This document shows, piece after piece, positions 1 through 64,000 of a stretch of 64,000 bases of DNA. The DNA lies in NCBI RefSeq assembly GCF_042242105.1, contig NC_092031.1, positions 18,258,662 to 18,322,661 on the forward strand, read 5' to 3'. This DNA is from Pempheris klunzingeri (Eukaryota > Chordata > Actinopteri > Acropomatiformes > Pempheridae). A program made the position numbers and the translations under genes. How positions within the stretch are numbered: the stretch's first letter is position 1; each line of letters opens with the position of its first letter. The notes under the pieces are model-generated. The model saw only the letters and a program-made list of their open reading frames with translations, was not told the origin of the DNA and ran no database searches.

Positions 1-2415
1 CTACTTCCTTGGGGCACTAATTACAAAAATCGATGTTTTTTTATGAACAGACCCCACATTTTTTGAAATATTGGCCTCTACCAAACGGTTGAGATGTCGT
101 AAGTAAAACATGTTTTCAATAAGATATAGTGAGTCAAAATGTGCTCTACCATATGGTTGAGCAGAAGGTTAAAGGGTTAAGGTGTTGGAAAGGCATAAAA
201 AAAGACCCCACTCCTTCACACTTTATATCACTGTACTATAACATGTTGAGAAATCAACAGAAATTACAGATCAGGTTGGTTAGTTCATAAACCCGGGCTG
301 TCTATGCAGTAGAAAAGCGCAGATATTTTTTTTAATTGGTGCTACATGACCAGAGAAAATAGCGACTGTGGTATTCCCCTTTGATCAAAAGCCAGAAAAC
401 CTACAACAACCAGAATGCACTGCGTCACTGTCCACACCAGCCGGCAGTGATTGACTCCTTGCTGTGGAGATCTCTTCCTCCTCCATACAGTATTGGGGTT
501 TATATGATATTCCAGCATTAAACTATTAAAATAGCTTTCTTACGGCACGCAGGCACAGTGTGCAGAACAAAAGTTCGCTGGATGATGTAACTTTTGCTGC
601 AAATGAGCAGAGTTCAGCCAACAAGAAGGAAAGTTTAACGTGTTCATTTGCATGTACGACCCACACTGTAATGATACAAAGCCGGGATGAAAATCTGCAA
701 AGTTCCCATTAAGAGTTCTGCAAGTGCTTCTGTCTGTGTATTTTTATCTCCCGCTCTTGTAATCAGCCCTCATTGTCCTTCTCTCAGCTACGCCTCTACT
801 TTACACCTCTCTTGTTCTTTTCCAGCTCTTCTTTTCCTGCATCTTTTTCTTTTTTTTTTCTCTCGCCCATGTCTGTGCCAGATTCTGTCAGCTGAAGCAC
901 AGGCTCTGGCTCTCCTCACGCCAGACTTCTCAATGCCTAAAATAATGGAGCAGGAATAAAAAAAAAAACCCAAAAAACAGCATGTGTAGCCCACCAATCC
1001 GATTACAACATAAGCCCCCCAAATCCCTGGACTGAACAAGAGCGCACCAGATACGGCACCAAACACCTAAATTCCCATCTCATCCCTATCACTGCTCATG
1101 CTTATTCCTACAGTTATCCCAGGGCAATATTAGCATAATGTTATGCAGATCAGAGGCAGCTTTGTGTCACAATGAGTGGAACAAATCTGAGATCTGAGTC
1201 TTGGCACGTTCTGTCATGTGGAAATTATGTGTGTTCTGTCAAACAAGGTCAGATTATTCCGTGTGAAGTCAATGAGTGTCAATCCAGGTTGTTTATTTTC
1301 ACTGGCAAGGCATTTAACAAGGACGCCGAGCATCACAGACGTGTCTCCTCAGCCAGTTCAGCCGTGTCACACAGACAGAAAGTGGCTTCGTGCCAGCAGC
1401 CACAAGAGGGCAGCAAGGTTGACCACGAGAGAAGGAATAAATGAGTGAACAGGAGTTTTTAAAGGAATACTGATGTATGAATAAATACATAACACCAAGT
1501 TCCCTGCATATTGTCGATGCATTCTCCAATCTGGGCAAGAAAACAAACCTGAGCCCCGGACGCGAAAAAATAAAGACATTTCTGCTCAAATAAATCTCTT
1601 TTCTTTTTCATTTTAACTCTAAGAAAACAAACAAACAAGAAGAAAAAATACATCCCTGAACAGGTGACAGCCGTATCATGCGACTGGTAACAAGGCACGA
1701 GGAGCAGATGTCGGTTCATTTTAAAGACCCCTGTACGCTGAGCGGTCGCCGTGCTGTTCGAGATGGGTTTAATAAAACCTTGATCATAATCAGTCTGCAA
1801 TATCATTGCTTTTTTCATTTCTCCCTCGACTTCGCCTTGACCTAATAATGCAGGTGAGGGAGATGTGTTTACGCTTCCTTTACATGGTGCTGTGTTTGTT
1901 CAGCCACGCCCACTTTAAACAATCCAATCACATCATCAGGATTTGATTTAAATCCTGTTGTAATTATACCCTGCCCACATATTTGTTGCACTCAAAAGTC
2001 CGTCCCCTTAGGTTGATTAAGATTGATAAAGACGCTTTAACTTTAGGCTGGAATCAAAATGGTGCTTACAGTGTCGCCTCGTGCAATTTTGGGCTGATAA
2101 CCACCCAATTCACCGAAATTCCTTCCTCATTTTCTTCTTTTCGTTTTGGATTTCCGAGGGGTGGTATCAATGGGCGCAGGCCAAAATGCCTCTGGACACA
2201 ACTGGATCGATCTACAAGCAATCAGAGCAATGGAATGTGCGATGTGGTACTGAGCATTAATGAAATTTGTATCTATAAACACATCTCTTTCTTTTTTTTT
2301 TTATCAATAAAAGCTTTGGTCCAGTTGTTTGCCCTTCTGTGATTCAGTAGAACGTTCCACATAAGCGGCAGCCATTTTGGTTGATGAAAATGACCCAACG
2401 GAGTATCGCACATAA
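1..2415. other. Non-coding DNA, no gene recognised
   Basis: I see no exon, RNA gene or recognisable transposon. The open frames here are short and have no family signature. A pyrimidine-rich patch with a T-run lies at about 830-865, followed by an A-run near 957-970. If the GSG1-like gene continues left of the window, this stretch is either its intron or contains unrecognised downstream exons. Confidence 0.5.
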
Positions 2416-2717
2416 ACTGTATAAGAGAAGGGTACGCAGCCTCTGGGTCTGAAAAGTGAAGTCAGTGCGGAAGTGCTGGTCTCAATCACTAGTCTGGAGT
2501 CTTCTTCAGTATAGCATGATGTTCTTTTAGTAGACTTTGGTCCCATTGAGAGTAAGAGCAGGGGGAGGCTTTAGGGCGGGACTACCTTGTGACTAACCAA
2601 TCAGCGCTGGTCTTCATGGAATGAATATCATTCTGGCTCCAAAGCACCAAGATGGCGACGCCCATGAAGCCAAACAGGTGATGTCACAGTAGCTATGTCC
2701 ACTTCTTATATACAGTC
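2416..2717. mobile_element. MITE-like element, copy A
   Basis: The stretch begins with actgtataagagaag and ends with ccacttcttatatacagt, which are imperfect inverted termini. Internal blocks (agtgaagtcagtgcggaagtg, cccattgagagtaagagcag, ttgtgactaaccaatcagcg, ccaagatggcgacgcccatg) recur in reverse-complement form in the copy at 4284-5619. It codes for nothing. Its size, termini and dispersed second copy point to a non-autonomous DNA transposon family. Which superfamily mobilised it is not clear from the sequence. Confidence 0.6.
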
Positions 2718-4283
2718 TAAGGTACCGTTACACATCAAACACATCCAGTATTTAATAAACTGTTGTGATTGGCCCGACCCTGGACAGGTCAGTAGTCTTA
2801 AGAGAAGGGTGACCGGACAGTAAAGACACAGCAAATACAACTAAAGATTTGACTGGTTCTCAGGCTACAAACTAGTCAGGCACATCCCATAATGGCTCTG
2901 TGAAAAGGAGCTTTATGGGAACACAAACCAAAATAGTTGGGAACTACCGCTGTACTTCCATTTGCCAAAACAAAGTTCATTATTGTCATTACGAAAGTTT
3001 AGTTTGGGTGGCTTTAAAACAGAGATGGTAAAATTAATCACCCATTAAAAAGTCATTCTCAACAAAAAAAGTGATCTCTGTCTTTTCTTCCACACATCCT
3101 GATTTCTTTTTTTCATGTCGGCATGCTCACATAACTCTACATGCCCTCTCACCATCCCCCAGATGATTGACAGCTATTATAAATGATCTCCTCTATTGTT
3201 ACCCTGGACCTACTTACCATATCCACTCTCCATCTACTCACCCCATTAAAAACAGATACAACTTTTAAATGCCTGCTAAACTCAGACATTTTACAAGCAC
3301 ACTAAACCCTGTGTGGTAAGATTGGGAGGCAGTTATGAAGCAATAGGCTGCGACAGATGCTATAAAAAATGTCACAATGAAACATATTTTCACAAGGATA
3401 AAACCTACGCTCAGGATAAACGTAACAGGGTTCACCTCTCCGTTTTTTAAGCAAACAGCTCACTTCTCCAGACGGTGAGTCACGAATAAATAAAACATAA
3501 CACATGCAGACAGGGTTGACAGGTTCACTTACTGTTCGCCTGAAAGTTAGAACGGGCAAAACGCCAGGGTGAGGCCATGAAAACATAACTCGCTCAAGCC
3601 TGAGTCTGAGAGGTTTCAGCGGCGTGCTGGGATCAACTCCTGTCAGCTAAAAATGAAAACAGGGAGGACGTCACGACTGTGAGACTGACAGATGGTCAAC
3701 AAGTCCTTTCTGTCCTGACATACTGAAGATGGTGGCAGCTCCTCGAACCTTTGGGCCGCCCCCGACAGATATAAAACACATCTAAATCCAAATGATTTTC
3801 TGTGAGGGGAATTTGTTTTTTTGGTTGCTTGGAACCTTGTGAGGTTTCCAGGAATTGTCTGCCAAGACAGAAGTGGGAAGTGGCAGCCAGTTAGAGTACA
3901 TTTCACCTTGTTGTCTGCTCCTGTTTGGATGCCAGCAATATTTGGGCTTCAGTACAGAAGTCCACTCTAGCTGTCATTTGAAGGAGATGGCCCTAAAAAA
4001 ACGTCATGTTAAAGCTGCACTAATCTGTGCTTTTCACACACACATAATGGATCAAATGACTGTGTATGATGTGGAAAAGGCCACTCTTGTTTTTGTGGCC
4101 TCCACCTTTACTGTTTTGGTTCACTCCCACCACACATATTAACCTAATTCCTGCTCCTCTACCTACCAAAGAGAAGACAGTTAGCTGGCTGCTAGCTGGT
4201 CAGAGGCTTGCTTAGCAGATATTTCAAGATGATCTAACTTTCGCATTGTGATGTATTTCTGAGTGAAACAGAACAAACCATAA
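2718..4283. other. Non-coding DNA, no gene recognised
   Basis: No conserved exon, tRNA or known repeat was recognised. The frames at 3302-3586, 3643-3906 and 3855-4142 have no family motif, no splice context that ties them together and no repeated homologue in the window. Confidence 0.5.
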
Positions 4284-4793
4284 GAATGTATATAAGAAGT
4301 GGTTGTAGCCGTCGTTGGTTTGTGGACTGCTGTTTTGAAGCTTCGAGCTCGGTATTTAGGCTGTCGCCATCTTGGTTTCAGAACCGGAAATGATCTTCAT
4401 TCCGCAAAGACAACTCGGCAGTCTGGTTAGTTAGTCACAAGGGAGCCCCGTCCTAAAGCGTATCCTGCTTTCTGGTCTATTCTACTCTCAATGGGACTAT
4501 AATTTACTTATCATGAACATCACGCTGTAATGAAGAGGAATTGTGATTGAGTGAGACCATAAACCAGGGGTGTCCAAACTACGGCCCGCGGGCCAACTAC
4601 GACCCTTGGTCCAATTTTCATTGGCCCGCAGGAAATTCTAAAAATGTATTGTAATACAGCCCACACATGGAACCTGCACTGGACTGTGTTGTACTTCTTA
4701 GTCTCACCGCTAGGTGGAGTAACTGTCTCGAACGAGGCAGCTTCTCTATAAAATGGGTAATAGAAGAAGAAATGTGCTACAGGTGACCCAAAA

Positions 4794-5153
4794 TGGCAGA
4801 ATTAAGGAAAGTGAGTGTGAGTGAGCAAGTGAGTGTAGAAAGTTTGAGACGCGGTGTGCGATGAGAGCACAGCTAATAACTAATGAAGATCACTTTTGCA
4901 TTACAGAGGAGCTGCTTGATGTTAGCAGTCTAAAGAGCACCACGACGGGTGAGGATGTTTCTGAAGCTGTGCCAGATGCAGTTGGCATGATGGGACTTAA
5001 ATGGGACGAGCTGTGTGGAGGTACGACGGATGGAGCTCCAGCTGGGACAGGAGCGCAAAGGAATCTACGGTGTCCTCAGAGGGGCAAGAAAGTGGAGGTA
5101 AGGCTGTTAATTCAAGCACCAGAGCTCCAGCACAGACTATTTCAAGCTTCATG
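4794..5153 (+). pseudogene. hAT transposase fragment (GTF2IRD2/Charlie-like), decayed
   Basis: The frame starting at 4861 contains ITNEDHFCITEELLDV, GEDVSEAVPDAVGMMGLKW and DELCGGTTDGAPAGTG. These resemble the mid-domain of hAT transposases of the GTF2IRD2/Charlie type, where the usual motif is LCGVTTDGAPAM. The ATG at 4794 is in another frame. Relative to copy 2, copy 1 has an extra 8 bp near 4826-4833 (gagcaagt region) that breaks the reading frame. Most of the catalytic core and the dimerisation domain are missing, so this is a relic carried by a non-autonomous element. Confidence 0.75.
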
Positions 5154-5276
5154 AGCTCAGTGATGCTCTCTGGTTGGCATTTTTAGTGGATCTCACTGAT
5201 CACCTTAACAACCTGAACAAGAGAATCATATTCAGTTATCAAGCAGAATTTATTTGATTCATTTGATTGATTTTCC

Positions 5277-5331
5277 AACTTTAATCCACTAGAGGTGAGG
5301 CGATATACATCACCTCTAGTGGATTAAAGTT
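5277..5331. repeat. Perfect 22-bp inverted repeat inside hAT copy 1
   Basis: Arms 5277-5298 and 5310-5331 are exact reverse complements, built around ccactagaggtga and tcacctctagtgg. The loop of 11 nt is at 5299-5309. The same hairpin, with one loop change, is at 58386-58440 in copy 2, so it belongs to the element. A further related motif, cacttctagtgagtgg, follows at about 5344. Confidence 0.9.
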
Positions 5332-5619
5332 AGCAATATAGCTCACTTCTAGTGAGTGGCCCAGCCCTTTGTATATTTTTCTGTATGTGGCCCTCAGTGA
5401 AAAAAGTTTGGACACCCCTGCCTTAAACACATTAAGAAAATGTTTACTGAGGTAATAAATCAAGTGAGAAGTAGAGTCATTTTCTAATACACTTCTATAC
5501 ATTCAGGCTTCTTTTTGCACCCAGCAGAGTCGCCATTATAGAGAATGCAGGTTTAAGGCACTTCCACATTGGCTTCACTTTTCAGAGCCAGAAGCTACGT
5601 CCACTTCTCTTATACAGTC

Positions 5620-8593
5620 TGTGAGCAAGATATAATGTTGGGAAGAATTTGCTTTTGACCACACCTACGGGATGGTAGTAAGCCTATCTGTCAGAGAGAG
5701 AAACCATCGTATGCTGCATGTAGTCGCTGATGTAGTCCACTGTAAAATGTCTTGCACATAATCTGGAGCTGTCATGGATTCCACTCTTCTCAAAGTGAAT
5801 AAATTCTAGCCAGCAGGCCCGTAGCCACACTAGTTTTTTTTGGAAACGGAACAGGATTTGAGGTGGCGAACACTTGAAGACGCACCAACATTAATGGTAG
5901 CTAGCTGACTAATGAATCTTGGCTCTGTGCTGCCAAAAGAGAAGAGTGATTGATGGGTTGCTGTTCTGATAGTACTGAGTTGAAATGAGTTGGTTCAAGC
6001 CTCTGGAAGCACACATCATATTTTGTTTTACATGACAAAAGCATGATTGGATTTTCATACAATGTAATGTAACTTTTTTTTTAGCCTAAGTGTGTACATG
6101 ATATGACCAGGGATGTAATATAAAAGGGTTAAAAGGGCATCTTTTCATTTCATCTCGATTTTAAAGAAGTAGAAATGCCATTTCCTGTTGCACCAAGACC
6201 AGATGAATGTCACATGACGCTACCAAGCGATGAATGCAAAGTTTGAAGGGTATTTAACCAGTAAGGACGCAGTCTCTTCTTTGCTCCACATGCCAAAGAG
6301 ATCAAAGGGGACTTAGCTGACTGTACTTAGTCTAAAATCAAAGCATTCATCAGACCAGGAGAATCCTATCTCTAACTCTAACTCTAAGCTGATCAATATG
6401 CAGCCTCGGGCTCAGCCAGGTTTAAATATCCCATGTTTCTGATTAGAGTTTCTTTCTTTCTTCTTTGTCAGCGCAGTCAGAGGTGCTGCAACAAAAGATT
6501 GTCTTAACTTTGTTAACTGATCATTCCTTTATAGACAGAGTGCTGCTGATCTCAAAATAGTTCCAGGAATGTGACAAAGACTGAAGTCACCACCCAGCTC
6601 CAGCTCAATATACAGACATGAGAGTGTTGCTGATCATCCCATCTCACTCATGGAAAGAAACCTGATAAACGCATCCCCCAAAATGTTGAACTATTTTGAG
6701 ATGAGTGACTCATCAAGAACCAAGAACCTAGGAGTTTTTTTTTGCACTTACTGAATAGAGGACATTCGTTTTGCTTAGGTCATTATTTCAATTTGAAGGG
6801 TGTCTTCATCTTAAGAAAACACTGTGCATGATGAAACTTGTTGCATCTGTAAAAATGTAAAGCGTACGTGAACCCTCTACTCAGTCTGATTGTTGTGACT
6901 GTTGAAGCAGCAGTTTTAAAGGCCGTTCTAGTGAAAAGGCAGCCTTACTGATACTAGCTGGGAGTTTCTAATAAAACAGGTACTATGCATATGTTCACCA
7001 TCAAAGAACATGCTCAAAGTGTGGACCCAGGGGGGGTTACAATTCTCCAGCCTGACCTGCCAAGTCATTTAAATACTGCGAGTCATTGCTGTTGAGCTCC
7101 GAGCATCTTTCAGTGCTGAATCACTGCCTGAGTGTGCTGGTCAGGATCATTTTCAGGGTGGATTAGAGAGAAGGTCATTGTTAAGTCCTCCGCCGAGAGA
7201 GGGAGGCAGACTGCAAACTGGCTGGGAATCTTCTCTGGAACTGGCCTCAATACGTGATTGAATGAATGCCAACATGGAAACAGAATTAAGGACATAGTTG
7301 TTTTAAATTCTAACTTAAATTTAAATTAAATTTTGGTAAGCAATCACTACAGTATGTTATTGGTTTTTAATTGTGTGCTTGTTCTAAATTTTGGAACAAA
7401 GAATGAATGTAATGCAGTGACAGAACCCCTACATTAGTGTTCCCTGTTACTGTTACTTTGACAAGTACAATACAGGGAGGATTTAAAGGGCAGAGGCGAA
7501 ATGCTGTTGCTGTTGTTCAGCCATGTGAGAAATTTCAATGTCCAAGAATTGCATAGTGGCAGGACTGCCAACTTCTCCGTTTAGTTGGAGATTCAGTATC
7601 GCTGACATTGGTGCATTTTATGAGCAGGCATTCTGTGACATTACCCACCACAGGGTTCGGGGTCGTCACTTCTCTAATCCCAGGAATTTTGTTTGAAAAA
7701 GTTCAGCAACCAAATTCACCATTCAAAGCATTTATAGATGAAAAGTGAACAATCGTGGTCAATGATGAATAAGTCCGGTTGATCAGTGCACTTCAGAGCC
7801 CAGGTCAGGAGACCAAACCCAACCTCTTCCCCAAGAAAATTGTTAATTTCAGATCTAATGAATTCTAACGAATTTATGGAATAATTTTGCTGCCAGAATG
7901 TCAGAGGACAGGAGGGAGGGGGCCACTGAACAATGGGACTCAGGAGATTCTCGGCTTGGCCTAGCTACATACAGTAACTTTGTATGAAAGGTAAATGAAG
8001 GTGAAAAAACATTGTTCAAAGACAGCGGATCCCTCAGGATCATATTGTTTGGAAACCAAACAAAGCAGATATTTAATAAACTAGAAAGCCGGCCTAGGAA
8101 TAGAAGAGAGGGGAAAAGTTCTTAGCTAAACTATTTTGTTTGGATTTGTCAAACTTTTGTTAATGATTATGTCCGAGATGCTTTCTTTCACATATATTTA
8201 CTGACAAGGATGCAAAGGCCGTTTTAAACGCAGCAGCTGAATGAAGCTATTAACCAATGAGCTCGAATGAATACTAATGCATGATGCCCTGTTGCAGCTT
8301 AATGCGTTGATCAGTCGATGGCCTGTCTGTCTGCTGGACTCTCACTAGCCTAAATGATTAGTTTCAACCAAGCTCTCATTTGCAAGGCTGTTTAGATGTC
8401 AGTGGAGTTAAATCATCACAACTATCCATCAAAAACCACGGAGGCTAATGTGTTGTCCTGAAACTGTGAGAGTTGTATCTGCAGAGACTGAGTTTGTCTT
8501 CCCTCCTGACACTGGACAATCAATCAGTCCCTCTGCTGCTGGATTCCTGACCACCAACGTGTGTGTTCTACTCCTGCAAACATTCTGACCATC
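5620..8593. other. Non-coding DNA with one old repeat
   Basis: No exon of the GSG1-like gene is recognisable here, although this is where the downstream introns and exons of a minus-strand gene would run. Apart from the repeat at 6596-6700 I recognise nothing. The conserved next segment of the family, beginning GLLGMVAHMMY, was searched for by eye on the minus strand and not found. Confidence 0.5.
6596..6700. repeat. Teleost interspersed repeat, tail module (copy 1 of 3)
   Basis: The text around agctcaatatacagacatgagagtg and ccccaaaatgttgaactatt matches a tail that I recognise as common in fish genomes (tag: agacatgagagtgg, then ccaaaatgtcgaactattcc). Other copies are at 32740-32824 and 35395-35640. 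It is diverged and non-coding. Confidence 0.5.
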
Positions 8594-8614
8594 TGACTTA
8601 ACAAAAATACCATA

Positions 8615-9289
<675 letters not shown>

Positions 9290-12175
9290 TCACAGTCAGA
9301 GAGAGGATATATGATCTACCAAGAGACGTCGAACAGCCTGAGCCCTGCTCGGTGTGCCTGGTGGTGCGAAATATCAACGGATTTAAAAAGCTGTAAATGT
9401 AAGCTGTGGTGTAATTGAATATATCACCCAAGGGCAGGTAGTTATTGTGTGGTTAATTAATCACAAGGTGAACTAAAGTAATATGCCTGTTACCCAAAAT
9501 ATCCCTGCATGAATAATGAAAGGGGTTACATCCTTCAGCTAAATCAGTCTTTTTTTACCTGCTCCAAATTGAATTCCACACTTCAGTAAAAGATTCCTTT
9601 AATTAGTTTTATAGTAGGAGAGTGGAGAGGATTAAGGGAAATGTGATTGGAGGACATTTAAAGTCTGAAAACTGGCCGCAATTACGTGCGTTTGATGAGA
9701 CGCTTTCTTCTAATTTTGCTTTGATATATCTAATATTTCAACCATGCGATACCGGGATGACGCTGACACGCAGGTGAGACTGCAGCGAATGAGTGTGAGC
9801 GTACTGAGTGCACGGTCATCCACACCGTCATTCCAGCGTCTGAAGATCTCTTTACGTCTTTAGGGTCAGCGTTGGCTGTTCTTTGAGGAGCAGCAAACAT
9901 GAAGTAGTCCTGTTCCAGACCTCGCTGCCTGAGTGTTTTCGGCAGTGTTACACATGAGGTCTGGTGTTGTGCTCACTGGCAGCTGTTTCCAGCCAAGCCA
10001 AGCACAGGGTGGTAGGTGGGAACATGGTGTTATTTGATATTTTTCTAACAAAAAGACCAAAGTGTTTCTCTGTCTTTCTGTCTGTGGCTCTCAGTTGCTC
10101 ACTACAGTTTTTAACAAACACCAATCAAACGGAAGGAAATAATGCTTTTCTTTGGGCGCTATTTTAAGTTGCGTATTAATCCACATTTGGTGTTTTAGTG
10201 AATTTTTAAGGCAGCAGTAGAGTGTAGGTGGGATTGACTAATGGAGGAACATATCGACCAGCACAAACAGTTTATCCAACACCTTGTTTTAGAACCAAAT
10301 ACCTCACACCATATATACATACAAGATATATGCAAATAGTATATATCTTTAAAGACTAGAGTGGAAGCACAACATGACCTGAACAGTCTCTATTGGGAGC
10401 GAAACATTTCCTTTTGTTTGCAACATTTTTTTTTTGGGTGACTTGTGTTTCTAACACCGCCCTCTGGCCAATTATTACATTTTGTTCCTGGCGACAGCTG
10501 CAGATCAGAAAGAAATGTTGGACCTCACGGAGCTGTTAGCTGTAGCCTCTTAGTCTTGTTAATAGTCTTTGGACAACAGCGGAGCTCTGAGGCACACAGC
10601 AACAGGATACATCAGGCTTTGATACACACACACATATTTGTCAGAAGGATACATTCATTGATGTTTCTTGTCTTTTCATGGGATTTATACTTTACAATAA
10701 GAACCATTTACTGATGGTGACATCACCATCATGTGCCAAAGCCAGAAAAACATTGACGAGGACACTGCCCACAAAGTGGAAATAAGAGTGGATGAGACTG
10801 ACGCAGCCACTGTGTCACATGTTGTAAGTTAAGATAACAACTTTTAAATAATTGCGATGCTTAAAGTTACAATCTGGAAGGTCTCTGTTTTACTCTCCAT
10901 GGCGTCACTTATGGTGATGGCAGGTGTGTTTTTGGACCTCACTGTCCACAGACAACAGTGTCACCTGTCCTAACGTGCATGTATGAGGCTTCACTGACTC
11001 TCTCCCTAACCATACTGTGGCCCACACACACGTGGACTAAAGACATGGATGTGCTATAACTGTGAATCTGTTGCGTTGGCTCCACCTCCCCTCTCTGGTG
11101 GAGCAACCACTGCTGCGTAATGAGAACCGCACTGTGTGTCACTTGTGATTTTTCCTGGTAATGCTGCCACTAACACCCTGCTCTTCTGATCTGCTAGTAA
11201 TACTGCTACTGCAAAGGCTTCATCAGTGGCCATAGGCTCAACCGCTGTTGTGTTACCTCACCGATAGTGACTTAACAGACATTCATTTAAATGGTAATCT
11301 ATTTCTATTTAGTATTTCTTTAAATCTGGCAGCTCCTACGACTGAAAATAACAATGCCTTCCAAACAGGAAGCGGCTAACTGCTGAATAGGAGAGCACAC
11401 GTGAAACGCAGGTTTCGGCACAGGAGGAGGGCTGAGGGAACTGATTAGAGGCCATGAGCCAGTATGGAAGTGACTGATTTGTAGGAGCACCACTTTACCC
11501 ATTACCTGACAGTGCAACTGATTACTTCATCCACAGCTCTGGAGTGTCACCTACTGTAATTGGGACAATTCAGCCTCGGTATTATGTTGTTAACTAGATA
11601 ACATTAGATTTATATGTTTGAAGCAGGGATGTTGTAAGCCACTGATGTGGCTTGAGAGTTAATGTGGGTTCTAACTGATGTTCTAACGACTGTCTGAACA
11701 ATTTCTGGCACAATTTCCTCACAGTGACAAAAGATTGAAAACTCCTTTTTCCAAAACATCCACTTCAGTCACCACGGCATTAAGCGGCTTACTTACTACT
11801 ACTGAGAGAGAGCTACAGATGTCAGACCTCAGTAAAGCTTTGTGTTTTCCTGCTATGAGCAACTTGTAGGCCTCTTGTGACTCTTAAAGCAGCACAGGAA
11901 ATTTCTTCCTCAGACTGGATGACTTTACAAAACATCTTTACATGTGATACCTGCAAAAATGAGCCATCATTCCATGATCCTGGTGTACCAGTGAGATACC
12001 ACTGTGATGGAGTGATGGAGCAGGATGTTTGTCAGTGACAATATTTGTATTATGCAACAATATTATCTTTAAACGTATATATGCTTACCTCTTTCATTTG
12101 AAGGTGCAACATAAAGGAAACTTCTGCATTTTTCACCTGGAACAGATTGCAAATGAGAATTACATGACGGTGAAA

Positions 12176-12331
12176 GAGGGATTTCATCTGTATTCCAACA
12201 GTCTCCCACATCGACATAGAGAGTCACAGGTAGATGCTTTCACGTTGGGGTCAGAAAGGTTAAAAAAAAAAAATCACCATTTAATCCAACGTGTGACAGG
12301 ATTTCCCTTCTGTGTCTGTGGAATAATAAGT
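12176..12331. repeat. Local direct duplication, copy 1
   Basis: From gagggatttcatctgtattc to gtggaataataagt this segment matches 12533-12684 with few changes, including agagtcacaggtagatgctt and ttaatccaacgtgtgacagg. The spacing is about 357 bp. It is non-coding. Confidence 0.85.
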
Positions 12332-12532
12332 AATAAGCCAAAGAACAAGCAGGCTCCTCTACCTGCGACTGTGACGAAATCCTGAACACACAGACGTCGT
12401 AGCTTTAGCAGCGCTCGGTAGCTTGATGCCACATAATGCAACATTTGGATGTGTAGCTTTTTGGATGATGTATTTTCAAAGTTTTACATTTGAACACATT
12501 TATGAGAAACCGTGGCTTTAATTCTGACACTA

Positions 12533-12684
12533 GAGGGGTTTCATCTGTATTCCAACAATCCCCCACATCAACACAGAGAGTCACAGGTAGATGCTTTCAC
12601 ATTGGGGTCAGAAAGGTTAAAAAAAATCAGCATTTAATCCAACGTGTGACAGGATTCCCCTTCTGTTTCTGTGGAATAATAAGT
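12533..12684. repeat. Local direct duplication, copy 2
   Basis: This is the second copy of 12176-12331, with a shorter A-run (aaaaaaa in place of about 12 A) and scattered substitutions. There are no terminal inverted repeats, so a local segmental duplication within the intron is the simplest reading. Confidence 0.85.
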
Positions 12685-13369
12685 TCTGACCCCCCCGTCC
12701 ATGTGTCCAGCCTCAAATCCAACTGGTAGCCAAAATATTCAGTGGGATTTCACTGCCAACAGAACAAATGCTCGTGTGGCGGTCTGGAGACAGAGGGAGA
12801 TACTGTAGCCACATATACCCACAGCGGGGGGAGATGCAGCTCTCGGCTGGTTTATCTGGAGCGGGCCCATAAATCAGTCTCACACACAAAGCTCTGGGGA
12901 ATAAAACATCAAGGCAAAGTGCTTTCTTCCTAGTATTTCTGATATGTTAAAATAGAGCTACAGCTATTAGCCACTAATCAGTGGACAGAAAAGTTAATGA
13001 GCCACTGCTTTGATCCATTTCAGCAATTTTTAATTACCTAACTGCACATCTTCTGTGATGTTGAGCTTTCGGGTTTTTATACAAATAAAAATTGTCTAAA
13101 AATAAAAACACAATAAAACTGTATTTTACTCATTACTACTATACTATCTCCTGACACTCTGTGGAGCTCACATCCTCATCCCCAGTTTGCTATGACCGCT
13201 CTGCATCTGCCTCAGGTGTTGGGATGTGACATGATGTGTTCCTGGTGATATTTTTAATCTAACTTTCAAATGGATTTCTGACATTAATCCCGAGATCCAG
13301 TCTGTGTTAAAGCAGGATTACAGAAGCAGGACTTTTGTTTGCTAAGGACAAATGGATCGCTGTGCCTCT

Positions 13370-13960
13370 CCGTGACGCACAGCCCCGCGCGCCCCGCTGC
13401 GCTGGGGTCCCATCCTCAGCCCGGTGCCGTTCCTCCCCTCCCGCCCCTCAAACTCACCCGTCATGTTGATGTGCTGCTCACAGGAGAACCAGATGCCGGT
13501 GTGAAACTTCCTCATCACGTACTTATCCTCCCCGGTCTCCCAGATGTACTGCACCAGCCGCGTGTCGTTGATGTTGGAGCTGTTGAACCTGATGCAGAAC
13601 GACTGCTTGGTGGTGACCGGACCGGTGCAGAACGGCTTCACCACTTTCCGCGTCCCCTCGCACCAGTAGCTGGTGGTGAGAGCCGACACGGCCAGGAACA
13701 AAGCGAGGAAGTTCAGGGTGAGAGCCAGCGATGCTCTCCGCCGCCGGTCTATCCCCATCACGCCGACCGGAGGAGTGAGGATACCTAACTTAATCCCCGC
13801 CTTGTATGACACCGGATTCTGGAGACTTCTCCTCCTCAAATCCTCATAATCCGGTTATTCCCGTTAATATATCCGCGGCTAATTATCGTGGCGCGTCTGG
13901 CCCCTTCAGCGCGCGTCTCACATCTGCTCCTCCAGCGCAGCTGACTCCCTCATTTTGTAG
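13370..13960 (-). promoter_or_regulatory. CpG-rich promoter region of the GSG1-like gene
   Basis: CpG dinucleotides are dense from about 13370 to 13930 (for example acagccccgcgcgccccgct and atccgcggctaattatcgtg), unlike the CpG-poor DNA around it. The region covers exon 1 and the sequence upstream on the minus strand. A weak TATA-like element, gatatattaac, lies on minus at about 13863-13873, roughly 105-115 nt upstream of the start codon. CpG-rich start regions are usual for neuronal membrane genes. The transcription start cannot be set from sequence alone. Confidence 0.65.
13458..13758 (-). CDS. gsg1l2: GSG1-like protein, exon 1 (TM1 and first extracellular loop)
   Basis: Exon 1 encodes 100 residues plus one base. 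The start chosen is MGIDRRRRAS at 13758 because its context is strong (G at -3, G at +4) and it sits right before the basic stretch and first membrane segment (about residues 10-30, LALTLNFLALFLAV...). An in-frame ATG at 13839 would add 27 residues with no family resemblance. The loop has the claudin-type W-x-C pattern (SYWCEG), further cysteines at 44, 55 and 93, the family block IWETGEDKY-x-x-RKFHTGIW, and sequons at N59, N64 and N98. The donor is atgacgg|gtgagt, phase 1. GSG1L members modulate AMPA receptor gating and trafficking at the plasma membrane. Assignment to GSG1L2 rather than GSG1L is a judgement from TSYWCEGTRKVVKPFC and from divergence; the family call is firm. Confidence 0.9.
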
Positions 13961-16300
13961 GCTGCCCCCCCCCCCTCCCCAACGCCACCCGCCTCTTCTC
14001 AGCCTCTTGTCACTGAGGTGATGAGCAGCGGGGCCCCCGCACTGCTCTGATGGTTCCTCGTGGAATTTCTCTCATTAGAAATCTTCACCAAACACATTCA
14101 ATATTCTAAGTTATTGCTTTTCTTTAACCACCTCCTGTCAATGGTCATTTCCGTTGTTTTTATTGCAACTGCTCTTGTTTCAGTAATGTTCTGGCCTCGT
14201 GCGTTGAGACGAAGTCGAATGATGAGTCAAAACTATGAATAATTCTTATTTGGAAGAAGAAAAAAAAACGGAAACGGAGAGGTGGCACTTTTCTTTGACA
14301 GCCAATAAAAGTGCTTTGTTCCAGCTGATATATACCTTTAATTAGTCATTGCAAAGAGAAGCGTGTGTAATAAAAAAAAAAATCATTCAGCCCTCTTTGG
14401 ACTTTGCAAAGAGCCAATCCAGCGATTTAGTGCACTCCTTTAAAGCAGAGGGGACTCAAGAGAGACAGTTCACAAAAAGAATGGTCTAATTTTAATGCAG
14501 CAACAGCTAAGATATGCTGACTTCAAGACAAGCTCCAAAAACACTACACTTCCCATAATGCAGCCAGGACCATCTATTCATTAGCCACTGCCTCCTGGGA
14601 GAAAGTCCTTCCCCTTCCAATGGGCCCCATGGGACATTATGTAGGAAAAAATGTGAATGTGAACCTGCAGTGAAATGTGAACGGTTCCATAAATCACACA
14701 CACGATGTTTATTAAAGTAAAATACTTTTGCATGTCAGGAAAGTTGCAGTTTGTCATAAGAGAATAAAATAACATTTATTCTAGTATGAAACGGCTCAGT
14801 GAACTACATCCTGTCATCTCCAACAATATACATCACCTGCGAGCTGGCCGGCTGCCTTAGCTCTGTTTAACGCACAATTCTCCTGAGCCCGGACCGAGAT
14901 GACCTCGATGACATCACTATGACATCATCAGGGTTATTTTCTCAAATAGGACAAAGCAGCAACAGAAACTGACAACCGGTGTCATAAAACTGACTTTTAT
15001 GTTTTATTGTGGATTGAAGAAGCTGATCAGCGGAAACAAATCATTCAATTTGTATCGAATTGAAATTAACAAACGTTAAAAGCATTTGGATAGCTGATTG
15101 CTAATGCACAACCTCATTATGACAAACTCCAATTATTCCTTCAGGCACTGCATAAAAAAAGTTCAAATCAAGTACATTACATAGAAATGACAGTGGGAAG
15201 TGGTGTGCAGGGACAGGAAACAATCTTAATGGATAAAATGACCAAAAACAGTACTCACAATGTCAAAGATATAAAGGTGACTATATAAAAAACTGTAGAA
15301 ATTATGCAGCACAGTTTTTCTAAACGTGCTCTGTTGGACTTTGAGGACGAAATAAATGCTTGAGTAAAACTGCTAAGAAAAGGAGCTCTGTGATGATAAC
15401 CTCTATATCTTCCTCACAAATTATGTTTAATTAGTTTTTCCAAATGCGTTTTCAATCAAAAAGAAAAAGCCGCCTTGTTGAGAGGTACTGTTTTTTTTTC
15501 CCCCTGTGAAGGTAGAGCCAAGGTTATGTGGAACTGAAAGGCAGGGGAGGTCAGGATGGGTAGTGTGTATGTACAAAACGCTGGGCTTTGATACGTTGTG
15601 AGGTATAGCACCGCCATACTTTAGTGCCTAAACATAACCATAAAACCATCAATCACGCTTTGGTTGTATTGCATATTGAAAAAGTGGACATTGGCAGAAA
15701 AACAAATCCATTCAGTATGAACATTTGGCATGTTCTGATGATAATGGCATCAGAAAATGGAACGTTTCTCTCACAAGGTGTTTTTCTTTTGCATATGAGT
15801 CATCTATTAAAAAAAAAACAGTTTCCAGGAGACGGGGAGCTTATATATAAGCTATATAAGCTCCCCAGTATCTTTTTTTCAAATGTCTCTCCCCCAGTGA
15901 TTTTATTCATTTGGAATGTGAACAGTGGAGCAGTTGCAAAATATAGAAAATTTCCTGCATAAATACTCGCCGTTTTTTTGGGCATGACAGCAAAAGTTTA
16001 TCACTGCACCAACAGACCACCACCTCAGTGTAATTGCTACCACGGGAGTAGCTCGGCTGGTGTCAGGTTAGGGCGGCCAGCCTTCAATCAGGGGCCGAGG
16101 CAAAGAGAAATCTAGGAAGGTGGTGGGGGGGGACTGTTAAACGGACTCACTAATATTTAGTAAACCTTTTATCTTTATGCAAATACTCTGCTTATCTGGA
16201 GCTATATGAGTGTGTATATATATGTCTGAGGATATGCAGCACATCGCAATGTCAATCAGTAATTTCCTCTAACTGCATGCTGTAGATATGAATAAGGGAG
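13961..16300. other. Intergenic DNA upstream of the GSG1-like gene
   Basis: No gene was recognised. A C-run lies at 13967-13975. The stretch contains a repeat-like module near 14525-14935 (cttcccataatgcagcc ... catcatcagggttattt) that resembles text at 33790-33935, and a perfect palindrome at 15834-15866. The frames at 14060-14242 and 15624-15962 carry no family motif. Confidence 0.5.
15834..15866. repeat. Perfect inverted repeat, 14-bp arms
   Basis: Arms ggggagcttatata (15834-15847) and tatataagctcccc (15853-15866) are exact reverse complements around the 5-nt loop taagc. It is not flanked by a T-run and I know of no RNA family of this form. Possible readings are a cruciform-forming site or the end of a short foldback element. 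Confidence 0.9.
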
Positions 16301-16306
16301 AAAAAT

Positions 16307-16308
<2 letters not shown>

Positions 16309-16405
<97 letters not shown>

Positions 16406-16410
16406 GTGCG

Positions 16411-16447
<37 letters not shown>
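16309..16447 (+). repeat. (TG)n microsatellite
   Basis: This is a nearly pure TG tract of 139 bases with three CG interruptions near 16401-16420. A second TG run follows at 16464-16491. Together with the (CA)n tract at 16600-16670 it forms a potential long inverted repeat. TG tracts of this length can adopt Z-DNA and are common in fish genomes. Confidence 0.97.
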
Positions 16448-16448
<1 letters not shown>

Positions 16449-16599
16449 GGAGTGACATGGGAGGTGTGTGTGTGTGTGTGTGTGTGTGTGTTAGAAGGAG
16501 GCTGTCGAAGAATTGCAAACGTTTGTCCCCTGAGATTAAAAGTCATCATTCTTTTCTCGTGCCCTCCCCCTTCTTCTGACCTACACCACCCCATTACAC

Positions 16600-16610
16600 A
16601 CCCACACCCA

Positions 16611-16670
<60 letters not shown>
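16600..16670 (+). repeat. (CA)n microsatellite
   Basis: The tract starts with cacccacaccc units and becomes pure CA from about 16615 to 16670. It is the reverse complement of the TG tract that starts 291 bases upstream. Confidence 0.97.
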
Positions 16671-16674
<4 letters not shown>

Positions 16675-19600
16675 GTATCAGTGCAGCCGTTTCACGCTGC
16701 TGCACCCCTAGAAGCGATACAATGCAGTCGTTCAATTTCAACCCCCTTCACATACTTCCCAGCGTCAAAGTAGAATCATAATTAATATCAGTGATGTATG
16801 CACACTGCCTCTGCTGCCCATCGCATCCAACATATCTCCATTGGCTGTGTGTGTGTGTGTGTGTTACTCCCGTAGGACACCAGAGATAATCAATAGCGGA
16901 CTACAGTGTCCTCAGTGCATGGATGTGACACACACGCTGCTTGATCCTGCATCCTCAGGCCTGTTATTCTGATTCCAGACTTCAGGTTGACCTCTGCTGT
17001 TACTGTAGAGAGGTTGGGGGGGTGGGGTGGGGTGGGGGGGTTTGCTCTGACTGGAATATCTCGCTTGACTCCTTCTCTGCCCGAAAGCCAAAGAAAAAAG
17101 ACTCCAAGGACAGCTGGCAAGATAGATTCTTGTCACACGTGATGACCTTGTGGGGGCCCGGGCGAGCAGCCGAGGCAGGGAGATAAATATTGGAGATATT
17201 TCATCAGGGGGGCTGGTTGGGACGGTCGGCTCAGGTGATGGACTGTCATAGGAAAGGGTGCTGCTTGTGGGTGAGGTCAAAGCATGCTCAATGGGGAAGT
17301 TATCAGTTATCCGTTTTGGATGTCATCAGCATTTATTCACACGTGTGATTTATTCAAATATATTTACATTCTTATCTTCGTCACAGGAGGATGACATGGG
17401 AACGACAGTATGAGTCCTTTACGTTAATGTCCCAAACACCACATGACCTATGTTTACGTTCACGGGACAGCATCCTCCAGTGGCTGTGTTTTAGAGTTCA
17501 TGTCCACAGAGGTTTATGGGTCAACCAAACATCAACTTCTGCAGGAATCCTTTCCATTATGTCATCAGAGGCTCTGAGTAACAACGTGAGTCTGTTGGTG
17601 GCGAAAACAAGTTCTTTTTAATCGACGTATTTTCACAGGTGCGGTTGCCCCAGAGGACAAAAATTGAAACCATTGTAGCTCATTTGTGACTGTCGGCTGA
17701 GGCAAACTCCCTGTACCCACTGCTCATTTAAAACCCCAAATATGTATAAAAAAAAAAAAAAGTTACTCTTCAAGTAAATGCAATGTTTCATTTCCCAGGG
17801 CTTGTGTGACTGCCTGAAAACCAAAAACAGGGTCTGGTTTTTAGTAATATGTCACATAGAGCCCCACCAGCTGGAGGGGCACCGTGGAGGAGGAAGAAGT
17901 CTTTTGTGATGAGTTTCAGATGGCCGATCTACGTGTAAAAGTCTGACACTGATGTTGCATATTGCTCACTCAGCACTAAATATTCTCCCTGTATGTGCTG
18001 TGACTGTTTCTGCCAGTCTATAGAGGCAAAGATTATAAGCTACACATCACTAATCACACACCCATAGTCAATATGGTCCATTTACTGTAAATCATCTCTG
18101 CCACATGCACAGACGCCTCAGTAAAAGTCAAACAGTAAAACAGAATGGTGATGTGACCCAGGGCTTTATAAGAGCCTGGAGACCTTTAGAATGCCCCCTT
18201 CACAGCTGGACTTAACACAAGTTGACCGGATGCAAAACCTTTGTGCTAGAAGCTGAAATTTTGGATAACTGATCGCCTGGAAGAACTTCTGCTGGAAAAC
18301 GATTTGCTGGAAAACTCTTGCGGAGGAAATCTGAGAAGAAAACTTTGCTGTTAAAGTGACCTGCAGCTGGGAAATTGGCTTTTAATTGGCCACCCGCGGA
18401 GCAGCACCGGCACACTAGCTGTGCCAGTTAGACATCATTATCATCATTAAACATCACAGATCACTTATTCATTCATTCGAGATCCTAAAAATCCTTTTTT
18501 CAGGACATAATACATTGAAATTCATGTAAATTGTTGAATTAAAGATAGACATTTAGTAGAAGTTCCATCAATTTGGATGGAAACAGGGTAAAATGAATAC
18601 GGGATGATAATATGCAGATAATATTATGGGTTGAAAAATGTAGACTAATGGATTAGTAATATGAAAACATGTTGTTTTAGTATGAGGGCATCACATTTTC
18701 CAAATTTGTCATCGGCTTTGGGGAAGAAATATGGCGACTGACTGGCTTTTTTTTAATAATGCCAACAAATCAGTTTTTCTTGTGCGCCATGGAGCATTTA
18801 GGAGCTTATGTCAGGACCTCAGGACGTGTATTCTTCTATGTGGATTGCCAAGTTTGTGTGAAGAACAAGTTTATAAGACGGCTGAAGTATCGTTTAGGAG
18901 ATTAAGTGACTTACAGGTGTCTGTTATTGGGCCCACAGCCTCAGCTGCTGACTTCAATTATCGCTCCTCTACTCGACATCTTCTCATTTATCATATCACA
19001 TGTTATTATGTCCTCGTTTTCATAATGTAGTGAAATGTAAGTCGGTGTCTGAGTTTGGAGGAAAAGGAGAGGAGAGTGGTTTGTCATACAGCCACCTCCA
19101 CGGCCCGGGATTTACAACTCAGACCGTCAGCAGTGTTCGATGACAGGCTCTGTGCGACGTTTTTGTGGATATTTTTCAACATGATTTAACCAAGGCACCC
19201 ATGGTTCAGTGTATGTGATGACGCATGCACTTTAGTGCTCGGCTCTCTGAGTGGCTCGAGACCAACTCAAACCAACTCCAGCGAATGAGGTGAAACCAGA
19301 TGGCAATTAGAAAGTTTCAGAATACTACACCTGGATTATCCTGCTGCATTATATGTACATGTACTCTTAGTACCCAAAGAACATTTCATCACTTCATTAC
19401 TTTAGTATTTCTATTCCTTTATTTAAGCGAGCTTTTGAATGCAGAAAGCTATGTAGGTGATGGAGAACAGATCTGAATCATTCTGCCATGACTGTTACTG
19501 AATCTGCTTATTGGATCGATGTCCCAGTAATTTACACAGTTTACTGTAAACCAGCAAGTGTTGAGAAATGGTGACATGTTAAAACACACGGTTTACTTGA

Positions 19601-19979
19601 GCCTGACAATGTGCATGAGGCACATCTAAGATTCTGTTTGACTGCTGCTGGGGATTAACAGTCCAGATATGTGCATGTACACAACCATGTTGTTTATTGA
19701 CTCAAAGTTTTACGTCAGATTTCCCATTTAAATGATAAACAAGTGTTACATGTTGGAGATTTTTTTCTTCCAGCTCTCAGCCCCAAGGATTGTTTTACTA
19801 TTTCTGATATAATAGACTGTTGATAACATGGATTGGAGGTGGACCAAGGCGTATATCTCATGTCCATTATGGGCCTCTATAGCCCATCTTATGGACATGG
19901 TGTGTTTTTGTACACAGTATATGAGGACTTGTATTGTGTATTTCTGGGACTTTAAGCCTAAAAAGTGCAGAATTTGACT
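16671..19979. other. Non-coding DNA, no gene recognised
   Basis: A short TG run lies at 16843-16864, and a G-quadruplex-type run at 17016-17040 (four or more G tracts separated by single T). No exon, RNA gene or clear transposon is seen. The open frame at 18731-19030 has no recognisable domain. Confidence 0.5.
17016..17040 (+). other. G-quadruplex motif
   Basis: The run ggggggg-t-gggg-t-gggg-t-ggggggg has four G tracts of at least four with single-base loops, which is a strong intramolecular G4 pattern. No promoter or gene is recognised beside it. Confidence 0.75.
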
Positions 19980-19982
19980 TTT

Positions 19983-20250
19983 GTCTTACTTTTTTTCTCC
20001 TCCTCCTTATGCTTCTTCTTATGCTCCTTCCACTTTCTTCTTATGCATCTTCTCACACTCCTCCTTCCTCTCCTCCCTGCGCTTCTCCTTGCACTTCTTC
20101 TCACACTTCGCCCTACGCTCCTCCACATGCTTTTCGTTACGCTCCTCCTTTTCCTTCTCCTTACATTCCTCCTTTTGCTTCGCCTCAAACTCTTCCTTGT
20201 GCTTCAGCTGTTCCTTCACCTCATGCAGCTTTTCATGCTGCTTCACTCCT
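19983..20250. repeat. Imperfect short-unit repeat with Lys/Glu coding character on minus
   Basis: The plus strand is a degenerate pyrimidine-rich repeat of 12-15-base units (ctcctcc..tt, with acg/atg/aca between). Read on minus it gives a 75-residue frame (20019-20246) rich in EERR-x-K-x-EKK runs, a likely charged helix. Read on plus it gives part of a 164-residue frame (19934-20428) that continues beyond the repeat into an acidic segment ending EEDLTNNDD. Coding-like repeat periodicity arises readily in GAA/GAG satellites, and there is no splice or family evidence for a gene. Confidence 0.6.
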
Positions 20251-20855
20251 CCCTGATGTGCAGGACGAGGATAAAGAGATGGATGCTGTTGGTGTAGATA
20301 ATGAAGATGGGCTTCAGTTGGCCGCGCAGCGCCTCACAGAGATAATGGAGAGCACGATGGTCATGGGAGAGTTTGATGGGTCCAATAGCAAAGGAGGAGA
20401 AGAAGACCTGACTAACAATGATGATTAAAACCCTCAATCTCCCTCAACTTCTGGCCTCAGCTTCCCCAGAAGGAGGAGCAGGGAAGAGAGCAACCAGGCT
20501 GCTGCAGTGACTCAAACTGCATTTTAGTCTGCAGGAATCACCAAAGCCACCTGGCAGGACGGCTGCCCTTTTTAGTGACCCGTTTTAATCCTGATGACTG
20601 GCCTTTGCGTCTGACGGGAGCAGTGATGCTAAGGATAGCCCTTAGTCAAAACAACCCCATGTAGCGTGACCCTTTAGTATTTTCTAAATATTTTGGCATG
20701 GTGGCTGGATAAACCTTTCTTCTGGCTGTACAGGCTACCTGGGGTATTACTCTCTGGTTGACCTGGCGTCAGAGACGGAACTTGGGGTGGCCCATGTGCC
20801 ATGCCCTTCCCAGAGAAGCTCACTGAAGAGGAGTGGCTGGCAACACGGCGGCTGT

Positions 20856-20893
<38 letters not shown>

Positions 20894-21265
20894 AAAGATA
20901 ATAGAGGACAAGCTGCAAAAACAAGAAGCACGCAATGATCTTTCTTCCTACGCAGAGTTAAGTGACATTTGTTTAAATAGAAGAAGGGCGGCTCCTACTG
21001 TGAGCACTAAATAAACTTCAGTCCATATGTTTATTTGGCTCTGTATTTCACCATATTGAATCTGAAATTAATAACTATGGACTATGGACTGAACGCTCTC
21101 AACTTAAATTTGTGGGTATTTTCAAATTTATCAACTGAACCATGTGATGATTACAGCCATTTGAATAGTTGCAAATTCCAGAGGACCGAAAGTTATTGGA
21201 CAAGTTCCCATAAACCTAAATAAAATGGTCATATTTAGTATTTAGTAGAACTACTAAGAGTAGTT
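20251..21265. other. Non-coding DNA with an (AG)n tract
   Basis: An (AG)n run lies at 20858-20892. Nothing else is recognised. The short frames across the AG run are compositional. Confidence 0.55.
20858..20892 (+). repeat. (AG)n microsatellite
   Basis: This is an uninterrupted AG tract of about 35 bases. Confidence 0.97.
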
Positions 21266-21269
21266 TGAA

Positions 21270-21445
21270 CCTGGGGTCTTCCTGTGTGGAGTTCTCATGT
21301 TCTCCCTGTGCTTGCATGGGTTTTCTCCGGGTACTCTGGCTTCCTCCCACAGCCCAAAGACATGCAGGTTAATTGGTGACTCTAAATTACCCATAGGTGT
21401 GAGTGTGTCGGCCCTATGATTGACTGCTGGGGTTGGCTCCAATTG
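21270..21445 (+). repeat. Teleost SINE-like repeat (copy 1)
   Basis: The order ctgtgtggagttctcatgtt, ctccgggtactctggcttcc, cccaaagacatgcaggttaa and ttggtgactctaaattaccc is a module I recognise as very widespread in fish genomes. The second copy, reversed and longer, is at 55836-56030, where the head with a Pol III B-box-like caggttcaattcc is also present. This copy is 5'-truncated. Confidence 0.7.
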
Positions 21446-24400
21446 TGTCTAACTGTATCTTCAAACAAATTCAAATTTTTTCACTGGCACTGGCATTAAG
21501 TTTTGAGTGCTACAGAAATTACACTCATAATTACAGACCTTGTTGCTTTTTCAATCCGTTATTGATAGTTTGCTTGCTAGGTCATAAAAGTTCCTCTCCC
21601 ATGCTTTCACATTTGAGCTCTTCAACAGCAAAGAAGCTAAGCTGTTTCCAACAGTGAGTGTAATGCTGGTTCTTCAGTGTCTCATTCTCTGAACACCACA
21701 GACAAATACAGTCCGCTTTGCATTACAAAAACTTTTGTTATTACTACGATACTATTATATCGGTTACATACTGAATTTAATGAATGAGCATCTAGATGCA
21801 GTGTTAATACTAACAGGGGATTGTGCTGTCTTATCACTCTACCTGTCTAGAATGTCTTTTCATTCATTCATTCATTCATTCATTCAACCTGCTTTCCTTG
21901 TCGACTGTACACGGTTCCGACTCAACCAGAATACAAACACCGTGCGCAGGTCTGTTCCCAACTCCAGAATGGGATGAACCAGAATCTTATAAGGCTCATT
22001 ATTCAAGGGAATTAAACCACATTTCAAAGATATAGTGATATGTTGTCAACACACACAGTATTCATGGGCTCCCATCCTATAACCATCTACAGTTGTTGAT
22101 CATTTGAGTCCTTTCTGTCTTTTCCATCCGTCCCATCCGAGGCGAACACAACATAAATCACTGGTGTTTAGGGTCAGCTGTTTAATGGAGTGTTCTGGTG
22201 ATACTTGTTAAATTGGAGATCTCACATGACCACGTCAGCTTTGTCTTCATGTGGTCATCAGTCACTGGTGCAGACTTTACTGCACACAGTAAGAAAGCAC
22301 ACCAGTGGAAGTCCATTATTTCCATGACAGGATGGAAATAAACAACCTGTCACATACTGATACTGATGCCGTAAATACTTTAAACTTTCATGGAATCATG
22401 AAAAATCCTCTTTAAACATTTGACTTGTTTTCAGCTAGCCGTGGCTCAGACCTTTACAGTCTAACCTCCACATGTTGACGCATTGTAATAAAGGAAGAAA
22501 AAAAAAAAGGCTGGGGGAGGGGAGTGGGGGCATAATGGAAATTATTATATAATCAGTGACATTACTTTTTGTTGAGGGTTAATTACATTTTTACAGACCA
22601 CCTATATTGCAGCGTCTTACTGGTTCATTTTAATGCTTGTCACGATTGAGGTGGATCGATTTAAATAATGGAGATAATAACAGAGAAAGCAATAATGTTT
22701 TATGGTCATGGGGAATGACAGTATTCTGGACACATTTCTCTTTAATTATCTAACAGGCACATTTGAATAAACACGCACATTTTATGTGGCTGTAAAACAC
22801 ATTGGTGTTCATTTAGCTAATTGAATTTCCCATTCATTATTCACGTATTTGTGTGCCGGGGTGTGATTCTCAAAACATATTTCCACTATAAATATAAAGG
22901 AGACTCTTGCGCTGTTTTCATTTGATTAAAAGTGCCTGACAGGCCTCACAGACGGTGAGATACGCCTTGACCTGTTGACGCAAGAGGAGAAATGGACAGG
23001 TGAGTTCCTTCCTTCCTTCCTTCCTTCCTTCCTTCCTTCCCTCCTTCTCTCCTCCCCCCCTCTCTCTGCAGTGCATCTCTGCCTTTGTTGATTCATGTGT
23101 GTGCTGAATGAGTCTGAGCTGTAACTCTATCAGACGGACTGTGACAGACGCTGCCAGCCGACTCATCCCTCTCACTCCTCAAATGCATGAATTTGCATAA
23201 TTACTCTCTCCCTATTGACACTAACATAAAGTACATATAAAAACACAAGGTATGCATATAGCATTGTATTTCTGACAGAACACTTGTGTGTGATGGGTTC
23301 TTAAATTGATGACGTTTAAGTTTGGGAAGGTTGCACACATTATTATCATAGTCCATGACAGTCTCGGCAAAAGTTGCTCCTTTCATTTATCTGCAGCGCT
23401 CTCAGTCCATATCTCTACTTCTCGGTCCGTCCCTGGAGGCTGCCCTCAGGACGACACATCACATATTAACTCATGCAGCTTGGCAACCAATGAAAATGAC
23501 AAATGACAACCTGCAACTGTGACAGTAGTTGGATGGGGTACACATCCATCCACCGCCTCAATCTCCACATCCTTACCTCTAGCCTCACTACATAAAAGAC
23601 TAATTCCTGCAATGTCAAAACTCACATAAATTGTGAAGTGTGCTCGCAGGGTGTCAGTTTTAATACCGTGGAAGCTGTGTTGCCCTCACAAAATGAAGAC
23701 AGGAATGGAAATAGTTACCACAAAATACATGAACTACTTTTACAATGTAATTAGCTTTTAATTTTCACTATGTGGGACAGCTGCACCGTCTCGACATTGC
23801 CAAGAATTCTGTGCACAGAGCTGAATATTGTGATTTAACAAGAAATGCATTCATAAAATGTATTCAAGATTCAGTACAAAAGAGTCACTGAATTGCATAA
23901 CATGGCTCATGAAGGTGTCCCAATGGTGGCGCCGATCTTCATATGCTATTATATTTATTCCATTATTCCACGTCTTAATTTTGTAGCAATAGATTTTTTT
24001 TGGAAATGCCTTCTGCGCTGTAAAAAAAAGTGACATTATTTTTGTGCAGATGCTTCATTTAATGTCAGAAAACCTACATTTTCCTGGAATGTGGCGGCTC
24101 CTACTGATGACGCTCACTTTTCCGTTTCCCACTTTGACCCGTGTGCTCCATCAACCTGCTCCCTCAATTATCTCCTCTGTGGACATACTGCTTCGCTCAC
24201 ACACACAAACCCACACGGAGCAGCACTCTGCGTCTGCTGTCTAGCTCATTGAAAAGGACACGGCTCATCACATCCAGTCCACCTTCGGCCCTCTGCCGTG
24301 TGTCATGTTGGTTGTCCACTGCCGCCGAGGTTTCCGTCTTATCATTGCTTCCCTCCGGACTCTCGTTATCTCATCTTCCCTGTGTTTCCCACCACTGATG

Positions 24401-26029
24401 ATGTCGGCTCACTCCGGCTGATTACGAGTGCCTGTAATGACTTGCTGCTCTAATGCTTCTCATTTGGTGAAATGGACAATCATTTTCAAGGTTGAGAAAG
24501 TGCATTTATAGTGAAAGCTTGTTTGTGTGAGTGTCTGTGTGTGTGTGTGTGTGTGTGCGTACGCCTCATAAATGTCAGTATGAGTGTATGTGTTGTAACA
24601 GGGTGCATCCCTGGCTGCGTGTCACTCTCTCACTCTGTCATTGCTGAATGTCAGAGCTTCTCTCCCTAATAAACTAATCCCACCTGAGGTAGAAACTCCC
24701 TTAAATGTGATTTACAGCTGACAATAATGTTCAAAGTGCATCACTGACTCGTTACCTCCCCGGCTAATGGAGCCTCTTGCTGCCGTCTTTCACTGAGCTA
24801 GTTTGTGGGAGTCATTACTCCTTTTGCCCCAGCTCAGGCTCTTGGAGCTCCAGTTCAACACATATCATTAATCAATCCTAAACATGCTGAAGTCACTGCC
24901 TGCAGCCTCTCAGAGGAAGGGGGGGGGGTTTGAAAAAATCAGCACCCATATGTTGAGTTTTTGTTGCTTTAGAATTTTGTGCTACTGATACTAACCAAAT
25001 AATACTGATTAGCCACAACCTTTAGGATGACCTACTAGGTACTAGGATCTACCTACCACTAGGTTCTGCTACTGTTACTAGACTCAACTGTTCATTTGTT
25101 CTAACATAAGTAAGTAAGAGCTCACCATTAACTCATTGTTTTATACTATCTATCTATCTGTCTATCTAAAAACATTGCTAATTGTATTACTATATTCGCC
25201 TTATATCTATAGTGACGTTTTTTGTAATAGGTTGTTATTTTTACAGTATGATGATCTGTCTCTGATTAGTGATGTTGCTAACTAACTTAACTAGCTAACA
25301 TTACGTGAGGTACAGTGATCAGCTCTATTACAGACTTCATAGCTAAAGAGTGGCTCTCAGGAATAAGCTAACAGTACAGCAGGTTTCTCATTAGTGTGCG
25401 GCTGTTATCTTACATGTCCGTCTCATTCTGGGTAATTCCGCTACTTACGTATGGTAAGTTTGATTCATTCAAGAATATACTCACCCTTCTCATCCCACCT
25501 ACCTCTTATATTCCTCCCGAATTGAAATAATGACCTGCATTTCACAAGCAATCACAGAAAGTATGATAAAACAAATGAAGCTCTCAAAGATGTACTCCGT
25601 GGCGGCAGGCGAAAGAAGAAAGTGGCCGAAGTGCAGAGCTGCTCACAGTCTGTGAATATTTTGTTATGCAAGAGGCCAAGAGAAGAGTCACACAACTCGT
25701 GTGATGTGCAAGACGTGCATCTGTCATGAGTAGAGCAGTGGAGGGTGTCCAAGTGACACCCTGAAGCTGTGAAGGTGCTGCTATGCTCACAAGCTTAACC
25801 TTGTCCTATGCTACGCTTGCAAAGGTATCCCTGCAGCTACCGCATTTATTTGAACTACTGGAGAACATGCCCATTCCTCTGTGAATCACATAAGATTCTT
25901 TGTAAATCCCAAAGGAATGAACATAGAATGCATAGAAATCCAGAGAGAACTTGTGTAAAGGCCATCTGAACATGTGCTGCTCTCCCCAACAAGATAGATG
26001 TGCCAGATTAGGGCCGTCAATGCTGTCCT
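21446..26029. other. Non-coding DNA, no gene recognised
   Basis: The stretch contains simple tracts: (CATT)n at 21860-21886, (CTTC)n at 23006-23043, (TG)n at 24536-24560, a G-rich run at 22509-22531 and short (TATC)n near 25146. The part 22540-22870 is AT-rich, of high complexity and dense in TAAT motifs; it could be a conserved enhancer but that cannot be judged without alignment. No exon is recognised. Confidence 0.5.
23006..23043 (+). repeat. (CTTC)n microsatellite
   Basis: Tandem ccttccttcc units run without interruption and then grade into a C/T-rich segment. Confidence 0.95.
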
Positions 26030-26639
26030 GCCATTTTAATGGTGTCTCAGCATCATGAACAAAATCATGCCCCTAGGGATCCGGTCAAAGCTCCACTAGA
26101 CAAAGACACTGAAGACATGCTGGGGGTGTTTTCCAAACTCCATAGCTTAACTGAAGGGCTGCACTGGCACCTTCAAGGGGAGAGTTTGGACTTGGGCAAA
26201 GCAGCTCAGTACAACAACAACAACAGTCCTTCATATTTTGCTGGAGCTCCACACAGAATCTGGTGGTGTTGATGTGTTCAAGGGGTCCAAGGCCTTATGT
26301 GAGGCAAATGACATCCAGCTCCCCGTTGGTCCCAGGCAGAAACAAAAAAAGATCTGATGGTTTTGTGGTGGAGTCAGTCTGTGGGTCAACTTCCAATCTG
26401 ACCTCCTCAGACGATTTCAGCTTTTTAATCCGTGCCTGGACTCGATGGTAGAGCAGCTCACTAATCAGCTTTCAGGTGTGGGAGCAGAGCTTATAACACC
26501 TATGACACCCTTCTCTCTGAGAAAGCCCTCAAAAGCCTTGTTTCCCAGTATAGATTCCAGAAAAATGTCAGCGCACAAAAATGACCACAAGTTTCATCAA
26601 GACAAGGATGAAGAAAGAGACAGTGCCCGTCAACACCGC

Positions 26640-26895
26640 CGTGTTTTGATGAAGACATCTTCCACACCCTGTCGTGCATGTTGAACAGCCCTGATGATTC
26701 CAGTCAGCAGCTGTTGCCGTGAATGCTCCTCCAGGGCCTTACGCCGTCTTCACACATGGTTTAAGGAGCACCATGTGCCAAGACAGGCTCGACTACATGT
26801 CCGTCACGTCAATTAAAAAGTGCAATCTGGATGCCATAAACCCTGACAATGTTATTGCAAGATTTGTTCTATTGAAGCCATGTTGGTACAGCGTT
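26640..26895 (+). pseudogene. hAT transposase C-terminal relic
   Basis: The frame 26719-26955 contains LRSTMCQDRLDYMSVTSIKK followed by an N-x-D-N-V-I-A-R-F segment. This fits the hAT dimerisation domain, where the usual text is LRSTM-x-QERL...L...I followed by I-x-x-D-V-I-x-x-F. Just upstream, in a shifted frame, PVSSC and an E-C-S-S segment recall the PV-x-x-CE-x-ERSFS motif. Stops and frame changes throughout show decay. Frames from 26039 on may be the more N-terminal part, but I cannot match them, so they are not included. Confidence 0.5.
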
Positions 26896-26924
26896 ATGTT
26901 ACTTATGATCCGAGGAGGAAAAAG

Positions 26925-27560
26925 ACCCAGACAACAAAGGGAGGGCAAAGTATGAGAGGAGATGGGAGAAGAGAGAAAGAATGGAGAGATGGCAGATGGA
27001 GAGGGGTGTAAAGAAGAAATGGAAGACAGAGTGCACATAGGGCAGGAAAGGAATGGAGTGAAGAACAGAGATCAGGAGTGGATGGACTTGAGATGCTTAA
27101 TATGCTATTTAAGAGGTTAGATATACAGTATTTCTGTATGACCCATAGCTTTTATGTGTAGTTATGTGTGAAATTGAAAGTTTGTCAGTTTCCAATGATG
27201 GCTGAACAAGAACAAATCAAAGAGAAACTGCTGAAAATAAGAGGCGATAGAGAAGGACATACAGTGAGCCGGGAGGGAAAAGGAGGAAGCAAAGAAGAAA
27301 GGGTAGGAGAAAATCTGTGGAGCAGGAGAGGAAGCAGGACAGGAGGAGAGGGGAGTGAGAAGTTAAGAAAAGGAGAGAGCAGAAAATGTGCGATGAGGAG
27401 CCAACGAGGAGGGAGAGGAATGAAGGATGGGTGAAGGATGGGTGGATCCTGGGAGTGAAAAGGAGAGAGGAAAGAGAAAGAAAGGAAAAGAAAGAAGGAG
27501 GATCGAGGTGAAGAGGAGAGGCATAAGAGATGAAAAGTAATTGAGAAGAGGAGTAAAGGA
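26925..27560 (+). repeat. Polypurine (GA-rich) tract
   Basis: About 600 bases of the plus strand are dominated by G and A (gagaggaagcaggacaggag type), with an interval of mixed sequence near 27090-27215. The long minus-strand frame 27217-27726 is a by-product of this bias. Such tracts can form triplex DNA. Confidence 0.75.
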
Positions 27561-28430
27561 GCAGGGTGATCAGGAGTAGAGCCAATAAAGATAAGACAAT
27601 TATTATTTGCTCATGTTGCTTAGTCTTTTCTATTATTCTAAAGTATACTAATATATTTTGAGTAGAGATTCTTCTGTTTGGCCCAGCATTCAAGTCAGAG
27701 TATTGAAAACCACATTTACTTGGCATTGTTGGTGATCCTTGCCCAGTTTGTTTGGCGTGGCTTCAAATGTAGTAGATTTGTCAGCTAAACATCCATTCTG
27801 TGAACTCCAGCCATTTCATGCATGATTTATGATAACCTCTGTCAGGATTTTTTTTTACTAAGTGTTTTTATTCATCTTTAGGCATGAAAAACAAGATTTG
27901 AACTTTTGTTTTTCAACCCATATTTTATTGAGATTTATTTACATGTCCAGTAGTTGAAATATAGCTAGTGATGCATGATGTACAATTCAGTGGACATGTG
28001 ATTAATCATAATTTCCTCCCAGTATAAAATAAATACTTGGAAAATATAGCAATTGCATGACTCCTTAGATGTTACTTGATGTCACCATATTTTTCTTACC
28101 TGCAAGGGTTTCTTTTTATAGAAGGTTTGAACAGAAAAAAACTTGTTTCTGTCTGTCTGTTGACCATCTTGGTTTCACTCTTTTTTTTTTTTCACTTGCA
28201 ATGGCTTCCCACTGGGTAGCAGTCAGTGTATGAGATGATGCAGTAGCATCCACTGTAGTGGCTGATGTGCAACTATGCCATCAAAACTCTGCATATACAA
28301 GAAAACTGCTTTTGAATAGCTGTACACTGTAGTGACCTCTGTGCATGAAATGGTTAATATGGCGTAGCGTGACACAAACAGATAGTGATGCTTTCCAGGC
28401 CAAATTCCTGCCCTACCTATGTCGTGGAAC
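27561..28430. other. Non-coding DNA, no gene recognised
   Basis: AT-rich sequence with a T-run at about 28180-28192. No gene or clear repeat is seen. Confidence 0.5.
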
Positions 28431-28692
28431 TTAAAGGACCAGTGTGTAGGATTTAGTGCCATCTAGCAGTGAGGTCTCAACCAACTGAGAACTGGGTTGC
28501 CTTAGAAACATTGTGACGCAATATGGCGGAATCTGTGGCAGAGGACCTGCTCCGTAAGAAGATAATACGGGTTCATTCTAAGCTAACAGAAACACAACAA
28601 CCCTTAGTTTCAGGCGATTATACACTATTGAAAGCACAGTTACTTCATTTTTGTTAATAGATCTCCCTAAATTCTACACATTGCACCTTTAA
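28431..28692. mobile_element. Teleost MITE (ttaaaggaccagtgtgtagg type)
   Basis: The left end ttaaaggaccagtgtgtagg is mirrored, with mismatches, by ctacacattgcacctttaa at the right end (to 28692). Between them are caatatggcggaatc, gaggacctgctcc and caggcgattatacact, all marks of a MITE family that I recognise as common in percomorph genomes, here internally shortened. It codes for nothing. Confidence 0.8.
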
Positions 28693-31600
28693 AAGTAGTA
28701 ACATCTGGCAATTTCTGCCTCTTTTTAGATGGCAGGAGCGAAAATCAGTCATTCTCAACATTTATTTTGTTATGGTTTCAGAGTGATGAAAAGAGTTGGA
28801 GAATAGCTCGATAGAAAATAGGATGCACTCTAAAGGAAGGAAAGTTTTTTTTTCTTCAGCAACTGCCATGTTTCTTCTAAGTGTACAGATTTTTCAGCTT
28901 TCTACTATCTTAAATGGCTTGAAATGGCTTGAAAATAGAGCATATAAATGCTTTAAAATGGCCTTGGACCTCTCTAGGTTTGGGCCAAGCCGCTGCTCTG
29001 CTCAAAAACAGATTAGCTGTTGCAAATAAGTAGTATACAATTTAAACTCTATGAGACAGGTTAGGGTCAGTCATTTTTCTGAAGATGACTTGTGTAATAT
29101 TCAATGCATTATCTATTATAAGACCAAACATGGCAGAAAGCAGAGGTATCTTTGTATTAGATTCTATAGAAAATAAATTTTCTTGACATAAAAAGCGCAA
29201 TATACAATAACTCATATAGAAGACAGGTCCATGGGATTCCAGCCATTGTCGCAAAAGTGGCGGCCGGCTCGGTGCCCTACTTTCCGAGCTGATTTTACGG
29301 AGAAAGAATCTCATCGTCTCTCCTTTCACTCTTCTCTTGTTTTTTGGGGGAGGTTAAAGGGAGTCTCAGGTGGCGGGGCACACTCGCCAATTACACAGCA
29401 GATAGGACTGTAACAGGAAAGCAAGGACAGTCATAGGACTGAGAGGAAAAATCAAAGCCAGCCTGTTACGGAGGAGCGAGGCCAAAGCCTGATGGAACAG
29501 ACAGGGCTTATGCCTCCGAGAGCCTCTTTTTATCAGCAGCATGTGGAACTGCGACTGAAGAGGATATGTAAATGTTGATATGCGGTCTTAGCGCACGGGT
29601 TTCTTACGAGATCAGAATACCTGGTTGGCTGCTTAATGAAAATGGCAGTAGAGTTATTAAGAGTCAAATGTCAGACAATGTAATAAATGGTAGTGCCACA
29701 GGCTTTTAGAGCATCACAGCTTTGGTTGCTCATTTAGATCGACGGCGCTCTGACTTTCTGACATGACAGGCTAATAGATGGGGACAAAGATACGGGTGAT
29801 GAGCGTTAGGCCAAGAAAACTGGAAAAGTAAGAGGATCAGTTTACCCAGATGGTATCGCTGTGCAGTTTTGCTTTAATCTGCTCAGGTTTTGAGATATCT
29901 GTCTGAGATTTCAGCCTCCACTAAAGTCCGGTGGAAGTGAATGGAACTTTGTCTCTGGTTTTAGCTGTAATAAAAATGTAAAAGCTGTAATTGAAGTGGA
30001 GGATAAAATCTCACAGGGGGTATCTCAAAACCTGGACAAACAACACCAAATTGTTTTCATGGCTGTTAGGATCGGATTTCAGTAGCTGGTCCCATTTTGG
30101 ATGTGGCTTCAGTTAGCAGTGAAGTGTTACTTTGGTCCAAAAAAAGAGAGAATTTAATTGTCTCAGCTGAAATCTGTCTGGAGAGAGAAAAAACAAAGAT
30201 CTCCCTCATAGTCATCACCCTGCCCCCTGAACAGCCAAGAAGCTTCAGTTTTGTGCTAGTTAATCCAGTATTTATCATTTTCAGGCCAATAAGCTGTAAA
30301 CACAACCTTGACATATTATCACCTTGACTCAGTTGTTGTAATGAATGTAAGAGCAAACAATTGCTCCATCCCTCACACACATCAACATTCATTTAGAGTC
30401 GTGTTTCTTTCCCACAGGCCAATATTTGCTCTCTTTTAGCTCTGTTTTTGGTCTCCTGAGGGAAATGTTTGGCCCTATAGCTGCTAAACATTACAATATT
30501 TTCACCTGTTACTTCCTAACTTGTTCTGTGGGTTTATCAGAGCTTGTTCAATGAAATCAGCTGCCTGCTGCTGGAGGGTTTGATAAGAGTGTTGAGAACA
30601 ACTGTTGTTGTGGGCCATAAATCCGGAACAATGAGATGAAAGATACTAAAATACTTGGTAGAGCCGTTCTCTGTGGGTAGGTCACTATAAACAACCCTTT
30701 CACAGTAAATGTTAATTGTCTAACCTTTTGCACATAGAAAAATATTGATTAGTGCAGCTGTAAGCCGCTACTTACCACCACCAATGATTAGGTATCAGAG
30801 CCTTTCCCATGTGGAGCAAACATGGGGTGTGAAAAGTTACACCCATTATTTCAGTGTGACACATTTATTTAATCAACATTTCACTTGCTGCTTATCCCAT
30901 TTCCCAGCTGTATGTACAGCTTGTGAATATTTATTAGGCAGTTGTATTTCTGCCTTCTCACCCAAGACTTGATTTTAATAAAAGGATTAAATTCAGTAAG
31001 TGGGTCACTGTATTCTCATTCTAAAACTGAGAAAACATGCTCTTTTGCAATATCAGTGAACTGACCCTTTAATGCACCATAGGCTAAAACAGCTTTAAAA
31101 AAAAAAGAAGAATGCTGTGTGAAGAATTGTTGGAATTGATGGAATACGCAGCTGCTGAGATAAACATGTGTGTGCTCAGTAATATGTCTCAGTGTCATAT
31201 GGCTCCTCTCACAAATGTCCCATTTTTATGCTTCATCTTTCACCGTTCCATGAGCTCCATTTAGGCACCGTCCTGTAACAGATGAGATACTAGCCAATGT
31301 GGCAGCTATGGTAGGTCAATAAGCTCTTAGCTACGGTTCACATGGACCCTGACACCGGCCTGAGATGTATGACCAAGCAACATGTGGACTGCTGTATCAA
31401 TCTTACTGCCGCTTGGTGCTCGGCTAATTCAATTAAACTGGCTTCGCCTTTGGGGAGGAAGAAGCTGATGAATATGATGAATGCTTTAACTCGACTGAAA
31501 TAGCAAATAGTGGTATTTCTGTTTGAAAGCTGTGCTCTTGGCTTCATTGTGTGATTGTTTAAGGTGGAAATTGTGCGAGATTTAATCAGCCCCAAACGAC

Positions 31601-32739
31601 ATTACAGCAGATGAGTGTCTATCTCCAAGCAGTTAGATAATCAACTCATAATGTATTACTGAGGATTTTGAGTGATTTTGTGATGATTAAAAGATTATTT
31701 CTTGAACAATTGGATGTAGAGCTACACCCCCCCCCCCCCCCTCCTGAACAACTTCTGTTTTGTGGCCAGAGTAAAGGAAGACAGACAAATGTTCAGACAT
31801 ATACATGTGTGATATGGATCTATTTGGAAGCAGCTGTTGCTCCTGCTATTGAATGACCTGCACTCTGTGGATGCAGGCAAAAGAAATGGCCAGAATTATT
31901 TAATAATTAATTACATGTGTACTAAACAATGAAATCAGAAAAAACCGAGACATGAAAATGGGTAACCTCAGTGGGAAACTCAAATCCAAGTGTTAAACCT
32001 GCTTTAATCAATATTTCTGTCATAACACACTCCTCTTATCGTTGAAGTTTTCCCCCTAGCTCTACGGAGAGTTTTAGCCTCTTTCAGCCCTTTGTTTTAG
32101 TTTCACAGAAACAACTTTAGTACTTTGGTGTTCTGGCAGCTAAAGAGACAGATATTTTTCTCTGCTAGGCTAGGCCATCGACTGCATGACTGCAAAGACG
32201 GATGACATGATAGCTCTCTAAAAGTGAATCCAAAACATTTTAATCGCCCCCTGGTGGCTGGCTGCAGTGTAGGTCATACACCATGTTACTAACAAAATCA
32301 AAGTTCACAGCAGACAATTTTTCCAGAGAAGGTTTCTGTGGTGTGATGCCCTGATTTACAGATAGGCTAGGCTGGGCAAGGCTAAACAAGACCTAATGCC
32401 CTTAACCCTAGAACACTAACGTCACGTGATTTTCATTGTGTCTTTTTAAAGGAATTTTTCGTTAACGATTCCCAAATTTTTCACTAATTTTAGTGCCTCT
32501 TTATAGGGTCCCCCCATGATACCTTTTTTTTCTTTTTATGAGACGTTGTATAGGGGAAAATAAAAGAAGAGCACTTCAATTTGCCATGTATTGTTGTTCT
32601 TTAATATGTTTTAAGGAGAAGTATTTTTTTTATCAGGTATATTATATTGGGTGAAATATACCTGCCGTTACTGATGGTGTTACTAACTGTTAGGTTAGTG
32701 TTCTTACTGTTAGGTTAACCTCTGTACTTCACACACCAA
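28693..32739. other. Non-coding DNA, no gene recognised
   Basis: A C-run lies at about 31726-31741. The segments 29470-29830 and 31200-31470 have high-complexity sequence of the kind seen in conserved non-coding elements, but this needs alignment. The frame 30066-30392 has no recognised domain. Confidence 0.5.
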
Positions 32740-32824
32740 CGTGTCCGAGTGGGATCTTTGGTCTCATCTCACTCTCAGAAAGAATAAGCAGATCTCCCAA
32801 CATGTTGAACCATTCTTTTAAAAG
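32740..32824. repeat. Teleost interspersed repeat, tail module (copy 2 of 3)
   Basis: The text ctcactctcagaaagaataagc and cccaacatgttgaaccattc is a diverged copy of the tail at 6596-6700 and 35560-35640. Confidence 0.5.
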
Positions 32825-35050
32825 GAAACATCGTGCCACCACAAAACAATCACGGACATTCCAAATGGGAACACGAGCGTGCCCGAAAACTCAACTGTGT
32901 GCGCAACAGATCTGGATGAGCTCATTTGAAAACTGAAATGATGGCACAAGAGTAAAGGTCACAGGAAAAGGTTACAGGGTCAAAATCAATAGGTTCCCTC
33001 CTCTGGGAGCGTGAGTGTGCACAGAAAAGTTCATCAGTTCGGTGTTTGGCAGAGTGCTGCCCTGACCTCTGCTGTGCCTTCATACACAGATGCAGCCGCA
33101 GACAGACAGCTGTACAGACACTGTAAGTTTCCCACACAAGTCATCAGTTTTCTGCCCCTGCATCCTCCTCTGTGCTCGATATTTTGCCATATACCTCAGG
33201 ACCGCTTTCATGTTTCAATCTTACCTATTCATGTGACAGACATAACACCGCCTCCCCTGCTAGCAGCACTCTTTGCTGTTGCTCCCAGCAGCAAAAAGCA
33301 GCCGTCAGCACATTAAGTCACGGAGGCCCTGAAGTGTAAGGAGCTGCTGCTGTAATACTCCGGCTCCTGTGGGGGCAATTCAGCATAGGTGCTGTCGAGG
33401 TGATCGTTTCAGTATGTTTGCTGTCAATAAAAGGGCTGTGCAGTGTAGTCAGCTGCTGCTGTATTTTACTGTGCCACCCAGGACTGTTAAAACGGGAGCT
33501 GGTCTTAGAGAACCAGATGTTAAACTGCCTTAAAATGTTGAAGGCATTTCATCAAAAATGTTCTAATTAAGGTAATTACTGTCCCTATGTGGACGAACTC
33601 CAAGGACATAACATAAATGTGTTAACAGCCCCCCCACAAGTATTAGTAACTTACTCTATGTAGATTAAAGCATAAACACATCCTTCCAATGTTTTTCTAC
33701 TACATTTTGAAAGCCACATATATCAGATCAAGTTCACACGATGTCAAAGCTGGTATCCAGATATACGGGATATATGGGGATCCTTTGTTTCCCATAATGC
33801 AGCTCAACAGCATGTTTTGTAGTTCAAACTGCGCCCCTCTGGTCTGTAACTGCTAACTTTGTCTTCAAGCCCATGTTAGGATAACCCTGATGACATCAGC
33901 ACCAATGATGTCGTCAGGGTTATTATTTTTTTAAACTTGGAAAAAGCTTTTCAGGAACTACAAAAGACATTACACAATTGTTGTCACATGCACAGTAAAG
34001 CTCCCCTCAACACAACACAAGTAAACCAATCTGGATGTGTAAAATCAATCGTGCATCCATTACACATTCATGAAGGTTGCGGCAGCCTCTCTGCACCTCC
34101 AGGTTAACGCTCAATGAGTCTACTAGCCGCTTGTGTGTGCGTGTCTGCATGTGTCTTTCATTGTCTCGTCCTAATTACCCCCAGATTTCCCAACAGTGTC
34201 TGCACATTGTCAAACAAGGACAGTGGAAGACGGAGACCGTGTCTCACCTGGAAATAAACAAAGTGGCTGCACAGAGGTTTTCAGGACAGATAATAAGCTG
34301 GGTTGTAAGTCACCCTGAATTACAAAGGTGGGTGAGACAGTGTGTCGCAGAGGACAGCAGAGGAGCGAGCTGATAGTGTGAGGTAAAGGGAAATGACTAG
34401 AAGGAAAGAGGTGGGTTGTCTGGAGTCTTAAGTAAGAGACAGTGGTGGGGACTGAGGGGGCCACTTGAGTGATGAAGTGATAATTCTGGAGACTGCTGGA
34501 AAAGATTAGTGAAGACAGTAACAGAGGGCTGTGACAGGAGGGGGCACCTTGTTGAATTGCAAAAGGGCAACTCATCAGCAGATAAGCTCCTTTTAAGCTC
34601 TGAAAACATCGTCGTGATGACGACGGTGCTGATTTGTCTCGGGGGACAGGCTGATATGAATGTGGGACTATCACAAAGTTTAGCTAGTGCTCAGGGGAGA
34701 CATGAAGTGAATTTAGACACTGATAAGATACCGCGCCTAGCCAAGATGCAACAGCTGTCAGGTAACTAAGCTAACTAGGGGGACGTCACCGTGCAATAAG
34801 ACAAGTCTGTCAGCCAGGCGAGCAGACATCCTCCTAATTAAATGCGATGCAGCAAACGACACAAGTGAGTTCTAGTTTCTGCTGTGGTATGAAATACTTT
34901 TCTACTACTGAGATATTTATTTCATGTTCTGTTTGAGCAGCCCGATCAAAGACTTAAAATCTATACCCTAGGGAGTTAACAATAGCCTCAATACCAGATC
35001 TATACCAGGCGGCAGATCAGAAGAGTGAAACAGTTATTCTACACAGTTTC
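32825..35050. other. Non-coding DNA with a palindromic repeat
   Basis: The notable item is the inverted repeat at 33881-33923. A purine-rich interval lies at about 34370-34560, which explains the long minus-strand frame there (34210-34674). No gene is recognised. Confidence 0.5.
33881..33923. repeat. Near-perfect inverted repeat, 18-bp arms
   Basis: Arms ataaccctgatgacatca (33881-33898) and tgatgtcgtcagggttat (33906-33923) pair at 17 of 18 positions around a 7-nt loop. The related motif catcatcagggttatttt also occurs at about 14925-14942, so this may be the foldback part of a dispersed repeat. Confidence 0.85.
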
Positions 35051-35394
35051 TTTAGTTAATGTGTCCATATGTACATTTGAATGGTCAGAAATATTGGCTG
35101 ACTTATCTCTACAAATATTGGATGGATTGTGATCAAAGGATGATGACCTTTCATCTGTTGCTACTAGCACATTGAAGTGAATGATTTTCCATGCAGTATA
35201 TTTCAGCATCTACTAGACTTCCAGGGGTTAAATAGGGCCAAGCTGTCTATAGGCCTACAGTCTTCTATGTCATCAGTGGCCGAATTCTGTCCAAAATTAA
35301 CAAGATCAGAGATAACCATGTTATATCTCATTAATTTAATCTGTGCATGTTACTGGTTGACAGCTTGTGGTTTAACAGGTTTCATGTGATAAAC

Positions 35395-35640
35395 TATTTC
35401 ATGGCCAGGCGCACTGACTTTCTTGAATCTTGCCATCACCGGGAGGTAAAGGAACCGGCGAAGACTCAAGGAAGTCATCCCGCAAGTCCATGAAATAGCA
35501 GGCAGACTTTTTTTTAACCCTTGGGCAGAGCCAGCCTTCATGCTAAGCTAAGCTAACCATCACCTGACTCCAGCTTAATTTCTAGCACACAGATGGGAGA
35601 GTGGTATCAATCATCTCAAGTGTCCCTAAACTATTCCTTA
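35395..35640. repeat. Teleost interspersed repeat (copy 3 of 3, longest)
   Basis: Key text is atgctaagctaagctaacca, ctgactccagcttaatttc, acagatgggagagtggtatc and ccctaaactattcctt, preceded by a gcgcactgactttcttgaatct head. This is the fullest of the three copies of a repeat with the agctaagctaac core that is abundant in fish. The upstream text 35075-35160 (attggctgacttatctctac, atattggatggattg) resembles another common fish repeat. Confidence 0.6.
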
Positions 35641-38600
35641 GATATTTCTATTGACTTAGAGGTATTAATCATACGACAAATACTTGCTGTCCTATTGTAA
35701 GCTACATAGTTAAACAGCTAATAAATCGTGTCTATGTTGGATCAGTTTGAGCATTTAATAATGCAGAGTAAAATGTTTCTCACAGTGTGTTGATCTTACA
35801 AATCCATCCGGTTTGTGAAGTTATTTTCAGTCCTAACAAGAATGAAACGCCCGAGGGAAACCGAAGACTTCTCAGCCGATAGCTTGAAAATGATGAAATG
35901 TGAAGAGTCTTATCTGACCTCAAAAACCCACATTAGTCGATCTTAATTTTGACACTACATAACTGAGCTGACACTGTGTCCGGCGCTGCCTCTGTGGCTC
36001 ATCCATCAGAGGGGCAGAAAGTTAGTATCGGGTCTGAAATCTCCTGCGTTAATGAAGCACTGCCCGCGTATCAGGCGCGTGTGGCGGTGCACAAATGGCC
36101 TGGGATCCAGGACAGGTTCCTGATAAGACTGTTTGAGTGAGGAGAGAAAAGCAGATTAAGTGAGAGGGATCAAGAGCCCCATAGCTGTGATTGACAGTTA
36201 TTACGTAGTGAGGCAAGAGTCACTGACACATGACCGTGTGTGGATGTGGTGTCAGACCCCTCCAGGTGACGGTACAGGTGGATGCACTGAGCAGCCTCCA
36301 GTCTGGACTTCTGAACAGGACAGAGATGATCCATGTAAAACCCACCAGTTAGTGAATGCTGATTGGAACGCTAATCACTTCTGATGCGAATAAATCAATG
36401 CACAACTGTTCTGTTCTTAATTGCATGTTTGTTGAACTTGCTGACTGTATCTATCTGAGTACTAGGAATGTGCAGTCCAAGCAAAAAATACTGTTCGACA
36501 TATAGAAGTACCCCTGCCATGAGAACGAGCATGCACGGCTTGTTCAAACTTTGCTACATTTATTTTTCGCTGAAACATGTATTAGTCCTGGCAGAATTGC
36601 ACTTCTCAGTTAAGTGTTTGGATTAAATCGGACCGTGTGTATATTTCTGCATGACATCCTTCGTCCTCTGGGACCACAGAAGGAGGGGCGATCCATCCAT
36701 CCATTATCTATACTGCTCATCTGTCAGGGTCCCAGCACAACAACAGTGACTCAGAGTACGTTTTTCGTGCTAAAGTGATTTTAATACAGCATTCTTTCTA
36801 CTCTTACATTTCTGGAGTCATAACTGTACTACTTTACATTTGGGTTCATTCATAGCCTTACTTTGATTTATTTAGTGGTCTAGTATACTCCCTGCTCATA
36901 CTTTTGTATGTAGTTATTCTAATACTTCTACTTTTTAGTGCTTCTACTTAATTACTTGTTTTTACAAAGTAAGGGCACATTAACCTGTGAATAGTTTTTG
37001 GCTACACTACCCACCTCTGCACAGATGTTACAAAAATGTGGTTTTGAAGGGGGGGATTATTGTCTATGTCCATAGCACTGCTGACTGTGGGATCCTGCGA
37101 GCTTAATGAATGGATAAATGATACTTGTTCTCCAATTATATTGTTATCCGATCCTCAAAAACGAAGCTATATCAGAGCTACGCTGAATGAATGAAAAAAG
37201 ATGGACTTGATGAGAAATGTAAAGAACCCAGCATGACCAGATTTTCCATCAGCTTGGTGGGAGTGGCGAGGGATGGCTGAGCCAAGATTATCTGGTCTAG
37301 ACAACAGCAAGAAAGCAATCAGGCTGTGTCGACAACAAGGTGAAAGCTCAGTGACCGTGTTGGGACACAGTGGGCATGCTGATCATGTACCATGAGGGCC
37401 TCATGTCAATCTTTAAGGTGTTTACTTCCGCCAACTAAGACTGCAGCCTTGATATGTATTACACTTTAACGATTATTAGCTATAGCCCAGCTATAGCCTA
37501 GCAACTGTAAACTGGGATTTCAGGCCTGTCAAACGATGGATTTCTCCACATTTATAAGCTGTTTGCATGAGGCTCTGTTAAGAGACACGCTCAGCTTTAA
37601 AGAGTTAGGGGAGTGGCATCTTTTTTTAAGCCGTTCCAACAACTTAAAAACACAGGAGAACTTAAGCGGATCTGTCCCGCTCTTCATTGCCAACATTACC
37701 CGAGAAAGGGTTTCGTTGGCCAAACGTATCAGATAAACGTCCTCCTGCAAGGCTTTTCTCTTGGAACGAAAAGTGAAAAGATAAGCAGCCAAACTGTATC
37801 AGGTAGAGATGCTCAGTGTGGGTGTGGTCCGTTGCAGGGAGATTAGCAACTGTTAGGGGAGACATTTTAAATACTGGCTATAAATTTGTCGATGAACATT
37901 TAACGCCAGTTCCTCTGAAAACCTGGACAGGGGAAAACGAGGATGATTCACCGAAACTCACAGTGTCAGCCTCCATTGACGATCTTTCAGACGTGATGAA
38001 ACAAAGCCGCTTTTGACGGACACATGCAGCAGAGGGCAGGCAACAGCTTGGCCCGCGCATGGAGAACGCAGCCAATCACGCTCTGCTATGTATGGGAGCA
38101 GCGGGGGATATTATGGCTACAGTACAGGCTTGGCAGGCTCAGCTGCATTAGTTAGGTTGGCTGGTTCTCTACCCTGGCCTGCACTGAATTCCCCAGCTGA
38201 CTGAGCTGAGAGGGGCTCCTGGATGATTGCCTGGGACCTTTCAATTTACCACTCTTCACACCTGGTGCCATTAGGGGGAGGGGGAGACAGGGAGAAACTC
38301 ATAATGCCCGTATGAAGCTGTGTGGTGGTGCACTGCATACTGTTTTAGTAGCTCACATAGATATAATATAGCTCATTAAAATATGAGCAAACATATATTA
38401 GTGGGAGCCTGTAGCACATCCCAGAGGACTGCAATGATTCACAGTTTGTTGAGCACATCTCTGGAACAGCGCAGTGCTTTGTAGATGATTGCCCTGCATG
38501 GTATTTAACACCAGAGCACATTAGAGCACGCTCCTATCAACTCTGGTGTGTAGGAGCGGAGATAGGGAGGTGGAAAAATCCAGGGACTCGCAGCATGATC

Positions 38601-39616
38601 AGAAAGGCGCTCATACACCCTGAAACCGTGCAGCACACTGTACCCCAGGGTTCACTGCTGCTCTGACCTAGATACACCACTAAAACTCTGGAGCACTGGG
38701 GCAATTACTGAAAAGAAGATTCCACGGGCACAATGCCTTAATTAGACATGCGGCTTTATGCGGCTGATACTGGGGAAATTAATCAGAATAGAGAATGGGC
38801 TTCAGGATAGAAGGAATAACAGAAGGAGTGAGGAAAGATTAAAAGCCATGGGAAGGCAATGTTATCATGGGAAAATCTCTCTGTTGTGTTATGTAAACTT
38901 AACTATAGCTCTGCCAAACAAAAGCATGGATTTGCCCTCATAGACCTCCTTGAAGGATGCACCTATGTGATTTGTTGGATGCAGGTTATATGTCTATCAG
39001 TACCCCTGTTGGTCCAAAATGTGTCCAAAATGGATGTTTTGCACATCCCCTGATTCTGGCTGCGTTCTATTGTCACACATATTGTCACGTTGTGTGTCAT
39101 ACAAGCTGAAAAACAAGCAACAAGTATTCATGTGAGCTCGAAATAGGTCAAGACGGTAGCTTCCGCCATGAAAAGCCACTCGTCTCTTTGTATGTGCTCC
39201 CTTCCTATGAGCCATTACGCTGTGGCCACAAATCAATGCAATCAATCCCATTCAACCCGAGACAGAATACTGAAGAAAATGGGTTTTATTTGAGTGCACT
39301 GTTGTGTGGTTCTATATGAGCGTGAAGCAGGAAGACGGGTGGAGACGTGCCATAGTATACATGAACTGGCCAGCCTGTCCTCACCAGAAAAAACAACAGC
39401 ACTGTTCAAACACTCAAATCAACCTATGTTGGATCAACCTCGTGAAAATAACTGATCTATACAGCTGTGACATCAGAGACAGCAGCTCGTGTCTTTTCTC
39501 ATACCAACGTTCAACATCAGCTGTGCTCCAGCAGCTTCTGCAGTCTGTTTTGACGTGTGGGTATGAAGACTTGTTGCATCTAGCAGACGTCTTATGACTT
39601 ATAGATAAAAGGCTCC
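35641..39616. other. Non-coding DNA, no gene recognised
   Basis: No tRNA or recognised transposon is seen. The frame 37816-38016 ends with a smooth segment (SPKLTVSASIDDLSDVMKQS) that reads like protein, but it lacks homologues I know and clear splice sites. The segment 35940-36130 is a candidate for conserved non-coding DNA. Confidence 0.45.
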
Positions 39617-39639
39617 TGTGTGGATGTGTGTGTGTGTGA

Positions 39640-39719
<80 letters not shown>
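39617..39719 (+). repeat. (TG)n microsatellite
   Basis: This is a TG tract with a few GA interruptions (gtgagtgagtg, ggatg). Confidence 0.95.
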
Positions 39720-39721
<2 letters not shown>

Positions 39722-39964
39722 CTCTGGTTGGGACTGAGTGGTGCCCATTAATTTACTTGTAGGGTTGTTAGTCATGTACGGAGAGCCGTGATTAGCTTTT
39801 TATTGAAAGGAAAGTTCCCTTAGGATGTGATCTTTAAAAGTGAGTGCTGACTCAAACCCAGTACTGTTTCAGTCACTCGTCAGTGAGTAATATGTCAGGG
39901 GTACAATCAAATAATCCATTATACATGTGTAGGTTGAATTTAAAGAGACATGGTTATATCATCC

Positions 39965-40995
39965 ATGGGTGTGCAAAAGTAATGTAGGCAGCCCCAACCA
40001 ATCTAATAATCTATATAAGTAAATAAGTGAGCAAAAGCTAACATGACACATTTCTCCAAATTTTAAAGCAAAACTATTCTTTATTGAGATTTTGTACAGT
40101 TTCAGTAGGCACAGTTTGTGGTGGCCATGTGTTTTCCTGGAGATGCTCTCTCCAAACATACATTGTTTGTGATCAGAATGTTAGATTTTGCTTTTGTCAG
40201 TCCACAGCACATTTTTCCAAAAGGCTTCAGGCTCCTGAAGGTTTTCTTTTGCATATTTCAGATGTTTCATTTTGTGTTGAGGTCATATGAACTCTGCTTT
40301 GTAGGTCTTTGTTATCTAAAGTACGTTGCATCTTTGTTCTGTGGCTGCTTTTTCCCTTTGTACCTCTTGCAGTGATGCATGGCTTATTCTGAACAATTCT
40401 ACAAGTATCAGGCCATTCTACCTCAAAATTCACTGGGTCTTCCAGATGTTGACTTGACTTCAACTGCTCCAGTCATCTGATACTGTGTGATAATGTTTCT
40501 GACAGTGTCAATCGGCAGTTTGAAACACTGAGAGAGTTTTTTGCAGCCATCTCTTTGTTGGTGGGAGTGAACTATTTTGATTCTGACATCTTTGGACAAC
40601 TGTTTGAAGTCCATGGTTGTTAAAACCAGATGGAGGAGCCGCAGCAGCTGGATGCTTTAGAAGACATGGAGTTGCTTCACAATGAATAGCTCATCCACTC
40701 GTTAAAGCACTAATGAGGAAATCACCAGCGTCTGAGCCTTAGAAGTCATTGTTGTCAAAAGTAACAAAGAATAATCCAAAAGGGTTCCAAACTTTTGCAC
40801 ATGGTTTTTTCCTGCTCTCTTTTTAGATTATTTTGACGCTGTAAAAAATTATAATAAAAAGGAACTTTGTTTTAAAATTTGAAGAAATGTGTCATGTTTA
40901 ACTTTGTACCATTTAGAGATCAGGATAGTTTTGTTCGCTTAAATATTCAATGTAAAAGGCATTTTAATTTGGAATGCCCATGTTTTCACACTACA
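39965..40995 (-). mobile_element. Decayed Tc1/mariner element with long inverted repeats
   Basis: Left-side text acatgacacatttctccaaa (from about 40041) recurs inverted at about 40883-40902 as aagaaatgtgtcatgtt. The outer left end carries gtgtgcaaaagtaatg, and inverted text of similar form lies near 40975-40995, so the inverted repeats are roughly 0.1 kb long. A transposase relic lies between on minus. Exact ends are uncertain, and a further acttttgcacatgg at about 40791 may be a remnant of the same terminal sequence. Confidence 0.65.
40170..40614 (-). pseudogene. Tc1-like transposase, decayed
   Basis: The N-terminal frame (40614 down to 40423) reads MDFKQLSKDVRIKIVHSHQQ, then CKKLSQCFKLPIDTVRNII and SGRPSEF. 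This is the helix-turn-helix and GRP(P)-type hinge of Tc1-like transposases. Further along, in another frame, the minus strand at about 40228-40186 gives FWKNVLWTDKSKI, equivalent to the WKNVLWSDESKI block that carries a catalytic aspartate; the usual E is K here. The rest is too short and broken for a working enzyme of about 340 residues. Confidence 0.75.
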
Positions 40996-41513
40996 GTTAA
41001 CAACAATCTAATATTGCAAATCTGGAATTAGGGCCCTCCAGGCAGTCCTATTTCAAGGAGGTCACACAGGATTTGAGGGATGAGAAAGAAAAATAAATGT
41101 CTAAAAGAAAAGTTTCTTGCATAATACTTAATACTTTCACCTCCTGAAGGGTAAGATAACTTTTTGGCTGGATGCTCACAACTTATGTCAGCAAACCCAA
41201 AAGCTGTCTTGCGGGCATTACAAATGAAGCCTGTGAGCTAGATCAGTCAACTCCAGTATGCTGAAACACTCGTGTGGCGTACCCCGCCACACTGCTCTCA
41301 TGAAAACTACACTGTCATTGCTGCTATGGCTGCTGCTGTTAATATACCATTTCCCTCCAGTGTCCACCTGCAGGCTCTGTTATTCTGGTGGAGGATTTAT
41401 TGTGGAGTGACAAGGTCAGAGCGTTGATGCCAAAAATCAACACTGTGCATATTTTACATGAGTTGGCTGACTCAAGTTAACATTACTTCACTTATGAGTT
41501 CCAAAACCAAAGA
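40996..41513. other. Non-coding DNA, no gene recognised
   Basis: Nothing recognisable between the Tc1-like relic and the SINE-like module. Confidence 0.5.
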
Positions 41514-41715
41514 TGTTGGGAACAGGTTGAGTGGGTCGTCATGCAATCGGGAAGGTTGTGGTTCGATCCCCGGCTATGAGTCAACATGTCAAAGTGTCCT
41601 TGGGCAAGACACTGAATCCCGGCTTGCTCCTGAAGCAAGCTTGATGATAGCTTGATGTGTGATTGGGTAACAGTTTTATTAGGCAGTGGCAGGAAAAACT
41701 CCCCTTTAACTTCCT
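41514..41715 (+). repeat. Teleost SINE-like repeat with B-box-like head
   Basis: The order gtcgtcatgcaatcggga, gttgtggttcgatcccc, catgtcaaagtgtccttggg and caagacactgaatcccgg is a common fish repeat. The ggttcgatccc matches an RNA polymerase III B box. The tail aggaaaaactcccctttaac is shared with 8615-8760. Confidence 0.7.
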
Positions 41716-41743
41716 GCCAGGGTCCGTGTTGGGTGGAGGTTTG

Positions 41744-41745
<2 letters not shown>

Positions 41746-41789
<44 letters not shown>
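41746..41789 (+). repeat. (AG)n microsatellite
   Basis: This is an uninterrupted AG tract of about 44 bases immediately after the SINE-like repeat. Confidence 0.97.
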
Positions 41790-41793
<4 letters not shown>

Positions 41794-44099
41794 GGTGGGG
41801 GAGGACGCACAACAAACAATCATAATAATAACAGCAACTATATTACTAACAATTGATATATGACTGATAATGAGCAATATGGTGACAGTGAATAACATGA
41901 CAATAGTTAATATATGAATGATAATAACACGACTAATATTAGTAAAAAGTGGCGGTGGCAGATGATCTGTGATTCATGGAAGCCAGAGCACCGCTACCAC
42001 GATCCGCAGGAGGCTGAGAGATGAGAAAAGCACAAAGAGGATAGCGAGGGATTAACCAATAGTAAAGGTCTCCCGCAGAGTGCTAATTCACAGCTATAAA
42101 AATGCAGCCGGTCAGGGTGCTTTTGAAGATTGTCACCCCAGGAAACCACAGCTCGTTCTATTTTTTCTTTCATCATTTATGGGAACACCCCACCAAGCTA
42201 AGGGCAAACGACCTCCAAAATGAGTAAAGTAGAGAGGACTGCATGCTACTGCACTGTCATACTGCAACCACAAATGTCCTCTTCTGTGCCACATTCAGAA
42301 ACGATGCTGTTTCTAACAATCAACAGTGAGGACTCTTTGCAGACTATTTGAACGATTCTGCTTGTTACTTCCACACTTGCTCGTCCACTGCTCCTCCTGT
42401 CCCTGTCTTTGTGCTCGGCTTCTGGAGGAGGATCAGTGAAAGCGGTGAACAGGTGTGAGCAGGTGTGCTGAAGGGGTTTGATCTCTCCCTCTCTGGCCTC
42501 ATTCATCTCTCTCTGTCACATCCAGCTGTGGCTCTGTCGCTACCTCATTGTCATTCTGGAGGGATGCTTATCCTCCAAACTTATCTGTGGAGAAGCCGGG
42601 CTCTTACACTGATTGTACAGATCCTCCAGGAAGAGGAACCCAGAGCCAGCTCCATCGCAGGCAGGCGTTGTAGGTGACAAACTCCAAACAGGCTGTAACT
42701 GAGTAGCTCATCTGATTGACGGAATTTTGTGACTGAAAACATATAAAAGGTTTGATCAGATCCAAACAAGCCAATAATTTAGCCAGATGACCTCAACTGC
42801 TTTATTTTGAGGTAAAAATCGAATTGAGCACACCTGATAAGTAAGTCATTTGACCCTTTGACCCTTTAAGGAATTTTATAGACAACCACTGTACTGTATT
42901 GTTTCTCAAATGCAAAAATACATTGCAACAAATCACTACTGCACCAAAGCCATTATATTTTAGATGAATGACACATTTTATGAAGGATCCAAATGCACGT
43001 GCACAGAGTTGTGGTAAGCGCATATTGCATGTTTAGACAAGAACACATATTCATTTTCATGTTGTGGGGAGAGGACACCTGACACCACACAGTATCACCC
43101 TGTTCTAGGAGAAGTAGGTGATGGAACAGAGTGCCCTTCAGACAGCCATATGGCACTGGACTGACGTCACATGAAACAGCGGACTGATGCTGTTGTGTGT
43201 GGAAGCCCAGCCCCGTTGGGAAAATGAATGAACTGATGAAAAATTAGGAATGATAAGATCATTAATTATATCATGGAAATACTTAAAATAAATAAATAAA
43301 TAAATAAATAAGCTAATTATCAGATGCTAAATGTGACTAGATACATAATCCATGCATTTATACACAAAACATAGATTCTGAACCATGTTTCTATGATTTG
43401 ATTTACAAAATCAAATATTCAACTCAGATTAGGTTTTAATTATTTAGGATTTAATATTTTCACTGAATCAAGTGAACTAGTGTTGAGAGAAATGTGAATA
43501 TTTATCAGTTTTTTAGTCGGTATGCCCCAGGATTAAGTTTTAGAGCCTGTCACACCCACACTAGTGAGCAGTGGTACTAATCATTCTCTAGAGGCACAAC
43601 TTTCTCATCTAAATGTTAGCGACTTGTCATTGTTTAGCCTGGTTTTGGGGTTAATGTCCTCCATCTAAATTCTCTACTCTCAGCAATATTATGCCTGTGT
43701 CCTTATAAGTAAAACATCTTAATCTTCACTTATTCACTTTGACTGGGACGAGTTCAGGACCACTGTGCTTTGATAGCCTCTGCCACAAAGATTACTGTCA
43801 TTGCCCATGTTAGCTTCTTAATATGTATATATGTGATGTAAAGCTTTCAGGTAGCACCAGACCTGCTAAAGTTTGACATTTCAAAGCAGCTGTGACTGCT
43901 TGTTAGCTAGTGGGATGGGTCTCTCCGTGCCATGTATGTATATCTTGATTTGAATTGCTGTTTTTATTCTTCAGAAAAGGCACAAACATGGTCCACACAA
44001 GTATGTGAAGGCAAATGACAACGCCTTGCCCAGCCAACAGTGAGCATACTCAGCGTGCACTCTTACGCACCGGTAACAAACATCAAGTTAGTAAGTCAC
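41790..44099. other. Non-coding DNA, no gene recognised
   Basis: Contains an (AAAT)n tract at 43289-43311. No exon, RNA gene or recognised transposon. Confidence 0.5.
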
Positions 44100-45290
44100 T
44101 AGGCCTCGGAAAAGTTCATTTGGTATGGCACTTTTCACAGAACAAGGCATGAAGCACTCCACAAGAGTAAGAATAGTTGAAAATAAGACCAAAGTAAAAA
44201 AAAATGGTAAAGAGAAACAACATAAGCAACAACAGACCTAAAAATGCACCATCTCACAAAGACTAGACAGCAGAATTATTGTGTCTTCAGCTGCTTTTTA
44301 AAAGTGTCAAGGGAGCCGCAGATCGAATGTCTAAAAGTGGAGTGTTCCACAGTGTCAGAGCCACAACTTCAATGGCACAGTCACCTTTTATTTTCAGTCA
44401 AGATTGATGGGCAGCCAGTAAGCCCTGGTCAGACGACCTAAGGGACCCACTGGTGATATAAGCAGGAAGCAGGTCAGAGATGTACCCAGGTGCCTGACCA
44501 TGCAGGGCTCTATGTGTGAAAACAAGAACCTTAAAATGAACCCTGAACTTGATGGGAAGCCAGTGTAAAGAGCATAGGTTGGGTGTGATGTGAGTTGCTA
44601 TTCCTATCTGAGAGACAGGAGGAGAACCAGTCCTGAGCGATGCCATAGACACACCTGAAGTCAGGATGCAGTGATCCACGGTACCAGTTAATGTGCTAAG
44701 ATCCAGCAGCGCCAAAACAGACCTTACTTTAAAATCTTTGAAATAAAAGGCAGCTTGGATATAAGCCTGTAGTTTTTTTTTGGAAGAGATGGGGCAAAGC
44801 TATTTTTTTCAGAAGAGGCTGAAGAACTGCAAGTTTAAAATAAGATGGGGACACAACCAGACTGCAGGGAGCTATTTATGATTAGGGACTATACATGCTC
44901 CAATAGACCCAAATATATTTTTGAGCAAAGAAGTTGGTATAATATGTACAGGGCTTGGGGATGGTGTCATACTGCCCACCAGATCAATGAGGTCTTGCAG
45001 GGAAATGGGAGAGAAACTGTTTTCTGTTGACAGCTGAGCTGGATGATGAGATAGGGAAGTAGAGGAGGGGATGATTTCAGACCCGAGAAAGTCAATGAAA
45101 TCATTATCAGAAAATACAAGAAGATCAGGAGGTGCTTGTCGTTTGGTGTCTCACAGTTTTAACGTTGCGCTTACCGGAAGAAATTAGGTTGGCAGAATAG
45201 ACGGTTCTGACATCTTTAGCTATGTTGTTAAACTCAGGTAAAAGATCCGTAAAAGAGATGGTGCCGCTCTACCCTCTAACATTTACACAG
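44100..45290 (-). repeat. Old interspersed repeat block containing a LINE fragment
   Basis: The block includes cagccagtaagccctggtcag, gatgtacccaggtgcctgac, gatgggaagccagtgtaaag and agtttttttttggaagag. I recognise these as parts of a repeat often seen in fish genomes. On minus, 44398-44740 codes for a LINE reverse-transcriptase C-terminal relic (separate entry). Boundaries are approximate. Confidence 0.5.
44398..44740 (-). pseudogene. L2/CR1-type LINE reverse transcriptase relic
   Basis: The minus-strand frame reads LALLDLSTLTGTVDH, equivalent to the LLDLSAAFDTVDH block of L2-type reverse transcriptases. It then jumps to LCSLHWLPIKFRVHFKVLVF and APGYISDLLPAY, the conserved C-terminal part (LHWLPV-x-FRI-x-FK). 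The roughly 150-200 residues normally between these blocks, with the YADD-type catalytic motif, are missing. It is an internally deleted copy that happens to be open for about 105 codons. Confidence 0.75.
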
Positions 45291-47399
45291 CCAGCAACAA
45301 ATAGTATCAATTAACCAGAGGGATGCATCATTTTACTGGGAGCCACTCTATTCAAAAACGGTACTAAACAATAATTAAAGCAATGGACCAGACTCTCGAC
45401 ATCAGTGTGAGAAACAACTCACGTGTTTGCTGGGCAGAGAATCTAAAAGAAGAGACAGGTTGACCAATGAAGTAAAAAAAAAAGCTTTCCAAGAGTTTTC
45501 TATTGCTTTCCTGTCCGAATGCAGAGATAACAGAGCATCATAAATATGCCACTGAGAAGAGGACTCAAAATTCTTGCATAGCTTGAAGCACCCTTTACAT
45601 TTACACCCCTAATAATTATAGATATTTAACATTCTCACTTTTCTTTTTATCAGTTTATCATCCTGGTGTGAACTGACTTCCACAGATGTGTACAAAAGTA
45701 ACCAATTTGGAAAAAAAACATATGAAGCAGCTTTTCATTGCGATGACAACGATCTGCAGGGATTATTAATACTCTCATTTACTCTACGAGCACACTCTGT
45801 CAGATAGGCATGATCGCTGATATTTCTTCATAGGGAAATGGGATGTTCTGATTGGCCGATATACCTTGACTGACCCAAATTAGATCCTGCCCTTGCCTCC
45901 CTCTTGCTGCCATTAGACATAACCAGACGGCTGCATGATGCAATCAGCGAGATGGTGTCAGTGTTAAGTCAGCACATTTTTCCCATAGGCGGCGCTGGCT
46001 CTGGGATTAACCCTATATATGTGGTTAGTGCCTCGTAATATTAATGGACAAACATTTATTTCCCATGAGACTTTGAAGATAAGACATCTAAGAGAGGAAA
46101 TAAGCGGACATTCTGGTATTTCTCCGGGCCTTAGTGCAGTGAATTATTCAGGGGTTGAGAAAAGAAACAGGCTGGAGACTCTGGATTCATTAAGTGATAA
46201 GTACTGGCTAGTTTGCTTTTTAGTACAAATCTTTCATCATCCTCAGGGATGGTGGTAGATTAGTGCCCTTATGTATTATGCTTAGCTATGTGACAAACAT
46301 CATTGCTGAGCAAATTACTGTCACTTGGGATGACCTTTCCTCTCATTCAGAGGATTGTAGCATCAGTGTACATACATGATCCACATTTCAGTGCATAACA
46401 AAAACTCATACCACACATTTTTACAGTGCTCCCCTTGCTAAAACCATAATAAAGAGCCCCTGTTGTATGCCAGAACTACTTCTTTTGCCCTCAGTATCAC
46501 ATCCATTATAGTTCCTGTGTGGTTATTACAGTAGTTAAATATAGTCTAATCATGGGGATAAGAGCCAATTTTCAGCTGCAGCCGCCACCTGCCTGCCTCT
46601 GCGCTGTCATGTCACTGAGATGAAGAGGCTGAGCTCACACGGAGGACTTGTCAAGGCGAAGAAGAAAACCTTCCCCTCGGAGCAGAACAGCCAGGTGCTT
46701 TCACCCCAGTCTTGTCCCTGTGTATAGCTGTGTAGTTAGCCACAGGCAAATCTGAAGGAGGTTAATTTGAGGTGCAATGATAGTATCTGCCTTATCGGAG
46801 GGGGGTAGGGGGACGTTGGCACCGCTCCAGCTCCCGAGTAGCTCCGCTCAAGTCGGCAAACGAAGCTGTCTTGATACATTTTAATGACATGCACTTTGGC
46901 AAAGGAAAAATTCATCTGAGGAGGGAGGACAAATAGAAGGCCATTCGTCGAGGTCAATCAAAAGATGAGTCTAAAACTGCAGTCTGGTTGGGTGCGCTAA
47001 TGCGTCTGACCAGTGAATATGAGATGAGAGAAAATGCTGAAGTGCTGCTATTTGAGAAAAAGGTCCTTCCCGTCACACTCAAGTAGGCCAAGGCCCTCTC
47101 GTTCGCTATATTGTGCTGAGACCTTGCAGTGTATAGCAAGCAGGATGACTGCAGATCAACGACGCACACAACTAAACGATAAAACTGGTGTTTTGTTCGT
47201 AACTTCCAAAATAATATTCATGACCATTACAAAAACTATCCCTGTAGGCCCTGGAACATGTTTTCTCTTGAAAACACAGTTCCTTACTGTGAGCCATGAA
47301 GCAGGGCTGAGGTGGAAAAAAGGATGAAACAATATTTGAACCAAGATGTGAAGACAGTTTGGTAGGTTTGTTTGTTTCCAGCACTGCCAATCAACTGGG
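45291..47399. other. Non-coding DNA, no gene recognised
   Basis: No gene or clear repeat. The segment 45830-46160 has high-complexity text (for example tgctgccattagacataacc, tgcatgatgcaatcagcgag) that resembles conserved non-coding DNA in style only. Confidence 0.45.
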
Positions 47400-47500
47400 A
47401 TCACAGCACAGCCTGATGAAGCAGAGTTCTGAGTGTTAAACACCTGGCAAATAAAAGCTGTTCTTACTACATTGGATGTTTGCATTCATAGGGCACGCAG

Positions 47501-47594
47501 GCTCCAGTGGTGCAATCGGTCAGCGCGCGGTACTTATAAGACAGTATGCAGGCGAGTGATGCCGAGGTTGTGAGTTCAAGCCTCACCTGGAGCA
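47501..47594 (+). tRNA. tRNA-Ile(UAU) with intron, copy 1
   Basis: The gene has acceptor arms GCTCCAG/CTGGAGC, D arm GTGC/GCGC, anticodon stem CGGTA/TGCCG and T arm GTGAG/CTCAC with loop TTCAAGC. Anticodon TAT lies at 47535-47537. A 20-nt intron (47539-47558, agacagtatgcaggcgagtg) follows position 37, as is usual for vertebrate tRNA-Ile(UAU). A box (TGGTGCAATCGG) and B box (GAGTTCAAGCC) are internal Pol III promoters. CCA is not encoded. It decodes the rare AUA codon. The first TTTT is at 47687, 93 nt past the gene, within LINE-derived DNA. The 5' flank gttcttactacattggatgt is shared with the later copies. Confidence 0.92.
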
Positions 47595-47990
47595 CGTTAG
47601 CCTTTATCTGCTCAGGAGGCTGCAGTCTTCTGGAGTGCTGGGGGTGCTGCTTGAGACCTTCTATGAGTCTCTTGTGGCATCAGCAATTTTATATGTAGCA
47701 GTCTGCTGGGGGAGCAGCATCACAGCTGTAGAGTGTAGACTGGACAAGCTCATCAAGACGGCCAGCCTGACCTGAGTTGCCCCCCTTGACCCAGTGGACG
47801 GTCGAGGTGAACCACTCCCACTCCATAAAGGGCGCACTGGAGAGTTCATTCAGCGACAGACTCGTCCGCGATATCGCAGGTCCTTCCTTCCAGCTGCTGT
47901 CAGACTTTACAACCAGCACCTAGCATCCCAGTAGACCACACTGCACCGAAACCGACAACAACAGCAGTATGATGTTCACCAACGTGCAAT
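47595..47990 (+). pseudogene. LINE ORF 3' end fused behind tRNA copy 1
   Basis: Directly after the tRNA the sequence carries, in shifting frames, ILYVAVCWGSSITAVE, RLDKLIKTASL and finally RSFLPAAVRLYNQHLASQ before a stop. The last block is the typical end of a group of fish non-LTR retrotransposon polyproteins (RYRRSFLPAAVRLYN). It keeps only about 130 codons. The copy is 5'-truncated exactly at the tRNA gene and is the best preserved of the tails. Confidence 0.75.
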
Positions 47991-48485
47991 ATATTCATTC
48001 GTCTTTATACCCCACTTCACAATTTGCAAAAAAGAAAAATTCTCAAACTCTGATCTGATTTGCTCTTCATAACACCGATCTGTAGAAATGATGAATATCA
48101 CAGCACACAACAGAGTGGAAAAAGTCACACAAGTGCATCTTAACACTGTGACCTCTGGCAGTGAGCAGGAAGTCAGATGAATGCTCCTCTCCAGAGAGAG
48201 ATCGTGCTGCTGAGATCACTGCCAGACTGATGTTAAAGCACAAGTAAGTATTTTGCAGACATCACTTGACTTGCACTTTCACTGGTGAATATTTCTCATC
48301 AGCCAACAACAAGAATGACCAATGACGTGGAATGAATAAACAACTGATCCACAGTGATACTGGAATTAACATTGTTCAGACAGACAAGAAAGACTTTTTT
48401 GTCTTTGGCCAAGAAACACTACGTAGTAAAGGTGAGTCGCTTCCTCTCCTTGTGGTTGTGTTCCTTGCCATGTAATACATATTAA
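47991..48485. other. Non-coding DNA, probable LINE 3' untranslated remnant
   Basis: The stretch starts with text such as accaacgtgcaatatattca, typical of a LINE 3' end. Beyond about 48060 nothing is recognised. Confidence 0.4.
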
Positions 48486-49361
48486 AGTTAAAGCTGCAGT
48501 TGGTAACTTCTAAAAAAAATATCTTTATCTCATAGTTGCTGAAACTATTACTGTATCCTGACAGAAGTGCGTGAATCAGCTTCTTCTGGCTCCTAGTGGT
48601 CTTGCAATCAGAAGAATCCTGAATGAAAACAGCCAATCAGAGCGGGAGCAGTCCCTAGCTCAGTGTCAATCACTGTTCATGCACAGCCCCCCCCTTCCCC
48701 CCCCAGCTCTCTGTTTATCGCTGTCTGTTTTCTGCTTGTGTGTGTCGCCTCACTCGCTCTCTGTTTAAACACAACTGACAAATATGTGGAAGAAGTTCGT
48801 ACTTCAAAAAACAAAATCACAAACAGCAGGTGATAGCCTGCTTCCGATAAAGACACTTCATCATGTGTGGGGGAAAGATTGGGGGAAATGAAACCGAGCA
48901 GTGTGGAGATGAGCAGCCAGCAGTGGGCAGGGTTCAGGTATTCTGAGCTACTTGTCAGGACTTTGTCCACAGCTCTTTGCGTCTCAAAGGAAGTGAGCTC
49001 ATCTCTAAATTGCCATTTTAATTTAATTTGCAACCAAAACTACTGCTCTGTCTCTCTGTCAATCAGTATTCAAATCCATTATGTGCATTTTGGGCATTTT
49101 TAACTCTTGCTTGAACACACTCTGTTTGCGTTGCAGTGGTGACTTGGATAAACTAACTACTCTGGATCTGGAATGGAAAGTTTCCCTCTGGAATCAACCC
49201 AGTGGAAGATATTCTGAAAGTTGGCTTTTTAGCTAACCAAGGAATGTGCCTTGTAACTCATCGAGGATGCAGAGAGGACAGTTAGTCCTGATTTAATTAG
49301 TTATTCTGTCCTGGAGGAAGCCCTCACATCCCATAAAAGAATCTTAACAGCAACTTTAAGG
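48486..49361. repeat. Probable teleost DNA-transposon repeat
   Basis: The left end aaagttaaagctgcagttgg with taacttct, and inner parts such as gctgaaactattactgtatc and aacagccaatcagagcggga, match a fish repeat that usually ends with a reversed gcagctttaac. Here the right end reads aacagcaactttaag at about 49347-49361. The middle contains unrelated text, perhaps a further insertion. Limits are approximate. Confidence 0.5.
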
Positions 49362-49398
49362 TAAGTCTGTCTGTAAATATCACACCCCTGTATGGGGC

Positions 49399-49400
<2 letters not shown>

Positions 49401-49462
<62 letters not shown>
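49401..49462 (+). repeat. (TG)n microsatellite
   Basis: An uninterrupted TG tract just left of the tRNA tandem array. Confidence 0.97.
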
Positions 49463-49463
<1 letters not shown>

Positions 49464-50245
49464 TACAGAGAGGAGAAATAATAATATAAAAGTGTTTACA
49501 TTTTACTTGAAAGTAATACATGCTTTAAACCCAGTTTTGCTTTTTAGTGCTAAAACAGATCGTGCCAAGGAAAACCACTCATCAAAACTGGATTTAGGTA
49601 CATCTGCCCATGCCTCTCAAAGACCATCTGTAGCAGGCATTCCTTTGTGAGTACAATGCTGCATAGAGTGCTGGACAGACACACAGACCTATACAGAGGG
49701 TTGAGTATGTTGTTCAAGATTTATCTTTATTGCAATTTGTACATACGTCCTCTTTTTTCACGAAAACATTTCAGCATAAAAGATGCAAAAGTAGAGAAAT
49801 GGTGTACAAAAAGAAAGAGAATTGCTGCTTTGTTTTATTAGAATAACAGAGGGGAGAAAAGCCGCACAGCCGATTTTGTGAAGACCCACATCACGCTCAT
49901 ATTCTGCCTCCACAGCTCCAGGGGCACAAGGTCCAAGAGGTGATGTGCCAGCGGTTTGTCTTGCAAAGGATGGTGAGGAGGAACCTGGTATAGGACTACC
50001 ACAGCTAAGAGTCTAGCCTAACTGACCCCCTGGCAGTCAGCAAACTTTTTTCTGGCACATATAGCAAAAGAATTATTGCAGTACATTGGACCTTTGCTTT
50101 TCAGGGCATCATAAACAACTGAACCTATTTTTGAGCTGCTGTACAAATAAAAGCTAATAATAATGCTTTTTATTTGTCCAGAGAGGGGAACCACACATGC
50201 TTCTGTTCTTACTACATTGGATGGTTAAAGGCACCGGTTGTTGAG

Positions 50246-50339
50246 GCTCCAGTGGCGCAATCGGTCAGCGCGCGGTACTTATAAGACAGTATTCAGGCGA
50301 GTAATGCCGAGGTTGTGAGTTCAAGCCTCACCTGGAGCA
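50246..50339 (+). tRNA. tRNA-Ile(UAU) with intron, copy 2
   Basis: All arms pair as in copy 1, with D arm GCGC/GCGC. Anticodon TAT is at 50280-50282 and the 20-nt intron at 50284-50303 (agacagtattcaggcgagta). The nearest TTTT is at 50409, 70 nt downstream, inside LINE-derived sequence. It looks functional and heads the first full unit of the array. Confidence 0.92.
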
Positions 50340-50740
50340 CGTTATTAGTTTGCAGCCCTTATCTGCTCAGACTGCAGTCTTCTGGTCTCACCTTCTATGA
50401 CCCTGTTGTTTTATATGTAGCGGTATGCTGGAGTGGCAGCATTGCTGCTGTGGAGTGGAAGAGACTGGACAAGCTCATCAAGAAGTGGAGGTGGTGGGAG
50501 AGAGGAGGATGTTGGCAAAGCTATCATCCATGAGACAGAATGACTCCCACCCAATGAAGGACACACTGACAACACGGGAGAGCTCCTTCAGCGACAGATT
50601 CCTCCACTCATTTGAGTGAAGGAGTTTGAAGGAGCGATATTGCAGCTCCTTCCTGTCAGACTCTACAACCAGCACTGCTCGCAGGAGTAGAATACTGGAC
50701 AGACACACGTACCTACACAGGGAGTCAAGTATGTTGTTTA
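50340..50740 (+). pseudogene. LINE ORF 3' end behind tRNA copy 2
   Basis: Frames give DPVVLYVAVCWSGSIAAVEW, KRLDKLIKK, then (shifted) ERRMLAKLSSM, DSHPMKDTLT and SSFSDRF. This follows the C-terminal order of fish LINE polyproteins (AVCWGSSI...RLDKLIRKAS...RRMLAKLSSM...HPLHDTL...SSFSGRL). Stops and frameshifts make it non-functional. Confidence 0.75.
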
Positions 50741-51232
50741 AGTTTTATCTTTTGTTACAATTTGTACATACGTCCTCTTTTTTCATTTCAGCATAAAAGA
50801 TGCAAAAGAAGAGAAATGGCGTACAAAAAGAAAGAGTATTGCTGCTCTGTTTTAGTAGAATAACAGAGGGGAGAAAAGCTGCACAGTCGATTTTGTGAAG
50901 ATCCACATCATGCTCATATTCTGTCTCCACAGCTCCACGGGCACAAGGTCCAAGAGGTGATGCAGCAACATTATCAGCACCAGATCTGCCTTGCAAAAGA
51001 TGTTGAAAGAGGAGGAACCAGGTGTCGGGCTACCACAGCCTAAGTAAAGTAAATGGACCATTGCTTTTTCAGGGCATCATAAACATTCCTTGTGTAAGAC
51101 ACTGCTGGATAACTGAACCTATTTTGAGCTACTGTACAAATAAAAGTTAATAATAATGTTTTTTCCAGAAAGGGGAACCACACATGCTTCTGTCATTACT
51201 ACATTGGATGTTTAAATTCAAGCTTAGTTCAG

Positions 51233-51326
51233 GCTCCAGTGGTGCAATCGGTCAGCGTGTGGTACTTATAAGACAGTACGTAGGCGAATAATGCAGAGGT
51301 TGTGAGTTTGAGCCTCACCTGGACCA
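51233..51326 (+). pseudogene. Degenerate tRNA-Ile(UAU), copy 3
   Basis: The 94-nt outline is kept but key features are broken. The 3' acceptor strand reads CTGGACC instead of CTGGAGC, the anticodon stem 3' strand reads TGCAG instead of TGCCG, and the T loop is TTTGAGC with C56 lost. The TAT anticodon remains. The same acceptor and stem changes occur in copy 5, so they predate the unit duplication. Confidence 0.85.
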
Positions 51327-51560
51327 AGTTATCAGTTTGCAGCCTTTATCTGTTCAGGTGGCATCACGGCTGTGAACTGGAAGAGACTGGGCAAGCTGAT
51401 CAAGAAGGCCAGCTCTCATATTATGCCTCTACAGCTCCACGGACACAAGTTCCAAAAACTGACGCTCCAACATTATCTGCACCAAATCTACCTGGCAAAA
51501 CCCAAGGGCCATGAGCCTGTGGAACCGTCAGGCTCCAAACTTAGGATAGAGGATAAAGGA
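51327..51560 (+). pseudogene. Shortened LINE tail behind degenerate tRNA copy 3
   Basis: Reads AVNWKRLGKLIKKASS-like text and then passes directly into S-segment-like sequence (ctctacagctccacggacac). It is an internally deleted version of the tail plus S segment. A near-identical copy is at 52941-53177. Confidence 0.7.
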
Positions 51561-51855
51561 TAGCCTTTTAATACTAACACATTAAAAGCATACCATGATC
51601 TCACCAGGAAAGAACTGCATGGCCAAATGGCAGCAGTCACATGGGGCTAATAGGTTTGTGAACAGACATATCATTTACAAAAATAGCTAAATCCAAGGCT
51701 TGAATTATCATAGCTGGTTATGTACGTTAGCTATGCCAGGCAGACACAGTGACGGGGGGGTAGGCTTCATATCACAATTATAGCTGCATAAAGAGGGGAA
51801 CCACACATGCTTCTGTTCTCACTACATAGGATGTTTAAAGTCAGGGGTTCTTCAT

Positions 51856-51949
51856 GCTCCAGTGGCGCAATCGGTCAGCGCGCGGTACTTATAAGACAGT
51901 ATTCAGGCGAGTGATGCCGAGGTTGTGAGTTCAAGCCTCACCTGGAGCA
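51856..51949 (+). tRNA. tRNA-Ile(UAU) with intron, copy 4
   Basis: Intact arms, anticodon TAT at 51890-51892 and intron 51894-51913 (agacagtattcaggcgagtg). It is identical to copy 6 through the gene. First TTTT at 52019, 70 nt downstream. Confidence 0.92.
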
Positions 51950-52350
51950 CATTATTAGTTTGCAGCCCTTACCTGCTCAGACTGCAGTCTTCTGGTCTCA
52001 CCTTCTATGACCCTGTTGTTTTATATGTAGTGGTCTGCTGGAGTGGCAGCATTGCTGCTGTGGAGTGGAAGAGACTGGACAAGCTCATCAAGAAGTGGAG
52101 GTGGTGGGAGAGAGGAGGATGTTGGCAAAGCTCTCATCCATGAGACAGAATGACTCCCACCCAATGAAGGACACACTGACAGCACGGGAGAGCTCCTTCA
52201 GCGACAGATTCCTCCACTCATTTGAGTGAAGGAGTTTGAAGGAGCGATATTGCAGCTCCTTCCTTCCTGTCAGACTCTACAACCAGCACTGCTCGCAGGA
52301 GTAGAACACTGGACAGACACACGGACCTACACAGGGAGTCAAATATGTTG
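51950..52350 (+). pseudogene. LINE ORF 3' end behind tRNA copy 4
   Basis: Near-identical to 50340-50740, with the same blocks DPVVLYVVVCWSGSIAAVEW and KRLDKLIKK and the same frameshifts. The disabling changes were therefore present before the array expanded. Confidence 0.75.
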
Positions 52351-52846
52351 TTTAAGTTTTATCTTTTGTTACAATTTGTACATACGTCCTCTTTTTTCAT
52401 TTCAGCATAAAAGATGCAAAAGAAGAGAAATGGCGTACAAAAAGAAAGAGTATTGCTGCTCTGTTTTAGTAGAATAACAGAGGGGAGAAAAGCTGCACAG
52501 TCGATTTTGTGAAGATCCACATCATGCTCATATTCTGTCTCCACAGCTCCACGGGCACAAGGTCCAAGAGGTGAGACAGCAACATTATCAGCACCAGATC
52601 TGCCTTGCAAAAGATGTTGAAAGAGGAGGAACCAGGTGTCGGGCTACCACAGCTAAGTAAAGTAAATGGACCGTTGCTATTTCAGGGCATCATAAACATT
52701 CCTTGTGTAAGACACTGCTGGATAACTGAACCTATTTTGAGCTACTGTACAAATAAAAGTTAATAATAATGTTTTTTTCCAGAAAGGGGAACCACACATG
52801 CTTCTGTCATTACTACATTGGATGGTTAAATTCAAGCTTAGTTCAG

Positions 52847-52940
52847 GCTACTGTGGTGCAATCGGTCAGTGCGCAGTACTTATAAGACAGCACGTAGGCG
52901 AATAATGCAGAGGTTGTGAGTTCAAGCCTCACCTGGACCA
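52847..52940 (+). pseudogene. Degenerate tRNA-Ile(UAU), copy 5
   Basis: Shares CTGGACC and TGCAG with copy 3 and adds further damage: the 5' acceptor reads GCTACTG and the anticodon stem starts CAGTA. It is the more decayed of the two degenerate copies. Confidence 0.85.
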
Positions 52941-53177
52941 AGTTATCAGTTTGCAGCCTTTATCTGTTCAGGTGGCATCACGGCTGTGAACTGGAAGAGA
53001 CTGGGCAAGCTGATCAAGAAGGCCAGCTCTCATATTATGCCTCTACAGCTCCACGGACACAAGTTCCAAAAACTGATGCTCCAACATTATCTGCACCAAA
53101 TCTACCTGGCAAAACCCAAGGGCCATGAGCCTGTGGAACCGTCAGGCTCCAAACTTAGGATAGAGGATAAAGGATAG
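52941..53177 (+). pseudogene. Shortened LINE tail behind degenerate tRNA copy 5
   Basis: Near-identical to 51327-51563. Downstream, the text between catggccaaatg and the ttagctatgccagg block is about 93 bp shorter than in the preceding unit, which accounts for most of the 1521 versus 1610 spacing. Confidence 0.7.
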
Positions 53178-53376
53178 TCTTTTAATACTAACACATTAAA
53201 AGCATACCATGATCTCACCAGGAAAGAACTGCATGGCCAAATGTACATTAGCTATGCCAGGCAGACACAGTGACGGGGGGGTAGGCTTCATATCACAATT
53301 ATAGCTGCATAAAGAGGGGAACCACACATGCTTCTGTTCTTACTACATAGGATGTTTAAAGTCAGGGGTTCTTCAT

Positions 53377-53470
53377 GCTCCAGTGGCGCAATCGGTCAGC
53401 GCGCGGTACTTATAAGACAGTATTCAGGCGAGTGATGCCGAGGTTGTGAGTTCAAGCCTCACCTGGAGCA
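53377..53470 (+). tRNA. tRNA-Ile(UAU) with intron, copy 6
   Basis: Intact arms, anticodon TAT at 53411-53413 and intron 53415-53434, the same as copy 4. First TTTT at 53540, 70 nt downstream. It heads the last, incomplete unit. Confidence 0.92.
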
Positions 53471-53817
53471 CATTATTAGTTTACAGCCCTTACCTGCTCA
53501 GACTGCAGTCTTCTGGTCTCACCTTCTATGACCCTGTTGTTTTATATGTAGTGGTCTGCTGGGGTAGCAGCATTGCTGCTGTGGAGTGGAAGAAACTGGA
53601 CAAGCTCATCAAGAAGTGGAGGTGGTGAGAGAGAGGAGGATGTTGGCAAAGCTATCATCCATGAGACAGAATGACTCCCACCCAATGAAGGACACACTGA
53701 CAACAAGGGAGAGCTCCTTCAGCGACAGATTCCTCCACTCATTTGAGTGAAGGAGTTTGAAGGAGCGATATTGCAGCTCCTTCCTTCCTGTCAGACTCTA
53801 CAACCAGCACTGCTCGC
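53471..53817 (+). pseudogene. LINE ORF 3' end behind tRNA copy 6
   Basis: Same tail as in the earlier units up to ctacaaccagcactgctcgc, then cut off and followed by a short S-like remnant (gttgttttagttttatcttt, caatttgtacatgcctcttc). Confidence 0.75.
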
Positions 53818-53869
53818 TATGTTGTTTTAGTTTTATCTTTAGCTGCAATTTGTACATGCCTCTTCTTTT

Positions 53870-54625
53870 TTAGATAATGACCAGAAAATCGTAGCAACAG
53901 TGAATCCCATTGTGTTGCATCAACATCTGATTCGATTTTGCACAAGAAGAATGTGAGAAAAGAAGGCAGGTACAGGAACAAAAGAAGGTTATAGAATGAA
54001 AATAAGAGTGCTGCTGAAGGAGGAGAAAAAGAAATGGAGGCAATGCTCTGTTTATAATTTCCTCCACCCCTATTTAAAAGATAGATCAAGCAGTGAAAAC
54101 ACTGGGGATGAAGACTATGTGGTACCTTACTCCAGTTACCCAGAGACACAAGTCCTCCAACTGCCTCGCTCAGTCTCTAACCAGATGGAGCAGAAACCCA
54201 CCCCAGCTCATGCTTATGGTGCAGCACCCTCACTCCGGGCATTTCAAACCCCTCCATCAGATCAGCAGGTTGCCTCCATGTGACTTCCTACCAGGCTTAA
54301 GACTCTGCAACCACCCATTCCTCCCAAGCAGCAGCACAGCAGGCAGCTCAGCCTCCAGTAGTGTGCGAGCATATCCAGCGTCCCAAGACACCTTCCCCAC
54401 CCCATGGCCCAACAAGCAAAAATACAAGTCCAACTCCTGACAACCACTTTGAAGAGAGCTTCATGTCTGTGCTAAATAAAGAACATGACCCAGAGAAATT
54501 ATTCCTCTTGATCTTCGCCCCCAGTGTTAAGACGTGTACTCCCAGAAAAAAAGAAGTGAAATCAAAACTGAACACTGTTAACTGTATTACACAGAGTCCA
54601 GTTATAGCAGCCTCTGATGGGTGAG
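53870..54625 (+). pseudogene. MADF-BESS-like protein relic (Harbinger accessory ORF)
   Basis: The frame 53996-54283 contains EEKKKWRQCSVYNFLHPYLK followed by DRSSSENTGDED, which fits the end of a MADF domain (KKWRY-x-x-x-x-FL-x-PY-x-x-x-R). A second frame (54361-54624) ends EHDPEKLFLLIFAPSVKT then RKKEVKSKLNTV. This matches a BESS motif (D-x-x-FL-x-SL-x-P-x-x-K-x-L...R-x-x-x-K-x-KIQ). MADF-BESS proteins bind DNA and, in PIF/Harbinger transposons, accompany the transposase. The two frames are offset and the start of the MADF is broken, so it is not a working gene. Confidence 0.6.
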
Positions 54626-55260
54626 CTTTCCACTGTGGAGCTACATACCAGAGCCCAGGGCGGCCACAATCACATCATAATAAATTGATAATTTTACTAT
54701 AGTCAGCAGTATTGCAATGAAATGATAACAGCAATACATTTGAAAATTGATTTAATTAGATGCAGTCAGGACAAAACATGATGACAATTGATTTTCCACA
54801 GAAAAAATGCCGTTTCTCTGAGTGAAAGATATAATTAGGTTTTATTAGAATTCTGAGATAATTATCTACATTTTTCCCAAGTGAAAGTATTACACGTTCA
54901 TAGATATGATCGATATGATAGTTTTTCTCAACATCAGTAACATCAGCATTGTATTATTAGGAAAGCCTGTGCTCATATTGTGTATATATATATATATATA
55001 TATCAGCATAGGAGTTAACAACAGTTGAATCTCAGCACGCGGTTCAGTTGTACAGCATGCAATAGCAGTGCAACATTTTAGTAACCGAAAGGAGCTTTTA
55101 CAGCAAATGAATTTATGTACTTGGTCTTTTATACACACACTGCGCTTCCCATGCCAGACCCAAAACAATCAGCAAGCCATTTTGCTTCTGCCATGGCACT
55201 TAACCAGCAGCAGAGGAGTGTGCTGTATATTTTTTACTCTGACAGAGAGTGCTGCCTCTA
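54626..55260. other. AT-rich DNA inside the Harbinger relic
   Basis: No coding block recognised. Contains a (TA)n tract at about 54980-55001. It may be the spacer between the convergent Harbinger frames. Confidence 0.45.
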
Positions 55261-55500
55261 CTACCCACCCTGGCAATGTTCTGGACTTGAGAGCTGGCGT
55301 ACAGCAGAAGGTTGAATGAGGTCTTTGCACAAAGGAAAGGCCTTATCCCCCACAAACACTTGTTGCGCTGGACCAAGATGTTTGGCTTTCGGGAAGGGAA
55401 GGTCCTCTGGGAGATCCAGCCTGCCTGGAGAACCTCTCCACAAGGGGAGACAGCCGCAGTGCCTGGATGACAGTGTGTTTGCCAACTATTGCACCAACAT
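55261..55500 (-). pseudogene. PIF/Harbinger DDE transposase fragment
   Basis: The minus frame reads RLDLPEDLPFPKAKHLGPA, then QQVFVGDKAFPLCKDLIQP and SAVRQLSSPE. This matches the Harbinger nuclease block around the second catalytic aspartate (LPEP-x-PLP...FVGDEAFPL-x-x-x-LM-x-P), here with K in place of E. Upstream, DSVFANT corresponds to the S-D-G-x-x-F-x-NS text. Only about 75 codons are legible. It faces the MADF-BESS relic. Confidence 0.65.
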
Positions 55501-55835
55501 AGTCTCAGAACTGGGTTGTTTGGGAATGCTCAGTTCGAGACATTGTGCCACACAGTGGATGCTGATGATGTCACCCTTTAGCTGGCTGACCACAAGAGTC
55601 TTGGCTCCGCCGTTCCACCCCTCCACCCATCCACCCCTCCTCTTCCTCAGAACTGTCTATGGAGCCATCTGACGTGATGGAAAGAAATTTTGTGTATTTC
55701 AGATTCTCTCTGATGTTGTTCCTCTCCAACTCTGCAATATAATGCACAAACTCCTTGGTCTGCTCGTTGTTTCTATATGTTTAATCCAAACTGTAAAAAT
55801 CAAACATCAAATTAGTTCAATAAAAATGTAGGACA
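55501..55835. other. Probable decayed remainder of the Harbinger relic
   Basis: Minus-strand text should correspond to the upstream part of the transposase but is too broken to read. No other feature. Confidence 0.35.
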
Positions 55836-56030
55836 CAGATGGAGCCAATCCCAGCAGTCATTTGGCAAGTGGTACAACCGGACTGGTTGGTTCACACTCA
55901 CACCTAAAGGGACCAACCTGCATGTCTTTGGACTGTAGGAGGAAGCCAGCCAGTGGAATTGAACCTGGCTCCTTCTTGCTGTGAGCAATCAGTGCTAACC
56001 GCTGCACCACTGCGCTGCCCAGCTGCACAG
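55836..56030 (-). repeat. Teleost SINE-like repeat (copy 2)
   Basis: On minus it begins ctgggcagcgcagtggtgca, then gcggttagcactgattgctc, acagcaagaaggagccaggt, tcaattcc, and later cagtccaaagacatgcaggt. This is the full head of the module seen truncated at 21270-21445. The head has a Pol III B-box-like ggttcaattcc. Confidence 0.75.
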
Positions 56031-56976
56031 CAAGTAAATGAAAATCACAGACTGTTCTTAAGAAAATAAAAGGTAAAAGGTGCTGAGTGATTATTGAATA
56101 TTTATTATTATTATGATCCAAATTGTGCATACAGGAATGCACATTTAAAATGCTATTTTCATCATATATCAGATGGAATGACTTATCACCCTGGTAGGAA
56201 AAACTTGTTCTGGCCACGTCTGTCCTCCCAGAGCATTAATTATGAAATCTCAGACAGAAACTATCACAACAGAGACAGAAAAGCCCATTTTGGGAGCACT
56301 GAGCAGATCGGCCGGACACTGAACTAACGAGGCGTTGATATTCACTGCATTGTTGTCTCTGATGGATCGCACCACACAGCCACATCGCTCTACGGCTGCC
56401 AGACTGACAGACAGCAGGGACATTTAGCTCATGCATACAAAGTATGACGGCAGACATCCTCTGATTGGAGCTCACAGTGAAAAAACAATGTCAAACAAAT
56501 AGATGAAAAGGTTGATGCTAGTCTATCATACGACGGCGGTGATCAGAGTGGTGATATGTTGTCATAGAAACAAAGGCTTTTCTACGTGAAGAAAGTGCCT
56601 TCTTGCTTCAGGCATCTACAGTCCTAAACAGTACCTTCGTCTGAATGCTGGTCTGCTCTGACATTGCCATTAGCGCCGTCACAGAGGGCTTCAGAGAGCC
56701 CAGGACACAGACACACAGGAAATGTGACGCTCGCTGTGTTCACGGTCACAAATGTTCTCCAGCCTCATCGTTTTTTTCTGATGACAAATGAGTCGATTCT
56801 GTCGTTGGCTCTGGCATACTGACGACGCAACAAACGACTCATCACCAGTCCCTTAGCCTCCTGCTGTAGCCAGAGTCTTACACCCCCTTTATCTCTCTAT
56901 TTCTCACAGAACTTTCGTTGTTGCATTTAAGCTTCTGTATCAGGCAATAAAAGCCTGAAAAACTGAACAAACTGAC
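56031..56976. other. Non-coding DNA, no gene recognised
   Basis: No exon, RNA gene or repeat is recognised. Confidence 0.5.
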
Positions 56977-57190
56977 CTCTCATTTTGTCCATATAGTTTA
57001 ACGTTACTCTCCCCTCCAGGAGACCGCGTGGGGTCGTAGAGTGGTGTTTCACATTCTGGGCACATGGAGTCCATTACATCCTCGTCCACCTGGGCCGTGG
57101 ACTTGGCCGATTTCTCTGATGGCTCCTGTTTCTTTCCCCTCTGACTTTGTTGCTCTGATGTCCCTGTTTTCCTGGATCTTAGTATTACTT
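56977..57190 (-). CDS. Unassigned candidate exon
   Basis: The minus frame reads KTGTSEQQSQRGKKQEPSEK, AQVDEDVMDSMCPECETPLY and DPTRSPGGESNVKLYGQNER up to a good donor (atgagag|gtcagt, donor at 56976). It is open for more than 70 codons with a protein-like hydrophilic composition and a CPEC motif that could be half of a zinc-binding site. I do not recognise the protein. The upstream acceptor is unclear (a possible ag near 57180). It may be an exon of a minus-strand gene outside the window, or chance. Confidence 0.25.
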
Positions 57191-57716
57191 TTGTTCCGCA
57201 AAAGAAAGGCCCAAGTCGTAACAAACAGTTATTTTCCTTACATTTAATTAGAGAAGAGTTCTTTGTGTAAGGACAGTGTTGGAAGATACGTTATTGAGAT
57301 GGTTATTGAGCTTCACATGCCAAATATGTAGATTTAGAGAATTATGGGTTGCTGTTGTCATTCCTCTTCTCCATACATTCTGTGAAGCAATACCTTCAGC
57401 AGCCAGTATGATCTTCTTGCCCCGGAAATTCTGTCTTAAAGAGAGAATACGTTTTCCTCAATGGATATTTATTTCTGTGAGTAAATGAGTCAGACATTAT
57501 GTTAGAACAGGGGTGTCCAAACTGCGCCCGTGGTCCAATTTTCATTGGCCTGCAGGAAATTCTAAAAATGTATTGTAATACAGCCCACACATGGAACCTG
57601 CACTGGACTGTGTTGTACTTCTTAGTCTCACCGCTAGGTGGAGTAACTGTCTTGAACGAGGCAGATTATCTATAAAATGAGTAATAGAAGAAGAAATGTG
57701 CTACAGGTGACCCAAA

Positions 57717-58436
57717 ATGGCAGAATTAAGGAAAGTGAGTGTGAGTGAGTGTAGAAAGTTTGAGACGCGGTGTGCGATGAGAGCACAGCTAATAACTAAT
57801 GAAGATCACTTTTGCATTACGGAGGAGCTGCTTGATGTTAGCAGTCTAAAGAGCACCATGACGGGTGAGGATGTTTTTGAAGCTGTGCCAGATGCAGTTG
57901 GCATGATGGGACTTAAATGGGACGAGCTGTGTGGAGGTACGATGGATGGAGCTCCAGCTGGGACAGGCAAGCGCAAAGGAATCTACGGTGTCCGCCGAGG
58001 GGCAAGAAAGTGGAGGTAAGACTGTTGATTCAAGCACCAGAGCTCCAGCACAGACTATTTCAAGCTTCCCTCTCTGATGCTGGTGCTGGTGCTGGCTAAG
58101 TCGTGGCTCTGTGCTGCAGCGGTTTTATTCCCTGAGATCAGAAATGGACCAGTTTTGAAGAGAGAAGGACCTCTTCATGAGCTCAGTGATCCTCTCTGGT
58201 TGGCATTTTTAGTGGATCTCACTGATCACCTGAACACACTGAACAAGAGCCTACAAGGCAAAGAGCAGCTTGTACCACAACTAATAAATGAAAGGCCACT
58301 AATGGAAAGGCTGTTTTTTTTTTTTCTTGAATCATATTCAGTTATCAAGCAGAATTTACCTTTGATTCATTTGATTGATTTTGCAAACTTTAATCCACTA
58401 GAGGTGAGGCGATCTACATCACCTCTAGTGGATTAA
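57717..58436 (+). pseudogene. hAT transposase, internally deleted (GTF2IRD2/Charlie-like)
   Basis: The first open part (57717-58019, 100 codons) reads MAELRKVSVSECRKFETRCA, ITNEDHFCITEELLDV, GEDVFEAVPDAVGMMGLKW and DELCGGTMDGAPAGTGKRKG. After a frame change, the part 58077-58436 contains REGPLHELSDPLWLAFLVDL, TDHLNTLNKSLQGKEQL and VPQLINERP. Both match successive regions of GTF2IRD2-like hAT transposases (LTDIT-x-HLN-x-LN-x-LQG). The N-terminal zinc finger and the C-terminal dimerisation domain are missing; a full protein is about 600 residues. Confidence 0.8.
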
Positions 58437-58440
58437 AGTT
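58386..58440. repeat. Perfect 22-bp inverted repeat inside hAT copy 2
   Basis: Arms 58386-58407 and 58419-58440 are exact reverse complements with an 11-nt loop. It is the same hairpin as at 5277-5331; the loop differs by one base (ggcgatctaca versus ggcgatataca). Confidence 0.9.
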
Positions 58441-58537
58441 AGTAATATAGCTCACTTCTAGTGAGTGGCCCAGCCCTTTAGATGTTTTTCTGTATGTGAC
58501 CCTCAGTGAAAAAAGTTTGGACACCCCTGTGTTAGAA

Positions 58538-61500
58538 TATGAGTGAGTCATCTACAGCGTGAGTGTAGGAAGAGTCCTTCAGTGGCTGCAGACCAATTCT
58601 TGTGAATAATGGTCAATTTCCACTCGATGTTATGAGGTGAACAATAACGGAGCAGCAAGTGTTGCTGGAGGATGATGTTTGGTGAAAATCTACTTGCGAC
58701 TAGTCATAATTTTAGCTGTCAAAATCAATAGTTGTGAGTAAAAAAAAAAAAAGAAGCGTACTGTTGTTTCGCTGTGTCTGAAATCCAGAATGCTTTTTTT
58801 TCAAAACCGAGAAATAATTTTGTGAGTTAAATCTGACACTATCAGATTATGTGCTGCACTACATTGTGTCTAATTCTGATGTTAAGACTTGGGAGCAGGT
58901 TTCCAGGGCTGCACCTCTCTACTACTGTCTCAGATCTGAGCGCAGATTCCCGCTGTCATTTTCGCCGTGAGATTCGAGCGACGTGCTGTTTGATGTCCAT
59001 TGTGGCAGAAGTAGGATATGGCTCCCCGCAGAGAACGTGGCCAGTGTCACAGTAATGTCACCTGTCACAGCGCTGCCAAACTTTGTTCCTCAGTGGCTTC
59101 CTTCACTGCGCTGTTCCAGAAACACTCCAGGCTATTATCCTGCTGTCTGAGAGACCTCTGCTGCCGCATGTCACCTTGACTTTGTTTTTCTAAAAGCAAA
59201 GTCATGTGTCAGTGCTGCTTTGATATTGATTAAATGTAAAGTGTTTCTCTTATTGTGTTCACCCTGCTGTATTAGACCGCGCTGATAGCAGGAATAAGCT
59301 GTTTCTCTATGCCACAGTTTACAATACACTAGAAGCTGTCTGGCTTTGTGCCCGTGCCCACATTAGCATACTGGTGTGACCTCTGACCCCCAGAGCGCGT
59401 AGAGCCGAGCACAGACTAGCTGCAGTGGGAATCGCCGGGTGTCAAGGAGACAGAGGTTCAGCAACAATTGGAGATGACAGCTCATTCATCATGGCCGAGG
59501 TATCCGTTCCACTGAATGGAGCACATTCTCCACCCTACACTGCACCAGGCTCGCTTAATTAAAAATGGGAACACAGTAAACAACTTCAATGATTTCTTCT
59601 CTTTGCAGTGTTACCTCATTTAAAAAAAACAAAAAACATACTTTTGATGTTTGGCACCTTTTTTTGTGAATGAGGAACTTGAATTGAGCTGTTAATTTTG
59701 AGGACATGCTTTGATTATTCTTTTTGTTCAGCCGCTTTGTTTACAGTAGCTGTGTTTGTGTGTGAATAAGATAATGCCTTATTGTCCACTATAGGCAGAA
59801 GAAAGCTGGATGTGTAGTTCAGAGAGTGTGCACAAACACACACACACACACACACACACACATCTGGGGCTGGTTTTACAAAGACAGACTGTAGTTTACA
59901 TCCTACAAATATTCCTAGAAATAAGTTGCACAAAACTCTCTAGTTTCCAGTGTCTTGAGAAGGACCAATTTTCTATTAATTCTGGGTAAATTAAAATGTC
60001 TTATCATAATGAACCACAACCTACTGCGCGGGGTTCACACCGTTATATAAGGTCCGCTACATTGAATTTTCATTCACTTTTATTTCCCTTTCATTTGCTT
60101 TGAACACATCATCATTAAGCGAACTGAAAACAAATGGAACGAGACTGCACCTGCTGTGAGTCACATATTTCCTTAATGATTGTTCTCTGCGTCACTGACT
60201 GATGATACTTCACTCCTCTTATTAAACAGGATGTTGATCACGAGCTGTTCGAGTTTGGGTTCAGTTTGCTTGGGTTTACCCTCCACTATGCCCCTGATTA
60301 CAGGCTGTTATCTTACTGTTATTGTAAAATCCTGTGACTGTATGTCCTCAAACAATGCAGCATGGCAATGATTTGCTGTGGAGCAGATCTAAAAAAACTC
60401 AAGACTGACATGGAATGTTTGCCACGGCACAGGAGAGAATAGGAAAGCCGATTACTCCATGTTTCAGTGCCAGTGTACGGACTTTGACATGTCAGACCTG
60501 GCTGTAGGCTTGCTAAAAACATTGCCGTACCCTCCCATTATTTCCTCTATACTCCACTCTGCCACCTGCTGTCTGCAGGTGGCAGCAATGGCAACCCCCC
60601 CCCCCCCAACTCCCCTCCTCCAACCCACCATACCACCCTCTTATTCTGCCATGTTAGACAATCTGTGTTTTTTGTACAAATCAACCAGCGACCACAATCA
60701 ATCCATTCACAGGACCCACCATGTTGTGCTGGAGGGCGGAATCCCTTCGCATCATCTTAGTGATGAAAAGTCAATCGACAATCTCAAAGACCGTGGCATT
60801 TCCAACCCTCTACCTGATGTCCTATGTCAGACGCTCCTACGGATCAACATCATAGTTCCAGCCATCAGGACCATAACCAAATATCTGGCAGCCATGAGCC
60901 CCTCACCTCAGTGGTGGTTCATCACGCACCTCATTAGTATTCAGATCACATGTTGGAGCCATCCACCTCAGAAAGAAGAAATAGGCTACATATCCACATC
61001 AAATTTTTAAAAAGCTCAAATGAAAAAACACCCCCCCCCCCCCCCCACTCGCTCCCTCTCTCTTTCTCTCTCTCATATCTATAAGCATCCAATGGGACTG
61101 CTTTTGAAGAACAAGAATGCTACAGGAGATCTGGTTCACATTCTGCAGCACATACAGAGAGACATTTGCTACAATGTTGTCAGTGTAGCATTTAATCTAA
61201 AGTGATTTATTGTTCCACTGTTGCATTTTACAGTTTGCTTGGCATGGGTATGTCCCAGTTCCCCAGATGGATTTACTCCAATTTTAGTTAGAGGCGACCG
61301 ACTTACTGAGACGAGTAGTTGGCATGTCCAGTAGGCCATTAAGTGAGTTATATACAATAGGTACAGTGTAGGAAATAAGCTAGAGCTCCGGGCAAAGTGC
61401 TCCTAAAAATCTAATAATGAGAATTTTTTTTTGTTCAAAAAGAAAAAACGACATTTCTTTGTTCAGTTTTTGAAACTTAAGTCTTACTTACTTGGTGTTG

Positions 61501-64000
61501 GCTATAACACTAGCCTGTATAAGTCATTGTTGAGTATTATGTGCTTCCTCACATGGGATTTGCTTTAGAGAAGCATCTGTTTTTGTCACAGTGCTCCAGC
61601 ACGAACCCCCATTAAATCGAGTAATGCCAAGGCAAGACCGCATAAAGCCTACCACCTTTTGAAAGGAGTCGGTCAAGACGTATACAGCGGCACACACTCT
61701 GTGCCTGAAAGATGCTGATAGTATGGAACATATCAAAGGTCTTCATCTGAACAAAAAATGCATACACACTGAGCCTGAGCAGTGATGTCGGTATTGGATT
61801 AAGAGTTTAGACATTACAGCATGTTTTGTACTAATGTATTATGGGTGAAGTGCCCTCTTAGCTAAATTAAGTTGTCATGGAAACCAGTGTTTGTCAATGT
61901 AATACATACAAACTATCTACGACACAATGCTATTTACATATTTCCAAGATGTTCCAGATGGTCTGACGAGATGATACAGAGCAGGAAAAAAAAAAAAACA
62001 GAGAAAAGAGAGATGCTCCACAGGTCAGCTGCAGAGGTCATAGTCTGTTTTGTTATGTTTAAAGGTGTGGATTTAGCCGATGGTGTTAGCGCGCCACCAG
62101 TGAAGGCAAAGTGTCCATGATGGTTGTACTGTAAGAAGGATATGCTAACTGTCACGGTCAAAGCATGCCCGAGCGAATGATGCCCCTATGACAGAGTCAA
62201 GTACTCAGAGTGCCTCAGACTATGTAAAGAAATACTCAGAAGCCAGGCTCAGGTTTGGGTTATTTTTAGCTGACATGCAGGATGCTATAAAAGAGGTGGA
62301 TGAGAAAGGCTCATGCACCTATACAGGGTGGCTTTGTTGTGCTACGAGGCCTTTGGACACACTCTGTATGCATGCAGAACACTGCCTCTCTCAGTGCAGC
62401 TCAAAGCCACCTTGTCACGTAGGATGGCACAGTCACTAACCTGGAACAGAATTTTTTTTTTCAGCGGAGAGGAAGCACAGGTCAGGAAATCATTCTTAAA
62501 GGGTCCAAACCTGACGGACAACACTGTCCTAAAGGTCAGTAAGTCCCTCGGAGTCCTTGGAGACCCAGTGGAGGAAGATGACAAAGAAACAGGGCTCTGG
62601 TCCATGTGGATTTTACAAGAGCAGCAGAGAAAATGAGGATATCTTGGGACTGGTTGAAGTATTCATGGAGTTAGTGGGATGAGGAGCAAAGTAAAAGAAT
62701 TCAGCATGGTACGCATGCAAACTGGTGCACAGGCATCATGTGGGGCAGACTTGTCAGTCGCATGCTCAAACACAGCACATTGTCACTGTACTTTTTATAT
62801 TTGCACCCGTCATTTGGAATCTTGTATGTAAAACTGTAATAGAAAATCCACATGTGTATCAATGCATGACAGTTATTCACCAGAGATGATTAGTTCCCTT
62901 GGTCCAAACCTAGAGTTGATAAATCTGTCTGAATATCAGGCAAGGATCAGTGATTTTAGTGTAAATGTGTCAGAATTGTCACTGGGCATCTCAGGAACAA
63001 CTTCATCATCATCATCATCAAATTAACCCATTACGGCTCTTTACAGGATTTTAAGAATAAGTGAGGAACACTGTTTTAGTCTTCATCCATTCATTTCATT
63101 TTTCTCATGTGTCAGAGTCCTTGCTAGTTGTCAATGAGCATCTCAGGAACAACATCATCACCATCATCATTTTTAAAGTAGCCCATGAAATCAAGGTCTG
63201 GCTCCAAGAGTCTCTCTTCCTCGAAGCTGAGCTGATCTATCTCAGTGTCACCAAAGACCTCAGCAAGCACCTGTAGTGTCTATTTGGCATGCTGCAGTTT
63301 AAAAACCAGCATGTTGTCCAATAGCCAGTATCACATATTACACTGACAGTGTGCTAAAAACAGCCCCAGTAGTAAAACCAGTGACGTTGTGTCTGCCTGA
63401 CTAAATCTGACCTTAAGTCCACCAACATGTTCCTGATCAAGAGTCTGACTGATGCCTCTGCCTGTCTACACTTAACCACCTCTCCCTGTGAACAATGGTC
63501 TGATTTGTCCACATGAATGTATAGTTTCTTGTTGTTGAGGGATTAATACAATGACATATTTCCATCCGTAGATTCCCTGCCTTTGTGCCAAACTCTGTCC
63601 TCAGGCTCATATTAAGGTAACCGCACTTTCCCAACAGCTTTCAATGTTGATACCTGTCCACTACCTCCTTAACTAGCCAATCAAGGCGCTAAGGTTGGTG
63701 GTTGATCGCAACCAATTGTTACCGAAGATGGCAACAGAATGTATGTTTTTCCTTGGTTTTTTTTTGTGAGCAAATCTGCTTCAGTGTGGGACTTTGCATG
63801 ACTTGGCTAACATAGCTGATGCGATGCTGGCTCACACCTGTTGTCTCCCGAGGTACCATACGGCATACAACAAGAAGCCACAGAGGCATAGCCTGTACAC
63901 CTTTTTAAAAGCCAAAAACCCTACACTCATATCCCAGATGGTCAGAGAGCCATCCTGGGGACGGCAATGCCACCAAGAAGGACTGTGGGGACGGATGATC
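58538..64000. other. Non-coding DNA with unassigned frames
   Basis: Simple tracts: A-run at 58739-58752, (CA)n at 59836-59861, C-runs at 60595-60607 and 61030-61046, (ATC)n at about 63004-63021. The 183-codon frame at 60459-61010 has no recognised domain. Two overlapping frames at 62188-62439 and 62313-62636 read like a frameshifted protein relic, but I cannot name it. The segment 59290-59570 is CpG-containing, high-complexity sequence that may be conserved non-coding DNA. A near-duplicate phrase, gcatctcaggaacaac with catcatcatcatc, occurs at about 62987 and 63139. Confidence 0.45.
59836..59861 (+). repeat. (CA)n microsatellite
   Basis: A short uninterrupted CA tract. Confidence 0.95.

Follow-up and report, generated by a model that had tools for sequence, protein, structure and literature searches.

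The window, a stretch of 64,000 nucleotides from contig NC_092031.1 of Pempheris klunzingeri, carries a tandem array of six tRNA-Ile(UAU) copies (T1 to T6) on the + strand between positions 47501 and 53470. Four copies are intact and two are broken, as a preliminary description made from the sequence had proposed. ARAGORN, which called four tRNA-Ile(TAT) genes, and the Rfam tRNA model bear this out: a complete cloverleaf with a TAT anticodon was found in 4/6 copies, T3 lies just above the Rfam gathering score of 29, and T5 falls under the cut-off. An intron of 20 nt is present in 6/6 copies. Placed by standard tRNA position numbering, it follows the anticodon loop position directly on the 3' side, as it does in genes outside the array. 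Each copy is followed by a fragment of a LINE (Table 1).

Table 1. Features of the tRNA-Ile(UAU) array, in window coordinates.
Feature	Position	Strand	Basis
T1, intact tRNA-Ile(UAU), 20-nt intron	47501..47594	+	ARAGORN; Rfam RF00005, 50.5 bits
T1 LINE fragment, truncated at both the 5' and the 3' end when compared with dispersed copies	47599..48029	+	blastn to dispersed copies; 5' and 3' alignments
Unit tail 5' of T2; 49664-49945 is 88% like 50688-50962	49664..50181	+	self-blast; relatives only in array (genome search)
T2 leader (-30 to -1), hypervariable versus T4 and T6	50216..50245	+	sequence comparison
T2, intact tRNA-Ile(UAU)	50246..50339	+	ARAGORN; Rfam, 55.2 bits
T2 trailer, TTT end at LINE junction, like trailer of outside gene L042	50340..50351	+	alignment
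T2 LINE C-terminal fragment, internal deletions	50352..50687	+	alignment
Unit tail and T3 5' flank; matches only inside array	50688..51232	+	genome search
T3, broken tRNA-Ile(UAU)	51233..51326	+	Rfam, 29.6 bits; no ARAGORN call; exon changes versus native form 6/74
T3 LINE remnant	51339..51416	+	alignment
T4, intact tRNA-Ile(UAU)	51856..51949	+	ARAGORN; Rfam, 55.2 bits; exons identical to T2 and T6
T4 LINE C-terminal fragment	51962..52301	+	end placed by T2 alignment
T5, broken tRNA-Ile(UAU)	52847..52940	+	Rfam, 23.5 bits; exon changes 8/74
T5 LINE remnant	52953..53030	+	T3 alignment
T6, intact tRNA-Ile(UAU)	53377..53470	+	ARAGORN; Rfam, 55.2 bits; exons and intron identical to T4
T6 LINE C-terminal fragment	53483..53817	+	T4-unit similarity stops at 53817

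The units are arranged head-to-tail and have both flanks and the LINE junction in common. When the array was compared with itself by self-blast, the nested repeats anticipated earlier were seen. At the outer level, 50182-51629 matches 51792-53243 at 97.2% identity and 51720-52296 matches 53241-53817 at 98.3%, and at the inner level 50117-50370 matches 51111-51357 at 86.3%. Duplication was nested, first of about 1 kb and later of whole units of 1.61 and 1.52 kb. An assembly artefact, with one unit falsely duplicated, is very unlikely. Because the window contains no N and the copies differ in sequence (2-3% between units, with different changes in T3 and T5) and in spacing (1610 versus 1521 bp), false duplication of one sequence is argued against, although an error in copy number is still compatible with these data.

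In T2 to T6 the LINE begins 12 nt 3' of the tRNA, at the same LINE point each time by alignment; in T1, 10 nt are lost across the junction, 4 nt of trailer are left, and the LINE start point is reconstructed. The earlier observation that the same LINE sequence closely follows each copy holds for this common start, but in T3 and T5 the LINE has been cut down to about 78 nt. With one LINE point serving as the junction in all copies, the array points to a single founder that was then duplicated. The LINE lies in sense relative to the tRNA, and its 5' end abuts the trailer T-run (TTT), the arrangement expected of a template-switch chimera, in which a small RNA runs on from its 3' end, in sense, into the 5' truncation point of a LINE. 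This suggests that the fusion point was the Pol III terminator, reached either by LINE insertion or by a reverse-transcribed pre-tRNA/LINE chimera. None of the array copies has four consecutive T within the next 69 nt 3', and for this reason their termination may be inefficient; 2/8 native genes lack such a run within 50 nt.

The LINE belongs to an ordinary dispersed family with at least 205 candidates in the genome search, 40 of which were scored. One reverse-transcriptase piece (L008) matched Pfam RVT_1 at E=3e-5, below the curated cut-off; two other pieces tested against Pfam gave no match, and a PDB search gave no useful one. The T1 LINE, the longest in the array, ends at least ~75 bp before the point where dispersed copies still align, so that the LINE 3' boundary is lost. 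No 7-mer indicative of a target-site duplication is common to the 80-nt 5' flank of T1 and 47991-48120, and a search for a native 3' flank after the T1 LINE found none.

Across all 645.9 Mb of the assembly, the search returned 16 matching loci, with 16/16 candidates scored, six of them inside the array. Twelve intact tRNA-Ile(UAU) genes were found, four in the array and eight outside. The expectation of a low-copy gene is therefore only partly right here, and the case for a notable AUA-decoder expansion is weakened, as the array supplies 4/12 intact genes and zebrafish has repetitive tRNA clusters, described in the accessible part of PMC11417395. The T-loop reads TTCAAGC in 4/4 intact array copies and TTCGAGC in 8/8 intact outside genes. 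Within the ~1.5 kb of flank examined (fetched loci L031, L032 and L041-L050), the LINE is absent at all ten outside loci. A search of the assembly for an uninterrupted array flank (empty site) matched only the array itself (7 matches, 4/4 candidates scored), and viral contigs searched with the tRNA 5' half gave 0 matches. One LINE-tRNA fusion followed by nested duplication, as first proposed, is upheld by the common start (in T1 across its 10-nt loss), by the lack of a LINE in the fetched outside flanks and by the two levels of identity (86% inner, 97-98% outer).

Independent repeated insertions in place of duplication, whether of a SINE family or of a LINE targeting tRNA genes, are extremely improbable. 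A tRNA head with a LINE-derived tail does resemble a SINE, and fish DNA transposons targeting small-RNA genes are described in the accessible text of PMC8869645, but the array copies share both flanks and the genome search found the fusion nowhere else. More specifically, a SINE was rejected because dispersed copies of the fusion were not found and the tail is not the LINE 3' end; a tRNA-targeting LINE was rejected because there was no recurrent insertion at tRNA genes, with an ARAGORN tRNA within ~1.5 kb either side of 0/26 fetched dispersed copies (of at least 205 candidate places).

One outside gene that bears on the origin of the founder is L042, located ~161 kb beyond the window. Its intron is identical to that of T1 and its trailer is uninterrupted, with 10/11 nt up to its TTTT matching the array; 30 of 200000 random 11-mers match equally well. 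At 11 nt, this match is short. The 5' flanks of L042 and the array show no convincing similarity. We also considered likeness between the flanks of the ten outside loci and those of T1 to T3 (400 nt, both sides, 60 comparisons) and discarded it, as the stretches that aligned are not equally far from the tRNA; three scores equalled, or exceeded by one point, the best of 60 shuffles.

We judge the chances to be evenly balanced that the founder arose at the DNA level, where a tRNA-Ile gene would have gained a 5'-truncated LINE insertion (or a LINE via deletion) at its terminator before tandem duplication. Such an origin requires no unusual reverse transcription, and five tRNA-Ile(UAU)-like loci lie on the same contig at 14.89-14.95 Mb. 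T-rich sites are preferred by LINE endonucleases. PMC13174262 gives TT/AAAA as the LINE-1 motif. Against a DNA-level origin, the array 5' flank is not convincingly like that of its nearest relative, L042, and neither a native 3' flank nor a target-site duplication was found after the T1 LINE.

A founder made from RNA is a serious but somewhat doubtful possibility. Here the LINE reverse transcriptase would have begun on LINE RNA and jumped to an unspliced pre-tRNA-Ile at its 3' U-tract (or read a ligated RNA). The resulting tRNA-LINE cDNA would have been inserted in the manner of U6/LINE chimeras, leaving a retro-tRNA that its internal promoter kept active and that was later duplicated. The sense LINE starting directly after the trailer TTT fits this, as do the trailer match and shared intron of L042, whose 5' flank is nevertheless unlike; template switching also yields U6/LINE chimeras in the L1, L2 and RTE clades, according to the accessible part of PMC4476161. 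On the other side, the L042 match is only 11 nt long, no target-site duplication was found (the LINE 3' boundary being lost), and the LINE-1 tRNA chimeras covered in the accessible part of PMC13174262 are mostly half-length and antisense, unlike the array founder. A further-reaching version is unlikely: a captured proto-SINE event, in which the terminal U-tract of a full-length unspliced pre-tRNA-Ile transcript was linked to a LINE. After reinsertion the tRNA would have remained an active gene instead of a mobile SINE and been multiplied by unequal exchange, and it would now encode a separate isodecoder, whose stages of expression may differ from those of the outside genes.

The intact and broken copies have aged differently. 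The exons of T2, T4 and T6 are conserved, with 0/74 differences. Between the T2 and T4 leaders, 8/30 sites are changed, each by a transversion, compared with 13/1070 across the remainder of the unit (p=1.8e-8). We rejected an older split of the entire 5' flank as the source of this difference, since only 1/34 positions differ at -65 to -31. The tRNA bodies of T3 and T5 differ at 9/94 positions (p=2.1e-5), and their decay is CpG-biased, with 6/8 exon differences falling at CpG sites of the native form; such sites account for 14/74 exon positions. Contrasting T2/T4 directly with T3/T5 gave weaker, uncorrected values (leader p=0.026, body p=0.018). Judged from sequence, T3 and T5 are dead copies, and T1, T2, T4 and T6 are probably still working as ordinary intron-containing tRNA genes from internal promoters.

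We infer that the leader and body patterns would reflect active and silenced copies, respectively, although the T4 and T6 leaders give no simple fit: they differ at 0/30 sites, with 8/388 in their other flanks (p=0.005 for 0/30 against 8/30 in T2/T4). Because these two leaders are identical, steady leader hypermutation would need conversion between T4 and T6, or else the T2 leader changed in a single event. Some changes are common out of duplication order, namely C11T in T1, T3 and T5, and the T2 intron, which equals that of outside gene L041, so the array has undergone gene conversion or recurrent mutation. The exon identity of the intact copies may thus come partly from conversion and not from selection. 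In the accessible portions of the literature on Pol III mutagenesis, we found nothing more direct than the tRNA gene mutation-rate result (PNAS 2018) cited in PMC8113476.

As a whole, we consider it highly probable that the locus descends from one tRNA-LINE founder, in which a 5'-truncated member of a dispersed LINE family would have been joined in sense to a tRNA trailer at the Pol III terminator T-run. The tandem array would then have grown by unequal exchange with the LINE as a passenger in the duplicated unit, giving four probably working genes and two dead ones. Points that go beyond the preliminary description are the junction at the terminator T-run, the outside relative with an uninterrupted trailer and the contrast in decay between intact and broken copies. 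Tandem tRNA arrays are of an already known kind, and the interest lies in the tRNA-LINE junction; the array is a useful, if not exotic, illustration of the multiplication and ageing of tRNA genes. With sisters of similar age, intact and broken, that bear different leader and body mutation patterns, it forms a compact natural experiment for setting transcription-linked mutation against CpG decay within a single locus. If the junction is RNA-derived, it would exemplify the kind of tRNA-LINE fusion from which SINEs are believed to begin, with the tRNA half remaining a gene.

tRNA-derived SINEs consist of a tRNA head and a LINE-derived tail. The array differs from them in that the fusion was not found dispersed, the tail consists of C-terminal coding sequence and lacks the 3' end of the LINE, and the tRNA head is intact. 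Zebrafish tRNA clusters are much larger than the array. The repetitive zebrafish clusters (PMC11417395) likewise contain clustered genes whose isodecoder is unlike that of isolated genes. In U6/LINE and tRNA/LINE-1 chimeras (PMC4476161, PMC13174262), a small Pol III RNA is followed by a 5'-truncated LINE, as in the array, with U6 in sense. These are insertions, with target-site duplications in most cases checked, whereas in the array the tRNA is full length and in sense, its intron is kept, and no target-site duplication was found. The tRNA variable-number tandem repeat at human 1q23.3, as far as PMC4041453 is accessible, is likewise built of tandem tRNA units with a partial LINE and varies in copy number among humans, with 9-43 units per allele. 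Its units measure 7.3 kb and hold five tRNA genes of several types, whereas the array has units of 1.6 kb with one tRNA type and a LINE joined directly to the tRNA trailer.

The array consists of six copies of tRNA-Ile(UAU), termed T1 to T6 in array order, each with a 20-nt intron and followed by a short trailer and the C-terminal fragment of a dispersed LINE. T1, T2, T4 and T6 are intact, while T3 and T5 are broken. In a self-comparison of the window, the outer duplications, which lie 1610 and 1521 bp apart, align at 97.2% (50182-51629 with 51792-53243) and 98.3% identity (51720-52296 with 53241-53817). Within one unit, the stretch spanning T2 and some of its flanking sequence matches that of T3 at only 86.3%. 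The inner duplication of ~1 kb is therefore older and the outer ones came later, bearing out the order given in the preliminary description.

Features of the window and of matching loci outside the array (window positions unless a contig is named; Rfam tRNA model, gathering score 29)
Feature	Position	Strand	Evidence or remark
GSG1-like protein exon	13342-13839	-	Pfam PF07803, E=7e-42
23-nt block, -42 to -20	47459-47481 (T1)		counterparts before T2-T6
T1, tRNA-Ile(TAT)	start 47501	+	ARAGORN; 50.5 bits
T2 leader	50216-50245
T2, tRNA-Ile(TAT)	start 50246	+	ARAGORN; 55.2 bits
T3	51233		29.6 bits
T4 leader	51826-51855
T4, tRNA-Ile(TAT)	start 51856	+	ARAGORN; 55.2 bits
T5, sixth copy	52847		23.5 bits
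T6, tRNA-Ile(TAT)	start 53377	+	ARAGORN; 55.2 bits
L043/L044, two outside genes	G000:C12:11453168-11453676	opposite	~315 bp apart
L049, outside locus	G000:C20:14931811-14931907		anticodon TCT; ARAGORN tRNA-Arg; 46.4 bits
L042, outside gene	G000:C20:18484159-18484259	minus	~161 kb past the window's end

Alignment to dispersed LINE copies revealed that LINE similarity begins with the same nucleotides in T1 to T4, directly after the TTT of the trailer; at this point T5 aligns with T3, and T6 with T4. In T1, 10 nt are missing across the junction, and we infer the common start across this loss. As independent insertions would hardly coincide at one truncation point, the sequences indicate that all array copies derive from a single tRNA/LINE fusion. 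The LINE is reduced to ~78 nt in T3 and T5, and that of T1 ends near 48029, at least ~75 bp short of where dispersed copies still align. One upstream LINE piece weakly matches RVT_1. The family itself is dispersed, with at least 205 candidate places in the genome search, 40 of them scored; ARAGORN found no tRNA within ~1.5 kb on either side of the 26 copies fetched.

In the outside gene L042 the trailer reads TGTTATCGGTTTTAC; those that precede the LINE in the array are CGTTATTAGTTT (T2), CATTATTAGTTT (T4, T6) and AGTTATCAGTTT (T3, T5). L042 matches the T3/T5 form at 10 of 11 nt, a level reached by 30 of 200000 random 11-mers, compared with 2 to 7 of 11 nt for the other seven intact outside genes. 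Furthermore, the introns of T1 and L042 are identical. Together, trailer likeness and intron identity indicate that the join sits at the Pol III terminator. On the 5' side, L042 and the array show no convincing likeness: of three flank comparisons, one exceeded the top score among 60 shuffles by a single point, and the stretches it aligned lie at differing distances from the tRNA. A join at this position would follow from LINE insertion into the T-run of a tRNA gene, towards which we lean slightly in a nearly even balance. It would equally arise from a LINE/pre-tRNA chimera formed at the RNA level, hardly less plausible and comparable to the U6/LINE chimeras of the L1, L2 and RTE clades, ascribed to template switching in the excerpts of PMC4476161. 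The 3' side favours neither origin, the LINE of T1 ending early as noted above, and a search for a target-site duplication found none.

The first 69 nt after the tRNA contain no run of four T in any array copy, and TTT occurs at +9 or +10 in all of them. Some read-through into LINE sequence may occur; two of the eight native genes also have no T4 within 50 nt.

T2 together with its 5' flank was searched against the complete assembly (439 contigs, 645.9 Mb). It matched 16 places, all of which were scored: the six array copies and ten outside loci. Strongly diverged copies could escape this count. By ARAGORN, the outside loci comprise eight intact tRNA-Ile(TAT) genes, one locus with anticodon TCT and one fragment, so that four of the 12 intact genes found lie in the array. 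L043 and L044, both intact and with the same intron, have no T4 terminator within 50 nt of either gene. The tRNA-Ile(UAU)-derived L049 is probably a pseudogene, given mismatches seen by eye in its anticodon and T stems. None of the outside loci retrieved showed a match to the LINE portions of T1 and T2. Matches to the inter-unit sequence 50688-51232 are confined to the array, and this genome therefore offers no empty site. The GSG1-like exon at 13342-13839 is consistent with a vertebrate, probably a fish judging by the size of the genome and the character of its LINE.

The exons of T2, T4 and T6 are identical at all 74 sites and T1 differs from them at one; T3 and T5 depart from the native tRNA-Ile(UAU) form at 6 and 8 sites. 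T2 and T4 differ at 8 positions of the leader (30 nt before the tRNA) against 13/1070 in the rest of the unit (p=1.8e-8), and the same 8 separate T2 from T6. All 8 are transversions, compared with 6 of 18 differences outside the T2/T4 leader and T3/T5 body (p=0.002); no precedent for such a spectrum appeared among the papers listed by literature searches that were not aimed at spectra. Among T1 to T4, 52 of 102 pairwise comparisons differ at positions -19 to -3, and 15 of 138 at -42 to -20. This latter 23-nt block, with 5 variable columns, is largely conserved and may be an upstream Pol III element. T3 and T5 show the opposite pattern (leader 1/30, body 9/94, p=2.1e-5), and 6 of the 8 exon positions that separate them fall at native CpG sites. 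A direct comparison of the two pairs gave uncorrected p values of 0.026 (leader) and 0.018 (body), and the counts behind these contrasts are small.

In our reading, the intact copies would undergo germ-line transcription, and T3 and T5 would be methylated and silent. Excerpts of PMC8113476 describe immediate tRNA-gene flanks as highly mutated through transcription and human tRNA loci as mostly unmethylated. Against this active/silent reading counts the identity of the T4 and T6 leaders (remaining flanks 8/388; p=0.005 against 8/30 for T2/T4), and T4-T6 conversion or one multi-site event in a single lineage must be allowed for. C11T, common to T1, T3 and T5, and the intron shared by T2 and the outside gene L041 both run against the duplication order. 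These changes speak for conversion or recurrent mutation, which alone could keep the exons alike.

All four intact array copies carry the T-loop TTCAAGC, and all eight intact outside genes TTCGAGC. This variant is of interest because in zebrafish, according to excerpts of PMC11417395, egg and early-embryo isodecoders are encoded in repetitive regions and later-rising ones by scattered genes; by analogy, a putative stage-specific use would be worth testing. Chimeras of tRNA and LINE-1 are known, described in PMC13174262 as mostly half-length and antisense. Tandem tRNA arrays with a partial LINE in the unit, as found here, are likewise already known; one such array lies at human 1q23.3 (PMC4041453).
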